Of a stretch of DNA of 59,144 nt, positions 1 through 59,144 are shown piece after piece. The stretch's first letter is position 1, and each line of letters opens with the position of its first letter. Source of the DNA: Nitrospirota bacterium (GTDB lineage: Bacteria > Nitrospirota > Thermodesulfovibrionia > Thermodesulfovibrionales > Dissulfurispiraceae); NCBI GenBank assembly GCA_004321915.1, contig SCQE01000074.1, positions 1-59,144 of the forward strand, read 5' to 3'. The notes under the pieces are model-generated. The model made no database searches. It was not told where the DNA came from and was given only the letters and a program-made list of their open reading frames with translations. Both the position numbers and the translations under genes were made by a program.

Positions 1-1
1 T

Positions 2-94
2 CTCTTAAGTGATGATCATGACTCAGAACTCAAGAAAATCATCCTCGATAATGCCGATCATGATAAAATACCGGGGTTACGCATGGCGGCGTAA
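2..94 (+). CDS. C-terminal end of an unidentified protein (5' cut by window edge)
   Basis: Frame 2 is open from the window edge for 30 codons and stops at TAA 92-94. The visible tail is charged and ends in PGLRMAA. Its codon use (ATC, CTC, GCC, GCG mixed with AT-rich codons) resembles that of the genes downstream, which is why I read it as a gene end and not chance. It lies upstream of the sigma-54 promoter and on the same strand as the stress-protein operon. No family can be named from 30 residues. Confidence 0.35.
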   Translation, partial: LLSDDHDSELKKIILDNADHDKIPGLRMAA

Positions 95-266
95 TCTAAT
101 ACTTTGCACTGTCGAGTAACTACAAAAACTTTTATATCCCCGCCACTGACTCGAACAACTCTTTTATGCTCCCCACCATGACATACTGTTCACAGCTGTT
201 CAAATCTGAAACACAAACTCAGCAACCCCCTCCAAGAATAATCTAATAAATCAATAAGTTATCTAC

Positions 267-282
267 TGGCATCCGAATTGCC
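267..282 (+). promoter_or_regulatory. sigma-54 (RpoN) -24/-12 promoter
   Basis: TGGCAT-N4-ATTGCC matches the RpoN consensus TGGCAC-N5-TTGC at nearly every conserved position. The invariant GG (268-269) and GC (280-281) are separated by exactly 10 nt, as required. Transcription would begin near 293, giving a short leader before the Shine-Dalgarno sequence GGGAGGA and the ATG at 317. Upstream lies an inverted repeat, TGTCGAGT (110-117) and ACTCGAACA (149-157), about 110-160 bp before the promoter; that is a usual distance for an activator (bEBP) site. The binding-site idea is inference. Confidence 0.72.
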
Positions 283-316
283 TCTATGTATTGTGATTTC
301 AACTCGGGAGGATGCC

Positions 317-799
317 ATGAAGAACAAGCAGATATTATTCGTAACCAGTCACGCCGAAGGTTTCGACGAAGGGGTCTCATACGCCCTCGATCTCGCCAAA
401 ACGCTGAATTCAAACATCTCTGTCCTTATGCTCAACAAGAAAAAGCTTACTGAAAAGTTCGAGGACGTGATGTCCATAGTCGCGTTTGCCGAAGAGGGGG
501 ACTTCAAGACGGCACAGGAACTCATCGAAAGCGACCTTAATGATAAGTATGAAATCCGGATCAATGCCCTGAAAAAAATGTGCGCCGAGGCCGGAGTCAA
601 GATGGATGTAAGCAGCGCAGCGACCGATCTCTACTCGGCGATAAAAAATCTTCTCGGACAGAACGATTCCATAGAGATGATCCTTTTGAGTCCGGGCATC
701 ACCGGAGCGGCTGCGGTCACCTCGAAAGAATTGAACCGGCTTGTAAAGACCGCTTCGCGGCCTGTGGTAACAATGGCAAGAAACGCTTTCGCAGCATAA
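317..799 (+). CDS. universal stress protein-like (UspA fold), single domain
   Basis: The protein has 160 residues. It begins KNKQILFVTSHAEG, like the first beta strand of UspA domains, and continues with alternating helices and strands. Near the C-terminus the segment IEMILLSPGITGAA corresponds to the usual nucleotide-loop strand, but the G-x2-G-x9-G-S/T motif is poor, so ATP binding is doubtful. I chose ATG 317 because GGGAGGA lies just upstream; the in-frame TTG at 278 falls inside the sigma-54 -12 element and cannot be used by that promoter. It is the first gene of the operon with the sulfite exporter and two further Usp proteins. It may be a regulatory or structural Usp relative. Confidence 0.7.
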   Translation: MKNKQILFVTSHAEGFDEGVSYALDLAKTLNSNISVLMLNKKKLTEKFEDVMSIVAFAEEGDFKTAQELIESDLNDKYEIRINALKKMCAEAGVKMDVSSAATDLYSAIKNLLGQNDSIEMILLSPGITGAAAVTSKELNRLVKTASRPVVTMARNAFAA

Positions 800-828
800 A
801 AAAACTTTTATAAAGAGGAGGAGTTTGG

Positions 829-1746
829 ATGTATCTTTATCTGCCTGTAGCTTTAACCAGCATCAATATTCTTATTCCTGTGGGGCTCGGACTTGCGGTG
901 GGCCTGCTGTCAGGGCTTTTCGGGGTCGGGGGGGGCTTTCTTATGACGCCGCTCCTCATCATGTTCGGCATCCCCGCCACCGTAGCTGCCGCAACCGATT
1001 CGAACCAGATAGTGGCGGCATCGACTTCAGGCACCTACGCGCACTGGAAGGTCGGCAACGTGGATTTCAAGATGGGCATATACCTTCTCATCGGCGGCTT
1101 TATCGGCGGGATCTTCGGCGTGCATGCCATAAAAATACTCCAAGCGACCGGCAATGCGGATTTCGTCATAAAGATGACCTATGTGTTTATGCTCGGCATA
1201 GTCGGCATATATATGTTTGTCGAAAGCTTGAACAGCATGAGAAAAAACAGATCGGAAAAAGCCGATAAAGAAGAAGACTCTAAACTTGCGAAGCTCCTTA
1301 GAGCGCTCCCCATACAGACCCGCTTCGAAAAATCGGGCGTCACGCACTCCCTGCTCCTGCCGCTTTTCTTCGGGGGCTTTGTAGGCGTACTGGCTGCAAT
1401 CATGGGGGTCGGCGGCGGCTTTCTGATGGTCCCTGTCATGGTCTATATCCTCAGAATGCCGATGCATGTGGTCGTGGGCACCAGCCTCTTCCAGATACTC
1501 TTCAACTGCATAGAGGTCACATTCCTGCAGGCCTACACCAACCACAATGTAGACTTCATTCTGGCCGTACTCCTGCTGCTCGGCTCTACCGTAGGCGCTC
1601 AGGTGGGCGCGGTCTTCGGCAGAAAGCTCAAAGGCGAACAGTTGAAGATAATCCTCGCGGTAATCGTGCTTGTTGTGACAGTCAAGATCGTCTTCGAGCT
1701 TACATTAACGCCTTCTCTACTTTTAGCTCAGTCAGGAGGACACTAA
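829..1746 (+). CDS. TauE/SafE (DUF81) family sulfite/organosulfonate exporter
   Basis: This 305-residue inner-membrane protein is made of two homologous halves. Each opens with a glycine-rich signature: GLFGVGGGFLMTPLL near residue 30 and IMGVGGGFLMVPVM near residue 195. This is the hallmark of the TauE/SafE family, which exports sulfite, sulfoacetate or related anions. About eight membrane helices are visible, with a charged cytoplasmic linker (residues 130-165, many K/E) between the halves. The start ATG follows AGAGGAGG with good spacing. Its stop overlaps the start of the TIGR02186 gene by one base, so the two are translationally coupled; this pairing is common and supports a sulfur-oxyanion role. 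Substrate is inferred. Confidence 0.88.
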   Translation: MYLYLPVALTSINILIPVGLGLAVGLLSGLFGVGGGFLMTPLLIMFGIPATVAAATDSNQIVAASTSGTYAHWKVGNVDFKMGIYLLIGGFIGGIFGVHAIKILQATGNADFVIKMTYVFMLGIVGIYMFVESLNSMRKNRSEKADKEEDSKLAKLLRALPIQTRFEKSGVTHSLLLPLFFGGFVGVLAAIMGVGGGFLMVPVMVYILRMPMHVVVGTSLFQILFNCIEVTFLQAYTNHNVDFILAVLLLLGSTVGAQVGAVFGRKLKGEQLKIILAVIVLVVTVKIVFELTLTPSLLLAQSGGH

Positions 1747-2561
1747 TGATGATTCCTGATCTCAAATTTCGCATTTCAAATCTCAAATCTCAAATTTCAA
1801 ATCTTATTGCCGCAGCGCTTACGGTATTGGCCGTCATCTATTCGGTCCCGGCTTCGGCCCAATTGAGCATAACGGCAAACCACGACAACATAACGATCGA
1901 TTTCTTTTACCACGGCAGCACGGTAAGCGTAAAAGGAGTGTCCGAACCCAACACCGATCTGATAATCAAGATATCCTCTCCGGAAGGCATCGAAACGCTT
2001 AAACAGAAAGGCAAGGTGGCCGGTTTCCTATGGATGAACACAGGGACCCTGCATCTGAAAAACACGCCCAACCTATATTCCGTCCACAGCACCAAAAAGA
2101 TAGAAGAGCTATTGAGCAGGGAAGAAGCCGACAAATATCTGCTCGGATACGAGGCGCTCGAAAAACATGCAGATTTATCGCCGGTCTCGGGCGAGGCCGA
2201 AAAAACAAAATGGTTCGAAGAATTCATAAGACTGAAAGAATCTCTCAGCCTTTACAAAACATCCTCGGGCACAATCTCGTTAACGCCGGATGCGGGCAGG
2301 CAAAAATACTACATAAAGACCGATTGGCCGTATCAGGCCCCGCCCGGAGATTATCTCGTGACAGTATACGCGGTAAAAGACGGCAATGTTATCGAGCAGG
2401 CCGGGGCACATGTAAATGTGGAGCAGGTCGGCGTCGTGAGATACCTGTCGGACATGGCCAAAAACAGCGGAGCCGTATACGGGATTATTTCGATCGTCGC
2501 AGCGCTAGGAGCAGGCTTCGGCGTCGGCATGATATTCAAGAAAGGCGGAGGCGCGCACTGA
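1746..2561 (+). CDS. TIGR02186-type (Alph_Pro_TM) periplasmic protein with C-terminal membrane anchor
   Basis: The 271-residue protein has an N-terminal signal (hydrophobic LIAAALTVLAVIYS ending PASAQ near residue 39), a mostly beta periplasmic domain and a C-terminal transmembrane helix (about 245-265) followed by a short basic tail. This layout, and its place directly after a TauE/SafE exporter, match the TIGR02186 family, whose biochemical role is not established. The A of TAA in the exporter is also the A of this ATG. The n-region is odd: residues 6-20 are encoded by a short TTTCAAATCTCAAA-type repeat, which lengthens the signal peptide. A second ATG at 1749 is also possible. Confidence 0.75.
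   Translation: MMIPDLKFRISNLKSQISNLIAAALTVLAVIYSVPASAQLSITANHDNITIDFFYHGSTVSVKGVSEPNTDLIIKISSPEGIETLKQKGKVAGFLWMNTGTLHLKNTPNLYSVHSTKKIEELLSREEADKYLLGYEALEKHADLSPVSGEAEKTKWFEEFIRLKESLSLYKTSSGTISLTPDAGRQKYYIKTDWPYQAPPGDYLVTVYAVKDGNVIEQAGAHVNVEQVGVVRYLSDMAKNSGAVYGIISIVAALGAGFGVGMIFKKGGGAH
1760..1802 (+). repeat. low-complexity CAAATYTCAAAT repeat inside a signal-peptide coding region
   Basis: Units of TCTCAAAT / TTTCAAAT are repeated about five times. They are translated as LKFRISNLKSQISNL at the start of the TIGR02186 protein. The reading frame is maintained and the repeat encodes a basic-polar n-region in front of the hydrophobic core. Confidence 0.75.
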
Positions 2562-2563
2562 TC

Positions 2564-3421
2564 ATGTATAAAACCATAATGGTCGGATACGACGAGTCTC
2601 AATACAGCACTGCCGCGCTGATCGAAGCGGCGAACTGGATCAAAAAACAGGGCGGCAGGCTCATTATCATGCATTCGGTGTTTTTCGATACGGAAGAGTT
2701 CGGTATCGCCCCTGAGCAGCATGAAAAAAGGGTGAAGCATGCCGAAAAAATCTGCACCGGCGCAAAAGAGTTCGTTACCGATGAATTCGGCATCCCGGTC
2801 AGCTACATCATAAGCGAGGGGGAACCTCCGGAAGCTGTTGCCGGCATGGCACTGGAAAAGGAAGTTGACCTCATAGCGCTCGGCACCTACGGCAGAAGGG
2901 GTCTGAAAAGACTTCTCATGGGAAGCGTGACCTCGAAGGTGGTCATCGAGGCCCCCTGCGACGTGCTTGTGGTAAAAAGGCCCTGCAGCGAATGTACGGG
3001 CGAGTACAAATCGATCCTCGTACCCTTCGACGGCTCTGAATTCAGCAGAAAGGCCCTCAGGCGGGCCTGCCTCCTCGCAAAGACATGCGGGGCGGATGTG
3101 ACGGCGCTTTATGTCATTCCCCGCTACGAAGAATTGCTCGAATTCTTCAAGACCGAAGCGATAAAGAAAAGCCTGCTCATGGAAGCGCAAAAAATTATCG
3201 ACAGCGTGTCAAGCCTTGCCGCTGCTCAAGGCAGCCCGGTCCGGAGCGAAATAGCAGAGGGGCAGGCCGCGGAACAGATAATAAAGACCGCAAAAAAACT
3301 GAACAGCAACCTGATCGTAATAGGCAGCTACGGGTATCGCGGTGTAAACAAAGCTATAATGGGCAGCACTGCCGAGAGGGTCATAATAAACGCTCCGGTC
3401 CCTGTGCTGGTTGCGAGATAG
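2564..3421 (+). CDS. tandem universal stress protein (two UspA domains)
   Basis: The 285-residue protein carries two consecutive UspA domains, about 1-145 and 148-285. Each has the N-terminal strand (YKTIMVGYDESQYS and YKSILVPFDGSEFS) and a full ATP-binding signature: GTYGRRGLKRLLMGSVTSKV in domain 1 and GSYGYRGVNKAIMGSTAERV in domain 2. Both keep the G-x2-G-x9-G-[ST] pattern, so ATP binding is likely. The frame is open far upstream, but the homology begins at ATG 2564, two bases after the previous stop. It is co-transcribed with the sulfite exporter. The likely role is survival under energy or redox stress; no specific target is known. Confidence 0.88.
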   Translation: MYKTIMVGYDESQYSTAALIEAANWIKKQGGRLIIMHSVFFDTEEFGIAPEQHEKRVKHAEKICTGAKEFVTDEFGIPVSYIISEGEPPEAVAGMALEKEVDLIALGTYGRRGLKRLLMGSVTSKVVIEAPCDVLVVKRPCSECTGEYKSILVPFDGSEFSRKALRRACLLAKTCGADVTALYVIPRYEELLEFFKTEAIKKSLLMEAQKIIDSVSSLAAAQGSPVRSEIAEGQAAEQIIKTAKKLNSNLIVIGSYGYRGVNKAIMGSTAERVIINAPVPVLVAR

Positions 3422-3424
3422 GCG

Positions 3425-3847
3425 ATGAGAGGATATAGAAAGGTGCTTATCGCAGTAAACGGCTCGAAACATGTTCTCGATCAAGGACTGAGGCTCGCAA
3501 ACGACGAAAAAACATGGGTCACCATAGTCAAGGTCATCCCGCTGAACGAGGGCGAACTGGACCTGACCGGCATAAAAAATATAGAAGACGCTCTCGACAG
3601 CGGCGGTAAAAAAGCCTTGGCCGAATACAAGAAAACGGCTGAGAGCGAAAGGACGCTCGTCAAGATGAGGCTCGAAGAAGGGGCCGCCCACGAGAAAATC
3701 GTAGAGGTGGCGGGCGAAGAGAATTGCGACCTCATCATTATGGGTACGCCGAAGATCAAACACCGGCTCACAAAATTTTTCGGCGACCGGACCGTCGAAA
3801 AAGTGATCCATCGCTCCCCATGCCCGGTACTGGTAGTCGGCGCCTGA
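3425..3847 (+). CDS. universal stress protein, single domain
   Basis: This 140-residue UspA-domain protein starts RGYRKVLIAVNGSKH and ends with LIIMGTPKIKHRLTKFFGDRTVEKVIHRSPCPVLVVG. The final G-[ST] of the ATP motif is replaced by GD, so nucleotide binding may be weak compared with the tandem Usp just upstream. The start lies 3 bp after the preceding stop (TAGGCGATG), so translation is probably coupled. It is the last gene of the sigma-54-driven block; no clear intrinsic terminator follows. Confidence 0.85.
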   Translation: MRGYRKVLIAVNGSKHVLDQGLRLANDEKTWVTIVKVIPLNEGELDLTGIKNIEDALDSGGKKALAEYKKTAESERTLVKMRLEEGAAHEKIVEVAGEENCDLIIMGTPKIKHRLTKFFGDRTVEKVIHRSPCPVLVVGA

Positions 3848-4148
3848 AAGGATCTTGCGGAAACCCCTTGCCGCACCCGGTTGAGTTTCGGGCAGATAGA
3901 TACCATACTTCGGACCAAGCTTAAAAGCTTCGAGCGTCTTTTCCGCATCTTCGGTTATAATATTTTTCTTTTATTGATTATCGCCAAACTCATTCCTGCA
4001 GGCTTACAGTCCGTAGGGTATAATAAGAACACAAAGGATTGAAAATGACTCGATTAAAATTTTTATCTTGCCAATTGTCTTTCTAAGTGATATCCTTTTT
4101 TAATACAAAAAAACATTATATTTTACAATTTAAAATCGGAGGTATTTT
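3848..4148. other. intergenic region with possible promoter for the cytidylate-kinase-like gene
   Basis: The 301-bp gap is AT-rich toward its right end. A TATAAT hexamer lies at 4019-4024 without a convincing -35 box. A second AT-rich block just before the Shine-Dalgarno sequence (CGGAGGT, about 4136) could also hold a promoter. A short palindrome AAGCTTAAAAGCTT lies near 3918. No gene or strong terminator is visible. Confidence 0.4.
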
Positions 4149-4850
4149 ATGCATGAGAGAAAGCTTATTCCGTCAATCGAGAAGAGACTGGCCCATTTCG
4201 ATGAGCTAAGCCAGAAAGCCAAGAAAGAGTCGAAAGAAAAAGAGAGAAAAAGACCTACCATAACCATATCGAGAGAGTTCGGCTGCGAAGGGTATCCACT
4301 TGCAGAAAAACTCAAGGAGTTGCTCGAAGAAAAGACAAATGAGCCGTGGTCGATTATGGACAAGGCGCTGCTCGAGGAAGTCACGAAAAACAACAAACTG
4401 CTCGACAATGTGCTCGCAAAGCTCGGAGAAAAATCTAGGGTCGTGGAAGAGGTGGTCGGGACCTTTTCCTCTCACTGGAAAACTGAAGGCGACTATTACA
4501 AGCTCCTCTGCAAGCAGATATTCGCCTTGGCAGTAGGCGGAAACGTGATCTTGGTAGGCAGAGGTTCGGCCATAGTCACGCAGTCCCTCGATAACTGCTT
4601 CCATTTCAGACTGTTCGCCTCGCCTATGTTCAAAATGGAATACATATCGAAGAAAATCTCCCTCTCTGCAACAGAGACCGAAGCATTTATAGAGAAGAAA
4701 CAAAAACAGAGAGATGCCTTTGTACGGGATTTCCTGAACTGCGACGCAAAAGAACTGAAATTCTATCACATGATTTTCAACAACGACAGGACCAAAAGCG
4801 GCAGGATGGCCCGTATAATCACGGATTATGTGCTCTATAACCGCGATTGA
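4149..4850 (+). CDS. cytidylate kinase-like family protein (Cytidylate_kin2)
   Basis: The protein has 233 residues. After a basic, coiled N-terminus (residues 1-35) it has TITISREFGCEGYPLAEKL, the family's modified P-loop region, followed by a kinase-like core with NVILVGRGSAIVTQ near residue 135 and an arginine-rich lid (AFVRDFLNCDAKELKFYHM). This is the Cytidylate_kin2 group, related to CMP kinase but of unproven substrate. The start is set by GGAGGT eight bases before ATG 4149. It stands alone: upstream gap of 301 bp and a convergent neighbour 24 bp downstream. The Usp genes before it suggest a stress or signalling setting, but this is weak inference. Confidence 0.8.
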   Translation: MHERKLIPSIEKRLAHFDELSQKAKKESKEKERKRPTITISREFGCEGYPLAEKLKELLEEKTNEPWSIMDKALLEEVTKNNKLLDNVLAKLGEKSRVVEEVVGTFSSHWKTEGDYYKLLCKQIFALAVGGNVILVGRGSAIVTQSLDNCFHFRLFASPMFKMEYISKKISLSATETEAFIEKKQKQRDAFVRDFLNCDAKELKFYHMIFNNDRTKSGRMARIITDYVLYNRD

Positions 4851-4874
4851 ACCGTCTATACGCGGACAGGGACC

Positions 4875-5699
4875 TCAGTACCAGATATAATCGGTCATGT
4901 CAAGGCCGATTTCCTGTCCTGCAAGCAGCCTGAAGCTTTCAGGTAAAAGAACGGCAGTGCTTACATCGATATGCTGAAGCAGCATCTTGGGCACTGCATA
5001 TTTGGAAGCATGGGCCGAGCCGAGCATTACCACGACCGACACATCGTCGGATTTAAGCAGGTTAACGATATTGACCGCCATTATCGCGTCCCTTATGCGC
5101 TGCGCATCGCAAAAATGGGGCAGTTCAGCCGCATGTAACGTCTTCTCGCTGAATACCTTTAAAAGCCTTTCGTACCGGGGATCGTCGACGCACGGACTGA
5201 GTTTCAGCCTGCCCCTCATTTCCTTGCCTATCATATCGAGACCGTTCTTGGCCGCATGGTTTATAAAGCCCTTGTCCGCGTTTATGCCTGCCATCCTTAT
5301 GCCCTTGCCGTACAGATACGAAAAGACATCGAAATAATAATCGAACGGAACATTCCACTCGGCGGCATACTCACGCATAAACTCGGCCTCGCCTATTTCC
5401 CCCCTGCTCCATTTGATAAGCGTGTGGTGCTTCTTATCGCCGAACATCTCCATAGCCACCACGACCTTTTTACCGCTTTCGTGGAGCTGTTTTATGACTT
5501 CAAGCTGGACAAGATGGTCCTCGATGCTGATATGCGCCTCACCGACGAATATTACGCGCTTGTCCTTGATACGCTTGAATATAGCGTCGAACCCGACAAC
5601 CTCGCGGTTATCGAGAGTCAAATAGTTTTTAGGAAGTTCTGCGCATGAAGCTGCTGAAAAAAGCAGCACAATGAAATACAGTTTGATGCGTAAAGACAT
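4875..5699 (-). CDS. ChaN-family haem-binding lipoprotein
   Basis: The 274-residue protein starts with a short signal and lipobox (FSAASC, Cys near residue 19), so it should be lipid-anchored. The body matches the ChaN-like family (Cofac_haem_bdg_2): VIFVGEAHISIEDHLVQLEVIKQL near residue 50, EMFGDKKHHTLIKW, AEWNVPFDYYFDVFSY, and VVMLGSAHASKYAVP near residue 230. ChaN of Campylobacter binds two haems and is linked to iron acquisition. The gene begins one base after the queE stop, so it is probably co-transcribed with queE and the YdjM-like gene. It is one of several haem or iron genes in this window. Confidence 0.85.
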   Translation of the reverse strand: MSLRIKLYFIVLLFSAASCAELPKNYLTLDNREVVGFDAIFKRIKDKRVIFVGEAHISIEDHLVQLEVIKQLHESGKKVVVAMEMFGDKKHHTLIKWSRGEIGEAEFMREYAAEWNVPFDYYFDVFSYLYGKGIRMAGINADKGFINHAAKNGLDMIGKEMRGRLKLSPCVDDPRYERLLKVFSEKTLHAAELPHFCDAQRIRDAIMAVNIVNLLKSDDVSVVVMLGSAHASKYAVPKMLLQHIDVSTAVLLPESFRLLAGQEIGLDMTDYIWY

Positions 5700-6335
5700 T
5701 CATACACCCCGTTGGTCAGGGCCAAAAACATATTTATGAATCTGAAGATTAAAGCGTACAGGCAACCTGTCCGATACCAGCCAGTTCGCCAGATCGGCCG
5801 GATTTAAAACCCCGAAAACAGGCGAGAAAAGGACCCCGCACCTGCCGGACAATCCGTAATCCCTTATAAAACCGGACGACCACTCATAATCGTGTCTGTC
5901 TGCTATTACAAATTTAAGCTCATCGTCAGGTTTTAAGTATTCGAGGTTCATCAGGTCCATCTCTGCAAACATACCGCTCGACGGCGTTTTTATGTCCATT
6001 ATGACAACCGCCCTCCTGTCAACTTCCCTAATGCTCACGCTGCCGTTGGTTTCTATAAGCAGCGTAAAACCCTCATCGAGAAAGCGGCCTATAAGACCGG
6101 ACACCCCTTCCTGCAACAAGGGTTCCCCCCCGGTCACCTCAAGATAACGCAAGCCGAAAGACTTCACCTTCCCGAAAATCTCATCTCCCGTCATTTGCGC
6201 GCCCTCTTCGTAAGCATACTTGGTATCGCAATACACGCATCGAAGATTGCAACCGCTAAAACGCACGAACGCAAAGGGAATGCCTGCGAAAGACGATTCG
6301 CCCTGAATGCTCGCAAATATCTCGCAGACCTTCAT
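5700..6335 (-). CDS. queE: 7-carboxy-7-deazaguanine synthase (radical SAM)
   Basis: QueE rearranges 6-carboxytetrahydropterin to 7-carboxy-7-deazaguanine in queuosine or 7-deazaguanine synthesis. The 211-residue protein has the N-terminal substrate signature IFASIQGESSFAG, the radical SAM cluster C29-x3-C33-x2-C36 (CNLRCVYCDT), VTGGEPLLQ and ETNGS in the usual order. The length is typical. I chose ATG 6335, two bases after the upstream stop, instead of longer in-frame starts that would overlap the YdjM-like gene by 100 bp and place non-homologous sequence in front. No other que genes are in the window. Confidence 0.93.
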   Translation of the reverse strand: MKVCEIFASIQGESSFAGIPFAFVRFSGCNLRCVYCDTKYAYEEGAQMTGDEIFGKVKSFGLRYLEVTGGEPLLQEGVSGLIGRFLDEGFTLLIETNGSVSIREVDRRAVVIMDIKTPSSGMFAEMDLMNLEYLKPDDELKFVIADRHDYEWSSGFIRDYGLSGRCGVLFSPVFGVLNPADLANWLVSDRLPVRFNLQIHKYVFGPDQRGV

Positions 6336-6337
6336 TC

Positions 6338-7234
6338 TTAAAATCTGAAATAGGATTTGACGATCTTGCCGTTCCTGTCCGAAACGACTGTGGCGGTGAA
6401 CTTTTCCCCCGGCAGAAAAGAATACGACAGGTCTTTCCATTTCACGGTCGCGCCCTGCTCGTCCCTCTTTACCTCGGCATAAGGCGAGTGCGCGAATTCA
6501 AGGAATGTCTTTATATTAGGGTCATTCTTCGAGGCCGCTATCGCAGGATCATTTTCATGCATCCTGAATTTTTCATAAACAAAGACTTTTTTCATAAAAA
6601 GGTCCACGCTACCTGTGGTGATCTCGTCCCCGTTTCTGACTGTAAACCACCACCTGAGCAGCCCGTTCGGAAGGGGATAGACCCTGTAAACATGGGCATC
6701 TATCTTGGTTTTCAGGAACTGTTTGGCCTGCCCCTGCATATAGTACCTGCCTCCGGCGTACCAGCATAAAAGTATGACTGTGCATGCTGCGATAAAGACC
6801 GCCCTCTTTTTGTTGTATCTGCCGAGCAGCACCGCAAGCACGAAACCTAAGGTTATATAAGGGTCTATGATGAAGATCAGGTCGGTCGAATACCTGTTCC
6901 AGTCGAGAGGAGACAGTATCATTGTTCCGTACTGGTTCGATAAATCGAGCAGCAGATGCACGCCGTAGCCTAAAAACGCAAGCGCGTAGAAATAAAAGAA
7001 ACCTCCTCTATTACGGAACAAAAGACCTACCAGAACCGGATACAAAGCAAGGGCAAATACGCCGTGAGTTATGCCCCTGTGATATTTCAGAAAAGCCTCA
7101 AGCCCCAAAGCCCTCGTGACGTAATCGATATCGGGAATCACCGCTGATACGACTAGGACGAGCAATGCAAGTCTGCGCTTAAAGCCGAGCTGGTGCAGAA
7201 CCGCACCCGAAAGCGCGTGTGTAACCGGATCCAT
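6338..7234 (-). CDS. YdjM/DUF457-type membrane-bound metal-dependent hydrolase
   Basis: The 298-residue protein opens MDPVTHALSGAVLH and has IPDIDYVTR and HRGITHGVF, the His/Asp motifs of the YdjM (LexA-regulated inner-membrane hydrolase) family. Four to five membrane helices span roughly residues 20-180. The remaining 110 residues form a soluble beta-rich domain that is longer than in E. coli YdjM and is probably periplasmic. The family is predicted to bind metal; the reaction is unknown. It is followed after two bases by queE. Confidence 0.82.
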   Translation of the reverse strand: MDPVTHALSGAVLHQLGFKRRLALLVLVVSAVIPDIDYVTRALGLEAFLKYHRGITHGVFALALYPVLVGLLFRNRGGFFYFYALAFLGYGVHLLLDLSNQYGTMILSPLDWNRYSTDLIFIIDPYITLGFVLAVLLGRYNKKRAVFIAACTVILLCWYAGGRYYMQGQAKQFLKTKIDAHVYRVYPLPNGLLRWWFTVRNGDEITTGSVDLFMKKVFVYEKFRMHENDPAIAASKNDPNIKTFLEFAHSPYAEVKRDEQGATVKWKDLSYSFLPGEKFTATVVSDRNGKIVKSYFRF

Positions 7235-7278
7235 AACTATTAATGTAACACGGTGGTTAAAAAGGCGTCAAAAAGATA

Positions 7279-7890
7279 TCAGATCTTTTCGAGTTTGCGG
7301 TCGAGGCCGAGAAATAACGGCACAACAGAGACCGCAAGACAGCCCGCCCCTATACCGCCAACTATAGAAGAGACAGGGAAGAGATTTATAAGATAGAAAG
7401 CGGTTGCGTTCGTCCCGACAAACGAGCCGAGCGTCGATATGAAGAGCACAACCCCCGCGCTCAATCCCGATGCCTTCTTGTGTATGGAAAGAATACCGAT
7501 GATATACGGCGAAACCATTGCCATAAGCGTTATAGGCACAAAAAATATAACGTTCATCGCAGCAAGGGAACCGTAGCGCACATCGGTGATCCTGTCCGAC
7601 AAAAACTCGCCGACAGCAGGATGCATTTGTGGTATAAACATCACCCACAGAGAAGCTATCGAGAGAAGGGCCATCAAAGGGGACAGTTTGGACACCTTTT
7701 TACAGAGATAACCGCCGGCCACATAACCTATCGAAAGGTGGATCATGAAAGAACTGATAATACTGCCCCATATATAGACGGACCCGCCGAAATAAGGGGA
7801 CATCAGGTTCGACGATAGAATTTCGAGGCTCATGATCGCTGCGCCAAAGACCAGAAGAATAACAATAAGCACGGCATATACAGGTATCAT
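7279..7890 (-). CDS. membrane half of a split spermidine-synthase-like system
   Basis: The 203-residue polytopic protein has about six helices. Its start (FGAAIMSLEILSSNLMSPYFGGSVYIWGSIISSFMIHLSIGYVAGGYL) resembles the N-terminal membrane region of 'fused MFS/spermidine synthase' proteins, with the typical SLE, APYFG-like and GY-x-GG motifs; I give this only as a family resemblance. The enzymatic half is the separate gene immediately upstream (20-bp gap), so the two probably work as a complex. A clear AAGGAG lies before the ATG. Function in these proteins is unproven; polyamine or aminopropyl transfer at the membrane is a guess. Confidence 0.7.
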   Translation of the reverse strand: MIPVYAVLIVILLVFGAAIMSLEILSSNLMSPYFGGSVYIWGSIISSFMIHLSIGYVAGGYLCKKVSKLSPLMALLSIASLWVMFIPQMHPAVGEFLSDRITDVRYGSLAAMNVIFFVPITLMAMVSPYIIGILSIHKKASGLSAGVVLFISTLGSFVGTNATAFYLINLFPVSSIVGGIGAGCLAVSVVPLFLGLDRKLEKI

Positions 7891-7909
7891 ATTTATCTTC
7901 AGCTCCTTT

Positions 7910-8806
7910 TTATCGATGTTCCTGATGCAGCAGGAAATTTGCCGGATTGTAATCGTCGGTCAGCACGCTCGCCTTAGCTATCTCTATAACCGGGGCGTAT
8001 TTGTGGGCCTCTTCCTTAAGCCTGATCTCGCCTATCCTCGCCCTGCTCTTTAACGACTGCTTGAAATCGGACGGCCTGTACAGAGGATTGTCCGAAGCCA
8101 CTATTATAGCGTTGCCGCTGCTCTTGCCGTTAAAGATAAAAACATTCGCAAAGACCGCCCTGAAGGTAGAAACCTGCGCGTCGAATAGCTTGTTGGAATT
8201 ATGCACGTTCTGCACAACAATCCCGTTCTTAGTGAGCCTCGATTTTGCGAGCTGCAGAAACTCCTTGGTAGTCAGGTGAACGGGAATATAATCGGTATTA
8301 AAGGCGTCCACCCAGATCTGATCGTATTTTCTGTCGGTCTTTCTAAGATACTGGCGTCCGTCGGCAACCGTGAAAGTCTGCATGGGAGCGGCCTTCACGA
8401 AAAAATATTTCTGCGCCATTTTATAAACAAGCGGGTCCACCTCTATCGAATCTATCCTTACCGACGGCAGGTGCCTGCTGAAGACCGTTGGCACATACCC
8501 GCCGCCGAGGCCGATGAGCGCAACATCCTTTGTGTCAGGATGAAACAGGAAGCCGACAAACATCATGCCTGTGTATTCGAATATCGAAACATCGGGCTTT
8601 GACATGTTGAGACAGGTCTGGCGTTTGTCCTTGTACCGGCCGAAAAGCATACAACGCTCTTCTCCGGCCTGATCTATCCTGATGTGGTTGTATATCGAAT
8701 CGCCTTCATACAGGACCTTGGTTTCCGCAGAAACGGTATGTAACGGCAGCAAGGCCCAAACCGCAAGCAAAACCATTCCCAGAACAAATAAAATGCGTAA
8801 TTTCAT
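7910..8806 (-). CDS. spermidine-synthase-like methyltransferase-fold protein with N-terminal signal/anchor
   Basis: The 298-residue protein has an N-terminal hydrophobic segment (residues 1-27, LRILFVLGMVLLAVWALLPL) followed by a SpeE-type Rossmann domain. Key motifs are ALIGLGGGYVPTVF (SAM/dcSAM glycine loop), SIEVDPLVYKMAQKYF (acidic end of strand 2), TVADGRQYL, and WVDAFNTDYIPVHLTTKEF (the DAF/D region of polyamine synthases). I chose ATG 8806; an in-frame TTG at 8851 lacks a ribosome site and would put 15 polar residues before the signal. The hydrophobic start would place the enzyme domain outside or at the membrane, which is odd for this fold. Confidence 0.75.
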   Translation of the reverse strand: MKLRILFVLGMVLLAVWALLPLHTVSAETKVLYEGDSIYNHIRIDQAGEERCMLFGRYKDKRQTCLNMSKPDVSIFEYTGMMFVGFLFHPDTKDVALIGLGGGYVPTVFSRHLPSVRIDSIEVDPLVYKMAQKYFFVKAAPMQTFTVADGRQYLRKTDRKYDQIWVDAFNTDYIPVHLTTKEFLQLAKSRLTKNGIVVQNVHNSNKLFDAQVSTFRAVFANVFIFNGKSSGNAIIVASDNPLYRPSDFKQSLKSRARIGEIRLKEEAHKYAPVIEIAKASVLTDDYNPANFLLHQEHR

Positions 8807-8950
8807 ACCGGAATATGTTACAGGATTCGGGGCTTTTTTTTCAGTTTGCAAAACGGAAATTGCCGGACAATGGCAGGATTTGGAGATAAGCTTATCAACC
8901 TTTATAAAAAAAGTTGCAGAAAAATTACCAATAGATGCTAATTATGGGGA

Positions 8951-11752
8951 TTACTTTTCCAGAAGATACTGTTCTAATTTATCCAGCAAGTTTTCAGTGG
9001 TGAGCAAGTGTTGAGGGTTACATCCGACAATATGGTCAACATATCTTGGCTGTTTTAATTCGGTAAATAAGTTTGATTTCTTATTTCCTTTTCCAGAGTG
9101 ATGATAAATCTGTCCGGTTATGATAATAGTATATTTGCTCTGTCCCTTCTTTAGACTTTTAAAAATATTGGTGTTGGAAAGTTTATCGTTTCCGATAAAA
9201 TCAATGTCCCAATCAGTCGCCCTTACGCCGTATTTTGTAAAACACTTTTGCAATTCAGACATCAACTCGTTTTCATCAGAAACTTCCCCCAATACGCAAA
9301 TATTAAAAGGTTTTGGGATATTCAAATCTGCAGGGACTAATTTCGACTCTTTTTCATACGGCATGACAGATGTCAGCGCCTTGATATTTTCCTGCGCCTG
9401 TTTAAGCTCCATCTGCAATAACTCAGTCAGCAAGTTCTTATCTTCTATTGTCTTTAAGGCCTTTTCCAATTCATCATAAAGCTCTAAAATCTCTTTGTCA
9501 GCAGGCGTTTTCTCTTCCTTTGCCTCGCTTATAACATGCTGGCTTTTTAAGTACCGCCTTAAGTTATTCTCATAAGTCGAGGTAAAAGTTCCAAGATTTT
9601 GTTCCTTCAGGTAATTAAAAAAAGCATCGAAATCATTCGGTGAGATAATAAAGAAAAACACTCCTTCTTTAAAACTGTCTTTGTAACGTATTAGGTAATC
9701 TTTGCCTGCGTTAAGCTTTAAAAGATTGTCAAATTTGAAGTCTTTGTTGTCTTTAATTTCAATTATTAATGACTCTTTTTTTGTTTTTATAATGAAGTCG
9801 GGATAAAAGCCGTAATGCCCGCTATTTTTCTCATATGCAATGCCGAAATATTTGCTCTCGCTCGCACCGTTTTTAAACCACCAGAGAACATCATCATCGG
9901 TCTCTTCAAGCTTTTCAATGAACTCTTTTTCAGGCTTTGACCATTCGATTTTTTTATTTTTATTTATCTTTACGCTGAAAGGCTTTAGTATTGATTTTTC
10001 AATATGAATTATTTCTTCTGCATCTATAAAGATGCTCACGCTTTCAGGCACCTGCCAGTTTTCATTAGCAATAACTTCGTCGCTCCTGACAGGCATTTCC
10101 TTATAGTATTCCTTCGCCTTCTCTATTGCCCGTCTAATCTCCCCCTTATTCGTTGGATTTATAACAATTTCGGCGATCTTGTCCTCATTGCCCTCCTCAT
10201 AATGGTCTTTAAACAAAGATCTTATGCTGCTTTTGATAATACGTGTTGAGCGGGCTTTGGTAAACGGTATCGTCATTTCAGCGCAAAAATCAGAATATTC
10301 CTTTGCTATCTCCACCCTGTCTTTTATAATTTTTGTCTTTTCCTTAAATTTTACTGATTGCTCCACATCAATGGCGTCGATCTTTCCGTTTATGCCGACT
10401 GCCTTGTTTAATCTTGCTGTTCCTAAAACAATCTTGTCTTTTATGCCAAGTTCATCGGCAGCCTGTTTTAAACACTCTCTAAACTCTCCTGAAAGATCAA
10501 AAACCTCTCTTTTCCTTCGAATCAGTTCGCTTGTCAGCAAGAGGTTTTTGTATTTCTGGTTGTCTCTTTGCATTGTTCTTGTGGTTGCATAATTATCCGC
10601 AAGCTCTTTAACGATCTCGAAATTGTCAGAGGCCGTATACACATATCCGATATTAAGTTCCGGGTGAGCATAATAATGCCGGTGTTCGGGCATGCGCATA
10701 ATGCGCCCCAAGGTCTGGATATTGAAGATGTAATTTTCGGAGTTCCATTCCCTCTGCAAGAACAAGATTGCTGCTCTTGGACAGTCCCATCCAACAGCAA
10801 TAGACTCTTTAAAGATCAAGACCTCAACGGAGTTGTCATTTTTCTCTATGAGTTCAAGATTGACCTTCTTATCTACCTCGGAGAGTTTTATGGCAAGCCT
10901 GCCGTTATCTGTAGTTATGGCATCTTTTTTTAATAACTCAATGACATAGTCTTCAGGCGGTATAGTATCCGCAGGTTTTTTTCTCGGTATTTGGATTAAA
11001 AGCAGCGGGTTTACATTTGAACCTTCAGCTTCATAGTCCCTTTTCAACTGCTGTCTCTTTTTTAAAGCAATTTTTAAGATGTCCTCGTTAGTTTGAGCTT
11101 TCGAAAGGCCGGGGTTAATCTGTACCTCCTGCTTTATCATCTCCTCTTTGATGACCTCAGGAAGATAAATCTCTATTTTTCTATCGCATGTTGCATCCGA
11201 CTTTGGAGTAGCAGTAACTTCAATGGTCAGCTTAGGATTTATTACGCCGATAATTTCTTTTGCCTTATCCGTTTTTGCCGCCCTATGGCTTTCATCAATA
11301 ATCAAGATAATCTCACAACCGTCTTCTTTTGTATTTTCAACGACAGAATTGAGATTAAGATTGCGCTCGTTATCCTGCATAAAAATATTGTCTTTTTTAT
11401 TCAGGCTCTCCCAGTTTGCAAAAAGTATCTGGTTTCCGCTTATGCGGCTATTATCAATCTCGTCAATTGAAATACACTCCAAAAGCCGCTCTTCGCTCAG
11501 GTATTTTTCCAGCGAACTTCTGCTCTGCTCATGCAGGTCATTTACCGAAATCCATATAAATGCAATATCGCTCTTGTCTTTGAACTGTTTAACAATATCC
11601 ACCATAGCTTTTGAAACCATAATGGTTTTGCCTGAGCCCGTAGGGGCTTGAAAAATTATCACCTTTGATTCTGCGTAAGGGTCTTCAAGGTAATCTTTGG
11701 AAGCAGAGACCAGCTGGCCAACATATTTTGTCTGATATTGCAGTTGTTTCAT
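8951..11752 (-). CDS. res: type III restriction enzyme, Res subunit (DEAD-box translocase + PD-(D/E)xK nuclease)
   Basis: The 933-residue protein pairs with the Mod protein upstream. Superfamily 2 helicase motifs are in order: Walker A APTGSGKT (36-43), DESH (153-156), TATP (180-183), GWDCPRA (321-327) and QTLGRIMR (346-353). A nuclease core follows, with PD at 651-652 and E-I-K at 665-667 (YPDFII, LIIEIK). About 265 residues follow the nuclease: a charged coiled coil (about 745-800) and a compact alpha/beta domain (about 815-930) that I do not recognise from typical Res proteins. Its start overlaps the PIN gene by 4 bp (ATGA). Base composition is clearly more AT-rich than flanking genes, suggesting transfer. 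Confidence 0.88.
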   Translation of the reverse strand: MKQLQYQTKYVGQLVSASKDYLEDPYAESKVIIFQAPTGSGKTIMVSKAMVDIVKQFKDKSDIAFIWISVNDLHEQSRSSLEKYLSEERLLECISIDEIDNSRISGNQILFANWESLNKKDNIFMQDNERNLNLNSVVENTKEDGCEIILIIDESHRAAKTDKAKEIIGVINPKLTIEVTATPKSDATCDRKIEIYLPEVIKEEMIKQEVQINPGLSKAQTNEDILKIALKKRQQLKRDYEAEGSNVNPLLLIQIPRKKPADTIPPEDYVIELLKKDAITTDNGRLAIKLSEVDKKVNLELIEKNDNSVEVLIFKESIAVGWDCPRAAILFLQREWNSENYIFNIQTLGRIMRMPEHRHYYAHPELNIGYVYTASDNFEIVKELADNYATTRTMQRDNQKYKNLLLTSELIRRKREVFDLSGEFRECLKQAADELGIKDKIVLGTARLNKAVGINGKIDAIDVEQSVKFKEKTKIIKDRVEIAKEYSDFCAEMTIPFTKARSTRIIKSSIRSLFKDHYEEGNEDKIAEIVINPTNKGEIRRAIEKAKEYYKEMPVRSDEVIANENWQVPESVSIFIDAEEIIHIEKSILKPFSVKINKNKKIEWSKPEKEFIEKLEETDDDVLWWFKNGASESKYFGIAYEKNSGHYGFYPDFIIKTKKESLIIEIKDNKDFKFDNLLKLNAGKDYLIRYKDSFKEGVFFFIISPNDFDAFFNYLKEQNLGTFTSTYENNLRRYLKSQHVISEAKEEKTPADKEILELYDELEKALKTIEDKNLLTELLQMELKQAQENIKALTSVMPYEKESKLVPADLNIPKPFNICVLGEVSDENELMSELQKCFTKYGVRATDWDIDFIGNDKLSNTNIFKSLKKGQSKYTIIITGQIYHHSGKGNKKSNLFTELKQPRYVDHIVGCNPQHLLTTENLLDKLEQYLLEK

Positions 11753-12153
11753 TTCTTTAATATGCTTCTTGATTTCCTTTTCATCTCTTCGTCGAAAGTC
11801 ACCAGATGGGCATCAAATTCCCTTGCCACCTGCACGACAATAGCATCCATGCCTCTTAGTCCGGTCTTGGCTGCTATAGCAGCGGCGTCCATTGCTGATT
11901 TGTCATCAAGCATTACAAAAGAGATGTTCTCTATGCTTGTCAGTTCATTCTCGACTTGTACCGATAAAGTCTCGCTGCCTGTTCTTCGCCTAACCGCAGA
12001 CACTACTTCGACAAGAACAGAAAATGGCATAATGGCAAATGCCTTGCCATTCAATACCTCTTCCATTATTGCCGCCGCCTCTTGGTGCATATGCTCCTTC
12101 TCTAAAAGAGAGGAGATTATAACCGAGCTGTCGATAGTGAGTTTTTTTACCAT
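11749..12153 (-). CDS. PIN-domain ribonuclease, VapC-like toxin
   Basis: The 134-residue protein has the PIN acidic set: D8 in LTIDSSVIIS, E in SVLVEVVSAV near 49, D in GLRGMDAIVVQVA near 102 and D in LVTFDEEM near 119. VapC toxins cleave tRNA or rRNA and are neutralised by a cognate VapB. It overlaps the small gene upstream by 7 bp and res downstream by 4 bp, so mod, antitoxin, toxin and res form one coupled operon. This location suggests it acts as an addiction module or back-up effector for the restriction system; that role is inference. Confidence 0.85.
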   Translation of the reverse strand: MVKKLTIDSSVIISSLLEKEHMHQEAAAIMEEVLNGKAFAIMPFSVLVEVVSAVRRRTGSETLSVQVENELTSIENISFVMLDDKSAMDAAAIAAKTGLRGMDAIVVQVAREFDAHLVTFDEEMKRKSRSILKK

Positions 12154-12356
12154 GTTTTTTCACGCTGATACGCTATTTCATCAGCAACAGACATTTCATC
12201 CCACTTTCCTGAAATTCTTTTTCCGAGGGACCTCCATGTAGTCAGCCTTTTCTTCGCAACCCTCGTTTTAGCTATTTCCTGAAAAATCAGCTCTTTCTTT
12301 ATTTCCTTTATCTCGTGAATCAGGTCGGACAGCTTGCTCTCTAACGCCGTTGCCAT
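12147..12356 (-). CDS. putative antitoxin of the PIN toxin (VapB-like position)
   Basis: This 69-residue protein has an N-terminal helix rich in E/K (SKLSDLIHEIKEIKKELIFQE) that could be a coiled coil or dimerisation segment, then a basic middle (KTRVAKKRL) and a C-terminal tail with W residues (KRISGKWDEMSVADEIAYQREKTW). That arrangement (oligomerising N-terminus, extended toxin-wrapping C-terminus) suits an antitoxin, and the 7-bp overlap with the PIN gene supports it. No AbrB, MetJ/CopG or Phd signature is obvious, so the family is not assigned. ATG 12356 follows TAAGGAGG and the mod stop by 11 bp. Confidence 0.65.
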   Translation of the reverse strand: MATALESKLSDLIHEIKEIKKELIFQEIAKTRVAKKRLTTWRSLGKRISGKWDEMSVADEIAYQREKTW

Positions 12357-12367
12357 AATACACCTCC

Positions 12368-14215
12368 TTATCTCTTTTTGTATTTAGCTATCTTTCTATA
12401 GACATTTAAAATGGCTTCTGGAATTGGCTTTATTTTAACAACATTCGATATGTCTTCAAAATCATCTTCGTAATAAGTATAGTCATAGCTGAAGACATAA
12501 ATGCTGATAGGCTTACTGCCATCTAATTTTTGCATTGCCTTTTTGCATTTAGTGATTGCGTCTTCGTCATAGATGATTGCAGTATATTGATGAGCGTTTT
12601 CAAAGATGGCAAAATCTTTTTTGTTTTGCCTGACCGGATCAAAAGTGCCTTCGGCAAGACATAACAATTCCGTGCTTCTTGCAACCAGCACTCTCTTGTC
12701 GTTGTCCGTTAATACTTGAGGGACAAAATCGGTTTTAAAGTATTTTAGGTTGCCGCCGAGACCGGGGCTATGAGTTAAATTTTTCTTTGCGCCCCAAAGT
12801 TTGACCATGTTGTTTTTTAATTCACCCTTCAGTTCGTCATATTTGTCCGCATTTAGTTGGCGTATTTCTTGGTATTTGCTATATATTTTTTCGCATTTCT
12901 TGAGCTTAGCCAATGTCAGCTTTTCTTCAAATAACAATGTATCAAGATTGCCTTGATAATCATAGCCGCCAATTGCTCTTTTGATTCTCGGATAACAGAT
13001 ATTGCTTGCTATCTGACTCTCATTATTGGTTACAAGAATAAATTGTCGTTTGCCGCCGTCTTTGTCGTTTTGTTCTAAAACAGCATGCGCAGTCGTGCCT
13101 GACCCCGCAAAAAAATCCAAAACAACACTTGGTTTATCAGGAGATGTAGCCAGTTCCAGTATCCGCTTTATTAGCCTGACCGGTTTAGGTGTATCAAAAA
13201 CCGCTTCTGCATCAGGCAGAATTTGTTTTAGCTCTTGCTTAGCTTCCTGATTGTGGCCAACTTTTTCGTGCGTCCACCACGTTGTGGGTGTAACATCCTC
13301 TTTGACCTCTGAGAGAAACCTTTTTATTCTTGGCACATTATTGCCATGCTCCCCAAACCATATTCTATTGTCAGCAATCATTTCTTGGAGTCGCTGAAAA
13401 CTTGTTCTCCACGAATATCCAGCCGGAGGATGCACAAAACGTCCAGAAGGTGTGGTTATTGAATAATCATACTCTTCAGAATAGGTCTTAACGGAAAAAT
13501 CACCCGATGTCCAATCTCCCCTTGGATCGTTGTCTGGATTAGAGTACCGGTCATTCATTTCTTCCGTTCTCTCCAAGCCGAATAAGTTAAAACCGCCTTT
13601 GTCTGTCTTTTTTGTTTTGGCTTTTTTTGCATATACTAAAACAAAGTCATGCATATCAGAAAAATAAGTTGCATCATTTTGGGGTGAAAATTTCTTCTGC
13701 CAACAGATTTGAGCAATAAAATTTTGAGGTAAAAATATTTCATCACACAGAACCTTCAGATGTGCAGCCTCTGCGTCATCTATTGTAATAAAAATTGCCC
13801 CTGTGTCTTTCAGAAGATTTCTTGCAAGTTGTAGCCGTTTTTTCATAAAGGAAAGCCATTTGCTGTGTCGGTATCTGTCTTCTTTGTCTACAATTTTATC
13901 GTTATACATGAAATCTCCGCCTATGTTATAGGGCGGATCAATAATAATCAGATCAATTTTCTTTTTATGCGTAAAATTCAGAGTATAAAGAGCGTGATAG
14001 TTATCGCCTTCGATAAGGATGTTTGTAGGCAGATTTTTGTCGGTTATTATTTCTTTGCTTTTGTCTTCAACAAGCACAGGCAATTCTGTGCTGCATCTGT
14101 CGGCTACCTCTTCAGGTTTGTCTTCCCAGACCAAGCCATACCGCTGCTTCTCAAGGCCCTTTATGAGCTTTATTAATTCTTCCTTTGAATATTTAGAATA
14201 ATCTTTTTTCGACAT
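12368..14215 (-). CDS. mod: type III restriction-modification DNA methyltransferase, Mod subunit
   Basis: The 615-residue N6-adenine or N4-cytosine methyltransferase is of the beta type. The catalytic motif DPPY (93-96, LIIIDPPYNIGG) precedes the SAM motif FAGSGTT (369-375, LDFFAGSGTTAHAV), with the target-recognition region between them (about 170-330). Mod gives sequence recognition to both methylation and Res cleavage. It is the first gene of the mod-antitoxin-toxin-res operon. The upstream region is AT-rich and holds no obvious Shine-Dalgarno better than GAGAAATGAG. No simple-sequence tract that would give phase variation was seen in the reading frame. Confidence 0.92.
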   Translation of the reverse strand: MSKKDYSKYSKEELIKLIKGLEKQRYGLVWEDKPEEVADRCSTELPVLVEDKSKEIITDKNLPTNILIEGDNYHALYTLNFTHKKKIDLIIIDPPYNIGGDFMYNDKIVDKEDRYRHSKWLSFMKKRLQLARNLLKDTGAIFITIDDAEAAHLKVLCDEIFLPQNFIAQICWQKKFSPQNDATYFSDMHDFVLVYAKKAKTKKTDKGGFNLFGLERTEEMNDRYSNPDNDPRGDWTSGDFSVKTYSEEYDYSITTPSGRFVHPPAGYSWRTSFQRLQEMIADNRIWFGEHGNNVPRIKRFLSEVKEDVTPTTWWTHEKVGHNQEAKQELKQILPDAEAVFDTPKPVRLIKRILELATSPDKPSVVLDFFAGSGTTAHAVLEQNDKDGGKRQFILVTNNESQIASNICYPRIKRAIGGYDYQGNLDTLLFEEKLTLAKLKKCEKIYSKYQEIRQLNADKYDELKGELKNNMVKLWGAKKNLTHSPGLGGNLKYFKTDFVPQVLTDNDKRVLVARSTELLCLAEGTFDPVRQNKKDFAIFENAHQYTAIIYDEDAITKCKKAMQKLDGSKPISIYVFSYDYTYYEDDFEDISNVVKIKPIPEAILNVYRKIAKYKKR

Positions 14216-14590
14216 TTCTCATTTCTCAATTCCAATTAACAGATTTATGCCATCTATGCAAAAGGAATAGCTACGCATTAACTTTATATCAAAAGAAATA
14301 GCCTGTTCATCAAAAATTTACAAATTAGTATTTTTTATTATCACAACAATAATCCTATTATATTAACACCTTTTCCCCAAAACAAAAAATGGCCTTTGAA
14401 AGCCTCGCGGATTGCCCCCCCTACCTGCAAAGATGTTCTCCGTAAGACTCCAGAAGTGCCATTTTTTTTTGATTTTTGTTTGGAAGGCTGCTGATTTCAT
14501 TCACGCTCAATGCACTGCCAACAGTAGGCGCTTTAGGCGAGGGAATGACGTAAGCCGTTATTATTATGAGACCGTTGATAAATAAGTTTC
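14216..14590. other. AT-rich intergenic region upstream of the restriction-modification operon
   Basis: This 375-bp region contains no convincing gene. On the minus strand TATAAA (about 14289-14294) could serve as a -10 box for mod, with a poorly spaced TTGATG upstream. The centre holds a candidate structured RNA (14384-14470). The stretch is probably part of the junction between the acquired AT-rich island and the resident chromosome. Confidence 0.4.
14384..14470. ncRNA. candidate small structured RNA, family unknown
   Basis: Two complementary ends, AAAAAATGGC (14384-14393) and GCCATTTTTT (14458-14467), enclose about 64 nt that is much richer in GC than its surroundings. On the plus strand the right arm runs into a T tract, like an intrinsic terminator; the minus strand also ends in T residues after GGCC. 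No match to 6S, SRP, tRNA or a riboswitch class I know. Strand is uncertain and the call rests on pairing and composition only. Confidence 0.28.
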
Positions 14591-14962
14591 TTACAGCTTA
14601 AACGGTCGAAAAGCCGAAGTATCCTTGACCCCGCCGGTTTGAACAGGCTGCTCCTTTTTCACGCTTAAATCGAGGTGCAGCCCGAGTTCGCCCTGAGTAG
14701 TGTAGTCGAAAAACAGCCTCTCGCACAGAAGCGTAGAGACCGTAAAAGAAAGCTCCTCCAGTTTGGCGCTGAGGCCGTCGAAATTCCTCTCTTCGATATC
14801 GTACAGTTCGAGTATGTCTATAATATCTTCCATGTCTCCGGTATTGTATGACTCAAGCAGTATGTTCTCCCTGCTCGGATGGTTATCTTTGGCCTTTGCC
14901 CTTTTTATCTGGTGTTTGAGCCTTTCGAGGCACAACCCGTAAATTTTTACTCCGTCGTCCAT
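14591..14962 (-). CDS. unrecognised small acidic protein
   Basis: This 123-residue protein is predicted soluble and mostly helical. The first half is rich in K/R and E/D (LERLKHQIKRAKAKD, NTGDMEDIIDILELYD), and the C-terminal 25 residues look disordered. I see no known motif. A good AAGGAG lies eight bases before ATG 14962, and the gene is divergent from the sigma-54 activator at 15097, sharing a 134-bp intergenic region. That arrangement could mean the activator and this protein are functionally linked, but nothing in the sequence shows it. Confidence 0.6.
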   Translation of the reverse strand: MDDGVKIYGLCLERLKHQIKRAKAKDNHPSRENILLESYNTGDMEDIIDILELYDIEERNFDGLSAKLEELSFTVSTLLCERLFFDYTTQGELGLHLDLSVKKEQPVQTGGVKDTSAFRPFKL

Positions 14963-15058
14963 TTCGTTTTCTCCTTAATATCGCGAACTTTGCATTTTAT
15001 ATATCAAGATGCGTGCCAACCCTAAAACGGCCAAAATCGACCCTGAACAGGGCCGTTG

Positions 15059-15087
15059 TTGATTGTTTTTTAATCATTGTGTATACT
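15059..15087 (+). promoter_or_regulatory. sigma-70-type promoter with transcript start almost at the start codon
   Basis: TTGATT (15059-15064) and TATACT (15082-15087) are separated by 17 nt. Transcription would begin near 15094, only about three bases before ATG 15097, so the mRNA would be leaderless or nearly so; no Shine-Dalgarno sequence is present. The -10 region overlaps an imperfect inverted repeat (TTGTGTATA / TATACAA) that could bind a repressor, possibly the gene's own product. Confidence 0.6.
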
Positions 15088-15096
15088 ATTTATACA

Positions 15097-16437
15097 ATGG
15101 CTGAAAAAATTGTCCTCTACACAAAAGACCGTTCGCTGAAAAAAGAACTTTCGGGGCAGCTTCCCAGAGGCTATTCCTTGGAGAGGCCGGACAAAACACC
15201 TGTCCAGTCTATCGTCTTTTACGACCTCGACTCTATGAGAAGCGGGGGGATCAAGGAGCTGAGCGAAAATAATCCGGTGGTCGCCCTTACGAAACATAGG
15301 CACACAGAGACGGTCATGGAGGCCGTGTCATACGGGGCATACGAGGTTATCCAGAGGCCGGTCAAAAAAGATTCGCTCGCCCGCCTGCTGGACGAACTCA
15401 TCTCGTTCAGACAGGAGATAACGGAGACCATAGACATGACAGACCCCTTCCCTGCCCCGACCTGCGCTATAGTAGGCAATTCCCCGATAATAATGGACGT
15501 ATGCAAGAAGCTGGCGCGCCTGTCTCAAGTCGAGGTGCCCGTCCTCGTTACAGGAGAGACAGGCACAGGCAAAGAACTGATAGCCGAGGCTATAGCGCAG
15601 TTGTCATCGAGATTCGGCAAGCCTTTTGTGGTGGTCAACTGTGCGGCAGTGCCCGAAGCGCTTCTCGAATCGGAACTTTTCGGCTTTGAGAAAGGCTCCT
15701 TTACCGGCGCGGTAGCGCCAAAAGAGGGCATGCTTAAGATAGCCGACGGCGGCTGCGTCTTCTTTGATGAGGTGGGAGAACTCCCCCTTTCGCTGCAAGG
15801 CAAGCTGCTCCGTTTTTTACAGACACAGACCTTCTACCCCATAGGTAGCACTAAAGAACTGCAGGTTGACGTAAGGGTGATCTCTGCCACAAACCGCAAC
15901 CTTTCGGCAATGGTAAGGGAGGGCAAGTTCAGGGAAGACCTTTACCATAGGATCAGGGTGACGACCATAGAAATCCCTCCCCTAAGGGAAAGGAAGAAGG
16001 ACTTCATACCGTTGATACATTTTTTCTTGGACAGGTACAGGCATACTGCGCAGAGACAGATAAAGGGCATCAGCAAGGCTTTTTTAAAAAAACTTGTATC
16101 CTATGACTGGCCGGGCAATATCAGGGAACTCGAAAACAATATCCGTTCGGCCATAGCCCTTTCAAAAGCGCACTACCTTACCACCTTTGAACTTAAAGGC
16201 ATAGAAGCCCATGTGCGGCAAGCGCAGACCCCGGAAGAAACTATCGCGGCTGCAGTGGTCCCCTACCTGAAAAACGCGATAGAGAAAAAGGAAAAAAATA
16301 TCTACGACAGGCTGATCGGAGAGATAGACAGGGCAGCGCTTCAATACATCCTTTCACACACCCATGACAACCAGTCAGAAGCCGCAAGACTGCTTGGGAT
16401 CAACCGCCTTACGCTGAGGAAGAAACTGCAGGGGTAA
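15097..16437 (+). CDS. sigma-54-dependent transcriptional activator with degenerate receiver domain
   Basis: The 446-residue protein has three parts. Residues 1-110 look like a receiver domain that has lost the N-terminal acidic pair, with VFYDLD in place of the phospho-acceptor strand and QRPVKK at the lysine loop. The AAA+ domain (about 122-350) has Walker A GETGTGKE (153-160), the sigma-54 contact loop GSFTGA (200-205), Walker B VFFDE and the R-finger region. A Fis-type helix-turn-helix is at the end ([19 protein letters not shown]). ATG 15097 is chosen because residues before it have no homology and the promoter lies directly upstream. It is a candidate activator for the sigma-54 promoter at 267. 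Its 3' end overlaps the convergent U32 gene by 29 bp. Confidence 0.9.
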   Translation: MAEKIVLYTKDRSLKKELSGQLPRGYSLERPDKTPVQSIVFYDLDSMRSGGIKELSENNPVVALTKHRHTETVMEAVSYGAYEVIQRPVKKDSLARLLDELISFRQEITETIDMTDPFPAPTCAIVGNSPIIMDVCKKLARLSQVEVPVLVTGETGTGKELIAEAIAQLSSRFGKPFVVVNCAAVPEALLESELFGFEKGSFTGAVAPKEGMLKIADGGCVFFDEVGELPLSLQGKLLRFLQTQTFYPIGSTKELQVDVRVISATNRNLSAMVREGKFREDLYHRIRVTTIEIPPLRERKKDFIPLIHFFLDRYRHTAQRQIKGISKAFLKKLVSYDWPGNIRELENNIRSAIALSKAHYLTTFELKGIEAHVRQAQTPEETIAAAVVPYLKNAIEKKEKNIYDRLIGEIDRAALQYILSHTHDNQSEAARLLGINRLTLRKKLQG

Positions 16438-17644
16438 AACTTTTGGGCCTTCTTACAAGATCGTTGACCCTTACACTGTCCGGCGCCGGAACAAAGATCA
16501 CGCCTTCATTCCTCGCGGATATCATACCGGCCCCTTCCGCGTCCTTCATCGCCTCGACCCTAAACAACCTGCCCTCGATGCCCGGAGAAAGGAATTCGAC
16601 CTCGTCGCCCTCGTCGAGCCTGTTCCTCAACGCTATCTTGGCAATGCCGTTGTCCATTTCGAGCACCACGCCGACAAGCTCGTGACTCATGCGATAACTC
16701 TCGCCATTGGAATTATACCCGTCATCTGACTGCCTGCCGAAAAACATGCCTGTCGTATAGCCCCTGCTGCTGAACATCGAGAGTTCCCTCGCCCAACGCT
16801 CTTTACTTTCGACAGATATGCCGGATCCGATGGAATCTATCGCCTCGCGATAAGTCTTCACGACTCCGGCCACATAATTTATCCCCTTCATTCTGCCTTC
16901 TACTTTTAAGCTGTCTATGCCTGCGTCAATAAGCAGGGGCAGGTGATCCAGCATACACAGATCTTTTGAACTCATCAGGTATGTGCCCCTTTCGTCCTCG
17001 AATACCGGAAAATGTTCGCCCGGTCTCTTTTCCTCCATCAGTGTATAATTCCAGCGGCATGAGTTGGTGCATTCGCCCCTGTTGGCGCCCCTCGAATTAA
17101 GAAAACTGCTGATGTAGCACCTGCCCGAATACGAGATGCAGATCGAGCCGTGTACGAAGACTTCAAGTTCGACCGATACGCTGTCCCGTATCTGTCTTAT
17201 CTCATCCAGAGACAGCTCCCTCGACAATACGAGCCTGCATGCGCCGAGCGTTTCCCAGAAACGGGCGGACGCGGCATTCGTAATATTCGCTTGTGTGCTG
17301 ATGTGTATGGGGATCTCGGGCGCGTCCTGACGGAACATCGAAAATACGCCGGGGTCCGAGACGATGACCGCGTCCGGCCTGACTGTTTTAAGCAGACTGA
17401 TCTGGCCGGATATTTCGGGCAGGTCAATGTTGTGAGGAAAGATATTTACTGTAACGTATACTTTCACGCCCTTGGAACGGGCGTAATCCACAGCCTCCTT
17501 CAATCCGCTGCCGCAGAAATTTCCTGCCTTGCCCCTGAGGCTGAACCTTGAATCTCCGATATATACGGCATCAGCGCCGTAATGTACGGCGGTCTTGAGC
17601 TTTTCAAAATCACCTGCAGGCGCAAGCAGTTCGGGACGCTTCAT
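16409..17644 (-). CDS. peptidase U32 family protein (TrhP/YegQ-like, tRNA hydroxylation)
   Basis: The 411-residue protein starts with [26 protein letters not shown], the TIM-barrel start of U32 proteins. The diagnostic cysteine region is present: [26 protein letters not shown] (residues about 168-195), which holds a probable Fe-S cluster in TrhP and RlhA. Members of this family make 5-hydroxyuridine in tRNA or hydroxycytidine in 23S rRNA from prephenate; no protease activity is expected. The TrhP-type spacing of the motif makes tRNA the likelier target. Its ATG overlaps the rnhA stop by 4 bp, so both are one operon. Confidence 0.85.
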
Positions 17645-18096
17645 TTTTTTCTACGCCTCTTTATCTCTTCTGTAGCAATAATGTCGCACCTTTCGTTTTC
17701 AGCATGGCCGTTATGCCCCTTTATCCATACCCACGAAACATCGTGCGGTTTTGCGGCCTCGATCAGCCTTTCCCACAGGTCCCTGTTCATGACCTCTTTT
17801 TTCTGAGAGTTCTTCCAGTTGTTTCTGGTCCAGCCATGCACCCACTCGCTCATCCCCTTGACCACATAGTTGGAATCTGTAGTTACCGTAAGCCTGCAAG
17901 GCATTTTAAGCGATTCGAGCGCGGTAATCACCGCAGTCAACTCCATCCTGTTATTTGTGGTCATAGGCTCGAACCCTGAAATTTCCTTTTCCTTTTCTCC
18001 TGACCTCAAAATCGCACCGAAGCCGCCGGGGCCGGGGTTGCCGCTGCATGCGCCGTCCGCAAATATCTCGACATATGGAATATCTTTTCTTTTCAT
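17641..18096 (-). CDS. rnhA: ribonuclease HI
   Basis: RNase HI degrades RNA in RNA-DNA hybrids (R-loops, Okazaki primers). The 151-residue protein has normal length and all catalytic residues: D14 ([14 protein letters not shown]), E52 (NNRMELTAV), D74 (TTDSNYV) and D138 (AENERCD), plus the catalytic histidine loop GHNGH near 128-131. It is the first gene of a two-gene operon with the U32 protein (ATGA overlap). It is divergent from fliD; the 145-bp gap holds a tandem repeat. Confidence 0.96.
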
Positions 18097-18110
18097 AGAT
18101 TTATGATAAT

Positions 18111-18177
18111 GTAATTATCTGAATTTATTCAATAATTACGGCTAAACAAGACCTTAATTACGGCTAAACAAGACCTT
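18111..18177. repeat. inverted repeat plus 22-bp tandem duplication upstream of fliD
   Basis: GTAATTAT (18111-18118) and ATAATTAC (18132-18139) form a perfect 8-bp inverted repeat. The second arm overlaps the first of two identical 22-bp units (18134-18155 and 18156-18177) beginning AATTACGGCTAAACAAG. The units lie between divergent rnhA and fliD and 40 bp before the fliD -10 box. They may be a duplicated operator or a slippage product. Confidence 0.85.
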
Positions 18178-18212
18178 GTTTTTCACGATAACTAAACAAA
18201 GAGCGACCATAG

Positions 18213-18221
18213 TGGTATAAT
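18213..18221 (+). promoter_or_regulatory. extended -10 promoter of fliD
   Basis: TGG-TATAAT is a perfect -10 hexamer with the TGn extension. No good -35 box lies 17 bp upstream, as is allowed for extended -10 promoters. A match to the flagellar sigma-28 consensus is not convincing. The start codon at 18242 is preceded by AGAGGAA. Confidence 0.6.
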
Positions 18222-18241
18222 TAAGCAAAAGAGGAACGTTT

Positions 18242-20029
18242 ATGATAAATACAATAAGTCTGCTTAATCCCGGCACATCATCGAGAACAAATAAACTGTT
18301 AAGCGACAGCCTTATACAAGGCGATATTATTAAATACCAGCAGTTGAGATCCAAGGAGCTGGACGCCCAAGTCAAACTAACCTCCTACGGAGGACTTCTA
18401 GGCAGCCTTTCAATCTTCCAATCGACAGTAGAAAGACTGAAGACAATGAACTCCGAACTCAAATCGGCAACAGTTTCGGACTCGACCTTTCTGACAGCTA
18501 CGGCTGCGAGTTGGAGCACCTTCGGGAACTCTACGGTTCAGGTAAAGAATATCGCCACGTCCCATACAATACGCTCCAACGTATATGCGGCGCAGAACAG
18601 CGCTGTAGCGGACCTGACCACATATGCCACACAAAAACTTAAAATTCAGGTCGGCAGCGCTGCCGGTGTGGAGATTACGGTCGATTCAACCAACAATACG
18701 CTTACAGGCATTAAAGACTCGATACAAAGTGCAAATGCGGGAGTGACCGCTTCGGTCGAAAACAGCGGTTTTACGGTTGACGCCTCCAACAATACCATCA
18801 AATTCGATTTTGGAGGGACCACCAAAACAGCCACAATAGCCAACGGCACATACACAAGCTCAGGTCTGGGTCAGGCCATAAAAACAGCGCTCGAATCGGC
18901 AAATGGAAGCTACGACACTTACACGGTCACTTATGACAATACCTCAAACAAATTTACCGTTCAAAATAATGCATCGAACCCTACCACTATAGACATACTC
19001 TGGGAAAATGCAGGAACAACGGCAGGGAACCTGCTCGGTTTTTCCGCGGCAGACCATGCTTCAATCTCTCCGGGAGGAACAACCGTAAGCGACAACGCCG
19101 TAGCAGGAACAGGCTACAGCCTCGTGCTGTCTGCAAACTCAACCGGCGCGGACAATAAAATAATCGTTAAGGCGGATGTGGACAATGACGGCAGTTACAC
19201 CGAAGCAGGCATCGAGGCCGCTAATGCGGGCCTGTCCGCGCTTGCTTTTAACGCGACCTACGACGCCTCCGGCAATGTGACAGGCGGCCTTACAAATATG
19301 AGTCAGTCACGCGCAGCGATTAATGCGGTGCTGAAAGTGAACGGGGTCGAATACACAAGATCGAACAATAACATATCAGACTTGATACAGGGCGTTACTT
19401 TGAATTTAACTAAAGGTGACCCCTTTTATTCAAGCAGCCCGACAACGCTTAAACTGTCGGTATCGAACATGCTCTTGCCCAGCAACATAAAAATGTTTAC
19501 ATCATCTTATAACAGTGTTATGAGTTATATAAAAGAGCTGGGAAACGGTCCAGCATCGGACGGCACATATTCCGAAGGGTCATTGAATGGGGACGCTTTA
19601 TTGTCCCAAATCGAGCAAACCATGACAAGTGTCAGGAACCGAAAATCCGTTACAAGCCTCGGGATCCAGTCGCTTTCATATATCGGCATAAATTTTGATG
19701 TCAAGGGCAACATGTCTTTCGACGAAACAAAACTGAAAAATTCTATTGCCGAAGATTCTATCGGTGTTGCAATCGTTTCAAGTCAGATGGGTCAATCGCT
19801 ATATACAAAACTGGACGAATATATAAACTCATTGCTTCCTGAAAAACGTGATGAAGCCGAGAAAACAATCACAGAATCACAGAAAAAAGAAAAAATCCTT
19901 ATGAACACGGTAAAGATCAAACAGGCGGCATTTGCAGCAATGAATAATTCCATAACTTCTATGTTTAACACACAAAATCAGTCTACCCAGATCTCTGAGA
20001 TAGGAAGCTTGTTAAGCAAGAAAATTTGA
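18242..20029 (+). CDS. fliD: flagellar filament capping protein FliD (hook-associated protein 2)
   Basis: FliD caps the growing flagellar filament and helps flagellin fold. The 595-residue protein has an N-terminal coiled region (residues 25-75) followed by SDSTFLTATAASWSTFGNSTVQVKNIA, the FliD_N pattern. The variable middle is rich in T, N and S, and the C-terminal FliD domain is present: INAVLKVNGVEYTRSNNNISDLIQGVTLNL (about 360), LNGDALLSQIEQTM, LGIQSLSYIGINFD and a last coiled coil. Its N-terminus lacks the usual GLGSG-xD motif. No other flagellar gene is in the window, so it is an orphan here. The next gene is convergent with a 9-bp gap and no terminator. Confidence 0.85.
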   Translation: MINTISLLNPGTSSRTNKLLSDSLIQGDIIKYQQLRSKELDAQVKLTSYGGLLGSLSIFQSTVERLKTMNSELKSATVSDSTFLTATAASWSTFGNSTVQVKNIATSHTIRSNVYAAQNSAVADLTTYATQKLKIQVGSAAGVEITVDSTNNTLTGIKDSIQSANAGVTASVENSGFTVDASNNTIKFDFGGTTKTATIANGTYTSSGLGQAIKTALESANGSYDTYTVTYDNTSNKFTVQNNASNPTTIDILWENAGTTAGNLLGFSAADHASISPGGTTVSDNAVAGTGYSLVLSANSTGADNKIIVKADVDNDGSYTEAGIEAANAGLSALAFNATYDASGNVTGGLTNMSQSRAAINAVLKVNGVEYTRSNNNISDLIQGVTLNLTKGDPFYSSSPTTLKLSVSNMLLPSNIKMFTSSYNSVMSYIKELGNGPASDGTYSEGSLNGDALLSQIEQTMTSVRNRKSVTSLGIQSLSYIGINFDVKGNMSFDETKLKNSIAEDSIGVAIVSSQMGQSLYTKLDEYINSLLPEKRDEAEKTITESQKKEKILMNTVKIKQAAFAAMNNSITSMFNTQNQSTQISEIGSLLSKKI

Positions 20030-20038
20030 CCATAGTTC

Positions 20039-20419
20039 TTAAGATTTACTGCCCAAGTCTCTCAGCCTCTTTCTAACAACACTCCAGAGTGCAATACCTG
20101 CAATAAGCATTATCGAGGCGATAACATATTTGGCGATAAGTCCGTCGGTATGTCCCTTTAAAACCGCATTCTTCCATTCAAACGAGTAAAGTGTCCCGAA
20201 CCTTATTGTCCCTCCCGCAATTACCCATATTACCGAAAACCAAAACACCTTGGACATACGGCCGTACACGGTTTTTATAAAGGCCGCCGAATCGGGGCAG
20301 GAAAGCTTCAGGCGGTCCAGAAAAATCAGCATAGTTGCGCTGCATGCAAAAAGCATAGCGGTCGCAACATCGTGAAAATAATTGTTCATCATGAGGAAAA
20401 CAGCGAGAAGTGGAGACAT
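20039..20419 (-). CDS. small four-helix membrane protein, unknown
   Basis: The 126-residue protein has about four hydrophobic helices (residues 3-28, 55-75, 95-115 and a weaker one), with HDVATAMLF at the start and a basic tail (VRKRLRDLGSKS). The His/Met-containing N-terminus recalls small haem- or copper-related membrane proteins, but no motif is decisive. It begins three bases after the stop of the radical SAM gene and is probably co-transcribed with it. Function is not assigned. Confidence 0.6.
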   Translation of the reverse strand: MSPLLAVFLMMNNYFHDVATAMLFACSATMLIFLDRLKLSCPDSAAFIKTVYGRMSKVFWFSVIWVIAGGTIRFGTLYSFEWKNAVLKGHTDGLIAKYVIASIMLIAGIALWSVVRKRLRDLGSKS

Positions 20420-20421
20420 TA

Positions 20422-21885
20422 TTACGATTGAAACATATCTTCAAGGGATGAGGCCATTATCTTCTTCAGCTCCTCGGGCATCTGGCCGAGACTTCCCATC
20501 TTCTTTTTGATGAACGAGTTGTTCATCATAAGTTTCATGGCGGTCATCATATATTTCTTTTTGAAAAGTGATTTCTCTTCGAGCATTTCGTTGAACTTCA
20601 TCATATAGAAGCCACGGTAGCATTCTACAATCGCCGAGTCGAGTTCCTTTAGCGACATATTCTTAGGCTTTATCACAGGATCTATCAGATTGTATTTGGT
20701 GTAGTCCGTCACCTCTATATAATCCTTAAGCTCATTGTAGATATCCGCGTAAGGCCACGGCGCTATCGCAAGAAAATGCGCGAAATCGGGATTGAAGTCA
20801 ATCGCAAGGCCAAGCGTTTTCTCTATGCTTTCCATGGTCTCATCAGGGAACCCGAGTATCATGGAAGTCTCGGTCATTATCTCGAAATCCCTGAGAAGAT
20901 TCAGCGACTCGATAGCTTCCTCGACGCTCAAGTCCTTTTTTATCAGATCGAGACTTTCCTGCTGGGTCGATTCGGTGCCGACATAAATGTGTATTATGCC
21001 CGCGTCCCTGTATTTATGCAGTATGTCCTTGTCCCTGATTATATCTGCGGCCCTAGTTTCCATCAATATCTTAATGCCGAGATTTTTTTCGATCATTAGA
21101 TCCAGCAGCCTCTCCCAACGCTGTCTGTCAGGGGTCGGATAATCGTCCGTAAACAGTACGATATCGACGCTGTAATCGCGTTTTAGGGTCTCGAGCTCTT
21201 TTATTATCGACTCAGGTGACCTTGCCCTCCAAGTACGCTCCCAATACTTCTGTTGGGAGCAAAAAGTGCATTCCTTGTCGCAGCCCCTCGACGTGTCTAT
21301 GGCCCCAAGCCTAGAGCCCGGAATTACATAATAGGTGTAATCGTTCCAATCCAATAAATCCCACGCCAATGGCAGGGAATCGAGGTCCTCCACTCGCTTG
21401 CGCGAAGTTGTCTTTATTATCTTGTCCCCGTCCCTGAAAACTATACCCTCAACGGATGAGAGATCTCCGCCTGATGCGGACACCTTCAGCAACTCTGCGA
21501 TAGTGATTTCTCCCTCGCCGCATACTATATAATCCAAAGCCTCGGTCAGATTAAAAAGCTCGTCGTACATAAAAGTGGCATGCACGCCGCCGAGAATGGT
21601 CTTTGTTCCGGGACCGATGCGTTTGGCGAGTTCGATGACCTTGACCGCATCCGGGCTGGTGCAGGTTATGGCAGAAACAGCGACATAATCCGGTTTCGAA
21701 GAAACAATCCTCTCCTCTATCTCGGGATAGCCCACCTTTTTGGTCATGGCGTCGTATATCTCGGCTTCAAAACCCGCATTCCTAGCTGCTGCCGCAAGAT
21801 AGACGAAATAAAGAGGAATCCAGCTACCGGCAACCTCTACGACGCCTGCATGAAAAGGCGGTGTTATAAAAAGTATTTTTTTCAA
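20422..21885 (-). CDS. B12-binding-domain radical SAM protein (BchE-like family)
   Basis: The 487-residue protein has an N-terminal cobalamin-binding-type Rossmann domain (ILFITPPFHAGVVEVAGSWIPLYFVYLAAAAR, then ILGGVHATF and IVCGEGE) and a central radical SAM core with C-x3-C-x2-C in DTSRGCDKECTFCSQQKYW near residue 200. The C-terminal 120 residues are helical. The layout is that of BchE and related enzymes, where B12 is often involved in ring closure or methyl transfer; the actual substrate is unknown. The start is TTG 21885, with GAAGGAAAT upstream; no ATG fits. The next gene downstream is a small membrane protein that may be its partner. Confidence 0.82.
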   Translation of the reverse strand: MKKILFITPPFHAGVVEVAGSWIPLYFVYLAAAARNAGFEAEIYDAMTKKVGYPEIEERIVSSKPDYVAVSAITCTSPDAVKVIELAKRIGPGTKTILGGVHATFMYDELFNLTEALDYIVCGEGEITIAELLKVSASGGDLSSVEGIVFRDGDKIIKTTSRKRVEDLDSLPLAWDLLDWNDYTYYVIPGSRLGAIDTSRGCDKECTFCSQQKYWERTWRARSPESIIKELETLKRDYSVDIVLFTDDYPTPDRQRWERLLDLMIEKNLGIKILMETRAADIIRDKDILHKYRDAGIIHIYVGTESTQQESLDLIKKDLSVEEAIESLNLLRDFEIMTETSMILGFPDETMESIEKTLGLAIDFNPDFAHFLAIAPWPYADIYNELKDYIEVTDYTKYNLIDPVIKPKNMSLKELDSAIVECYRGFYMMKFNEMLEEKSLFKKKYMMTAMKLMMNNSFIKKKMGSLGQMPEELKKIMASSLEDMFQS

Positions 21886-21933
21886 ATTATTTCCTTCGAA
21901 AACAAATTTTGATATTATACCTTAATACTCCAG

Positions 21934-23052
21934 CTATTTTGAATCGATAAACCGCCGACGGATTATACGCCGCTCGATTAACAGCGATAAAAAATATAAA
22001 GGCCCGCCTATAACTACAAGCAGCCCTCCGAAAATTACGAACAGGACCCCGTGGTCCTTGACCGCTTCTATCATCACCCAGAAAATAGGCTGTTTGACCT
22101 CGACCGTAATCCCGTCTATTTCAAACAGGTCTCTTGTATGCAGTTCTTTTACGACCATTTCGTCCTTATAGACCTTTATGCCGTAAAGCGGCTTTGTTAT
22201 GTCTATTGTTTCAATAAGCTCCATCTGTATCTTGTAAGGATGCCCCGGCAGGTTAAAAGTATCGCTGTTTCCGGGCGATATGATCCTTAGAGGAATGTAT
22301 CCCTCATCCTTCTTGTCCCCCTCATGAGAAATAATAAGCCCCGGCGCAAGCCCGAAATTAAGGATATGCATATATGTATTGCCTATTTTAGCAGGGGGAA
22401 ATGCGCCTATATCATACAGCTTCATTTGCGGATCGGCAACGGTCACCTTGGGCTCATGCGCAAAAATCAGGTTATTATCCTTTCTGTCGACTCTATCTTC
22501 ACCGATTCCGGGTTTTATCCGTCTAACAGTCAACTCCTGCGCGCTCCAAGCTGGTTTTATTTTATGCCCCTCGGCAATCATAATCCATTCAAAGCCGCGT
22601 TCCGTAATGCTTATGTAAAAACCTGTCAGAAAGAGCATCAGGCCCAACGGCAACATAAGACGCCCGATCACAAATACTAAGAAATTCACAAGCAAAGCCC
22701 CCTCACCCTCGCCCTCTCCCGCGAGTGGAGAGGGTTGTATTAGTTCCCCTCCCTTGAGGGGAGGGGATGAAGGGGAGGGTGATTTGTGCGGCTTTGTTAA
22801 GTTATATCTTAGTAAAATCCCACGCCCGATAAAATGCGCCGCATCGGCGACGATCCGGAGATAACCGCAAACAATAAACAGAACAAACGGTATCTGATAA
22901 AGCGGTTTATGCTTAAGATCCATAACAAAGTGGGCAAAAGACTCTTGGTTCCATACGGAAAGCACGATATAGTAAGCCGCCCACAAACCGAAAAGCAGGA
23001 ACAGAAGCCGCTTTGAAGACAAGATATCGAAGATCTTTCTCAATAAGCTCAT
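21934..23052 (-). CDS. ResB-like membrane protein of the iron-transport operon, with an in-frame repeat insertion
   Basis: The 372-residue protein has two helices near the N-terminus, a third after the inserted segment, a periplasmic beta domain (about 165-330) with ILNFGLAPGLIISHEG and LYGIKVYKDEMVV, and a last helix with a basic tail. This resembles ResB/Ccs1-type proteins, though the match is loose. ATG 23052 overlaps the previous stop (ATGA), so it is the last gene of the iron operon. Residues about 95-140 are encoded by a 136-bp repeat (22677-22812), giving the low-complexity stretch with SPSPSSPPLKGGE and SPLAGEGEGEG between two membrane helices. A role in reducing or handling haem/iron outside the membrane is inference. 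Confidence 0.6.
   Translation of the reverse strand: MSLLRKIFDILSSKRLLFLLFGLWAAYYIVLSVWNQESFAHFVMDLKHKPLYQIPFVLFIVCGYLRIVADAAHFIGRGILLRYNLTKPHKSPSPSSPPLKGGELIQPSPLAGEGEGEGALLVNFLVFVIGRLMLPLGLMLFLTGFYISITERGFEWIMIAEGHKIKPAWSAQELTVRRIKPGIGEDRVDRKDNNLIFAHEPKVTVADPQMKLYDIGAFPPAKIGNTYMHILNFGLAPGLIISHEGDKKDEGYIPLRIISPGNSDTFNLPGHPYKIQMELIETIDITKPLYGIKVYKDEMVVKELHTRDLFEIDGITVEVKQPIFWVMIEAVKDHGVLFVIFGGLLVVIGGPLYFLSLLIERRIIRRRFIDSK
22677..22812. mobile_element. 136-bp non-autonomous element (palindrome-pair MITE), copy A, inside a gene
   Basis: The copy begins CTAAG and ends CTTAG, and is flanked by TA on both sides. Its 23-bp ends are imperfect inverted repeats (about 15 of 23 match). Inside are two G/C-rich palindromes in opposite orientation, around GCGAGTGGAG and CTTGAGGGGAGG. 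It is 134/136 identical to copy B at 54325-54460. Element plus duplicated TA is 138 bp, 46 codons, and the host reading frame stays open through it. Confidence 0.88.
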
Positions 23053-24440
23053 TTGACCGACTCTTTGCCCTTGCCCGATTTTACATAGTCCCATTTTTGC
23101 AATATCTCCGATACGTCGATCCTTATGAAATTGTCGTCGATCAAAACATGCAATGGGATGGGATTACAGCCGCCCGGCTGTCCCAGTGTCGCTACAGGTA
23201 TCGGCGTATTGCAATAAATACAGACAACAAAACCCTGCTTCTGGCCATAACCCCTCGGAGGGCATATCTCGCACGCATCGAGACATACCGAAAGTTTGCC
23301 GTCATCTTTTTTTATCACCAAAATACGCATCTCTTCGCCCCGATAACTCAAAGAGAATTTATAAAGCGCGCCGTCCCTGACATCCATAGTAGGATCTTTC
23401 AGTGGTATCATTACCGTGCCCTTATCTTCTACGACCGGCCTCGGCTTAGGTATATAAAGTTTCGAAATATTCTCGCCGCTTTCCGAAAACCATGCAACAA
23501 CAATAAAAATCACAAAAAGCAAAACAGACACGGCCTTTCTTTTCCTGTCCGACATGAAAAGGCCCTTTATTTTTCTCCTGTCTGCCGGGGTTTCAGCCTC
23601 AGGCTCGGGAACAGGCCCTAAAAAACTATGCGACAAAAAAAGCATCGGGATGGCAAGGAGCGCCGCAAGAGCGGCCACGGACGAGAAATTAGGGCCGAAC
23701 AATATTCCTATGAAATTCCATGCGGTGGTCTTAAGCAACGGGTGGTCCGGCACCATCAGTATCACAAAAACCTGATGGACAAAATCATGAAAAAATTTCA
23801 TGAAGCCTGTCTGGACCGAGGGTATCAAAGATATGCCAGAAAACCCTTTTATACCCCCGCCCAACAGCTTGATCATCGCAATAAAGAGAAACAACTGCGG
23901 CAAACCGAAAAAGCTACCTATAAAATCAACGCGGATTTTTTTTCTTGCAGCATAAAATGCGGCCAATCCGAACACAATACCCGCTGTCGCTGAAATATAA
24001 ACGGCAGCCGGACTCTCTTTCACTTCGGCCAGCTCCATCAAAAAAACCGAGTTGCCCGCAAAATCAGGCGCGAAATAAAGCGCGGACAGTAAGAGCAATA
24101 CAGGCGCAGCAATAACGGTCTTCCCGAAGGCGCGTTCTATTGCCCCTAAAAGATTCATCCCTGAACCGTGCGCAAGCAAAAAAGCGCTCAAAATGAAAAA
24201 CAGGGCGAACGAGGTGTCGATAGATCTGCTTATCAGCTCCTTTAACTGCGGTGTTACCGGCAAGGTAAAAACGTACAGCGGGCATATCAGCGCAAGCAAA
24301 ATGCCGTATAGGAAAAATCCCGAAAGTTTTTTTCTATCGATAACTTGGAGGAATGAAAACAGGACAATCCAGACGAGTCCGGCCTTAAGGGCCTCCTTCA
24401 GGCCGACCCAAAAGGCTTCATAAATAACAGATGAACTCAT
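23049..24440 (-). CDS. FTR1-type/DUF2318 iron-transport membrane protein
   Basis: The 463-residue protein has about eight helices in residues 1-320, beginning [21 protein letters not shown] (the E-[AG]-x-E helix of Ftr1-type permeases is here only EAL). It has a C-terminal periplasmic DUF2318 domain (about 350-455) with cysteines in CLDACEICPPRGYGQKQGFVVCIYCNTPI and PGGCNPIPL. DUF2318 proteins accompany the p19/FetP-FetM ferrous iron system and two FtsX-type permeases (Campylobacter Cj1660-1663). The same gene set surrounds it here. The cysteines may hold an Fe-S or other metal site. The start overlaps the ATPase gene by 23 bp, so expression is coupled. Confidence 0.8.
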   Translation of the reverse strand: MSSSVIYEAFWVGLKEALKAGLVWIVLFSFLQVIDRKKLSGFFLYGILLALICPLYVFTLPVTPQLKELISRSIDTSFALFFILSAFLLAHGSGMNLLGAIERAFGKTVIAAPVLLLLSALYFAPDFAGNSVFLMELAEVKESPAAVYISATAGIVFGLAAFYAARKKIRVDFIGSFFGLPQLFLFIAMIKLLGGGIKGFSGISLIPSVQTGFMKFFHDFVHQVFVILMVPDHPLLKTTAWNFIGILFGPNFSSVAALAALLAIPMLFLSHSFLGPVPEPEAETPADRRKIKGLFMSDRKRKAVSVLLFVIFIVVAWFSESGENISKLYIPKPRPVVEDKGTVMIPLKDPTMDVRDGALYKFSLSYRGEEMRILVIKKDDGKLSVCLDACEICPPRGYGQKQGFVVCIYCNTPIPVATLGQPGGCNPIPLHVLIDDNFIRIDVSEILQKWDYVKSGKGKESVK

Positions 24441-25089
24441 CGCATTTTATCTTACCATCCTCCATCGTAATTATACGCTGGCCCCATTGAGATACGAAGG
24501 GATCATGCGTCACAAGGATTATGGTAAAATGCTCTTCCTGATGGAGTTTTTTGAGAAGCTCCAGAATGATACGCGTATTTTCCCTGTCAAGATTGCCGGT
24601 AGGCTCGTCGGCCAGCAGCAGCTTCGGGCTGTTTATCAAGGCCCTCGCTATACATACACGCTGTTGTTCGCCGCCAGAAAGCTGGGACGGCCTGTGAGTC
24701 AACCGATGCCCCAGACCTACCCTCTTCAACGCCTCTATGGCCTCGTCCTCATCCGACATACTGTGAAAATACTGTGAAAGCATCACATTCTCGACCGCAT
24801 TCAGATATGGAATAAGATGCGCTTGTTGAAAAACAAAGCCTATGCGCTCTCTCCGGAAAACAGCCATCGCATCTTCCGAAAGGCCGGTTATTTCGGCGCC
24901 GTCAATGACCACATTACCGCTGCTGAGGCTGTCGAGCCCCCCTATGACATTCAACAATGTGCTTTTACCCGAACCGGACGGCCCTACAATGTTCAGCCAC
25001 TGTCCCTGCTCGACCTCAAGGTCGACACCACGGAGGGCTTGGGCAGTTTCATAGATTTTTGATGCGCTATCCAGTTTTATAAAAGCCAT
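24418..25089 (-). CDS. ABC transporter ATP-binding protein of LolD/MacB type
   Basis: The 223-residue ATPase has Walker [10 protein letters not shown] (36-44), Q-loop [18 protein letters not shown], signature LSGGEQQR (about 140), Walker [13 protein letters not shown] and H-loop VTHDP. This is the family that powers FtsX-type (MacB) permeases by a mechanotransmission mechanism. Two such permeases are encoded just upstream and the iron protein just downstream, as in the Campylobacter p19 locus. A 133-bp repeat (25106-25238) lies between this gene and the second permease; all other junctions in the operon overlap or nearly so. Confidence 0.9.
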
Positions 25090-25105
25090 ATCGCTCCTCT
25101 ATTTA

Positions 25106-25238
25106 GAGTCTGTCCATAAACTCTGTTCTCTCGTCTGTCATTCCCGAAGTTCTTAATCGGGAATCCAGTGTTTTCAAGGTGTTCTGGATCCCCGGGTCAA
25201 GCCCGAGGATGACAACTGCTTAATTTATAGACAGACTC
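25106..25238. mobile_element. 133-bp TIR element (MITE), copy 1, inside the iron operon
   Basis: Left end GAGTCTGTCCATAAA; right end is its reverse complement with one mismatch (TTTATAGACAGACTC). Flanked by TA on both sides, as for Tc1/IS630-type transposition. The core contains GTCATTCCCGAAG and GGGAATCCAGTG hairpins. Lies 3 bp after the stop of the second permease and 16 bp before the ATPase start. Nearly identical copies at 28676-28808 and 38659-38791. Confidence 0.92.
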
Positions 25239-25241
25239 TAT

Positions 25242-26327
25242 CTAATCACCCCGCAGAATTGCGGCAGAATTATATTTCAAGGCGCCTCTTACCGGTATCA
25301 GACTTGAAAATACGGACACGGCAACCCCGATAGAAACAGCTGCCCCGAAAATATAAAAGGGAATGTTTACGAACGAATTGAACGCGCCTTTCGAAACAGC
25401 CTGAATTACTGCAAACCCTATTATAAAACCCCCTATTCCGCCGCAGAGACCTATAAAGACCGCTTCAACTTTATAAAAGAGACCAATTTCCTTCTTTGTA
25501 GCGCCTATTGCCTTCATAAGCCCTATCTCCTTTCTACGTTCAAGCACAGTCGCCCCCATAGTGCTTGCAACACTGACCGAAGCTGAAAATAGGACCACTA
25601 TGGTGATAAGGGCCAGCAATAGCTGGATCTTTTGAAGCAGCAAGTCCTCTGCAACAGCAACTTGGCGCATGGTCTTTACTGAAACGTCTTTAAAGTCCCT
25701 TTTGATATTCGCAACAACGGCATCGAGCGCGCCGGGCATACCCCTTACCAGAACGGCGCTTACTTTCGGAGCAAGGCCTGTAATGCTCCATAAATCCGGA
25801 AGAGACAAGATAAAGGCATTGTCCTCATTTCCTCCCATCTCTACAAAACCCGCCACTAAAAATTCCTTGCCGGGACCGCTGTTTCCCTGACCGACAAGCT
25901 TTATCCTTTTACCCGCTTCGAGTTTCAACGCGCTCTTTAAATTTATACCTACAAGTATTTCTCCCTGCTCCTTCGGCCAGTTGCCCGATAGCCGCCAGCC
26001 TCTTCCTTTTATCTGTTGGAAGTCCAGTCCCACGGACTCAAAAGACATATTTTCAAAAACAACGTTCGCCATAAGTTGAGAAGTCGCTTCCTCCACATTC
26101 GACATGGCAGATATGCGCGCTCCAAAATCTTCAGTCAAATACGCCCCTGCTTCGGTATAGACCACGATGTTCGCTCCATAGGCCCTCAGTTCCGTTCCCA
26201 GCTTTTCCCTTATTCCAACAGTAATCCCCAGTAGACCTGTAATCGCGGTGACCGCCAAAACAACGGCAAAAGAGGCTATGGCAACGCGGCCTTTTCTTTC
26301 GGAAATAGATTTTTTAAAAAAGACCAT
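25242..26327 (-). CDS. FtsX/MacB-type ABC permease, second of pair
   Basis: The protein has 361 residues: an N-terminal helix (about 15-35), a large periplasmic MacB_PCD-like domain (about 40-230) and three C-terminal helices, with ASTMGATVLERRKEIGLMKAIGATKKEIGLFYKVEAVFIG, the typical FtsX coupling region. ATG 26327 is preferred since MVFFKKSISERKGR aligns with the start of the sister permease. A GTG at 26354 with AAGGGG upstream and GTGA overlap is a real alternative. The pair with 26351-27598 corresponds to Cj1661/Cj1662 of the p19 system, thought to act with the periplasmic iron protein. The stop is TAG three bases from a MITE. Confidence 0.87.
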   Translation of the reverse strand: MVFFKKSISERKGRVAIASFAVVLAVTAITGLLGITVGIREKLGTELRAYGANIVVYTEAGAYLTEDFGARISAMSNVEEATSQLMANVVFENMSFESVGLDFQQIKGRGWRLSGNWPKEQGEILVGINLKSALKLEAGKRIKLVGQGNSGPGKEFLVAGFVEMGGNEDNAFILSLPDLWSITGLAPKVSAVLVRGMPGALDAVVANIKRDFKDVSVKTMRQVAVAEDLLLQKIQLLLALITIVVLFSASVSVASTMGATVLERRKEIGLMKAIGATKKEIGLFYKVEAVFIGLCGGIGGFIIGFAVIQAVSKGAFNSFVNIPFYIFGAAVSIGVAVSVFSSLIPVRGALKYNSAAILRGD

Positions 26328-26350
26328 AAATGAGCGCCTCTTGGATGTCC

Positions 26351-27598
26351 TCACTCAGACCCCTTAAGCACAACAGCAGACTTTATCCTCAACGCCCGCT
26401 TTATCGGAAGGACCATGCCGCTGAGAGAAATAAAAAGCGCGCTTCCGAGCGCAACAGGAAACAAAACAGCCCTATGCTCGAAAGCCGTATTGAAGACCTT
26501 GATGCCTATAAATTTAGCTGCGCCTATCGAAAGCAAGTACCCTGCAAAACCTCCCGCTATGCCGATAACAACTCCTTCCGATAAAAAAATAGCTATTATC
26601 TTTGCGCTGTCCGCACCTACCGCCTTCATCAAGCCTATTTCGTCAACCCTTCTCAAGAGGCTCATTATCATCGTTGTGGATACCCCGAGCGCGGAAGCGG
26701 AAAGAGAAATAAAGCAGAGCAGGTACATCAAAAAGCTCAACTTTTCTAGCACCTTGCCTTCTGTGGCCGCAACCTGCCATATCGGTTTGACCCTAGAGTT
26801 ATGAAAGACCTCTTCAAGCTGTTTTGCTATGGATGTCACGTATCCTGTGCAATACCACTTCTCGTATTCGGCCTTGCTCATAGTGGTTTGGTCCTTATAT
26901 GCGAATTCATCCATAGGCGTTGTAAGGGCGCTTACAAGCACCTTTGAGACCTTGCCCCTTAACCCCTTAAATTCCTGTAACGTATCGATATCCATAAGGA
27001 CCTGATCGTCCTCAGCCCCCCCTGTATCCACAATCCCGGATACCACAAAATCAGCGCCGTCCAACTTCAATGAATCACCTTTTTTTACGCCGGACCTCGA
27101 TGCAAACGAGACCCCGACAGCAACATTCCTACTGTTTGAATCAGGCCAAGCGCCGTTAACGTTCCACCACGGAGAAACAGATTTCACACCGGCTTCAAAA
27201 GTTTCGGTTTCACCCGGAAGCGGCAGTTTCTTTGAATACCAAATCCCCAGCAACTTAACATGCTCTTTCTTCCCGCCAAACACGGACGTTGCCTCAGACT
27301 CCAAAAAAGGCGCAACCCCCAATATATTATGCCGCCAGAAAATCACCTTGCTCTTTACAATATCATCCTGTCTGAGATACCTCTTCTGTCCCGTTATATC
27401 GGCCAGACCTTCGATCTTCGGCTCAACAAGTATATTGGCCCCGAAAGCCCGCAACTCATTCGAAACCTTGCTGCTGACGTCCATGGAAAGCGCAATAAGA
27501 GAGGCTGCCATAGCCGTGCCTATGGCTACGGAAAAAACCATAAAAAACATAGCTTTTTTTTGATTGGAAAAAGAACGTTTAAGAAATAGTGCGAGCAT
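26351..27598 (-). CDS. FtsX/MacB-type ABC permease, first of pair
   Basis: The 415-residue protein has the same architecture as its downstream sister: N-terminal helix (MLALFLKRSFSNQKKAMFFMVFSVAIGTAMAASLIALS), large periplasmic domain (about 45-275) and three C-terminal helices containing LGVSTTMIMSLLRRVDEIGLMKAVGADSAKI. The periplasmic part contains a segment with YEKWYCTGYVTSIAKQLEE not seen in the sister. It is the first gene of the five-gene iron operon; 100 bp separates it from the cytochrome gene upstream, and no strong terminator lies between, so read-through from the cytochrome gene is possible. Confidence 0.87.
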   Translation of the reverse strand: MLALFLKRSFSNQKKAMFFMVFSVAIGTAMAASLIALSMDVSSKVSNELRAFGANILVEPKIEGLADITGQKRYLRQDDIVKSKVIFWRHNILGVAPFLESEATSVFGGKKEHVKLLGIWYSKKLPLPGETETFEAGVKSVSPWWNVNGAWPDSNSRNVAVGVSFASRSGVKKGDSLKLDGADFVVSGIVDTGGAEDDQVLMDIDTLQEFKGLRGKVSKVLVSALTTPMDEFAYKDQTTMSKAEYEKWYCTGYVTSIAKQLEEVFHNSRVKPIWQVAATEGKVLEKLSFLMYLLCFISLSASALGVSTTMIMSLLRRVDEIGLMKAVGADSAKIIAIFLSEGVVIGIAGGFAGYLLSIGAAKFIGIKVFNTAFEHRAVLFPVALGSALFISLSGMVLPIKRALRIKSAVVLKGSE

Positions 27599-27697
27599 CG
27601 GATGTAATTATAACATAGAGACTATTTTAGGCAAAAAGAGATAAAACCAAAAATTTATTTACCGGGAAAACATGTCATACAAACAGCCCTCAGCAGG

Positions 27698-28468
27698 CTA
27701 TTTTATATGACATGTCAGGCAGAGAGCGCTTCCTGCGTTTGACTTCCTTAAAAACAGACCGTTTGTTGTGTTATGCGGGTCGTGACAACTCGGACATTCG
27801 ACCATATTTTTGCTGGCACCGTATAAAGGCAGGGTGTCAACTTTACCGCTTACTGCCGCTACAAACTGACTGTTAGAAGGATACACCATCGAAATAGGAT
27901 GGTCGTCAGTAAGATTTATTCCATTAATAACATTTTTTTCGTAACCGGGAATAGTAAGGGGAGCAGCCGCACCACCGCTAAGATCCGGATTATACCACCA
28001 TCCCATCTGCAGGTTTTGCTTGAGAGATGATGTGCCTCCTACGTGACAACTGTTACAATTAACGTTAGCATCAGCAAAATTAGTGCTGAAGGTGTATTTA
28101 GATCCTCCTACATTAAGAAGAACATGCTTACTCTCTGTCGGGGCAGCGCTGTTTATACCGTCATGACACCCCAGACACATAAGTGATGCTGTTGACGGTG
28201 TTGCGTTTTGATGAGTAAATGTGGGGCTATCATACATGGAATATGTACTGAACGACTGCAATGCCCTGTTCCAAAGAGGTTTTACGTCTGTTACAGAACT
28301 CGCAAAGTGGGGGGTATGACAGAAAGCGCATACGCCTATTGCGCCGCCGGACTTTGAAAGGTCATGTTTTGAATTTAAGATTGTGCCCTGGGCAACTACG
28401 GCCATGCCGAGCATAGAAAGAATCATTAAACCGACTACTAGGACTCTTCTTTTCGCTCCGACTTTCAT
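27698..28468 (-). CDS. pentahaem c-type cytochrome, doubled-CXXCH type, periplasmic or extracellular
   Basis: The 256-residue protein has a signal peptide (VLVVGLMILSMLGMAVVAQG) and five haem motifs: CAFCH, CLGCH, CNSCH, CPSCH and CLTCH. Motifs such as CAFCHTPH, CPSCHDPHNTTNG and the early TILNSKHDLSKS are shared with the cytochromes at 37584 and 29642, so these three are paralogues (doubled-CXXCH family). ATG 28468 is chosen because AAGGAGGG lies in front and the signal peptide begins there. It probably moves electrons between the periplasm and the outer-membrane complex encoded nearby. It precedes the iron operon, which hints at iron redox chemistry (inference). Confidence 0.9.
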   Translation of the reverse strand: MKVGAKRRVLVVGLMILSMLGMAVVAQGTILNSKHDLSKSGGAIGVCAFCHTPHFASSVTDVKPLWNRALQSFSTYSMYDSPTFTHQNATPSTASLMCLGCHDGINSAAPTESKHVLLNVGGSKYTFSTNFADANVNCNSCHVGGTSSLKQNLQMGWWYNPDLSGGAAAPLTIPGYEKNVINGINLTDDHPISMVYPSNSQFVAAVSGKVDTLPLYGASKNMVECPSCHDPHNTTNGLFLRKSNAGSALCLTCHIK

Positions 28469-28675
28469 TATCTTTGCCCTCCTTCTTCCAAACTCGATAA
28501 TATTATATGCAAGATACATTCCTGATTTTATTATTTCGTTTTTTATTTAGCATTTCAGCAAATATTCTTAAAAATCAATAGGCAAACAAGCAAGTTATTT
28601 TTTAGCATTCATTAATGAAACAAAAACATATTGCGTGTTTTCACACAGCACTGATGAAAAACTCATTGTTATATA

Positions 28676-28808
28676 TTGTCTGTACATAAACTCTGTTCTT
28701 TCTTCTGTCATTCCCGAAGTTTTTAATCGGGAATCCAGTGTTTTCAATATGTTCTGGATCCCCGGGTCAAGCCCGAGGATGACGACTGCTTACTTTATGG
28801 ACAGACCC
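28676..28808. mobile_element. 133-bp TIR element (MITE), copy 2, intergenic
   Basis: Same length as copies 1 and 3. Ends are TTGTCTGTACATAAA and TTTATGGACAGACCC, both with TA outside. The termini have drifted more than in the other two copies, so this is likely the oldest insertion. It lies in the 464-bp gap between two cytochrome genes; the rest of that gap is AT-rich with no gene seen. Confidence 0.9.
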
Positions 28809-28885
28809 TAATTAAGAAATGACTATGTCTCTTGTTTGGAAAATGTAATAAAAAGGAAAGTTCTTGGAATATCTGTTTATTTATC

Positions 28886-28923
28886 ATCGAGGAGCGTCCA
28901 TAACTACATGAACGCTCCTCGAT
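28886..28923 (-). terminator. strong hairpin after the tetrahaem cytochrome gene
   Basis: ATCGAGGAGCGT (28886-28897) and ACGCTCCTCGAT (28912-28923) form a perfect 12-bp stem with a 14-nt loop, starting 10 nt after the stop of the minus-strand cytochrome. There is no long U tract in either direction, so it may be an RNA-stability hairpin or a rho-assisted terminator instead of a classic intrinsic terminator. Confidence 0.55.
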
Positions 28924-28932
28924 GAACATATT

Positions 28933-29538
28933 CTACCTCTTTTTGGTCTTTTCGCTCTTCGGCGCAGCAGGTTTTTCAGCCGAGTGGGAAGAAGAATCCG
29001 TCATAGAACCGAACAATTTTTCGTTCATACTGTCAAAAAAGCTCGGTCTCTGGCCTGCAACCTTCGGGTCTGCCTTCATCGGATGGCAAACCGCGCAGAA
29101 ACTGTCCATTTTCGAGCCGTTGGCTGTATCCGTTCTCAGATACCTGTAATTGGTGTTAGACGGATGCGGGTCATGACAGCCTACGCATTCGAATTTGCCT
29201 TCCCTTACAAGGTCCTCCGGGACCCGCGCAATCTTGGAGTTGATGTTCTTAATGCCGTAAGGATGACTCATGTGGCCTGCAATCGGTTTAATACCCATGC
29301 CGCCCTTGTCCGGGGCCTGATGACAACCTAAACACAGCGCCGTTATCTCGGTGTACGACTGTTTTGTCTTCGGGTTGATGTCCGATTTGTTCGCCGAAAC
29401 CGCAAAAATAATAGAGTCTTTTGCAACGTGAATACTGTGGCAGCCGGTGCAAACAAGCCCGTCATGCCCTCCTGCAGCAAATGCGCTCAACGGTAAAATG
29501 ACCGCTGCAGCAAAAACAAAAAACCTGAGAAAAACCAT
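28933..29538 (-). CDS. tetrahaem c-type cytochrome
   Basis: The 201-residue protein has a signal peptide (FFVFAAAVILPLSAFAAG) and four haem motifs: CTGCH, CLGCH, CVGCH and CAVCH. Between them are extra histidines (SIHVAK, GHMSHPYG, HPSNT) that can serve as distal ligands. The last 45 residues are low-complexity and K/S-rich (SSSHSAEKPAAPKSEKTKKR), probably a disordered tail. A strong AAGGGGGG precedes the ATG. Located between the decahaem and pentahaem genes, it is likely the soluble periplasmic shuttle of the set. Confidence 0.9.
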   Translation of the reverse strand: MVFLRFFVFAAAVILPLSAFAAGGHDGLVCTGCHSIHVAKDSIIFAVSANKSDINPKTKQSYTEITALCLGCHQAPDKGGMGIKPIAGHMSHPYGIKNINSKIARVPEDLVREGKFECVGCHDPHPSNTNYRYLRTDTANGSKMDSFCAVCHPMKADPKVAGQRPSFFDSMNEKLFGSMTDSSSHSAEKPAAPKSEKTKKR

Positions 29539-29641
29539 AATCCCCCCTTACGCTATATTGCCTGCCGTAAAACAGCAGTTGATTACCTGAAAAACAGACT
29601 TATAAAGATACCACAAAAGAAAAAAAATTTACAAAAACAGA

Positions 29642-31762
29642 CTAAGGATCGCAGCCGAAGCCGCCGCAATTAGGAGTTCCGGGGTTCGTAACGACATGAC
29701 AACTCGTATTGCAATCTGCCTTCACATAGTTTGTCGGACTTGAAGCCTTTCTAAAACCTTGTATCTTCAAGGCATTGGTATTGTTATCATTATAAGGCAT
29801 AACTTCCGAAGAGTAACCTATAAGCCTCGAACGCTTTGCGCCATGCGGCACGGCAACATGACAGTTCACGCATAAATAGTTGTCATGCACCGTGTTGTTA
29901 GCTGTAGGAGCATGGACCTCATTAGAAGAAGCATGACAGTTATTGCAAAACAAATCGGTTGCTCCAGCTTTCCAATCACTCAATTTCCAGTACGTAGTTC
30001 CATCAGATTTTTTAGGCCAGTACTGCCCAGTGCCCTTAAGCATAAACTTTCTATTTGACGCATGCGGGCCCCTCGAATCTGTGCCGGTTTCGGAATCTGC
30101 GCCGTGGCAGTCGCTGCAATACATGGTCTGCGTGCCGACATTAATGTTCCACGGGGCCTTCATCTGCCCTGCGGTTAAAAGCTTCGGTATACTTGAGTTG
30201 TAAAAATTATTCAACCCTGTCATGACCGGATGCCCCGACATATTACGCGGGTTAATCTCCCATGCCACATCGGTAAAATAAACATTCGTCGGATCCGAAA
30301 GACTCTGATAACCTGAAACAGGCGTCGAGCTTGCCGTACCCAGAGCATAAGACGAGTGGCACTTCAGGCATATCTGATACTCATACACGGAAGATTCGTA
30401 AGTGGTATAAGACGAAGCTTGGACCCATGTATAAGTGGTCGAAGTTCCTGCCCACCCCGGTTCGATCCCTGTCACTCCGGGCAATGCGCCTGATTTACTT
30501 ATCTGGTTTGATGTGCTGTCCACTGAAGACGGATACCACGAACCGGCCAAAAGACGCGCCGGGGTGTTTGACGCTTTATGAGGATTATGACAGTCAACAC
30601 ACTCAGAATGCTTAACATCAGCGCCCCATCCGAGGCCTTTGACACCACGAGTGTCTCCTGTAGCATAAAGTGTAGTAGGATAAAGCACATCCAGATTTGT
30701 ATGCTTACCGCTTATAGTGGTGGCAGGATGTTTGTATGTCTTTGTAAAAACAGATTCAATCTTCTTATTGCCGGCTGTAGCGCTTGCTCCGTGGCACGAT
30801 GCTGATGTGCCGTTAAAACATGAGTTCTCCTCTATCTTCCTCAAAAGATACGGGGTCCCGGACCCTGAATGAGACTTATGACAGGCCAGACAGGACGCCT
30901 CGGCTATCGTACTTCCGGGTATCGCCAACGATGAATTATCTCCGCTGTTATCTATGGCAACCGTTGACGTCTTATGAATGCCGGCGCTCCAACCGACCTT
31001 CTGGTGGCAGGTGGTGCAGAGAGCGCCGTTCAGCTTTCCGGCAGTAAGGAACTGGCCGTTAGTGTCGTTGTGCGGGTCATGACAGGAGGTGCATTCGACA
31101 TGCCCCTTAACATTTCCGCCTGAAGGTTTAAACAGTTTAACGCCGGTATAAGGCGAGGGGGTTATCGAAGGCGCGGTATTGTTCAGTTCTATGCCTCTCG
31201 TGCCGCTTCCGAAGGCCTTGGTCTTTGTCGGATCGTATTCTATGGCGATAGGGTGGTCATCCCTCAGGTTAGTGCCTAGAAAAGACGATGACGAAGCTGT
31301 AAGATACCCACCTGTTGTGCCGGTGCCGCTTACATCTCCGATTATAGGCGTACCGGGGGTCGCGGTAATACCACGCAGCATATGAATGGAGCCTAAGGCG
31401 ACTGTGCCGTCATGACAAGAAAGACAGAGGCGGGACAGATACCCTGCCTCATTCGGCAGAGAACCGAGTGTCGTAGGGATATTATATCCGAACCTGTACA
31501 GATAATCGCTGTCATAGAGTTGACCGGATGTGTATGCCGAGGCTGTCATCTCGTGGCTCCACAAAGGAACCGACGGCCTTGCGCCGTGAGGTATGTGGCA
31601 AAACACGCATATCTCGGTTTCTGTGCCTGATTTTATCGCAACACCGAGCGCGTTTTTAGAAAGGTTGTGCTTTGTATTGGTAATAAAAGCGCTCCCTGCA
31701 AAAGACAGAACTGCAGTTCCCATCATTACGAAAACGATTAATATCTTTACAAAATTTTTCAT
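29642..31762 (-). CDS. large multihaem cytochrome c (10 canonical haem motifs plus two variant motifs)
   Basis: The 706-residue protein has a signal peptide (FVKILIVFVMMGTAVLSFAGS). Ten CXXCH motifs are present: CVFCH, CLSCH, CTSCH, CTTCH, CLACH, CVDCH, CLKCH, CSDCH, CNNCH, CVNCH. Two non-canonical motifs also occur: C-x7-C-H (30791-30820) and C-x3-C-H (29696-29713). Early parts (CVFCHIPHG, CLSCHDG, CTSCHDPHNDTNG) match the smaller cytochromes of the cluster. There is no lipobox, so it is likely periplasmic or surface-exposed. The start is set at the signal peptide; GGAGGA lies 12 nt upstream, rather far. The NHL protein gene precedes it by 69 bp. Confidence 0.9.
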   Translation of the reverse strand: MKNFVKILIVFVMMGTAVLSFAGSAFITNTKHNLSKNALGVAIKSGTETEICVFCHIPHGARPSVPLWSHEMTASAYTSGQLYDSDYLYRFGYNIPTTLGSLPNEAGYLSRLCLSCHDGTVALGSIHMLRGITATPGTPIIGDVSGTGTTGGYLTASSSSFLGTNLRDDHPIAIEYDPTKTKAFGSGTRGIELNNTAPSITPSPYTGVKLFKPSGGNVKGHVECTSCHDPHNDTNGQFLTAGKLNGALCTTCHQKVGWSAGIHKTSTVAIDNSGDNSSLAIPGSTIAEASCLACHKSHSGSGTPYLLRKIEENSCFNGTSASCHGASATAGNKKIESVFTKTYKHPATTISGKHTNLDVLYPTTLYATGDTRGVKGLGWGADVKHSECVDCHNPHKASNTPARLLAGSWYPSSVDSTSNQISKSGALPGVTGIEPGWAGTSTTYTWVQASSYTTYESSVYEYQICLKCHSSYALGTASSTPVSGYQSLSDPTNVYFTDVAWEINPRNMSGHPVMTGLNNFYNSSIPKLLTAGQMKAPWNINVGTQTMYCSDCHGADSETGTDSRGPHASNRKFMLKGTGQYWPKKSDGTTYWKLSDWKAGATDLFCNNCHASSNEVHAPTANNTVHDNYLCVNCHVAVPHGAKRSRLIGYSSEVMPYNDNNTNALKIQGFRKASSPTNYVKADCNTSCHVVTNPGTPNCGGFGCDP

Positions 31763-31831
31763 TTTAAGAAAATGTCCTCCATTATTCGAAAACAATTCCC
31801 CATAAAAAAACGATGCAAGAAACAAGCCATT

Positions 31832-32872
31832 TTACTTATTTTTCTTCGATCCGGCTTTTAAATATTTAAAAACCTGAATTCTCTGGTTGTAAGAATCGGC
31901 TACGTATATTATATCATCATTCGAAACGGCAACACCAGCAGGGATCGAAAACTCGCCTGCACTTGTCCCCCTCTGTCCTAGGACCAGCAAAAGCCGTCCT
32001 GTGCGGTCAAATATCTGGACCACTTCGAACAGTGTGTCCGTAACGTATATATTCCCATCACTATCGAGCGCTATTCCCCTCGGGTTCGCAAAGGAACCGG
32101 ACACGTCTCCCCTTTTGCCGAACTGTGAAATGAATTTCCCGTTTTTGTCTAAAACCTGAATACGGCTGTTCATAGCGTCGACTATATACAGATTCCCGTC
32201 GTTACCTATAGTCATCGAAGTGGGCCGGTTGAACTGGGCATCCCCGTCGCCGAATGCGCCTATAGCTTTTTGGTACCTGCCGTCAAGTCCATACACATGA
32301 ATTTTACTTTCGAGCACATCTATAACATAAAGCAAGCGTGCTTTCTTATCTATTGCTATGCCGGCAGGCCTCTGCAGGACCTTTTCGGAACCGATCTCTC
32401 CGATTAACGCCCCTTTTCCATTAAAAACATATACGCGCCTCAGTACGGAATCCGATATGTAAAGATTTCCATCCGCATCGACAGCAACACCTAGGGGCGA
32501 CTCGAACCTCTTGCTGCCCACCCCTTCAATGGCAGAAAACTTCCCCTCTTTCGGATCGAAAATATTGACCGAACTGTTCGCCCTATCGGTCACATAAAGC
32601 TTGCCCGTATCATCGACGGCAATCCCGAAAGGCCTGATAAGAGTTTCGTTTTCTTCCCCGATTATGAATTCCTTAAGCTTCTGGAAAAAGCCTTTTTTGA
32701 TCTGCATGTCATCCGGCTTCGATACCGTATATAGGAATTCTATCTTGGCCTCATGGGGCGGCGGGGGCCAGAACAACGGCTCGCTCTTTTTGCCTTCATC
32801 GATGCGCGGCCCCATACCGAGGCTGAAAAATGTCGCAAGAATTATAAAAAATGTCATTCCCTTGGTCTTCAT
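31832..32872 (-). CDS. NHL-repeat beta-propeller protein, exported
   Basis: The 346-residue protein has a short signal (MTFFIILATFFSLGMG), a proline-rich stretch (LFWPPPPHEAKIEFLYTV) and then five to six NHL repeats (IAVDDTGKLYVTDRANSSVNIFD, VAVDADGNLYISDSVLRRVYVF and so on) forming a beta-propeller. It is a clear paralogue of the protein at 36260, but lacks its lipobox cysteine. In other electron-transferring bacteria NHL proteins sit beside porin-cytochrome genes, where they may serve as assembly platforms. The DUF559 element lies directly upstream. Confidence 0.85.
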   Translation of the reverse strand: MKTKGMTFFIILATFFSLGMGPRIDEGKKSEPLFWPPPPHEAKIEFLYTVSKPDDMQIKKGFFQKLKEFIIGEENETLIRPFGIAVDDTGKLYVTDRANSSVNIFDPKEGKFSAIEGVGSKRFESPLGVAVDADGNLYISDSVLRRVYVFNGKGALIGEIGSEKVLQRPAGIAIDKKARLLYVIDVLESKIHVYGLDGRYQKAIGAFGDGDAQFNRPTSMTIGNDGNLYIVDAMNSRIQVLDKNGKFISQFGKRGDVSGSFANPRGIALDSDGNIYVTDTLFEVVQIFDRTGRLLLVLGQRGTSAGEFSIPAGVAVSNDDIIYVADSYNQRIQVFKYLKAGSKKNK

Positions 32873-32937
32873 ATAATCACCTCACAGTTCAAATTATTAT
32901 ACGTCAGTTGAACCACATAGTTCACAGAGTTTTTCAG

Positions 32938-33417
32938 CTCTTTCTCATCTTGTGTGGGTAGTTTCTTCCCCTCCCTTGAGGGGAGGGGATTGAGGGGAGG
33001 GTGTCCTATGAAGCCTCTCCCTTATTGTTTCAAGAACTCCGCTTGTATTCGTAAAAACCTCGTTATCCCAAAAACGAATAACAGTGTAGCCTTCTTTTTC
33101 AAGCCAAGCATCTCTTTGCCCGTCCTTCAGAGTTTCATCCGGCAAAGCATGCTGACCGCCATCCAATTCAATAATCAGCCTTTTTTCAAGGCAAACAAAA
33201 TCGGCAATATACTTTCCAATAGGGTGCTGCCGTCTAAACCTCATACCTTCAAAACGGCCTGCCCGCAAACGGCTCCATAACAGCAACTCCAAATCCGTTG
33301 ACCTTTTTCTCAGGCCTTTTGCAAGCTGTGTTAATCCTTTTGCCATCGATTTAATCACCCTCTCCCTCCCCTCTCACCTCAAGGGAGAGGAACTTACCCA
33401 CTTGAAGTGAGAAAGAA
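32938..33417. mobile_element. candidate mobile unit: DUF559 nuclease gene between long inverted repeats
   Basis: About 60 bp on the left (32938-33003) and 65 bp on the right (33351-33417) are imperfect inverted repeats. Reading inward both show CTTTCTCA, then GTGGGTA and TTC, then the palindrome CTCCCTTGAGG and a GGGAG-GGGTG tail. Between them is one gene, a DUF559 nuclease, whose last 20 codons lie inside the left repeat. The unit sits between the beta-barrel and NHL genes of the cytochrome cluster. The palindrome is the one found in the 136-bp element and inside the gene at 50477. Confidence 0.6.
32945..33346 (-). CDS. DUF559 endonuclease-like protein (Vsr-fold)
   Basis: The 133-residue protein is of the DUF559 type: LRKRSTDLELLLWSRLRAGRFEGMRFRRQHPIGKYIADFVC, then LIIELDGGQHA and DAWLEKEGYTVIRFWDNEV. 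The D in ADFVC, E-L-D and Q-H form a Vsr/PD-(D/E)xK-like active site, so DNA cleavage is plausible. The C-terminal tail (TPSPQSPPLKGGEE) is not conserved domain sequence but translated repeat. ATG 33346 is preferred over an in-frame GTG at 33358. DUF559 proteins often lie near such repeats in other genomes (from memory); the function is not established. Confidence 0.85.
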   Translation of the reverse strand: MAKGLTQLAKGLRKRSTDLELLLWSRLRAGRFEGMRFRRQHPIGKYIADFVCLEKRLIIELDGGQHALPDETLKDGQRDAWLEKEGYTVIRFWDNEVFTNTSGVLETIRERLHRTPSPQSPPLKGGEETTHTR

Positions 33418-33443
33418 CCAGTTAGGATAATTGCAAACCATAT

Positions 33444-35123
33444 CTAGAAAGCCCTCGAAGCCTTTACCGTTGTCGAAGCGTTAAGTTTTTTATTGTTATG
33501 GTCCGATGTTTGCATTAATCTGTTGTCAAAGGCGATCTTAAACTTCTTGCGTTCATAATGCAAACTCATACCTAACGATTTAGTTTCAGACTCGGAGCGC
33601 GTATCCTCGATATACGCAAGATCGGACCTCAAAACCAGCCCCTTTAATACCGCATAAGAAAGGGTCAGCCCTGAAGTGTAGGTTTTATTAGGCAACTTTT
33701 CGTCCGTGTACGCAGCGCCGAAATTTACGCCGACGGCCCCCTTCAGGCCGAGGGGCACAGAATAAGACAGGGTGTTTGCAAAAACAGTTGTCTTTGCTAT
33801 ATTGGAGCTTGAACTTGTAAACGTATCCGTTTGGTTCTTGTCGATATTGGATTGGAGATTAACATTCTTGAACAGCCTTAACGATATGCCTGTGCCGACC
33901 GTGTACATATAGGACCTGCTCGAAGGATGCCCCCCGGATATCGAATAGGACCCCCTGAAACTGGCTTGGGCCGTCTTAATAGGCACGGTCCTAGAAAAAC
34001 CTGCGCTGGCCGAATATGACTGAGTGTTTGTATGGGACTCTCCGAGCATTTGTGTTGCAGAACCATAGACGGAACTGTTCGCATAAAAACCAAACCCGTA
34101 TACGGGTTTGGAGAAAGCAAGCGTCAACGAGCCGGACTCGGTAGTCTCGCTGCCCTTCCCCAGCCTTCTGTAAAGCACCACGTTCTGGTTTGTGTTAAGA
34201 GATTCACTGATCTTGTAACTCGAACTCAGATAAAGCGTCGAATAGTTGGTGTCGGAAGTCCTATCGACAAGACGGTTCAGGTACATCGAGGAGCTTAGGG
34301 TATAATTCGCCGATTTGTTGTAGTTGTAATACATATTGCTTGTGTATGTCGTCATCTGCGACGGGTTGTTATGAGAGTAATTCGCGCTCATGTTAAAACT
34401 ACTGTTCTTTGTAGGCCTGAGGCCGCCAAGACTTCCATCTATCGCATGAATACCGTCAAACTGATTGTTCACCTTGTCCTTTGTTTGCGTGTAGGTATAA
34501 TTGGCCATGGCGGTCCCCGCATTCCTCACCTTGTTCACATCGAAGGTCTTATCGAAACCGAAAGAATACCTGCCGGTAGTCGTCTGAGTTAACGCCCCGC
34601 CGCCCGAGCCGAAGCTTGTCGTAGAATTGGTCCTGTCCTGACGCAGATCGTATTTCAGGTTCAAAAGGCTTTTCTTCATAAAATAACTGCCGTAAATGCC
34701 CTGCCTGTCGGTCTTTGTGCGCGTAAGGATATTCGTAGCAGTGGTCGTACTGTCGGTCATGGCGGATTGTCTTTCTTTATAGACCGTGACGGGATATCGC
34801 GTGCCCCCAAGGAAATTAAGCCTGAAATTCAAGGCCGGGCTGTCAACAGTGGAAGCCCCCGACGAAAAATCGGTGGTATCTTTTGTGCGGTCCCTCTTAA
34901 ACTCGGCGTCTATCGTATAATTTAAAAAACGGGGGGTATAAAGGAAGCTGTTGTACACGATCTTATAATCCTGAGTGAATATGGTCTTCTTGCTTTTTGA
35001 ACCGCTGTCGTAGATCTTATCTTTCTGATACGACAAATCAATAGAACCGGAAAGCTTCTTGGCAAAGACAGGTGTGGGGAAAATCAAAAATATAAAAAAA
35101 AGGCAAACCCATTTTACCCTCAC
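33444..35123 (-). CDS. outer-membrane beta-barrel protein (about 26 strands), likely porin of an electron conduit
   Basis: The 559-residue protein has a signal peptide ending PVFAKK. The rest consists of amphipathic beta strands of 9-11 residues ending in aromatic residues (LNYTIDAEFKRD, GRYSFGFDKTF, SANYTLSSSMYLN, FKIAFDNRLMQ) separated by polar T/S/N/D-rich loops, ending in F (SRAF*), the classic C-terminal signature for outer-membrane assembly. There is no plug or carboxypeptidase domain. The start is GTG with AGGGG before it. It follows the parvulin foldase gene by 30 bp, which would help fold it. Size and setting suit the porin of a porin-cytochrome conduit, but the sequence itself does not show this. 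Confidence 0.8.
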   Translation of the reverse strand: MRVKWVCLFFIFLIFPTPVFAKKLSGSIDLSYQKDKIYDSGSKSKKTIFTQDYKIVYNSFLYTPRFLNYTIDAEFKRDRTKDTTDFSSGASTVDSPALNFRLNFLGGTRYPVTVYKERQSAMTDSTTTATNILTRTKTDRQGIYGSYFMKKSLLNLKYDLRQDRTNSTTSFGSGGGALTQTTTGRYSFGFDKTFDVNKVRNAGTAMANYTYTQTKDKVNNQFDGIHAIDGSLGGLRPTKNSSFNMSANYSHNNPSQMTTYTSNMYYNYNKSANYTLSSSMYLNRLVDRTSDTNYSTLYLSSSYKISESLNTNQNVVLYRRLGKGSETTESGSLTLAFSKPVYGFGFYANSSVYGSATQMLGESHTNTQSYSASAGFSRTVPIKTAQASFRGSYSISGGHPSSRSYMYTVGTGISLRLFKNVNLQSNIDKNQTDTFTSSSSNIAKTTVFANTLSYSVPLGLKGAVGVNFGAAYTDEKLPNKTYTSGLTLSYAVLKGLVLRSDLAYIEDTRSESETKSLGMSLHYERKKFKIAFDNRLMQTSDHNNKKLNASTTVKASRAF

Positions 35124-35153
35124 TCTTTCCCCTGCCCTCTTCCGTATTTTTCA

Positions 35154-36263
35154 CTAAAGACGCTTAATGACGGCATTCTCCCGCAGCCTCTTTTTGAGGG
35201 TATCCAACTTCTCTTTCTCCGCCTTGTCCTTAAGCTCTTTGTGGAGTTTGTTTTTTATCTCGGCAAAAGGCACCTGCCTTTCAGGCCTCTTTTCTTCCAC
35301 CCGTATGATGTGATACCCCATTTCGGTTTCCATTATGCCGCTCATCTGGCCTATAGGCAGGGAGAACGCGACTTTTTCGATCTCGGGCACTGGGATCATG
35401 CCCTTATGGAGCAAACCGACATCCCCCCCTTTTACCCTGCTCGGATCGCTCGAATATTCGTAGGCTATCTTCGCAAAATCCTCACCCGCTTTGATCTTGG
35501 CGACAGCCTCTTCGATCTTTGCTTTGGCCTTTTTGTACGCCTCCTGCTGCGAAGGGTCGACCTGAACATAAATATGCCTTACCCTCACGCCTTCGGGCTG
35601 CTTGAACTTATCGAGGTTTTTTTTGTAGAAACTCTCAAGGTCCGCGTCGCTGTAAACCATCGTAACTTCCTGCTTGTAAAGCGCCGCAACCAAAAAGTCC
35701 TTCTCTATTCTCAACATCAAGGAATCTTTGGTCAGTCCGGAATTTTTAAGGGCAGTTTCAAAGGTCTTCCTAGAAGAGTAGGAAGAGCGCGTAATATCAT
35801 AAATCCTCTTCACTTCTTTCTTATCGGCCTTAAGCCCGAGTCTTTTCGCCTCCTGATAAAACAACTCCCTGTATATCAGGCTCTCTATCGCCTTTTCCTC
35901 CACCTCTTTCATCTTCTCTTCGCTCATGCTCCGGTGATACGATTCGAGGGGGACAAGTTTGTTTACCTCTATCAAAATATCGCCCCTGTTTATCGGAGCA
36001 TCATTGACCAAAACAGCGGACTTGAACATGTCCTGTTCCTGCGGCTGTTCTTCCGCGGGAGATGTTCCCGCGAAAAACAACCCTGATAAAACAAATACGA
36101 TCAATATCAGCTTAGTAAGGAAACCATAAGCAAAGCCGCATTCATTGTCATTGCCCGACTTGATCAGGCAATCCAGAACACCTTGAAAACACTGGATTCC
36201 CGCCTTCGCGGGAATGACGGCACATGATGTCTTACTTATGGCCTTGTTAGTATATATTTTCAT
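35154..36263 (-). CDS. parvulin-type peptidyl-prolyl isomerase (SurA/PpiC-like), with repeat-derived N-terminal insertion
   Basis: The 369-residue protein has a SurA-like N-terminal helical region (about 85-205) and a PpiC rotamase domain (about 210-310: VRVRHIYVQVDPSQQ, AGEDFAKIAYEYSSDPSRVKGGDVGLLHKGMIP, MGYHIIRVEEKRP). It should help outer-membrane proteins fold in the periplasm. ATG 36263 overlaps the stop of the NHL lipoprotein gene (ATGA). Residues about 15-40 (VIPAKAGIQCFQGVLDCLIK) are encoded by a repeat of the same core as the 133-bp elements, so the true signal-peptide core (LTKLILIVFVLSGLFFAG) starts only near residue 50. Whether export survives this long n-region is open. Confidence 0.87.
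   Translation of the reverse strand: MKIYTNKAISKTSCAVIPAKAGIQCFQGVLDCLIKSGNDNECGFAYGFLTKLILIVFVLSGLFFAGTSPAEEQPQEQDMFKSAVLVNDAPINRGDILIEVNKLVPLESYHRSMSEEKMKEVEEKAIESLIYRELFYQEAKRLGLKADKKEVKRIYDITRSSYSSRKTFETALKNSGLTKDSLMLRIEKDFLVAALYKQEVTMVYSDADLESFYKKNLDKFKQPEGVRVRHIYVQVDPSQQEAYKKAKAKIEEAVAKIKAGEDFAKIAYEYSSDPSRVKGGDVGLLHKGMIPVPEIEKVAFSLPIGQMSGIMETEMGYHIIRVEEKRPERQVPFAEIKNKLHKELKDKAEKEKLDTLKKRLRENAVIKRL
36147..36219. repeat. core of the 133-bp repeat family, within the parvulin gene
   Basis: GTCATTCCCGCGAAGGCGGG and CCAGTGTTTTCAAGGTG on the minus strand match the interior of the 133-bp elements, without their terminal inverted repeats. It encodes VIPAKAGIQ, a peptide typical of such repeats read in one frame. 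Confidence 0.8.
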
Positions 36264-37321
36264 TTGAGCAGATATTTCTTGTATTCTTCAGGATTCGCCT
36301 TTTTCCATGCTTGGCTCATGTACTGAAAAATCTGTACCCTCTTTGAGCCTGTGTCAACAGCGTATATCCTGTCGTTCTCGTCGATATACATTCCAGCAGG
36401 TATCGAAAACCTGCCCGGATCGATCCCCGCGCTGCCGACTGCCAGCAAAAGCTCGCCCTTTTCGTTAAATATCTGGAAATTATCAAAGGCCGCGTCAATC
36501 ACATAAATATTCCCTTCGCTGTCAATGCCTATGCCTTTAGGTCTAGAAAAAGTGCCCGGCGCATTGCCTATCTGTCCGAACTTGAGAACAAATTTACCGT
36601 CCTTGTCAAAGCACTGCACCCTGAAATTCTGAGTATCGACTACACAGATATTGTTATTTCTTCTGTCCAAGGCTATATTCGAAGGAAAATTAAATTCGCT
36701 GTCCTCCACTCCCCTTTTCCCGAACGAGAATAAATATTCTCCCTTCAAGCTATACGCATGCACCTGATGCTTATGGCTGTCAACGATATAAAGCCTGCCG
36801 AGCCGGTTGTTTACAATGACCCCGCCCGGCTGTCCAAGTTCACCCTTCTTGCCTATTGCGATCCTGAGTTTATTAGAGGCGTCAAATCCCAAGACCTTCT
36901 GCTGTTTTGCGTCAGCTACGAAAACAATGCCGTCGGAAGACACGGCAACGCCGGTAGGCACGGAGTATTCCCCGCCGACAAATGTGATCTTCTTTTCTTT
37001 CAGGTCGACACAGAACACGAGACGGGCGACCGTGTCCGTGACATACATCTTATCGTTATAAACACTGACCCCGTAAGGCTTTGTGAAATTATTGACCACC
37101 AACTCCTCATCCCCGAGAAGCTCCTGCATAAAGCTGAGCTTCTTATAGTTGGATTCTCCGAAAGAACTCGATATATAAGCTATCTTAGGCTCATCGGGCG
37201 GCATCGGCCAAAAATGAACGCCCTCATCAGGCGGAGCAGGAGGCGCACCCGCGCAGCCCATAATAAACATAAAAACAACCGCCTGAAATAGCGCTGCTGA
37301 TTTTCTTTTGAAAGGCGACAT
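36260..37321 (-). CDS. NHL-repeat beta-propeller lipoprotein
   Basis: The 353-residue protein has a lipobox (VVFMFIMGC, Cys near residue 23), a proline-rich linker (APPAPPDEGVHFWPMPPDEPKI) and NHL repeats (VSVYNDKMYVTDTVARLVFCVD, VAVSSDGIVFVADAKQQKVLGF, GVIVNNRLGRLYIVDSHKHQVHAY and others). It would be a membrane-anchored beta-propeller, probably on the periplasmic or outer side. It is a paralogue of 31832-32872 with the same FWP-x-PP-E-x-KI introduction. ATG 37321 is set by AGAGGTGG upstream and the signal peptide. It is the first gene of an operon with the parvulin foldase (ATGA overlap) and the beta-barrel protein. Confidence 0.87.
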   Translation of the reverse strand: MSPFKRKSAALFQAVVFMFIMGCAGAPPAPPDEGVHFWPMPPDEPKIAYISSSFGESNYKKLSFMQELLGDEELVVNNFTKPYGVSVYNDKMYVTDTVARLVFCVDLKEKKITFVGGEYSVPTGVAVSSDGIVFVADAKQQKVLGFDASNKLRIAIGKKGELGQPGGVIVNNRLGRLYIVDSHKHQVHAYSLKGEYLFSFGKRGVEDSEFNFPSNIALDRRNNNICVVDTQNFRVQCFDKDGKFVLKFGQIGNAPGTFSRPKGIGIDSEGNIYVIDAAFDNFQIFNEKGELLLAVGSAGIDPGRFSIPAGMYIDENDRIYAVDTGSKRVQIFQYMSQAWKKANPEEYKKYLLK

Positions 37322-37538
37322 AAATACCACCTCTTTGCATTTTTTTTGAAGGTAAAACAATTTAACATTTTAGCGCATATATGTCAAAGTTTAATTATAG
37401 ATACGTTATATGCTATGAGACAGCTAAAACAGGAGCCATAAACCTTACCGTAAATACAACTTCCGGAACATGCAAATCAAGCCGCAAATCAACAAAACCT
37501 TACGCCTGAATCCGGCTTTCAAAATTTTTGAAACAAAA

Positions 37539-37568
37539 AAAAAGGTGGGATTTTCATCCCACCTTTTT
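37539..37568 (-). terminator. strong intrinsic terminator after the small tetrahaem cytochrome
   Basis: AAAAAGGTGGGAT (37539-37551) and ATCCCACCTTTTT (37556-37568) form a perfect 13-bp stem with a 4-nt loop. On the minus strand it lies 15 nt after the cytochrome stop and is followed by a T tract (AAAAAAAAA on plus at 37535-37543). It may also work in the plus direction. Confidence 0.92.
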
Positions 37569-37583
37569 CGGATCATTTTCAAA

Positions 37584-38288
37584 CTACTTATTGTGGCATA
37601 CGAGGCAGATGTTGCTCTGGTTAGTTGTTGCCCTGAGGAAATAGCCGTTGCCTGTGCCGTGCGGATCGTGACAGCTCGAGCACTCAACCTTAGCGGCTGC
37701 TCCGCTTCCAACCGGCAGGTCGGTGCCTGCCGTTGCATTCGCGCTCACCTTAACAACGCTGGTAGAACCGGTTCCTGAAAGCGCCCTAAGGCTTGCATTA
37801 CCTGCAATGTAAGTCAAAGAAACAGGATGGTCGTTTGTAAGGTTTGTGCCGAGATTGCCTGCAGTAGCAATCGTTACTGCGCCGGCAGCTGCGCCGGAGA
37901 TCTTAACGTTCGATGCAGCGCCGCCCAAGTTTACAACAGAGTTGATAGCGTTTACTCCGTCATGGCAGGAAAGACATGCCTTGGTTACGCCTGAGAGTGT
38001 GCCAGCTACGTTGGCAGTACCGTTGATTGTCGTGCCGTATGTAGCATAAGTTGTCGAGTTAAGGCTCTTGTTCCAGAGAGGATTGAAGCCTGCGGTTGCG
38101 TTATGCGGCGTATGACAGAAAACGCAGAGCTGGTCGGTGCCACCGCTACCTACAACATCGGACTTTTGACTTGTCGTGGTGCTGCCTGAAGACAGGTCAT
38201 GTTTGGAGTTCTTGATGCCGGCCATAGCAATACCTGTTACCAGAAGCGATATTGCCACGATTGTTATTAGTACTATTCTTGTTTTCAT
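37584..38288 (-). CDS. tetrahaem c-type cytochrome, doubled-CXXCH type, abundant-type expression signals
   Basis: The 234-residue protein has a signal peptide (IVLITIVAISLLVTGIAMAG) and four haem motifs, CVFCH, CLSCH, CSSCH and CLVCH. It shares KNSKHDLSSG, CVFCHTPHN, CLSCHDG, NLTNDHPVSL and CSSCHDPHGTGNG with the other cytochromes of the cluster. The linkers are A/G/S/T/N-rich. It has its own optimal ribosome site (AAGGAGGGTAAGG) and a strong intrinsic terminator, so it is a single-gene unit suited to high expression. It may be the main periplasmic electron carrier or an extracellular filament subunit; the sequence does not decide. Confidence 0.92.
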   Translation of the reverse strand: MKTRIVLITIVAISLLVTGIAMAGIKNSKHDLSSGSTTTSQKSDVVGSGGTDQLCVFCHTPHNATAGFNPLWNKSLNSTTYATYGTTINGTANVAGTLSGVTKACLSCHDGVNAINSVVNLGGAASNVKISGAAAGAVTIATAGNLGTNLTNDHPVSLTYIAGNASLRALSGTGSTSVVKVSANATAGTDLPVGSGAAAKVECSSCHDPHGTGNGYFLRATTNQSNICLVCHNK

Positions 38289-38658
38289 TTTCCTTACCCT
38301 CCTTATTTATTCGATATTAAAATTTAAATCCTTATTAATTTTTAACCTCTTTACTTCCCCAACCCCCGTTCCTTCATCACCTTCCTTATATTTTTTTTCA
38401 AACTGATTAATAATTAACTTGCAAATATTATGCCATCTAAAAAACAACCTACCAACAAGAAAAAAGCAACTCTGCAAATGTAAACAACAACCTATTAACA
38501 CCTTATTTTCAGCAAGTTGCACCAAAAACATAGAAAAGAACAGGCACTATACTATAAATACCCGTGATGCCAGAAAAACCCACACTGCGCAATATCACAC
38601 ACCCAAAGCAAGTCAAAAAGCCTGATATCCTGTAAACTTTCATCTCTCCCGTTACTTA
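38289..38658. other. AT-rich leader/intergenic region upstream of the tetrahaem cytochrome
   Basis: This 370-bp region precedes the cytochrome on the minus strand. It contains a possible -10 TATAGT near 38552 (minus strand, TTTATAGTATAG) with no good -35, and an A-rich leader. No reading frame worth calling. The region ends at MITE copy 3. Confidence 0.35.
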
Positions 38659-38791
38659 GAGTCTGTCCATAAACTCTGTTTTTTCGTCTGTCATTCCCGA
38701 AGTCCTTAATCGGGAATCCAGTGTCTCCAATATGTTCTGGATCCCCGGGTCAAGCCCGAGGATGACGACTGCTTACTTTATGGACAGACTC
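38659..38791. mobile_element. 133-bp TIR element (MITE), copy 3, forming the stop codon of the neighbouring gene
   Basis: It has perfect 15-bp terminal inverted repeats, GAGTCTGTCCATAAA and TTTATGGACAGACTC, with TA at 38657-38658 and 38792-38793. The stop codon (TAG) of the GT-C/TPR gene on the minus strand consists of the right TA plus the first base of the element. Perfect ends suggest recent insertion. Confidence 0.93.
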
Positions 38792-41229
38792 TACTTAGCG
38801 GAAATCCTCGCCAGCTCCTCTTTGGCCCTCCTTGAATAATATCCTGAAGGCTCCAACCTCAGGTATTCCTGCCAGTTTTCTTTTGCGAGGTCCTGCCTTC
38901 CGAGGTTTCTGTAGACAAGGGCAAGCCCGTAGTAGGCGTTTGCAAACGAGCGGTCCGTTTCAATGGCCCTTTTATGATACTGCAAAGCCTTCTCGTAGTT
39001 GTTGATATCAAAATAGATGAAACCGAGATTGCAGTAAGGGGCGGGGTTTGACGGGTTTATGCGTATAGACCGGTTGTACTCATCTATCGCCTCCTTAAAC
39101 CTTCCGCTTATATAAGCATCGGCGCCTCTTTTAAAGTGGACCTCAGCTTTGTCGTTATTCATAGCGTTGAGATACGCCTGCTCGGTCTTCCGGACCTCGT
39201 CGCCCATTTCGAGCTCTTTGTATAGAGAAAGCAGCAGCAGGTAAGCGTTAAGAAAATTAGGATTGACGTCCAACGCTTCTTTCAGATACTTGACCGCCAA
39301 GGCCTTGTCCCCTTTTTGTATATAAACAAGGGCAAAGTTATACAAAGTCGCGGGGTTCCGTTCAAATTCCAGTGCGAGTTTATAAAAACGCACTGCATCA
39401 TCGTAATTGCCGAGCTTGTAATAGGCAAAGGCAATACCGTAATACGCCGTAACTATATGACTTACACGCATGTGCTTCCGCACTTTACCGAAAGCTTCGA
39501 CCGCCTTCTTGTATTCTCCGACATGGTTATACACCTGTCCCAGCAAAGCGTAAGCCCGCGAAGACCCGGTCTCTCTTATGTTTCTCTCGATGTCCGAAAT
39601 AAGCCCTTGCGTTGATATTCCATTCTGGAGCCTCTTCTTCAGACCGTACTCGCCGTTAGAGGGCAGTACGAACCTGTATTCGTCGGCCCCTATCACAGAT
39701 TCGTATTTGCCTCCTCTTTTCAGGTATAAAAGAGAATTGTCGTCCCAATAAACCAGCGCCCAGTTGCTGCTCATAAGCGCGGCGTCCTGTTCGCCGAAGA
39801 CCTCCGGTGAACTTTCCTGAAAAACAGGCGGTTCGATCAAAATAGCGTCAAAACCGTATTTCCTTTCGAGTTCATCCATAACAAGCTCGTTCATACGCGC
39901 GCGCTCGGCCTTTTCGAGAAGGCCCTGCGATGCCAAGCCTCTCCCGTCCACAAAGGCCCGTCTTTTGGGGAAATCCCTCCATGTTATGTATCCGCCCCAG
40001 TGGAACTGATTAAGGACCTTCCCTTCTATGCCGCGTTTGTCCATATACGAGAGGGCCCCTTCAGGCGTATAAAAATGGTTGGCCCCGAAACCAAAACTCT
40101 TTTCAGGATCTCCAAAAGGTCCAACGGCAAAAACAGTCAGCGCCGGATAAACGGCCATCCAAAAAATCACAGCGCCCTGAAAAATCTTGTGGCGCAAAAT
40201 TTTCAGGGTTTCGGGGTCATCGAGAAAACATGACAAATTTCTGGCTATAAGGGGGCCGGCGACGATAGCGAGAACAAAAACAAACCTCAGCGCAGTGAAG
40301 CCCAAATAAACGAAAGGCAGCGCAAGCAGAAAATGCGTCAAAGAAAAACGCTTATAGTTGACGGCAAACGAAAGGGCCAAGATCAAGGTAAGGATGTAAG
40401 GCGTCTTTGACAACTCCCACGTAGGCCTCTTTAATTCGATAATCTCTTGGGTCCACCAGTCTGAAGACAAGACTCCGGCGCCTGAGGTGAACTGAAAAAC
40501 AGAATACGGACTTACCAAGGAACACAAAAGAGACGCGGCGAAAACGGCTGTCATGATAAGGGTCCGTTTTTTCAATGCGCTGTCTTTGAATACAGCGCTC
40601 CTTTCGCTCAAAAACCCTTCAATAACATCCCCGCAGATAAAGGCAACAAAAGGCACGGACATAAGAGTGATGCTAGGATGCATGTTGGCCCATATTACGC
40701 TCATGACCGGGATTGCGTACAAATATTTCTTGTTTTCGTATCTATAGGCGTTCAGCGCAAAAACAGTGAACGGTAAAAATATCATGAGAAAAGTGTCGGG
40801 CCTCTCCACAAACCTGTGTCTCGATACCAAGACAATAACGGTAAGGACAACGGCGGCCAGCATCCGGTTCCTGTAAGGCTTGATCGAGTCCTCGAAAAGA
40901 ATAAAGAAAGCCAGCGTCACGATCAAGGCCTTGAACAGTATAACGCCGTAAATGCCCGCAAAATGATACGGGAGGTAGTAAACCAGCCCGAACAACCATG
41001 AAGCATACCTGAACGGCTCATCCGGGTCCGCAAATAAAAAAGGCTCGGTCTTCGGGATGCCTTTCAGCTCGTAGATGACCTTGCCGATGCTGAGATGCGT
41101 CCATGCATCGGTGTCTTCGACTTTATTCAATGCAAGCAGGAAAACCGAAAGCAGAAATAAAAACAACAGGAGGCGCTGCATCCATATGTTTTCAGGCATC
41201 GTGACTGTCCCGCTCTCTGTCGAATTCAT
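38791..41229 (-). CDS. polytopic GT-C-like protein with C-terminal TPR repeats
   Basis: The 812-residue protein has about 11 membrane helices in residues 15-380. The loop after the first helix holds EDTDAWTHLSIGKVI, an acidic-H pattern like that of GT-C glycosyltransferases. A soluble region follows, then at least five TPR units (about 550-800: AYALLGQVYNHVGEYKKAVEAFGK, YNFALVYIQKGDKALAVKYLKEAL, PYCNLGFIYFDINNYEKALQYHKRAI, AYYGLALVYRNLGRQDLAKENW). It is at the end of the glycan cluster and would transfer a sugar from a lipid donor outside the membrane; substrate unknown. The stop lies in a MITE end, so the original C-terminus may have been altered. Confidence 0.8.
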   Translation of the reverse strand: MNSTESGTVTMPENIWMQRLLLFLFLLSVFLLALNKVEDTDAWTHLSIGKVIYELKGIPKTEPFLFADPDEPFRYASWLFGLVYYLPYHFAGIYGVILFKALIVTLAFFILFEDSIKPYRNRMLAAVVLTVIVLVSRHRFVERPDTFLMIFLPFTVFALNAYRYENKKYLYAIPVMSVIWANMHPSITLMSVPFVAFICGDVIEGFLSERSAVFKDSALKKRTLIMTAVFAASLLCSLVSPYSVFQFTSGAGVLSSDWWTQEIIELKRPTWELSKTPYILTLILALSFAVNYKRFSLTHFLLALPFVYLGFTALRFVFVLAIVAGPLIARNLSCFLDDPETLKILRHKIFQGAVIFWMAVYPALTVFAVGPFGDPEKSFGFGANHFYTPEGALSYMDKRGIEGKVLNQFHWGGYITWRDFPKRRAFVDGRGLASQGLLEKAERARMNELVMDELERKYGFDAILIEPPVFQESSPEVFGEQDAALMSSNWALVYWDDNSLLYLKRGGKYESVIGADEYRFVLPSNGEYGLKKRLQNGISTQGLISDIERNIRETGSSRAYALLGQVYNHVGEYKKAVEAFGKVRKHMRVSHIVTAYYGIAFAYYKLGNYDDAVRFYKLALEFERNPATLYNFALVYIQKGDKALAVKYLKEALDVNPNFLNAYLLLLSLYKELEMGDEVRKTEQAYLNAMNNDKAEVHFKRGADAYISGRFKEAIDEYNRSIRINPSNPAPYCNLGFIYFDINNYEKALQYHKRAIETDRSFANAYYGLALVYRNLGRQDLAKENWQEYLRLEPSGYYSRRAKEELARISAK

Positions 41230-41270
41230 TGTCTATTCATAACACAACGGAGGCAAAAAGGCAAAACCTC

Positions 41271-42434
41271 TCAGTCGAGTTTTTTCCCGGCAGCATAGGA
41301 GTAAGCATCCTCTATGACCTTGATCACAGCCTCCCTGCCGAACCTCTCCCTGACAAATTGTCCGGCATTGTCCGCCAGACATTCCGCAAGCCTATTGTCC
41401 TTTAAGACCCTTACTATTGCTCCGGCAAAGGCTTCGGCATCTTCGGCAACTAATAGTTCCTTGCCGCTTTCTGCGCCTATGCCTTCGTTCCCGAACGGGG
41501 TCGTGACCACCGGGGTCCCGGCCGCCATAGCGTCGAGTATCTTCAAAATAATACCGCCGCCGACAAGTATCGGCGCGGCGAATACGGAAGCGGTCTTATA
41601 GCACCTCTCGATATCTTCCACGAATCCCGGCACCTCGACCCCCGGATCTTCCGCCGAAAGGGCCTTAAGCTCATCCGGCGGTCCGTAACCCGCTATTACG
41701 AGCTTAGCGTCGGGTATGGACCTTCTGACAACGGAAAAAACTTCCCTGTACAGATAAAAAGCCGCATCCACATTGACCTTGCGGTTTTTGAAAGAAGCAA
41801 GAAACAATATCGTATCGGGCGATTTAGGGTACGACGCGCTCCCCATATCCAAGCCCGCAGGATGAGGCAGGGTCCTTACATCGAGATAAGGCATCATTTT
41901 TAAAAGATAACGTCCGTCAAAATCGGAACGCGTAAACACTATATCGCACTTCTTCAACGAAAAAATTTCTATTCTTCTTACTAAAAAATACCATAACCCC
42001 TTCAGCAGCCGGGACAGACCTGTGCTCCGCGCAAAAAGCCTTTCAGCAGGCTTGGTAATCACATCGTGGGCGTCCAGCAAAAACGGGGTCTTTCTTTTTT
42101 TAAGCAAAAAGCCGGCCTCGACCCATTCGATATGGACCAAGTCAAAACCGCCTTTTGAGGCTATACCATCTGCGTAAAGACCAAATCCTATGTAACTGAA
42201 AATTATCTTAAGATTATCTATGACCCCTCTTTTTCCGGCAGCGCCGTAAAAGTACGGATAGACCTCTTTGCAGAGTTTTCTAATCTCATCGAGAGGGCCA
42301 CGCTCATTCAAATCACATCTGGTTACAAGGGAGATTTCGTGTTTTGCTGAAAGCTCTTTCAATATCTCATAAACGAACTTGCCGCCCGCATGCCCTTTAT
42401 GCGGCCCGAAGAGAGATACAAACAATATTCTCAT
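41271..42434 (-). CDS. glycosyltransferase family 4
   Basis: The 387-residue GT-B protein has an N-terminal half with RILFVSLFGPHKGHAGGKFVYEILKEL, and a C-terminal half with TILFLASFKNRKVNVDAAFYL, KLVIAGYGPP, VEVPGFVEDIERCYKTASVFAAPILVGGGIILKILDAMAAGTPVVTTPFGNEGI, the typical donor-binding E-x7-E-like segment of GT4 (here GGGIILKILDAMAAG, with K-D rather than E-x7-E). ATG 42434 overlaps the GT9 stop (ATGA), so they are coupled. It is likely a retaining transferase in surface polysaccharide assembly; sugar unknown. Confidence 0.88.
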   Translation of the reverse strand: MRILFVSLFGPHKGHAGGKFVYEILKELSAKHEISLVTRCDLNERGPLDEIRKLCKEVYPYFYGAAGKRGVIDNLKIIFSYIGFGLYADGIASKGGFDLVHIEWVEAGFLLKKRKTPFLLDAHDVITKPAERLFARSTGLSRLLKGLWYFLVRRIEIFSLKKCDIVFTRSDFDGRYLLKMMPYLDVRTLPHPAGLDMGSASYPKSPDTILFLASFKNRKVNVDAAFYLYREVFSVVRRSIPDAKLVIAGYGPPDELKALSAEDPGVEVPGFVEDIERCYKTASVFAAPILVGGGIILKILDAMAAGTPVVTTPFGNEGIGAESGKELLVAEDAEAFAGAIVRVLKDNRLAECLADNAGQFVRERFGREAVIKVIEDAYSYAAGKKLD

Positions 42435-43540
42435 GCGAGGCTTTCTATGGCCTGAAGGACCTCTAAGGGAGAAATCGAACTCATGCAATCCGGCTCTTTA
42501 TCGCAAGTCTTCAGATAGCAGCAAAGGCAAGGCATATCAGCGGTCAGTTTGGGGCCAAGCCCGTACATCTCGATCTCGGCTGAAGATGTCGGACCTATAA
42601 CGGCAACGGTCTTTTTCCTCAGCGCCAAAGAAAGATGCAGAGCCATGGTGTCCGCGGTGACCACGATGTCGCTCAGATCCAACAACGCCGCAAATTCCCT
42701 GATAGTATTGCGACACCCGGCATCTATCGCAGACCCTTTTACGGCCGAAGCGATCCTTTTGTTCCTTTCGACCTCATGCGGCCCGCCGTAAAGCAATATC
42801 TTGGTTCCGCTGCGCCTTTCATGCAAAAGCCTTACCAAATCGATCAGTCCGTCTTCGGTCCATTTCTTCTTTTCCCACCTGCCGCCCGCGCCCGTATTCA
42901 AGCCTACGACAAAATCGTTCCGGCCAATTCCGTTGGCCGCCGCAAAGGCCGCCGCAAATTCCGACTCTTCAGGCGTAAGCGCATATTGGATCGAATGGTC
43001 CGACGGCTTAAGTCCGCATATATCGAGCATTATCCGCTGATAGGTCTTCGTATTGGCTTTTTTTCTGTCGTCGAACAGGCCCATACAAAACCACTCTTCG
43101 GCCTCAGGGCTTAAAGGGTATACATATCCCGCAGCGTTGTAACCGAAACCTATTCTTTTTTTCGCGCGTGACACGGCGGCCAGCCTTGAACTGAGAGGCG
43201 CGGCATCGAGGTTTACAACCATATCGAATTCGTCCGCAGCCAGAACCATCGGGGCAAGAGAGATATCGAAGACCTTATCGACGTACCCGTTACCCTTAAA
43301 AAGCTGTACGGACTCCGGCATGGTTATCCACCAGATACGGGACTGCGGGTATTTTTCTTTCAGGCCCGGAAGAATTGCGGTCGTCCTCAGCACGTCTCCC
43401 GCAGCATCGAGTTTGATTATCAGGATGCGTTCGCCGGTCCGCACATAATATTTACATCCCTCGCAATGCACCCCCTCACTCTTGTGGGGCCCGCACGGGA
43501 CATCGCCTCGAAAATATCTGCAGTCGTAATTTATCAACAT
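42431..43540 (-). CDS. glycosyltransferase family 9 (heptosyltransferase-like)
   Basis: The 369-residue protein has a cysteine-rich start (INYDCRYFRGDVPCGPHKSEGVHCEGCKYY), a four-Cys set that may bind zinc and is common in ADP-heptose transferase relatives of this type. The GT9 core follows: ILIIKLDAAGDVLRTTAILPGLKEKYP near residue 45, VGLNTGAGGRWEKKKW, ILLYGGPHEVE and IVVTADTMALHLSLALRKKTVAVIGPTSSAEIEMYG. The C-terminus has another Cys group (CLCCYLKTCDKEPDC). ATG 43540 lies two bases after the radical SAM stop; earlier in-frame starts would overlap that gene by nearly 190 bp. Likely role: lipopolysaccharide core or glycan synthesis. Confidence 0.88.
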   Translation of the reverse strand: MLINYDCRYFRGDVPCGPHKSEGVHCEGCKYYVRTGERILIIKLDAAGDVLRTTAILPGLKEKYPQSRIWWITMPESVQLFKGNGYVDKVFDISLAPMVLAADEFDMVVNLDAAPLSSRLAAVSRAKKRIGFGYNAAGYVYPLSPEAEEWFCMGLFDDRKKANTKTYQRIMLDICGLKPSDHSIQYALTPEESEFAAAFAAANGIGRNDFVVGLNTGAGGRWEKKKWTEDGLIDLVRLLHERRSGTKILLYGGPHEVERNKRIASAVKGSAIDAGCRNTIREFAALLDLSDIVVTADTMALHLSLALRKKTVAVIGPTSSAEIEMYGLGPKLTADMPCLCCYLKTCDKEPDCMSSISPLEVLQAIESLA

Positions 43541-43542
43541 GG

Positions 43543-45078
43543 TCAGGTCAGTTTCTTTAATGCTTTCTGAAAAAGAGGCAGGCCCCTGCCTAACAGGAGC
43601 GCCCCTCGTATTATTCCATAACATGCCTTGGCCGTTAAAACGCCGAATCCGGAGAATCCTCTTGCGGTAACGAAATATTTGTCCTGAGCAATGTGCTTCA
43701 GACGCAAAAGAAGAAAACCCGACCATAGCATAGCGGTCATTTTTTTGATTTTCATGCCCGCCTTCAGCCCTAATACATGCCCGGTCAGATAGCTGAATCT
43801 GGAATAGAAAAAAGCCTCCATCTGGTCGGCCAGAAACATGAGTTCCTCAGCCGGGACCGAGGATATAGATATCGGAAGGCCTCCGAAATAACGGTAACTG
43901 TTGTACCTCTCCCAGTTGTATTTTATGTCGTCGGACACATATTGATATATCGGGCTGCCGGGCAGCGGGGAGCATACAAATACAGGCGCAAACGTAGGAT
44001 TGACCCTGCACATAAGCTCGTAGGTGTCACGTATCGTGTCCACAGTATCCAGCCTGTGGTTTATCATGTTGAACGCATAAGTGATAATGCCGGCCTTCTT
44101 GGCAATATCGAACGTATTTTTAATATCGTCATTGCTCATCACTCTGTTTATGTCCCTCCTGACCCGATCGTTGCCGGATTCAAGACCGAAGGATATCAAG
44201 TAACAACCGCCCTTCCTCATCGAAGCGAGCAGCTCATAATCCACAGTGCCGACCCTGCCGAGGCATCTCCACGGGAACGAGAGACCTCGCGCCTCGAACT
44301 CTCCAAGCAGTTCATACACCCATGTCCTGTTAGCGGTGAAAAGCTCGTCATGAAACATTACTTCGTCATAACCGAATTTTTCAAACATATATTCTATTTC
44401 GTCCACCACATTCTTTACGCCCCTCCTTCTGAAGGAAGACCCGTAAACGGCTTTATTGCAGTACGCGCAGCGGAAGGGGCAGCCCCTCGCCGAAGTCAGG
44501 TTCAATACCTTATTTCCGGGGCCTATGCTCTCGGACGGATAGGTGTACCCCTGTATGAGTTCATTGGCAGGAAAAGGGAGCGTGTCGAGACTGTCAAGAT
44601 AAGCTCGCGGCCCCGTATGCAATACGCTCCCGTTCTCGCGGTAATAAACACCGGCGACACCGGACAAGCCTTCGCCTTTCTCTATGGCGTCAGCCAGTTC
44701 CACTATGGTAACGTCCCCTTCGCCGTAAACAAGTGCTTCAGCCTCGGCACAATCGTGCATGGTCCTCTCCGGCACCGCCGTAGCATGATGTCCTCCGAGG
44801 ACGACCTTTATACCCGGAAAATCCCGTTTCAGTTCTTTTATATACTGCAGGGTCTGCGGAAGACCGAAAGTATAAAGACTGAACCCTACAATGTCGGGAG
44901 ACAGCGCCTTGATCATTTCAGCGGAAGGATATTCGAGTTTGTTCTCCTGCGCCCCCTGATCGTAAACGAACGTCTCGTGTCCCGCCTTTTTCAATGAGGC
45001 GGCGAGATACAGGATGCCTAGCGGCGGATTCTGGTTAAAGGCCACGCCGTTCGACTGGTTTACAAGCAGTATCCTCAT
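43543..45078 (-). CDS. B12-binding-type radical SAM protein of the glycan cluster
   Basis: The 511-residue protein has a cobalamin-binding-like N-terminal domain (RILLVNQSNGVAFNQNPPLGILYLAASLKKAGHE, VVLGGHHATAVPERT, YGEGDVTIVEL) and a radical SAM core with CPFRCAYCNKAVYG (C-x3-C-x2-C near residue 202), DELFTANRTWVYELLGE and FGLESGND. About 100 residues at the C-terminus are hydrophobic-basic and may attach to the membrane. Such enzymes methylate or rearrange unactivated carbons. Its place between two transferases suggests it modifies a lipid or sugar in this pathway, which is inference. Confidence 0.85.
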   Translation of the reverse strand: MRILLVNQSNGVAFNQNPPLGILYLAASLKKAGHETFVYDQGAQENKLEYPSAEMIKALSPDIVGFSLYTFGLPQTLQYIKELKRDFPGIKVVLGGHHATAVPERTMHDCAEAEALVYGEGDVTIVELADAIEKGEGLSGVAGVYYRENGSVLHTGPRAYLDSLDTLPFPANELIQGYTYPSESIGPGNKVLNLTSARGCPFRCAYCNKAVYGSSFRRRGVKNVVDEIEYMFEKFGYDEVMFHDELFTANRTWVYELLGEFEARGLSFPWRCLGRVGTVDYELLASMRKGGCYLISFGLESGNDRVRRDINRVMSNDDIKNTFDIAKKAGIITYAFNMINHRLDTVDTIRDTYELMCRVNPTFAPVFVCSPLPGSPIYQYVSDDIKYNWERYNSYRYFGGLPISISSVPAEELMFLADQMEAFFYSRFSYLTGHVLGLKAGMKIKKMTAMLWSGFLLLRLKHIAQDKYFVTARGFSGFGVLTAKACYGIIRGALLLGRGLPLFQKALKKLT

Positions 45079-45085
45079 AGACCTT

Positions 45086-46225
45086 TTATCCGGCCACCTG
45101 AAGGGATTTGCGCAACTTGCGCAACTTGAAAGAGAAGTCCAAGTCTTTAAAAGTGCAGGTCAACAACCTGCACTTTTTCCCGCATCGATCGATATCCCGC
45201 CTCTGACGGCGGGCCTTTTCCGAGTTCCAGACGTCGGCCGGCAACTCGTTTCTCAGGTTTCCTATCGGCTCCATGAGAGAACAAATCCTTACATTTCCGA
45301 AAGGGTCCACGAGGAAATTCTTGCTGCCTATCTTGCATGGCAATTTGCATACGCCGGGGTCGTTGGGGTCCTTCAGATACCTGCGCATGTACTCCAAATG
45401 CCTGATCGAGTTATTGATAGGGTACCCTTCCAATTTCATACTGATCAGCTTGGCAAACACACCGTCAACGAGTTCTATGTTTTTCCACAATCCCTTATAA
45501 TATTTTCCGTCCGGAAGCTTTTTGCTCTGCCCTTTCACGTCAAATATCGGCAGGGACGACGTCTCCATTAAAGGCTGAAACGTAATACCGTCAAGCCGCA
45601 TCTCTTTGGCCAGTTCGGCAAGCGCCGCAAGTTCGCCGAGATTTTCACTCATCACAGTTGTTCCTATGCTGAGCCACATATTTCCCCTATCTCCCAGAAT
45701 ACGAATGACCCTCATGACATCATTGAAATTGCCTTCGCAGCCCCTAGTCTCGTCATGTATTTCAGGCGTTACGCTGTTTAAAGAAAGCGCAAGGGCATCA
45801 AGTCCCGAGGCGACCAGTTTGTCAGCGAGGGTTTGGTCTATTAAGGAGCCGTTTGAAGAAACGGATGTTGTAATCCCCTGCCCTGTCGCATATTTGATTA
45901 TATCGAGCATGTCGCTTTTAAGAAACGGCTCGCCTCCGGTGATAGAAAGACTGAATGTACCTATCCAATTTTTCAATCTCTCGATTACCGATGTCCATTC
46001 CTCTAGGCCGAGTTCCTCTTCATTGGGCGAAGATGTCCACCTGAAACAGGTCTGACATCTGAGATTGCAGGAATAGGTCCGTTCGATTACGACATCGAGA
46101 GGCTTAAGCGGAGAATGGCCGGAATTAAAGGCCTCAAACATGTCATCCAATAAATACTTTCCGACATATCTGGAACCCAGCTTCAATCTTTTGACGAATC
46201 TCTTGTCGTATTTTTTCTCTTTCAC
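45086..46225 (-). CDS. radical SAM/SPASM protein of the glycan cluster
   Basis: The 379-residue protein has the radical SAM cluster C-x3-C-x2-C in TYSCNLRCQTCFRWTSS near residue 55, then LSITGGEPFLKSDMLDII and TTSVSSNGSLID. The C-terminal part has the cysteine set of SPASM domains (CKLPCKIGSKNF, VRICSLMEPIGNLR, RCGKKCRLLTC), expected to hold auxiliary Fe-S clusters. SPASM enzymes modify peptides, sugars or other small molecules. The start is GTG 46225 with only a weak Shine-Dalgarno; no ATG lies nearby that keeps the fold. Seven bases separate it from the next gene; substrate unknown. Confidence 0.85.
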   Translation of the reverse strand: MKEKKYDKRFVKRLKLGSRYVGKYLLDDMFEAFNSGHSPLKPLDVVIERTYSCNLRCQTCFRWTSSPNEEELGLEEWTSVIERLKNWIGTFSLSITGGEPFLKSDMLDIIKYATGQGITTSVSSNGSLIDQTLADKLVASGLDALALSLNSVTPEIHDETRGCEGNFNDVMRVIRILGDRGNMWLSIGTTVMSENLGELAALAELAKEMRLDGITFQPLMETSSLPIFDVKGQSKKLPDGKYYKGLWKNIELVDGVFAKLISMKLEGYPINNSIRHLEYMRRYLKDPNDPGVCKLPCKIGSKNFLVDPFGNVRICSLMEPIGNLRNELPADVWNSEKARRQRRDIDRCGKKCRLLTCTFKDLDFSFKLRKLRKSLQVAG

Positions 46226-46232
46226 CGGATAC

Positions 46233-47000
46233 CTAAACTTTTCGTCCTACTACAAGAATTCCGGCAGACAGGATATCGTATGAAATCGAATTCATGCAAT
46301 AAGCCGCAATCCTTCCGGGCATATTCAACGAATACGACCCTTTGTCCTTCCGCAGAAACGGGAATTCCGACCACAAGACAAGAGACCTGTCCTTGCTTAT
46401 AAAGTCTTCGGTCCCGGTTTCCATAAGATGAAAGCCCGCCTTTGCAAGCATATCGCACGCCTCTTTTTTTGAATACCTGTATTCCGCAAAGTGCTTGCTG
46501 CCTTTAATCATCAAATACAGATCGCGCAGAGGATGGGCGAATATACGCCGGAACAGGTTATTAAAAGGCACGGTCAAAACAATAATCCCTCCGGGCATTA
46601 AAACGCGTCTCGCTTCGAGAAGCGGTTGTTCGGCGCCCTCTTCAAAATGCTCCAGAACGCCTAACGATATATAGGCCCCCAGAGAATTGTCATCGTAGGG
46701 AAGGTCCCGGATATCGCCTACGCGTACAGGAATGTCCTGCCTGAACTCCTTCAATCTCACAACCGCATTCCGGTCATGCTCTACCCCTTCGATATTATAG
46801 CCCTTGTCCCTCAGATATATTAGCCATGTCCCGATGCCGCTTCCCGCCTCCAGAATCAATTTGTCTTCGGGCAAATACTTTTCGAAACAGCGTATGATCC
46901 TCCACTCCGGACAGTTCGATACTTCATTGCCTATAGAAACGCCGTCCCACATATGCGCCTGTTGCTGCGATAAATCCCTTATCGTGAATATTTTCTTCAT
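46233..47000 (-). CDS. class I SAM-dependent methyltransferase
   Basis: The 255-residue protein has motif I LILEAGSGIGTWLIYL near residue 48, acidic loop VEHDRNAV, post-I DIRDLPYDDNSLGAYISLGVLEHFEEG, and LMPGGIIVLTVP, the standard Methyltransf_11 pattern. The target could be a sugar or lipid of the surrounding glycan pathway. It is the middle gene between a GT2 and a SPASM radical SAM enzyme. The 50-bp gap after the GT2 gene is one of the largest within the cluster. Confidence 0.88.
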   Translation of the reverse strand: MKKIFTIRDLSQQQAHMWDGVSIGNEVSNCPEWRIIRCFEKYLPEDKLILEAGSGIGTWLIYLRDKGYNIEGVEHDRNAVVRLKEFRQDIPVRVGDIRDLPYDDNSLGAYISLGVLEHFEEGAEQPLLEARRVLMPGGIIVLTVPFNNLFRRIFAHPLRDLYLMIKGSKHFAEYRYSKKEACDMLAKAGFHLMETGTEDFISKDRSLVLWSEFPFLRKDKGSYSLNMPGRIAAYCMNSISYDILSAGILVVGRKV

Positions 47001-47050
47001 TTCAGCGCATGAGCAAGTCGCTTGGATGGATCTGCAATCAGGGTCCCGAT

Positions 47051-47887
47051 TTACAGCTGTCCTTTCAGCCTTCTATATGCTAAAACGATCCCCCTCATCC
47101 CGGAACCGAGGAACAATCTGCTGAAAAAGGTAAGCACGCAACAATAAAGGTAGTATCCAAACGCAGCCATAAAGCCTATATTTTCGCGTCTCAGAAGTTT
47201 ATAAACATCCTTGTGGGCCTTAAAAATATTCTGTGAGGCAAGCCCCCCGGAGCGCATAATGATAACGACCTCGTTCAGGAAAAACGGTTTATACAGTTTT
47301 AGCATCCTTATGCTGTATTCGCCGTCTGCGATCACCGAATACTCGTGAGAAAAAGGGCCGACAGTATCGTAAACCTCCCTCATTGCAAACATGGTGACAA
47401 CAGGGGCTATATCGCTGGCCAACACTGCTTTGAGATAATTCAGGCCCGAATCTTCTGAGGTGACCGGCCTGCCTTTGCGCAGTATGAGTTTACCGTCTGC
47501 GGAATCGACCATCTGCATGGTCCCATACAGCACCTTTGCGGACTTATCCGCAATAAAAGCGTCTACGACCTTTTGTATCACATTTTCGTCCGCATAATAA
47601 TCATCGGAATTCAATAAGCCGATTACGTCGCCCTTGACCATACGCAATCCCTTGTTAAGGGCCTCCAGCGCGCCGCTGTCAGGTTCGGACACTATTACGG
47701 CTTTCGGATTCAACTCTTTTACGATGGCAACGGTCCTGTCGGTCGAGGCCCCGTCCATTACCACATGTTCGATATTAGGGTAAGTCTGGGATGTGATGCT
47801 TTTTACCGCATCGGCTATGTGTCTTTCCCCGTTATAAACGACGGTTATAATCGAGACCAAGATATTTTGAGGGATATTTTCGCTCAT
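47051..47887 (-). CDS. glycosyltransferase family 2
   Basis: The 278-residue GT-A protein begins VSIITVVYNGERHIADAVKSITSQTYPNIEHVVMDGASTDRTV, with acidic residues of the nucleotide-sugar site in LIGLLNSDDYYADE (S-D-D near residue 95). The catalytic region is less clear: PFSHEYSVIADGEYSIRML. One or two weak hydrophobic segments lie at the C-terminus, which may bind the membrane. Located next to the flippase gene (7-bp gap). It resembles transferases acting on undecaprenyl-linked sugars. Acceptor and donor unknown. Confidence 0.88.
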   Translation of the reverse strand: MSENIPQNILVSIITVVYNGERHIADAVKSITSQTYPNIEHVVMDGASTDRTVAIVKELNPKAVIVSEPDSGALEALNKGLRMVKGDVIGLLNSDDYYADENVIQKVVDAFIADKSAKVLYGTMQMVDSADGKLILRKGRPVTSEDSGLNYLKAVLASDIAPVVTMFAMREVYDTVGPFSHEYSVIADGEYSIRMLKLYKPFFLNEVVIIMRSGGLASQNIFKAHKDVYKLLRRENIGFMAAFGYYLYCCVLTFFSRLFLGSGMRGIVLAYRRLKGQL

Positions 47888-47894
47888 CCTTCGC

Positions 47895-49466
47895 TCACTT
47901 CAACGAAGCCTTTATTTTTCCTCTTATTATATCAATAACAAAATTGATTTCGCTAACCTTAAACGCGCTCATAAGCGCCGCGTAGACGACAACCGAAACG
48001 GCCGCAGAAACGCACAGTTTGACTGTCTGTGCCGTGTCCACGGCCGACATAAGCCGGTAAAACACCAGCCAGCCCGCTGCAGAGGACAGGACCGCGGAAA
48101 TAACGGTCTTCGACAAAAAACCTGACAGCCTGTCCCGGCGTAATGCCCCTGTCAATCTGACGAAGACCAGAAAGGCCGAAACGGTTATTATGCACGAGGC
48201 AAGCCCTGTCGCCAAAGCAAGTCCCCGCACCCCCATGCTCCTGAAGAGCACGACGTCAAGCAATCCGTTCAACAGAACGAAACAAAACGAGATGACAAGC
48301 GCATGGTTAGCCTTCCTGAGCGCAAGAAAGGCGTTTCCGATTATCTGGCTGAAACCTATTCCCAGCATTGCCGGCGAAAGGTACAGGAACACCGAAGCGA
48401 CCTCTTCCGTATCACGAACGGTGAACCTGCCGTATTCGAGCAGCACATTAAAAACAGGCATCCTTAACAGCACTGCGAAAAAGGTCAGTGGTATAAGCAC
48501 GACAGAGGTCATCTTTATCCCTAGAAAAAAGGTGTTCTGCACCTTATCGTATTCGTCGAGGACCGATTCCGAAGACATCTTCTGAAAAAGGGGCACGACA
48601 AGGGTCGCCGCGATAAATTCACAAACGGTCGATACGAACCTGTATGCGTATTCGAGAACGGCTATGCTTCCTTCGTCCAGATAGGACGCAAAGAACCTGT
48701 TGATCATCATGCCGAACTGACCCAAAATACCGGACAAAGAAATCAAGAACATCATCAAGCCGACCCTACGGATACTGTGGTGGGTAAAGGCCGCCGACAA
48801 TCTGATCCCGATTCTCTTCATGCGGGGCATGGAGAAGGCCGCCGACAGAAACGAGACCAGACCTGAAAGCATTAAGGCCAGCGGCAGCACATAAATTCCG
48901 ATGCCGCCTTTCACAGCTATGACCGTTATGAGCAAAACTGCCGCACCGCTCAAAACCGCGACCGACGGGACAATGAAGGATTTGTAGGAATAATGTACGG
49001 CGGTGCAGATCGAAAGCAGCAAAGTAAATACGGAAGCAAGGAAAAGAAGCTGTGTCAATCCTGCCCCCAGCTCCTTAAATTCAGCGCTTGCCCCGTAGAC
49101 CATAAGGGAGACGAGTCCTGATGAAAAAACGATACCCAGAAAAACAAGGACAATGAAAATAACGGTTACAACGCTGATGAATGCGCCGGCAAATTCCCAA
49201 GCAGGGGCTTCGCCTTCCCTGATTTTGTATTCCGCAAAGACAGGGACGAATATCGTATTGAAGCATCCGTACACCAAACCGCCGAACAGAGAGGTTATCG
49301 AAAACGCGACAATAAAACCGGCAAACTCGCTGCTGGTGCCGAATATGGACGCCACAACGGGAAGAAAGGCTATCTGCAATACTTTTGTAATGACTACAAT
49401 AATCGAAAGCAGACCTGTGGTCTTAAGAATGCCGACTTCCTCGCTCAAAACACCCCCCGAGATCAA
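47895..49466 (-). CDS. MurJ/Wzx-like lipid-linked glycan flippase
   Basis: The 523-residue polytopic protein has about 14 helices. The early region (LQIAFLPVVASIFGTSSEFAGFIVAFSITSLFGGLVYGCFNTIFVPVFAEY) and the middle (LGQFGMMINRFFASYLDEGSIAVLEYAYRFV, VVPLFQKMSSES) match the MurJ/MviN group of the MOP superfamily. In a cluster with several transferases it is more likely to flip the repeat unit or surface glycan lipid than lipid II. The start TTG 49466 overlaps the stop of the GT2 upstream (TTGA). A second TTG at 49448 with a GGGGGG before it is an alternative. Confidence 0.85.
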   Translation of the reverse strand: MISGGVLSEEVGILKTTGLLSIIVVITKVLQIAFLPVVASIFGTSSEFAGFIVAFSITSLFGGLVYGCFNTIFVPVFAEYKIREGEAPAWEFAGAFISVVTVIFIVLVFLGIVFSSGLVSLMVYGASAEFKELGAGLTQLLFLASVFTLLLSICTAVHYSYKSFIVPSVAVLSGAAVLLITVIAVKGGIGIYVLPLALMLSGLVSFLSAAFSMPRMKRIGIRLSAAFTHHSIRRVGLMMFLISLSGILGQFGMMINRFFASYLDEGSIAVLEYAYRFVSTVCEFIAATLVVPLFQKMSSESVLDEYDKVQNTFFLGIKMTSVVLIPLTFFAVLLRMPVFNVLLEYGRFTVRDTEEVASVFLYLSPAMLGIGFSQIIGNAFLALRKANHALVISFCFVLLNGLLDVVLFRSMGVRGLALATGLASCIITVSAFLVFVRLTGALRRDRLSGFLSKTVISAVLSSAAGWLVFYRLMSAVDTAQTVKLCVSAAVSVVVYAALMSAFKVSEINFVIDIIRGKIKASLK

Positions 49467-50476
49467 TCTTTCAAAGCAAGTTCGGAAGCGGACACCCTGT
49501 GCCCGTTCAATATCCGCTTGAATTCCATCTGAGAAATCTTTATCAGGCCGGACCTGCGCTTCCGAAGCATCGAAGAAAGGGCCGCCACCGCTAAAATATG
49601 CGCCCTTAAAACAGCCGCCATACCGCTTAAAAACGAGCCCTCGCTCACAAACTTCGCAGAGCTGCCCCTGCCTTTAACTATGGAATAAAACTGAAACAGA
49701 TATCTGAGTATCGTGTAAAACGGCGCGGCCAACAACCATGAGACAGGAAAATTTTTGACCGCTACCCATACCCTGTTCCTCTCGACATGAAAAACCTTGA
49801 AGTCCGAATATTGCCCCATAGTGCCCGAATATTTGTGCCATACGACAGCGTCGGGAACAAATACCGCGCCCCATCCCGCAAGTCTTCCGCGCAGGCCGAG
49901 GTCGGCGTCCTCGCAATAGGCGAAAAAATCTTCGTCGAAAAGCCCTATCTCGTCGAGCATCTCTCTCTTATACATGGCCGCGCAGCCGCTCGGGAAAAGG
50001 GTCTCGCGTTTGTCGTCATACTGCCCGGTGTCAATTTCGCACCTGCCCCTCTGACGCGCTATACCGTCAGGGTATATGAGCATGCCTACCGAGTCGATCT
50101 CGCGCGTTTCCATATTCAGGAGTATCTTGGATGCCGCCATACCTGCTTTCTTATCATTCTCCAACGCCCCATAAAGCCCCGAGAGCCAAGACGTATCGAC
50201 AACGGTATCGTTGTTCAGAATTGCTATGTATCTTCCGCAAGACGCCTCTATGCCCCTATTGCAGGCTGCGGCGAACCCGTAGTTCCTGTCAAGCTCTATC
50301 AGCTTGGTCCCCAAACGTGAGCCTTTGATGTATCCGACGGAGCCGTCCGTTGAACCGTTGTCGACCACTATGACTTCAAAACCCCGGAACTTCTGGGCTT
50401 CAAGGGAAGAGAAACATCCTTCCAAATGCCGCATCCCGTTGTAATTCGGTATCACTACAGAAACATCGACACTCAT
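49463..50476 (-). CDS. glycosyltransferase family 2 (rhamnosyltransferase-like)
   Basis: The 337-residue protein has VSVVIPNYNGMRHLEGCFSSLEAQ, VIVVDNGSTDGSV, RNYGFAAACNRGIEASCGRYIAILNNDTVVD (D-x-D site near 95) and FDEDFFAYCEDADLGLRGRLAGW (catalytic ED-x-D). This set is typical of WbbL-type rhamnosyltransferases in O-antigen and cell-wall pathways. One hydrophobic segment near residue 245 (VSWLLAAPFYTILRYLFQF) suggests membrane association. The stop overlaps the flippase start and its ATG directly follows the stop of the GT-C/TPR gene, so the three are one unit. Confidence 0.9.
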   Translation of the reverse strand: MSVDVSVVIPNYNGMRHLEGCFSSLEAQKFRGFEVIVVDNGSTDGSVGYIKGSRLGTKLIELDRNYGFAAACNRGIEASCGRYIAILNNDTVVDTSWLSGLYGALENDKKAGMAASKILLNMETREIDSVGMLIYPDGIARQRGRCEIDTGQYDDKRETLFPSGCAAMYKREMLDEIGLFDEDFFAYCEDADLGLRGRLAGWGAVFVPDAVVWHKYSGTMGQYSDFKVFHVERNRVWVAVKNFPVSWLLAAPFYTILRYLFQFYSIVKGRGSSAKFVSEGSFLSGMAAVLRAHILAVAALSSMLRKRRSGLIKISQMEFKRILNGHRVSASELALKD

Positions 50477-52462
50477 CTACGGCCTTCTCCTTATCGAAAT
50501 CTCACTCGATTTCATGCAGGCGTCTGCGATGCCTAATCCGCATGCCTTATCAAAATCCGGCGCGGCCATATCAAACCGTTTTGCCTTGTAAAAACTCAAT
50601 CCCCTGTTATAATGGCCTTCGGCAAACTCGCCTCCGGTCACCCTGATCAGATCGATGGCGGCCGTATAGTCCGAAACAGCCTTATCGTACTGTCCTGACA
50701 ACAGATATACATTACCCCTGTTATTATACGCATCCGCAAAATCCGGCCTCAGCGAAATAGCGTTGGTGTAATCCGCTATGGCCATGTTATTGTTGCCGAG
50801 TTGAGAATACACAAAAGCCCTGTTGTAATAAGCAGGAACGAATGCCGGATTCAATTTCAAGGCGCTTTCGAAATCCGAGACCGCGTTCGTCAGCCCCCCT
50901 GTACGGGCAAAAAGCAGTCCCCTGTTATTGTATGATATATAAAAGTCGGGATTCAGCTTTAAAGCAGAATCAAAGCTTATAAGCGCCCTGTCATATATTT
51001 CACGCCGGTAATAGGCTGTTCCTAAAAAATCGTGTCCCCTCACCTTATTGGGGCTTTTGGATACGACATCCTGCCAGAGGGAGAGATCGCTCTGCCACAC
51101 ACGGTTCCTCATGTGCGAAGCAATTCCCAGCGTTGCCACAAGCAAAACCATAAATACCATCACGGCTTTTCGAAACGGGCCCCATTCACCCGCCCCTTCA
51201 TCCCCACCCCTCAAGGGCGGGGAACTTATATAAAAAACCAGACTCACAAACCCTATAACAAACCCCACGGACGGATAATACAGCCTGTGCTCATATATCA
51301 CGTCGACTATCGGTATCATTCCGGATTCCACCAGATGCGCTATTACATACCACAATATTCCGAACGATACTATCCTCAGCCCCTCACGGCCTTCCTCCCC
51401 AGATGCCTTCCAAAGATACAATGCAAATGCCATCAATCCCGCCAACATTAAAAACGACAGTATCACTTCCGCATTTAAAAAACTCTTATGCACAGGATAG
51501 TCGTAGTCGAGGTTCTGCCCCACAGGAACGAACAGAAGCCTCAGATACGTCGCCATCACCCTGAACTCGGTAAACAGATAATCGGCCCTGCTTAAAGCGC
51601 TCTGCACCCTCGTAACCTGACTGGTGTCCCCGATTATCTCTCCTAACGGTTTTGCGGTGTCTATCAGACCCAGCGGGATTATCAGCATCGTCAACAGTAT
51701 AGGCACAAGCCACTTGAGTCTCTTCGATGCAGCCCCCCGATAGAACATGTATTCGTAAAGACACACTAGCAGAGGAAACGTGAACACCATTTCTTTCGTC
51801 TTCATCGCGCAGACCGAAAAAATTACACTGCCCCAGTAAAACAGCATTCCCTTGATATCTCCGCCTCTGCCTTCTTCCTGCCTTGTCCTCCATGCCCCGT
51901 AAAACACTATCGACAGCAGGCAGAACATCACTGCAAGCGACGCAAACCTCTGCACTATGTACGTCACCGCCTGCGTCTGGACAGGATGCACTGCAAATAT
52001 AATTCCGCTGAACAGCGCCGTCATCGCCGCTCCCATGTCATCCGTCGCCCTTTGACCTCTTATAACAGGCGTCCCGTATATCAGACGCACAAACAGATAC
52101 ACCAGCACACCGTTTGCCGCATGCACCGCTATGTTCACTATGTGATATCCGGACACATCGAGCCCGTGTATCCTGTAATTCAATGCAAAGCTCAGATACC
52201 CCAAATACCGGCTCTTTATCGCTTCACCGCCCACTCCCTGCAGGTTCACCGCCTTGACCCCGCCCAGATAACTCCACGGCCTCGTGAATATCCCGTCCCC
52301 CCTCAGTCCGACGTTCTCCACTATGTTAGGTATGTCGTCGAACTGAAACGGCACTCCAAGACTGTTTGCGTATACGCAAAAACTTATCAATATGATCAGA
52401 AATAGGTGGAACCAAAACCCGGCGGGGCGGAACGGCTTTTGCAAAAAATTCATGTCAGCCAT
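50477..52462 (-). CDS. TMTC-like GT-C membrane protein with TPR repeats and an in-frame palindromic repeat
   Basis: The 661-residue protein has 10-11 helices (about 10-430). The first loop has VPFQFDDIPNIVEN (D-D of GT-C enzymes), later FAVHPVQTQAVTYIVQRFASL and YEHRLYYPSVGF. These resemble the TMTC-type O-mannosyltransferase family. Five to six TPR repeats follow (GHDFLGTAYYRREIYDRALISFDSALKLNP and so on, about 455-620). Between two membrane helices the segment ISSPPLRGGDEGAGEWG is encoded by a G-rich palindromic repeat (51187-51225), inserted in frame. ATG 52462 overlaps the ABC-F stop by 8 bp; ATG 52453 is equally possible. Possibly transfers sugar to exported proteins or lipids. Confidence 0.82.
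   Translation of the reverse strand: MADMNFLQKPFRPAGFWFHLFLIILISFCVYANSLGVPFQFDDIPNIVENVGLRGDGIFTRPWSYLGGVKAVNLQGVGGEAIKSRYLGYLSFALNYRIHGLDVSGYHIVNIAVHAANGVLVYLFVRLIYGTPVIRGQRATDDMGAAMTALFSGIIFAVHPVQTQAVTYIVQRFASLAVMFCLLSIVFYGAWRTRQEEGRGGDIKGMLFYWGSVIFSVCAMKTKEMVFTFPLLVCLYEYMFYRGAASKRLKWLVPILLTMLIIPLGLIDTAKPLGEIIGDTSQVTRVQSALSRADYLFTEFRVMATYLRLLFVPVGQNLDYDYPVHKSFLNAEVILSFLMLAGLMAFALYLWKASGEEGREGLRIVSFGILWYVIAHLVESGMIPIVDVIYEHRLYYPSVGFVIGFVSLVFYISSPPLRGGDEGAGEWGPFRKAVMVFMVLLVATLGIASHMRNRVWQSDLSLWQDVVSKSPNKVRGHDFLGTAYYRREIYDRALISFDSALKLNPDFYISYNNRGLLFARTGGLTNAVSDFESALKLNPAFVPAYYNRAFVYSQLGNNNMAIADYTNAISLRPDFADAYNNRGNVYLLSGQYDKAVSDYTAAIDLIRVTGGEFAEGHYNRGLSFYKAKRFDMAAPDFDKACGLGIADACMKSSEISIRRRP
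51187..51225 (-). repeat. single G-rich palindromic repeat (REP-like) in the coding region
   Basis: On the minus strand it reads TTCCCCGCCCTTGAGGGGTG then GGGATGAAGGGGCGGGTG. It matches the right half of the 136-bp elements and the ends of the DUF559 unit. It is translated as SSPPLRGGDEGAGE in a loop between two membrane helices. Confidence 0.8.
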
Positions 52463-54317
52463 TTTGTTTGACGGCAAACCCGTCGAGCATTCCGGCAAAT
52501 TCTTTCGATTTTGATTCAAGTTCTTCGGAGAGTATCTGAAGTTCGGCAAAAAGCCCGTCTATCCTTGCCTTGGCGCCGCTTATATCGCGTGAAAGGTCTG
52601 CGCTTGCCTGCCAATCCCCTTTTTCGGACACCTTAAGCAGCGCAGTTGTGTTTTCGTCAAGCCCTTTCTCAAGAAGCATTATCGTGTTTTCTATCTCCTC
52701 GATCCTCTTCTGCAGCGGCATAAGCGCCTTAGACCTTTTGTTTATTATCTCGGCCCGCATGCGGCGCATGTCCTTCTTGCCGGAAGGCTGCTCGCGATTA
52801 ATCGCGTCCCCTTCGACCGGCCCCTCGTCCTTCCATCCGACCCTGTTCAAGAAATCCTCATAACCGCCTTCAAAAACCCTTATCCTGTTATCGTCGAATA
52901 CTATCAACCTGTTTGCGACTTCCCTCAGAATGAGCTCGCTGTGAGTTACGATCACCACAGCGCCTTCAAACGCCCGTATCGCCTCAAGCAGAGATTCTAT
53001 AGACTCCATATCGAGATGGTTCGTAGGTTCGTCGAGCAGCAGCAGATTGGCGGGAGCGGCAAGTATCTTGCCTAAAAGCACCCTGCTCCTCTCACCCCCG
53101 GACAGCACGCCTATTTTTTTTAAGGCCCTGTCGCCGCTGAACATCATCAAACCGCATATGCCCCTTGCAAAACTCCTGTTGTGCTCGGGTAGAACAGCCA
53201 GCACCTCTTCCTCGACAGTGTTTTTCAGTTCAAGCCTGTTTATGTTGGTCTGTCCGAAATATGCCTGCTTAAGCTGATTATGTCTTATTATCCGGCCCTC
53301 TTGCGGCATAAGTTCACCCGCCATCAGATTCAAAAGCGTGGTCTTGCCTTTGCCGTTCTTCCCTATTACGCCTATCCTGTCATTCTTTCCCACCACAAAA
53401 CCAAGCCCCTTTATCAGAGGGCCGCCCGAATCGGAAAAAGAGAACCTTATATTCTGCATCTCGACAAGCGATTTCCCTGTAAACGGAGCGCTTCTGAAAC
53501 TAAAATCCAGAGTGTCCTCGTCCTGAAGTTTCTCTATCCTGCCGCTCCGCGAAAGCGCCTTGATTCTGGACTGCACCGCTTTGGCCTTGGTCGCCTTGGC
53601 CCTGAATCTGTTTATAAACTGCTCTATCTCGGCCCGTCTTCTCTCGTCGTTCATCCGGCCCTTTTCATGCATTTCATCTTCCATGGAACTCTGCTCGTAA
53701 AATTTGATTGTCGAACCCGCGACCTTTTTTATCTTCAAGCGGTGTATCCCCATAGTGTGCGTTGTTACGCCGTCCATAAAATCGCGGTCATGGGTTATAA
53801 GCATCAACTCCTTTTTCCATGAGCGGAGAAAAGCGGCAAGCCATCGCACAGAAACTATGTCGAGATAATTCGTGGGTTCGTCGAGAAGCAGCAGATCAGG
53901 TCCCTGCAGCAACAACTTGGCCAAATTAAGCCTTATCTGAAAACCGCCGGACAGCTCGGACGGATTGCGCTCGATATCTTCGGGGGCAAAACCGAGACCG
54001 GCGAGTATCGCCTTTGCCCTGAAGGATTGATCGGTCCCGTCATCGCTTTCGGGAATGCTCAAGCATGCCTCGTCGAGCACCGATTTTTCGGTGAAGGATA
54101 TATGCTGTGAAAGATGGCCTTTTGTATAACCCGCGGAAAAAGATATTACGCCCGAATCGGGCTGCTCATCGCCGAGCATCATGCGGAACAGCGTGGTCTT
54201 ACCGTGGCCGTTCCTGCCGACAAGCCCCACCCTTTCGCCTTTGTTTATGACAAACGATGCCCTATCGAAAAGGACCTGATCGCCGTAAGCCTTGCAAAGA
54301 CCGCTGACTTGGACCAT
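52455..54317 (-). CDS. ABC-F family ATPase (Uup/EttA-like, ribosome-associated)
   Basis: The 620-residue protein has two ABC domains and no membrane segment. Domain 1: GRNGHGKTT (about 35), LSGGFQIRLNLAKLL, LLLLDEPTNYLD. Domain 2: GKNGKGKTT (about 320), LSGGERSRVLLGKIL, LLLLDEPTNHLD. Between them is the P-site tRNA interaction motif region (about 215-260, rich in R/K). The C-terminus (about 535-620) is a coiled coil as in Uup. ABC-F proteins act on the ribosome to resolve stalled complexes. It lies directly upstream of the GT-C/TPR gene and may be co-transcribed, without obvious functional link. Confidence 0.9.
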   Translation of the reverse strand: MVQVSGLCKAYGDQVLFDRASFVINKGERVGLVGRNGHGKTTLFRMMLGDEQPDSGVISFSAGYTKGHLSQHISFTEKSVLDEACLSIPESDDGTDQSFRAKAILAGLGFAPEDIERNPSELSGGFQIRLNLAKLLLQGPDLLLLDEPTNYLDIVSVRWLAAFLRSWKKELMLITHDRDFMDGVTTHTMGIHRLKIKKVAGSTIKFYEQSSMEDEMHEKGRMNDERRRAEIEQFINRFRAKATKAKAVQSRIKALSRSGRIEKLQDEDTLDFSFRSAPFTGKSLVEMQNIRFSFSDSGGPLIKGLGFVVGKNDRIGVIGKNGKGKTTLLNLMAGELMPQEGRIIRHNQLKQAYFGQTNINRLELKNTVEEEVLAVLPEHNRSFARGICGLMMFSGDRALKKIGVLSGGERSRVLLGKILAAPANLLLLDEPTNHLDMESIESLLEAIRAFEGAVVIVTHSELILREVANRLIVFDDNRIRVFEGGYEDFLNRVGWKDEGPVEGDAINREQPSGKKDMRRMRAEIINKRSKALMPLQKRIEEIENTIMLLEKGLDENTTALLKVSEKGDWQASADLSRDISGAKARIDGLFAELQILSEELESKSKEFAGMLDGFAVKQNG

Positions 54318-54324
54318 TAATTTA

Positions 54325-54460
54325 CTAAGGAATTCACAAGCAAAGCCCCCTCACCCTCGCCCTCTCCCGCGAGGGGAGAGGGTTGTATTAGTTCCCCTCC
54401 CTTGAGGGGAGGGGATGAAGGGGAGGGTGATTTGTGCGGCTTTGTTAAGTTATATCTTAG
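54325..54460. mobile_element. 136-bp non-autonomous element (palindrome-pair MITE), copy B, intergenic
   Basis: Identical to copy A (22677-22812) at 134 of 136 positions; differences are in GGAATTC versus GAAATTC and CGAGGGG versus CGAGTGG. The left flank is TA and the right flank CA, so one flank may have mutated. It lies between the gpmA stop and the ABC-F start, eight bases upstream of the ABC-F start codon. Its strong palindromes could affect ABC-F translation. Confidence 0.88.
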
Positions 54461-54524
54461 CAACAGCAGCCCTGAACGAAAAAAACTCAGTCTTGTCTCC
54501 AAATGCCCTGTATTCATAATTTAA

Positions 54525-55274
54525 TTACTTCCCGGCCTTTCCTTGGTCCGCCACCTTCTGCATCGCCTTTTTTATCTCCTCCTGATCTCCCAGATAGTAG
54601 CTTTTCAGCGGTTTCAAATTATCGTCGAGCTCGTAGACCAGCGGAATCCCGGTTGGGATATTAAGTTTAACTATCTCCGCCTCTGGCACGTTATCGAGGT
54701 ACTTTACGAGCGCCCTCAGAGAATTTCCGTGCGCGGCTATGAGCACCCGCTTTCCGGATTTTATGGTAGGCGCTATCACCTCATGCCAGTATGGGATGAA
54801 TCTGGCAACGGTCTCTTTCAGGCTCTCGGTCAAAGGCAGTTCCTCATCCGAAAGGTCTTTGTATCTCATGTCCTTGCCCGGATACCTGTCGTCGCTCTTT
54901 TCGAGCGCAGGCGGAGGGATGTCGTAACTCCGTCTCCAGATAAGGACCTGATCTTCTCCGTATTTGGCCGCCATCTCGGCTTTGTTCAGGCCTTGCAATG
55001 CCCCGTAGTGCCTCTCGTTAAGACGCCATGAATTGATTACGGGGATCCACATCAGGTCCATTTGATCGAGAGTTATCCATAATGTCCTGATGGCCCTTTT
55101 TAAAACCGAGGTATAGGCCAAGTCAAAAACAAAGTCTTCTTCCCTGAGCAGATCTCCGGACTTCTTCGCCTCCTGCAAGCCCCTCTCCGAAAGATCTACG
55201 TCCGTCCATCCCGTAAACCTGTTCTCCTTGTTCCACGTGCTCTCCCCGTGCCTCAACAAAACAAGCTTTGTCAT
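54525..55274 (-). CDS. gpmA: 2,3-bisphosphoglycerate-dependent phosphoglycerate mutase
   Basis: GpmA interconverts 3- and 2-phosphoglycerate in glycolysis and gluconeogenesis. The 249-residue protein has the phospho-histidine motif [17 protein letters not shown] near residue 8, [30 protein letters not shown] and the second catalytic histidine in [17 protein letters not shown]. The length is typical. ATG 55274 follows GGAGGAGAT; a six-residue longer start would place this ribosome site inside the gene. The divergent neighbour is bacteriohemerythrin, with 78 bp between them containing a consensus promoter in the other direction. Confidence 0.96.
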
Positions 55275-55294
55275 ATCTCCTCCTGTAACCATGT

Positions 55295-55323
55295 TTTACA
55301 ATTAGCGGTCTTAATATTATAAT
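55295..55323 (+). promoter_or_regulatory. consensus sigma-70-type promoter of bacteriohemerythrin
   Basis: TTTACA (55295-55300) and TATAAT (55318-55323) with a 17-bp spacer, 11 of 12 consensus bases. Predicted start near 55330, leaving a short leader with GGGGGA before ATG 55353. Confidence 0.78.
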
Positions 55324-55352
55324 TTAAACACATTCATATTGGGGGACAAAAA

Positions 55353-55763
55353 ATGACACAGCCTATACAATGGTCGGACGCTTTCAAGGTCGGCATAGAA
55401 AAGATCGACTTTCAACACAAAAATCTTTACGAAGCGATCAGCCGGTTCCTGACTGCGGTTGCAGAAAACAAAGACGTGGCCGAAATAAAAAAAATGCTCG
55501 ACTTTGTAGGCAACTATATATTCGAACACTTCTCGACCGAAGAAGATTACATGGGAAGATACGAATATCCGGCCGCATTGCACCACAAATCCGAACACCA
55601 AGCTTTTATCGAAGAGTTCCGCAGAATGAAGAACCAATACGAACTCGACGGCGCAACAAAATTCATTTCGCTCCAGCTGGAGGGCTGGCTTATCAGCTGG
55701 CTACAAAAGCATGTGGCAGGGTCGGACACAGCCCTCGGCCTTTTCTTAAAAAAGAAACTTTGA
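55353..55763 (+). CDS. bacteriohemerythrin
   Basis: This 136-residue O2-binding di-iron protein has the family ligands: H in KIDFQHKNLYE (about 22), H and E in YIFEHFSTEEDYM (about 60-64), two H in LHHKSEHQAF (about 77-82) and H-x4-D in LQKHVAGSD (about 119-124). The length is that of stand-alone bacteriohemerythrins, which deliver or scavenge O2 in the cytoplasm of microaerobic and anaerobic cells. It has a near-perfect promoter and its own ribosome site; it is a single-gene unit, convergent with the next gene. Confidence 0.95.
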   Translation: MTQPIQWSDAFKVGIEKIDFQHKNLYEAISRFLTAVAENKDVAEIKKMLDFVGNYIFEHFSTEEDYMGRYEYPAALHHKSEHQAFIEEFRRMKNQYELDGATKFISLQLEGWLISWLQKHVAGSDTALGLFLKKKL

Positions 55764-55808
55764 TTTTATCGGCTGCAAAAGTTTGTCGCGCACTCTCTGT
55801 TTGTTGTT

Positions 55809-56444
55809 CTATTTCGGATTGAAGTCGAAGTCGTCCATCCGTTGTGCCAACTGCCTCCACGAACAGATCCTCATGGGCTTGGCCTGCGAATCGAGAAGTC
55901 CGGACTTTATGGCGTGCGACTTTGCCGCATCGTCGGTGATCCCGTAAAAAGGGAGCATTATCGAAAATGCCCGGTCGCGATACTTCCGCTTCGGGGTCAA
56001 CACATCATATCTGCGGGTATAATACGGGTCCTCCCCTTCGGCGCAAGGCTTGTTGAAGACATTGAACTGGCGGCAAGCTGCAGGACGCACCGGATGGACA
56101 GTACATGCATGCTCGATCAGAAACGGACAGCGAGGGCCTTTGGCATGAAGCAACAGCTGTTTCTTCAAAGTTTCACGTAGCGGCTGTCCGATCTTTTCGA
56201 CAGCGTACCAATATATCCCGACCATTTCGAGGGGATATATCGGGATGTCGTTTTGAGCGCGGCAGCAGACATCGCATCCCTTTTGGCAGGCAAGCTTTGC
56301 CTTCTGCTTCTTTTCGTGCTCTTTCACCGCATCGACAAGCCCCCTGTCTATGACCTCATAGGCATCGAGAAGAAGCGGCAGCCAAGGCAGTTTTTTTTCG
56401 TCGTCAGGGAAACTGAAACGTTGGAAATCCTTTGTTTTTTTCAT
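55809..56444 (-). CDS. YkgJ-family cysteine-cluster protein
   Basis: The 211-residue protein has the cysteine-rich CxxxCxxCC-type core: ACQKGCDVCCRAQNDIPIYPLEM near residue 55-78, then GPRCPFLIEHACTVHPVRPAACRQFNVFNKPC near residue 110-140. YkgJ proteins bind zinc or an Fe-S cluster and their role is unknown. ATG 56444 is preferred because CAGGAAA lies upstream; a GTG at 56498 has no ribosome site. It is convergent with bacteriohemerythrin and divergent from the CHAT gene. Confidence 0.85.
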   Translation of the reverse strand: MKKTKDFQRFSFPDDEKKLPWLPLLLDAYEVIDRGLVDAVKEHEKKQKAKLACQKGCDVCCRAQNDIPIYPLEMVGIYWYAVEKIGQPLRETLKKQLLLHAKGPRCPFLIEHACTVHPVRPAACRQFNVFNKPCAEGEDPYYTRRYDVLTPKRKYRDRAFSIMLPFYGITDDAAKSHAIKSGLLDSQAKPMRICSWRQLAQRMDDFDFNPK

Positions 56445-56610
56445 TCGTCTTTTTCCTGCGAAATACAACGGGACCAATTCTTTATAACTGACGGACACCT
56501 GTTTCTATAGTAGGCCATGCAAAGGATTTTGTGCAAGACGATAAAGCTGCAAATTGCATCTCAAGCCTGATTGTTCCAAATTCAGGCTTATTCAATCCGG
56601 CCATTAAAGG

Positions 56611-56639
56611 TGCTATACTTTTCTCATCGATCGATGAGA
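56611..56639 (+). promoter_or_regulatory. extended -10 promoter with an 18-bp palindrome at the start site (CHAT gene)
   Basis: TGC-TATACT (56611-56619) is an extended -10 box; no strong -35. The predicted start (about 56626) falls within TCTCATCGATCGATGAGA (56622-56639), a perfect 18-bp palindrome. Such placement is typical of a repressor operator. GGAGAGG follows, then ATG 56654. Confidence 0.62.
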
Positions 56640-56653
56640 TGCTTGGAGAGGCG

Positions 56654-58930
56654 ATGCCAAAATATTTATCAAAAAAAGTCGTTACTATTTTGATACTGTT
56701 TACCGTACTGATACTCTCAGGCTGCCTTGTCTTGCCGCAGGAAGTAGTTCTTCATGATCAGGCCCGCTATCTCGAACTGATGCAATTCAGCGAAAAACAG
56801 GTGCCAAGCATTAGATCCGCGCCGACATCGAGTCTGTATTTTCTTTGTACCGCATACGGGAAATTAAAACAATACGACAAGCTTTTTCCTTGCGTCGATG
56901 CGCTAGAAAATAATATCGACAGGGGAGATTATATTGCGTTTCTCGAGGACAGATCTCCCGAACCATATCTGTTGCGGGCAGAGGCTTATCTTGACTTGGG
57001 GCGTTATAAGGACGCTGTCGAACAGGCGCATAAGGCGATGGCCAAAGCAAAGCGTCGTAATTTTGTAAGGCGTGAGATCAGCGCCTTATCCATACTGGGC
57101 TTGGCCTATGCGCTTGAGGGTGACAGGTCTTCGGCGCTTACTATCGTTAAACGTATGGAAACCGAATACCAGCCGTCATGGATAGACAAGTCACGCTTTG
57201 CGGGTATCGCAAAAATCCTGATTGCCATCGGCCGTTACAGCGATGCTCTCGCAGTGATGCAAAGAAAGGAATCATCACAAACCCAATTTGTCATAGGCAC
57301 GACCAACTTTTTCGCCGGTGGTAATTTCTTTGTCTTTATGCAGCTGCCTCAGGATTTTATGTATGCGAAATGTCTTTTCGAAACAGGAAATTTGTCCGGT
57401 GCAAAAAAACAGTATGATGAACTCCTTGCAAACGCGACAATCGAATCGGCGGGCGGGCTATATTGGCAAATATTATTCGATCGTGGACGGATAAGCGAGA
57501 AGGAACAAAATCCAAAAGAAGCCATTGGATTTTATAAAAGGGCAATAGAAATAATCGAACAGCAGCGCTCTACCATCACCACCGAGGCGAGCAAAATCGG
57601 TTTTGTAGGGGACAAACAGGCTGTTTATCACAATCTGGTGCGTGTTTTGTTTAGCGCCGGCCAATACGAAAAAGCCTTTGAATATGTGGAAAGAGCGAAA
57701 TCGAGGGCCTTGGTCGACCTGCTGGCCGGAAAAAAGGATTTTACCGTAAAAGAGGGGAATGAACAGGAGATCGGCATTGTTCTCGCCCGGAAAGAAGCCG
57801 CCGAAGCCGAAGCACTGCTTCAGGAAACTTCGATAGACAGGCAAAAAAGCAGGGGTATCCGGATCAGGGTTGCAGATGAGCTCGAAAAGAAAGCCCCTGA
57901 GTTGGCCTCCCTTGTCAGCGTTACCTCGCAATCTATTTCTGAACTTCAGGCCATTATCCCTTCCGAAGAAATTATTATCGAATATTATTACCGCGATAAA
58001 GACATGTATGCCTTTGCGATTTCCAAAACAGAACTTAGAGCGGTAAAACTGAACAGCGAAGGGCTTACGGATGACATACAGGCTTTTCGCAAATTGCTTG
58101 AAACACCTGATTCGAAGGGTCATGACGAAATAGGAAAAAAACTTTATATGCGCATTCTTGGACCTCTTGCAACCTTTATAGGCAAACACAACCTGATCAT
58201 CGTTCCGCACGGGTCTCTCCACTACCTTCCGATAAACGCCCTTCATGATGGAACAGGATATATGGTCGAAAAATACGGCATCAGGATCATTCCAAGCGCA
58301 AGTGTTATCCGGTATCTGCAAAATAAGAGTGTCGATAAGAAAGGCGGCATACTGGTCTTTGGGAATCCGGACCTCGGCAATCCGGGCTATGACCTTATAT
58401 ATGCGCAAAGTGAAGCGCAGGAAGTTGCAAACACACGGGCAGAATCCAAAGTTTTTTTAAGAAAGGACGCCACGGAATCCATGCTGCGGAAATACGGCGG
58501 CAGCTATAATTACATCCATTTTGCAACTCATGGAATATTCGACCCTGCAGCGCCATTGAAGTCGGCCCTGTTTCTGGCGCCTGACACGCAATACGATGGA
58601 AGGCTCACAGTAGACAAACTTTATTCCATGAAATTGAATACGAACCTGATTACTTTGAGCGCATGTGAAACCGGGCTCAGCCTGATTGCCAACGGCGACG
58701 AGCTGGTGGGCTTGGCAAGGGGCTTTTTGTACGCAGGCGCCAGTTCCATTGTTTCAAGCCTCTGGAAGGTCGATGATCTTGCCACCTCATACCTCATGAC
58801 CCGTTTTTACAAAAATCTGGACAGGGCCGATAAGGGTGAAGCCTTACAAACAGCCCAACTGGAGACAAAAAAAGTATATCCTCATCCTTATTATTGGGCG
58901 TCTTTTCAACTTACAGGAAACTCAAAATAG
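56654..58930 (+). CDS. TPR-CHAT lipoprotein (caspase-like protease domain)
   Basis: The 758-residue protein has a lipobox (TVLILSGC, Cys near 24), TPR-like helical repeats (about 80-360: PYLLRAEAYLDLGRYKDAVEQAHKAM and following) and a C-terminal CHAT domain (about 435-758). The catalytic dyad is present: H626 in HFATHGIF and C671 in LSACETGL. GVTSIVSSLW-like AGASSIVSSLWKVDD and the end HPYYWASFQLTGNS are typical of active CHAT proteases. ATG 56654 is chosen because GGAGAGG and the signal peptide begin there. It would be anchored on the membrane, with the protease outside the cytoplasm. Its target is unknown; no CRISPR or gasdermin gene is adjacent. Confidence 0.88.
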   Translation: MPKYLSKKVVTILILFTVLILSGCLVLPQEVVLHDQARYLELMQFSEKQVPSIRSAPTSSLYFLCTAYGKLKQYDKLFPCVDALENNIDRGDYIAFLEDRSPEPYLLRAEAYLDLGRYKDAVEQAHKAMAKAKRRNFVRREISALSILGLAYALEGDRSSALTIVKRMETEYQPSWIDKSRFAGIAKILIAIGRYSDALAVMQRKESSQTQFVIGTTNFFAGGNFFVFMQLPQDFMYAKCLFETGNLSGAKKQYDELLANATIESAGGLYWQILFDRGRISEKEQNPKEAIGFYKRAIEIIEQQRSTITTEASKIGFVGDKQAVYHNLVRVLFSAGQYEKAFEYVERAKSRALVDLLAGKKDFTVKEGNEQEIGIVLARKEAAEAEALLQETSIDRQKSRGIRIRVADELEKKAPELASLVSVTSQSISELQAIIPSEEIIIEYYYRDKDMYAFAISKTELRAVKLNSEGLTDDIQAFRKLLETPDSKGHDEIGKKLYMRILGPLATFIGKHNLIIVPHGSLHYLPINALHDGTGYMVEKYGIRIIPSASVIRYLQNKSVDKKGGILVFGNPDLGNPGYDLIYAQSEAQEVANTRAESKVFLRKDATESMLRKYGGSYNYIHFATHGIFDPAAPLKSALFLAPDTQYDGRLTVDKLYSMKLNTNLITLSACETGLSLIANGDELVGLARGFLYAGASSIVSSLWKVDDLATSYLMTRFYKNLDRADKGEALQTAQLETKKVYPHPYYWASFQLTGNSK

Positions 58931-59024
58931 ATGGAACACTGATTCATTGCCGATTTGAAATTTTTATTCCCTTGTTCATTAAGTATTGTATTACTAAGAA
59001 CTAACATGACAAAGCCTCATATCC

Positions 59025-59144
59025 GATAGGGGGTAGGAAAGGCTTTCGCCTCCCCTCCCTCCGAACCGTACAGGCGGATTTCCCGCATACGGCTCTCCAG
59101 TCAGTGGTTTCCTCATCGGGATTGACGAGCCTGAGCATGGGCTG
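59025..59144 (-). mobile_element. 3' end of a group II intron (continues beyond the window)
   Basis: On the minus strand, 59063-59095 reads GAGCCGTATGCGGGAAA and TCCGCCTGTACGGTTC, the domain V hairpin with its catalytic AGC and GAAA region. A domain VI-like hairpin (GGAGGCGAAAGCCTTTCC) and the terminal CTACCCCCTAT follow, so the 3' splice site is near 59025-59028. The reverse transcriptase/maturase gene would lie to the right, outside the window. Insertion point is about 95 bp after the CHAT gene; no gene is seen between. Confidence 0.85.

Follow-up and report, generated by a model that had tools for sequence, protein, structure and literature searches.

A DUF559 nuclease gene between inverted intrastrand-triplex motifs: a candidate mobile unit in a Nitrospirota genome and beyond

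The nuclease gene and its flanking repeats

Do a small nuclease gene and the inverted repeats on either side of it form a mobile unit, and, if so, what moves it? The locus lies in a 59,144-nucleotide stretch of DNA (the window, meaning the whole stretch that was analysed), on a contig belonging to a 3.6-Mb draft Nitrospirota genome. Its open reading frame (32945-33358, minus strand; 137 codons) matches the DUF559 profile (PF04480, E 6.2e-39) and encodes a YcjD-like PD-(D/E)XK nuclease, with the ATG at 33346 as the likely start and the GTG at 33358 as the alternative. The exact palindrome CTCCCTTGAGG lies on both sides of this frame, at 32971-32981 on the plus strand and 33377-33387 on the minus strand. 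With at most one mismatch, it has 6 matches in the window against 0.98 expected, a number that none of the shuffled sequences reached. The initial annotation had described a DUF559 gene enclosed by two inverted palindromic repeats with G-rich tails, the last codons lying inside one of them, and both observations hold: the palindrome is exact at both flanks, and the frame reads through the left repeat.

That annotation took each arm of about 60 bp as one repeat. The palindrome and tail do lie inside, but the outer part matches the terminal repeats of ISL3-family insertion sequences, and the arms are composites of an inner hairpin with a G-rich tail toward the gene (34-35 nt) and an outer box of about 26 nt. 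The inner elements are referred to below as triplex motifs (TMs). The left TM, at the downstream end of the unit, occupies 32968-33001 on the plus strand (CCCCTCCC-TTGA-GGGGAGGGG-...-GGGGAGGG), follows the mirror rule described below and corresponds to the class II purine-motif definition (PMC4666352). The right TM, at the upstream end, occupies 33356-33390 in inverted orientation on the minus strand (CCTCTCCC-TTGAG-GTGAGAGG-...-GAGAGGGTG); both copies show the hairpin and third-arm triads, the right one with one mismatched triad, and both tails point inward to the gene. The outer boxes lie at 32936-32961 on the plus strand (AGCTCTTTCTCATCTTGTGTGGGTAG) and at 33394-33419 on the minus strand (GGTTCTTTCTCACTTCAAGTGGGTAA), and the left TM and left box together encode the final 18 or so codons of the nuclease (...PSPQSPPLKGGEETTHTR).

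Arm sequences in this family vary widely, but the repeats have in common a tail that mirrors the purine arm, in which A may be faced by either A or T. Among 209 asymmetric units, a perfect 8-nt mirror arm was found in 78%, compared with 27% under a direct-repeat model; the mirror model fitted better in 117 units and the direct model in 12, far outside permutations, and on these counts a direct-repeat tail forming an alternative hairpin was rejected. The tail base was G over C:G pairs in 94% and A or T over T:A pairs in 93%, and a mirror tail of this composition follows the rule of the antiparallel purine-motif triplex. Since a pyrimidine-purine hairpin reads alike on both strands, the hairpin strand was set from the tail. 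A G-quadruplex was also rejected as the common structure, as many units have only two long G-tracts and the mirror rule applies across types. By their sequence design, the repeats are assigned to the intrastrand triplex motifs of Holder et al. 2015 (PMC4666352), which consist of a Y-arm, a loop, an R-arm, a short spacer and a third G-rich arm, and of which E. coli K-12 has 23 copies. The E. coli repeat (TM_ECO) forms a triplex in vitro by CD and NMR, and DMS footprinting detected no stable TM triplex in vivo (PMC4666352). A search of Rfam returned no match above threshold.

Two variations of the design were also observed. At the flanks of six DUF559 genes (L153, L168, L184, L194, L196 and L204), the purine arm and the tail are joined by a second hairpin in place of the short spacer, which would be expected of a linker that need only bridge the stem and the third strand. 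In addition, a G.A mismatch (CCCTCGCCC / GGGAGAGGG) is kept in many stems (L039, L055, L170, L185, L217 and others) and is reminiscent of the conserved bulge of E. coli REP; the tail carries A over this mismatch in 15 of 17 cases.

Recurrence of the unit and abundance of the repeat

The bracketing of DUF559 genes by TMs extends well outside the window. With a detector for mirror-tailed pyrimidine hairpins, 104 of 167 solo DUF559 genes proved to be bracketed by inward-pointing TMs and 147 to have such a TM on one side or both, compared with 0/207 and 5/207 for displaced control positions and with 0/30 on either count for true Vsr genes (PF03852) of the same phylum; a recognisable TM is missing at about 12% of the solo genes. 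A score that compares the upstream flank with the reverse complement of the downstream flank had a median of 19.5 across 153 distinct solo DUF559 genes drawn from the phylum and from named GTDB genomes, against medians of 10 for cross-locus pairings and 9 for displaced positions, and reached at least 14 in 81% of the genes and in 0/185 displaced controls. The units are hosted by Proteobacteria, Desulfobacterota-type MAGs, Chloroflexi, Patescibacteria and, on plasmids, Cyanobacteria, and in the genome of the window itself two further solo DUF559 genes are likewise enclosed by inverted palindromes, of a different sequence in each case. Inverted palindrome copies around DUF559 genes elsewhere, which the initial annotation had named as a check, are thus present in relatives and in other phyla. 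An unusually long arrangement was seen in Legionella anisa (L155), where near-perfect inverted repeats of about 150 bp, including a pyrimidine-rich palindrome, surround the gene.

Moreover, the TM-bounded unit recurs at unrelated sites. Its two ends resemble each other and vary in step with the encoded protein, and TM pairs built in the same way are also found without a gene. In genomes with several units, the two repeats of one gene were more alike than any pairing with a repeat from another DUF559 locus in 44 of 50 cases, and across genomes repeat similarity rose with protein identity (rho 0.51; permutation maximum 0.16). Several families have an upstream and a downstream repeat of distinct types, always in the same order (11:0 and 6:0), and pairs without a gene (e.g. 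L001 and L006) combine the same left and right types as the DUF559 units.

TMs are also dispersed genome-wide away from the nuclease gene, and their number follows its presence. In 296 genomes of the phylum, the mean number of TMs was 17.2 with DUF559 and 1.8 without, an approximately tenfold difference, and any TM was found in 73/103 DUF559-positive and 35/193 other genomes (OR 11, Fisher p 3e-19); in 20,000 family-stratified permutations the observed excess was never reached. These counts were made with an IUPAC pattern, for which the reversed-pattern control gave zero. Some of the genomes analysed carry more than 100 TMs, with 302 in one of them (G063). Two genomes have many TMs and no DUF559 match at E<=1e-15, G239 (95 TMs) and G067 (54 TMs), of which G067 is incomplete and G239 is not; the gene may have been lost there, or another disperser may have acted.

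In E. coli, inverted TM pairs without a gene also occur (Table 1, PMC4666352), and we found such pairs present or absent between near-identical flanks (e.g. fepB-entC, 521 vs 335 bp). TM motif 9 of that species lies at 1351204-1351239 (PMC4666352), and the DUF559 gene ycjD of a K-12-type strain adjoins fabI within that interval, with TMs on its downstream side only. The gene was found in about 3362 of 5426 E. coli genomes (sapF-fabI interval; L217, L222-L224). Strains without ycjD were considered as a clean empty site and set aside, as those inspected hold an efflux operon there.

Movement of the unit and competing explanations

The initial annotation had judged the unit to look like an insertion and had pointed to an empty site in a close relative as a check. 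Such a site is present in the only congener found (G001), where the neighbouring NHL-repeat gene (76% identical) and a 559-codon gene (67-70% identical) are syntenic and the 545-bp block at 32899-33443, at the same intergenic site, is replaced by about 15 bp. Likewise, a Sinorhizobium unit of about 750 bp occupies a junction between two genes that in Shinella is almost closed; either difference may reflect gain or loss. In Azospirillum the unit was at the same site in 7 of 7 records, with no empty site. Among 66 close pairs (protein identity at least 72%, flanks of at least 300 nt), the unit alone was common to both loci in 49, and homology stopped close to the outer edge of the TM, at a median distance of 6 nt on the upstream side and 3 nt on the downstream side. 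No target-site duplication of TM-ended units was found, and the sequence beyond the TM is nearly unconserved, with only T-rich positions -1/-2 and an A/T bias.

Several DUF559 paralogues that are 83-91% identical occupy different sites in G063. Two of its paralogous units (L083 and L257) have an identical insertion within the downstream TM, between purine arm and tail, which shows that both descend from one modified unit. On Deinococcus plasmids (L319 and L320), DUF559 lies beside the same type of oxidoreductase gene with the other neighbour and the order changed, and the flanking inverted repeats there are without a mirror tail.

At this particular site, the outer boxes add a further layer. 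They match the ends of a complete ISL3-family insertion sequence in G097, the right box at 25 of 26 nt (to its left inverted repeat) and the left box more weakly, as a degenerate match that extends to unit ends in G003 and G063. In G003, one copy is complete and another internally deleted, and each stops precisely at the boxes, between unrelated flanks; the full copy has near-matching 8-bp flanks (ATTAAAGA/AATAAAGA), and paralogues in G063 are flanked by the same boxes. The window feature is accordingly interpreted as a TM-DUF559-TM unit enclosed by ISL3-type ends, and because these ends lie outside the TMs, the last jump at this site may have been made by an ISL3 transposase acting in trans. 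The entire block could accordingly be a MITE-like passenger mobilised by such a transposase, with DUF559 and its TMs as mere cargo. For this one site that is considerably likelier than as a general explanation, as which we regard it as improbable: only 7 of 174 units have ISL3-like boxes at both ends, and 15 at either end, whereas TM bracketing is general, and in most moved pairs the TM itself forms the end, with no such box outside it. The block itself contains no transposase, the single ISL3 transposase gene found in the host's draft assembly does not have matching ends, and the flanks of the window copy (AGTTTTTC / AGTTAGGA) show no clear 8-bp duplication.

The nuclease itself could be another source of movement. 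To our knowledge, the DUF559/YcjD nucleases are widespread and have no function that is generally agreed on. The protein of the window has the PF04480 profile match, the PD-(D/E)XK/Vsr-like fold and the conserved acidic residues of the family, with D53, E64, D66 and H70 invariant in alignments. The best fold matches of its structural model (pLDDT 81) were 3HRL (Neisseria NGO0050; Foldseek E 2.8e-8) and I-Bth0305I, with Vsr and, more weakly, TnsA as further relatives, so that the predicted fold places it among nicking or homing nucleases. Values of dN/dS of about 0.1-0.2 for DUF559 pairs with usable dS are indicative of purifying selection on the protein. A search for a role in defence systems gave only a weak partial match to DpdF.

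A relationship to the Vsr-fold homing endonuclease I-Bth0305I, one of the closest solved relatives, raises the possibility that DUF559 is a homing-type gene that cuts pre-existing TM pairs and is copied by repair through TM homology, the TMs themselves spreading by other means; gene-less inverted pairs of the same left and right types could then be its empty targets. We consider this rather unlikely, as both empty sites found, in G001 and in Shinella, have no TMs at all, and as the covariation of protein and repeat and the tenfold TM excess suggest that the repeats travel with the gene. Far less probable still is a reading in which TMs serve the gene as regulators or terminators, or simply accompany small mobile genes in general, and contribute nothing to movement. 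One TM does overlap the 3' coding end and another lies just upstream of the start, and both are probably transcribed with the gene, but TMs are missing at Vsr genes and displaced positions of the same phylum, are dispersed genome-wide without the gene and mark the edge at which homology of the unit stops; moreover, an earlier test found such motifs to be without promoter or terminator activity (reported in PMC4666352).

We therefore favour, at a probability of roughly 0.7, the reading that the window feature is one copy of a mobile unit, consisting of a solo DUF559 nuclease gene between inverted cognate TMs with tails inward, with the nuclease presumed to act on, and to move, the TMs. We hypothesize that the nuclease recognises the folded TM, in which the mirror tail lies along the hairpin as a third strand, and that it nicks at the foot of this fold, which would probably form where replication forks expose single-stranded DNA. 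The unit, or a gene-less TM pair, would then be freed or copied and would re-enter elsewhere via host repair and ligation, which are invoked because PD-(D/E)XK enzymes hydrolyse and do not join strands. Under this scheme, DUF559 units would supply the coding members of one family, to which the TM repeats would belong as non-autonomous members. Several observations count against the mobile-unit reading: the solo genes with no recognisable TM, the downstream-only TMs of ycjD, TM-rich genomes with no strong DUF559 hit such as G239, the hydrolytic chemistry of the enzyme, the negative DMS footprinting in vivo, the failure to find target-site duplications at TM-ended units, and the ISL3-type ends as an alternative mover at this site. 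More broadly, we see an even chance that DUF559/YcjD nucleases disperse intrastrand-triplex repeats as a class of mobile element with triplex-forming ends, relying on a Vsr-fold PD-(D/E)XK enzyme and host repair and unrelated to HUH, DDE and recombinase transposases.

Relation to known systems and other repeats of the window

The parallel with REP elements and their RAYT transposases drawn in the initial annotation is apt in design, as a small gene lies between inverted, dispersed repeats. REPtrons (REP/BIME with TnpA_REP/RAYT; PMC8266576, PMC3733652) likewise combine a small gene with inverted hairpin repeats that are also dispersed alone and that come in distinct left and right types. Their enzyme, however, is an HUH/Y1 tyrosine transposase, whereas here it is a PF04480 PD-(D/E)XK nuclease, and the GTAG beside the REP palindrome has no counterpart at the positions outside the hairpin that were examined; lacking both of these defining features, the unit is set apart from REPtrons. 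In addition, the DUF559-unit repeat carries a mirror-repeat third strand, and whole units visibly move. The unit is thus REPtron-like, with a different enzyme and a triplex-type repeat.

Other systems share single parts of the design. The PIT/TM_ECO elements (Hoyne et al. 2000; Holder et al. 2015, PMC4666352) are the same repeat and form inverted gene-less pairs in E. coli, but Holder et al. never found mobility functions near TMs, whereas here TMs bracket DUF559 with arms that match gene by gene. I-Bth0305I (3R3P), Vsr (1VSR) and NGO0050 (3HRL) have the same nuclease fold, yet no intron, intein or methyltransferase context was seen around the gene, which instead lies between TMs. The Caulobacter protein VsrA (CCNA_02930; PMC12907096) is also a DUF559 domain protein and has been proposed to nick DNA in repair, with no repeat association reported. 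ISL3-family insertion sequences and MITEs have terminal repeats that match the outer boxes; unlike the former, the window unit has no transposase inside, and most DUF559 units have no boxes.

The candidate new mobile unit of the initial annotation accordingly stands in its core, with the qualification that the repeats belong to a known class (PMC4666352). Both the repeat class and the protein family were known, and it is their association that appears to be new: no link of DUF559, PF04480 or ycjD to repeats was found in the open-licence literature, although earlier work in other journals is possible. TM repeats occur in hundreds of bacterial genomes, and we know of no source for them so far; a package of gene and repeats could explain their spread. 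The association gives both the repeat and the nuclease a testable role, including in E. coli K-12. If the nuclease does recognise the triplex fold and spread the repeat, the REP-type strategy would have been invented a second time, independently, using another enzyme and an unusual DNA structure as the recognition signal.

Further TMs lie in the window itself. The palindrome was noted earlier as occurring alone at 51187, which proved to be a solitary TM (51187-51224, minus strand) with one mismatch in the palindrome, and as a pair in 136-bp elements. It is indeed present in the latter, but once per element of about 141 bp, beside a related but different palindrome. Two such MITE-like elements (22675-22815 and 54323-54463) lie in the window, the first with TACTAAG...CTTAGTA ends and no gene, and each has two TMs of the same repeat family. 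Several near-identical copies exist in the genome (including L002-L005), and their tails point outward, opposite to those of the DUF559 units; they make up a distinct MITE family whose members carry TM pairs. A further dispersed MITE-like repeat, of 147 nt with a CGGGAATCCAGTG core, is present in three copies (25098-25244, 28668-28814 and 38651-38797), and a partial inverted copy at 36145-36202 supplies N-terminal codons of a SurA-like open reading frame (35154-36263).
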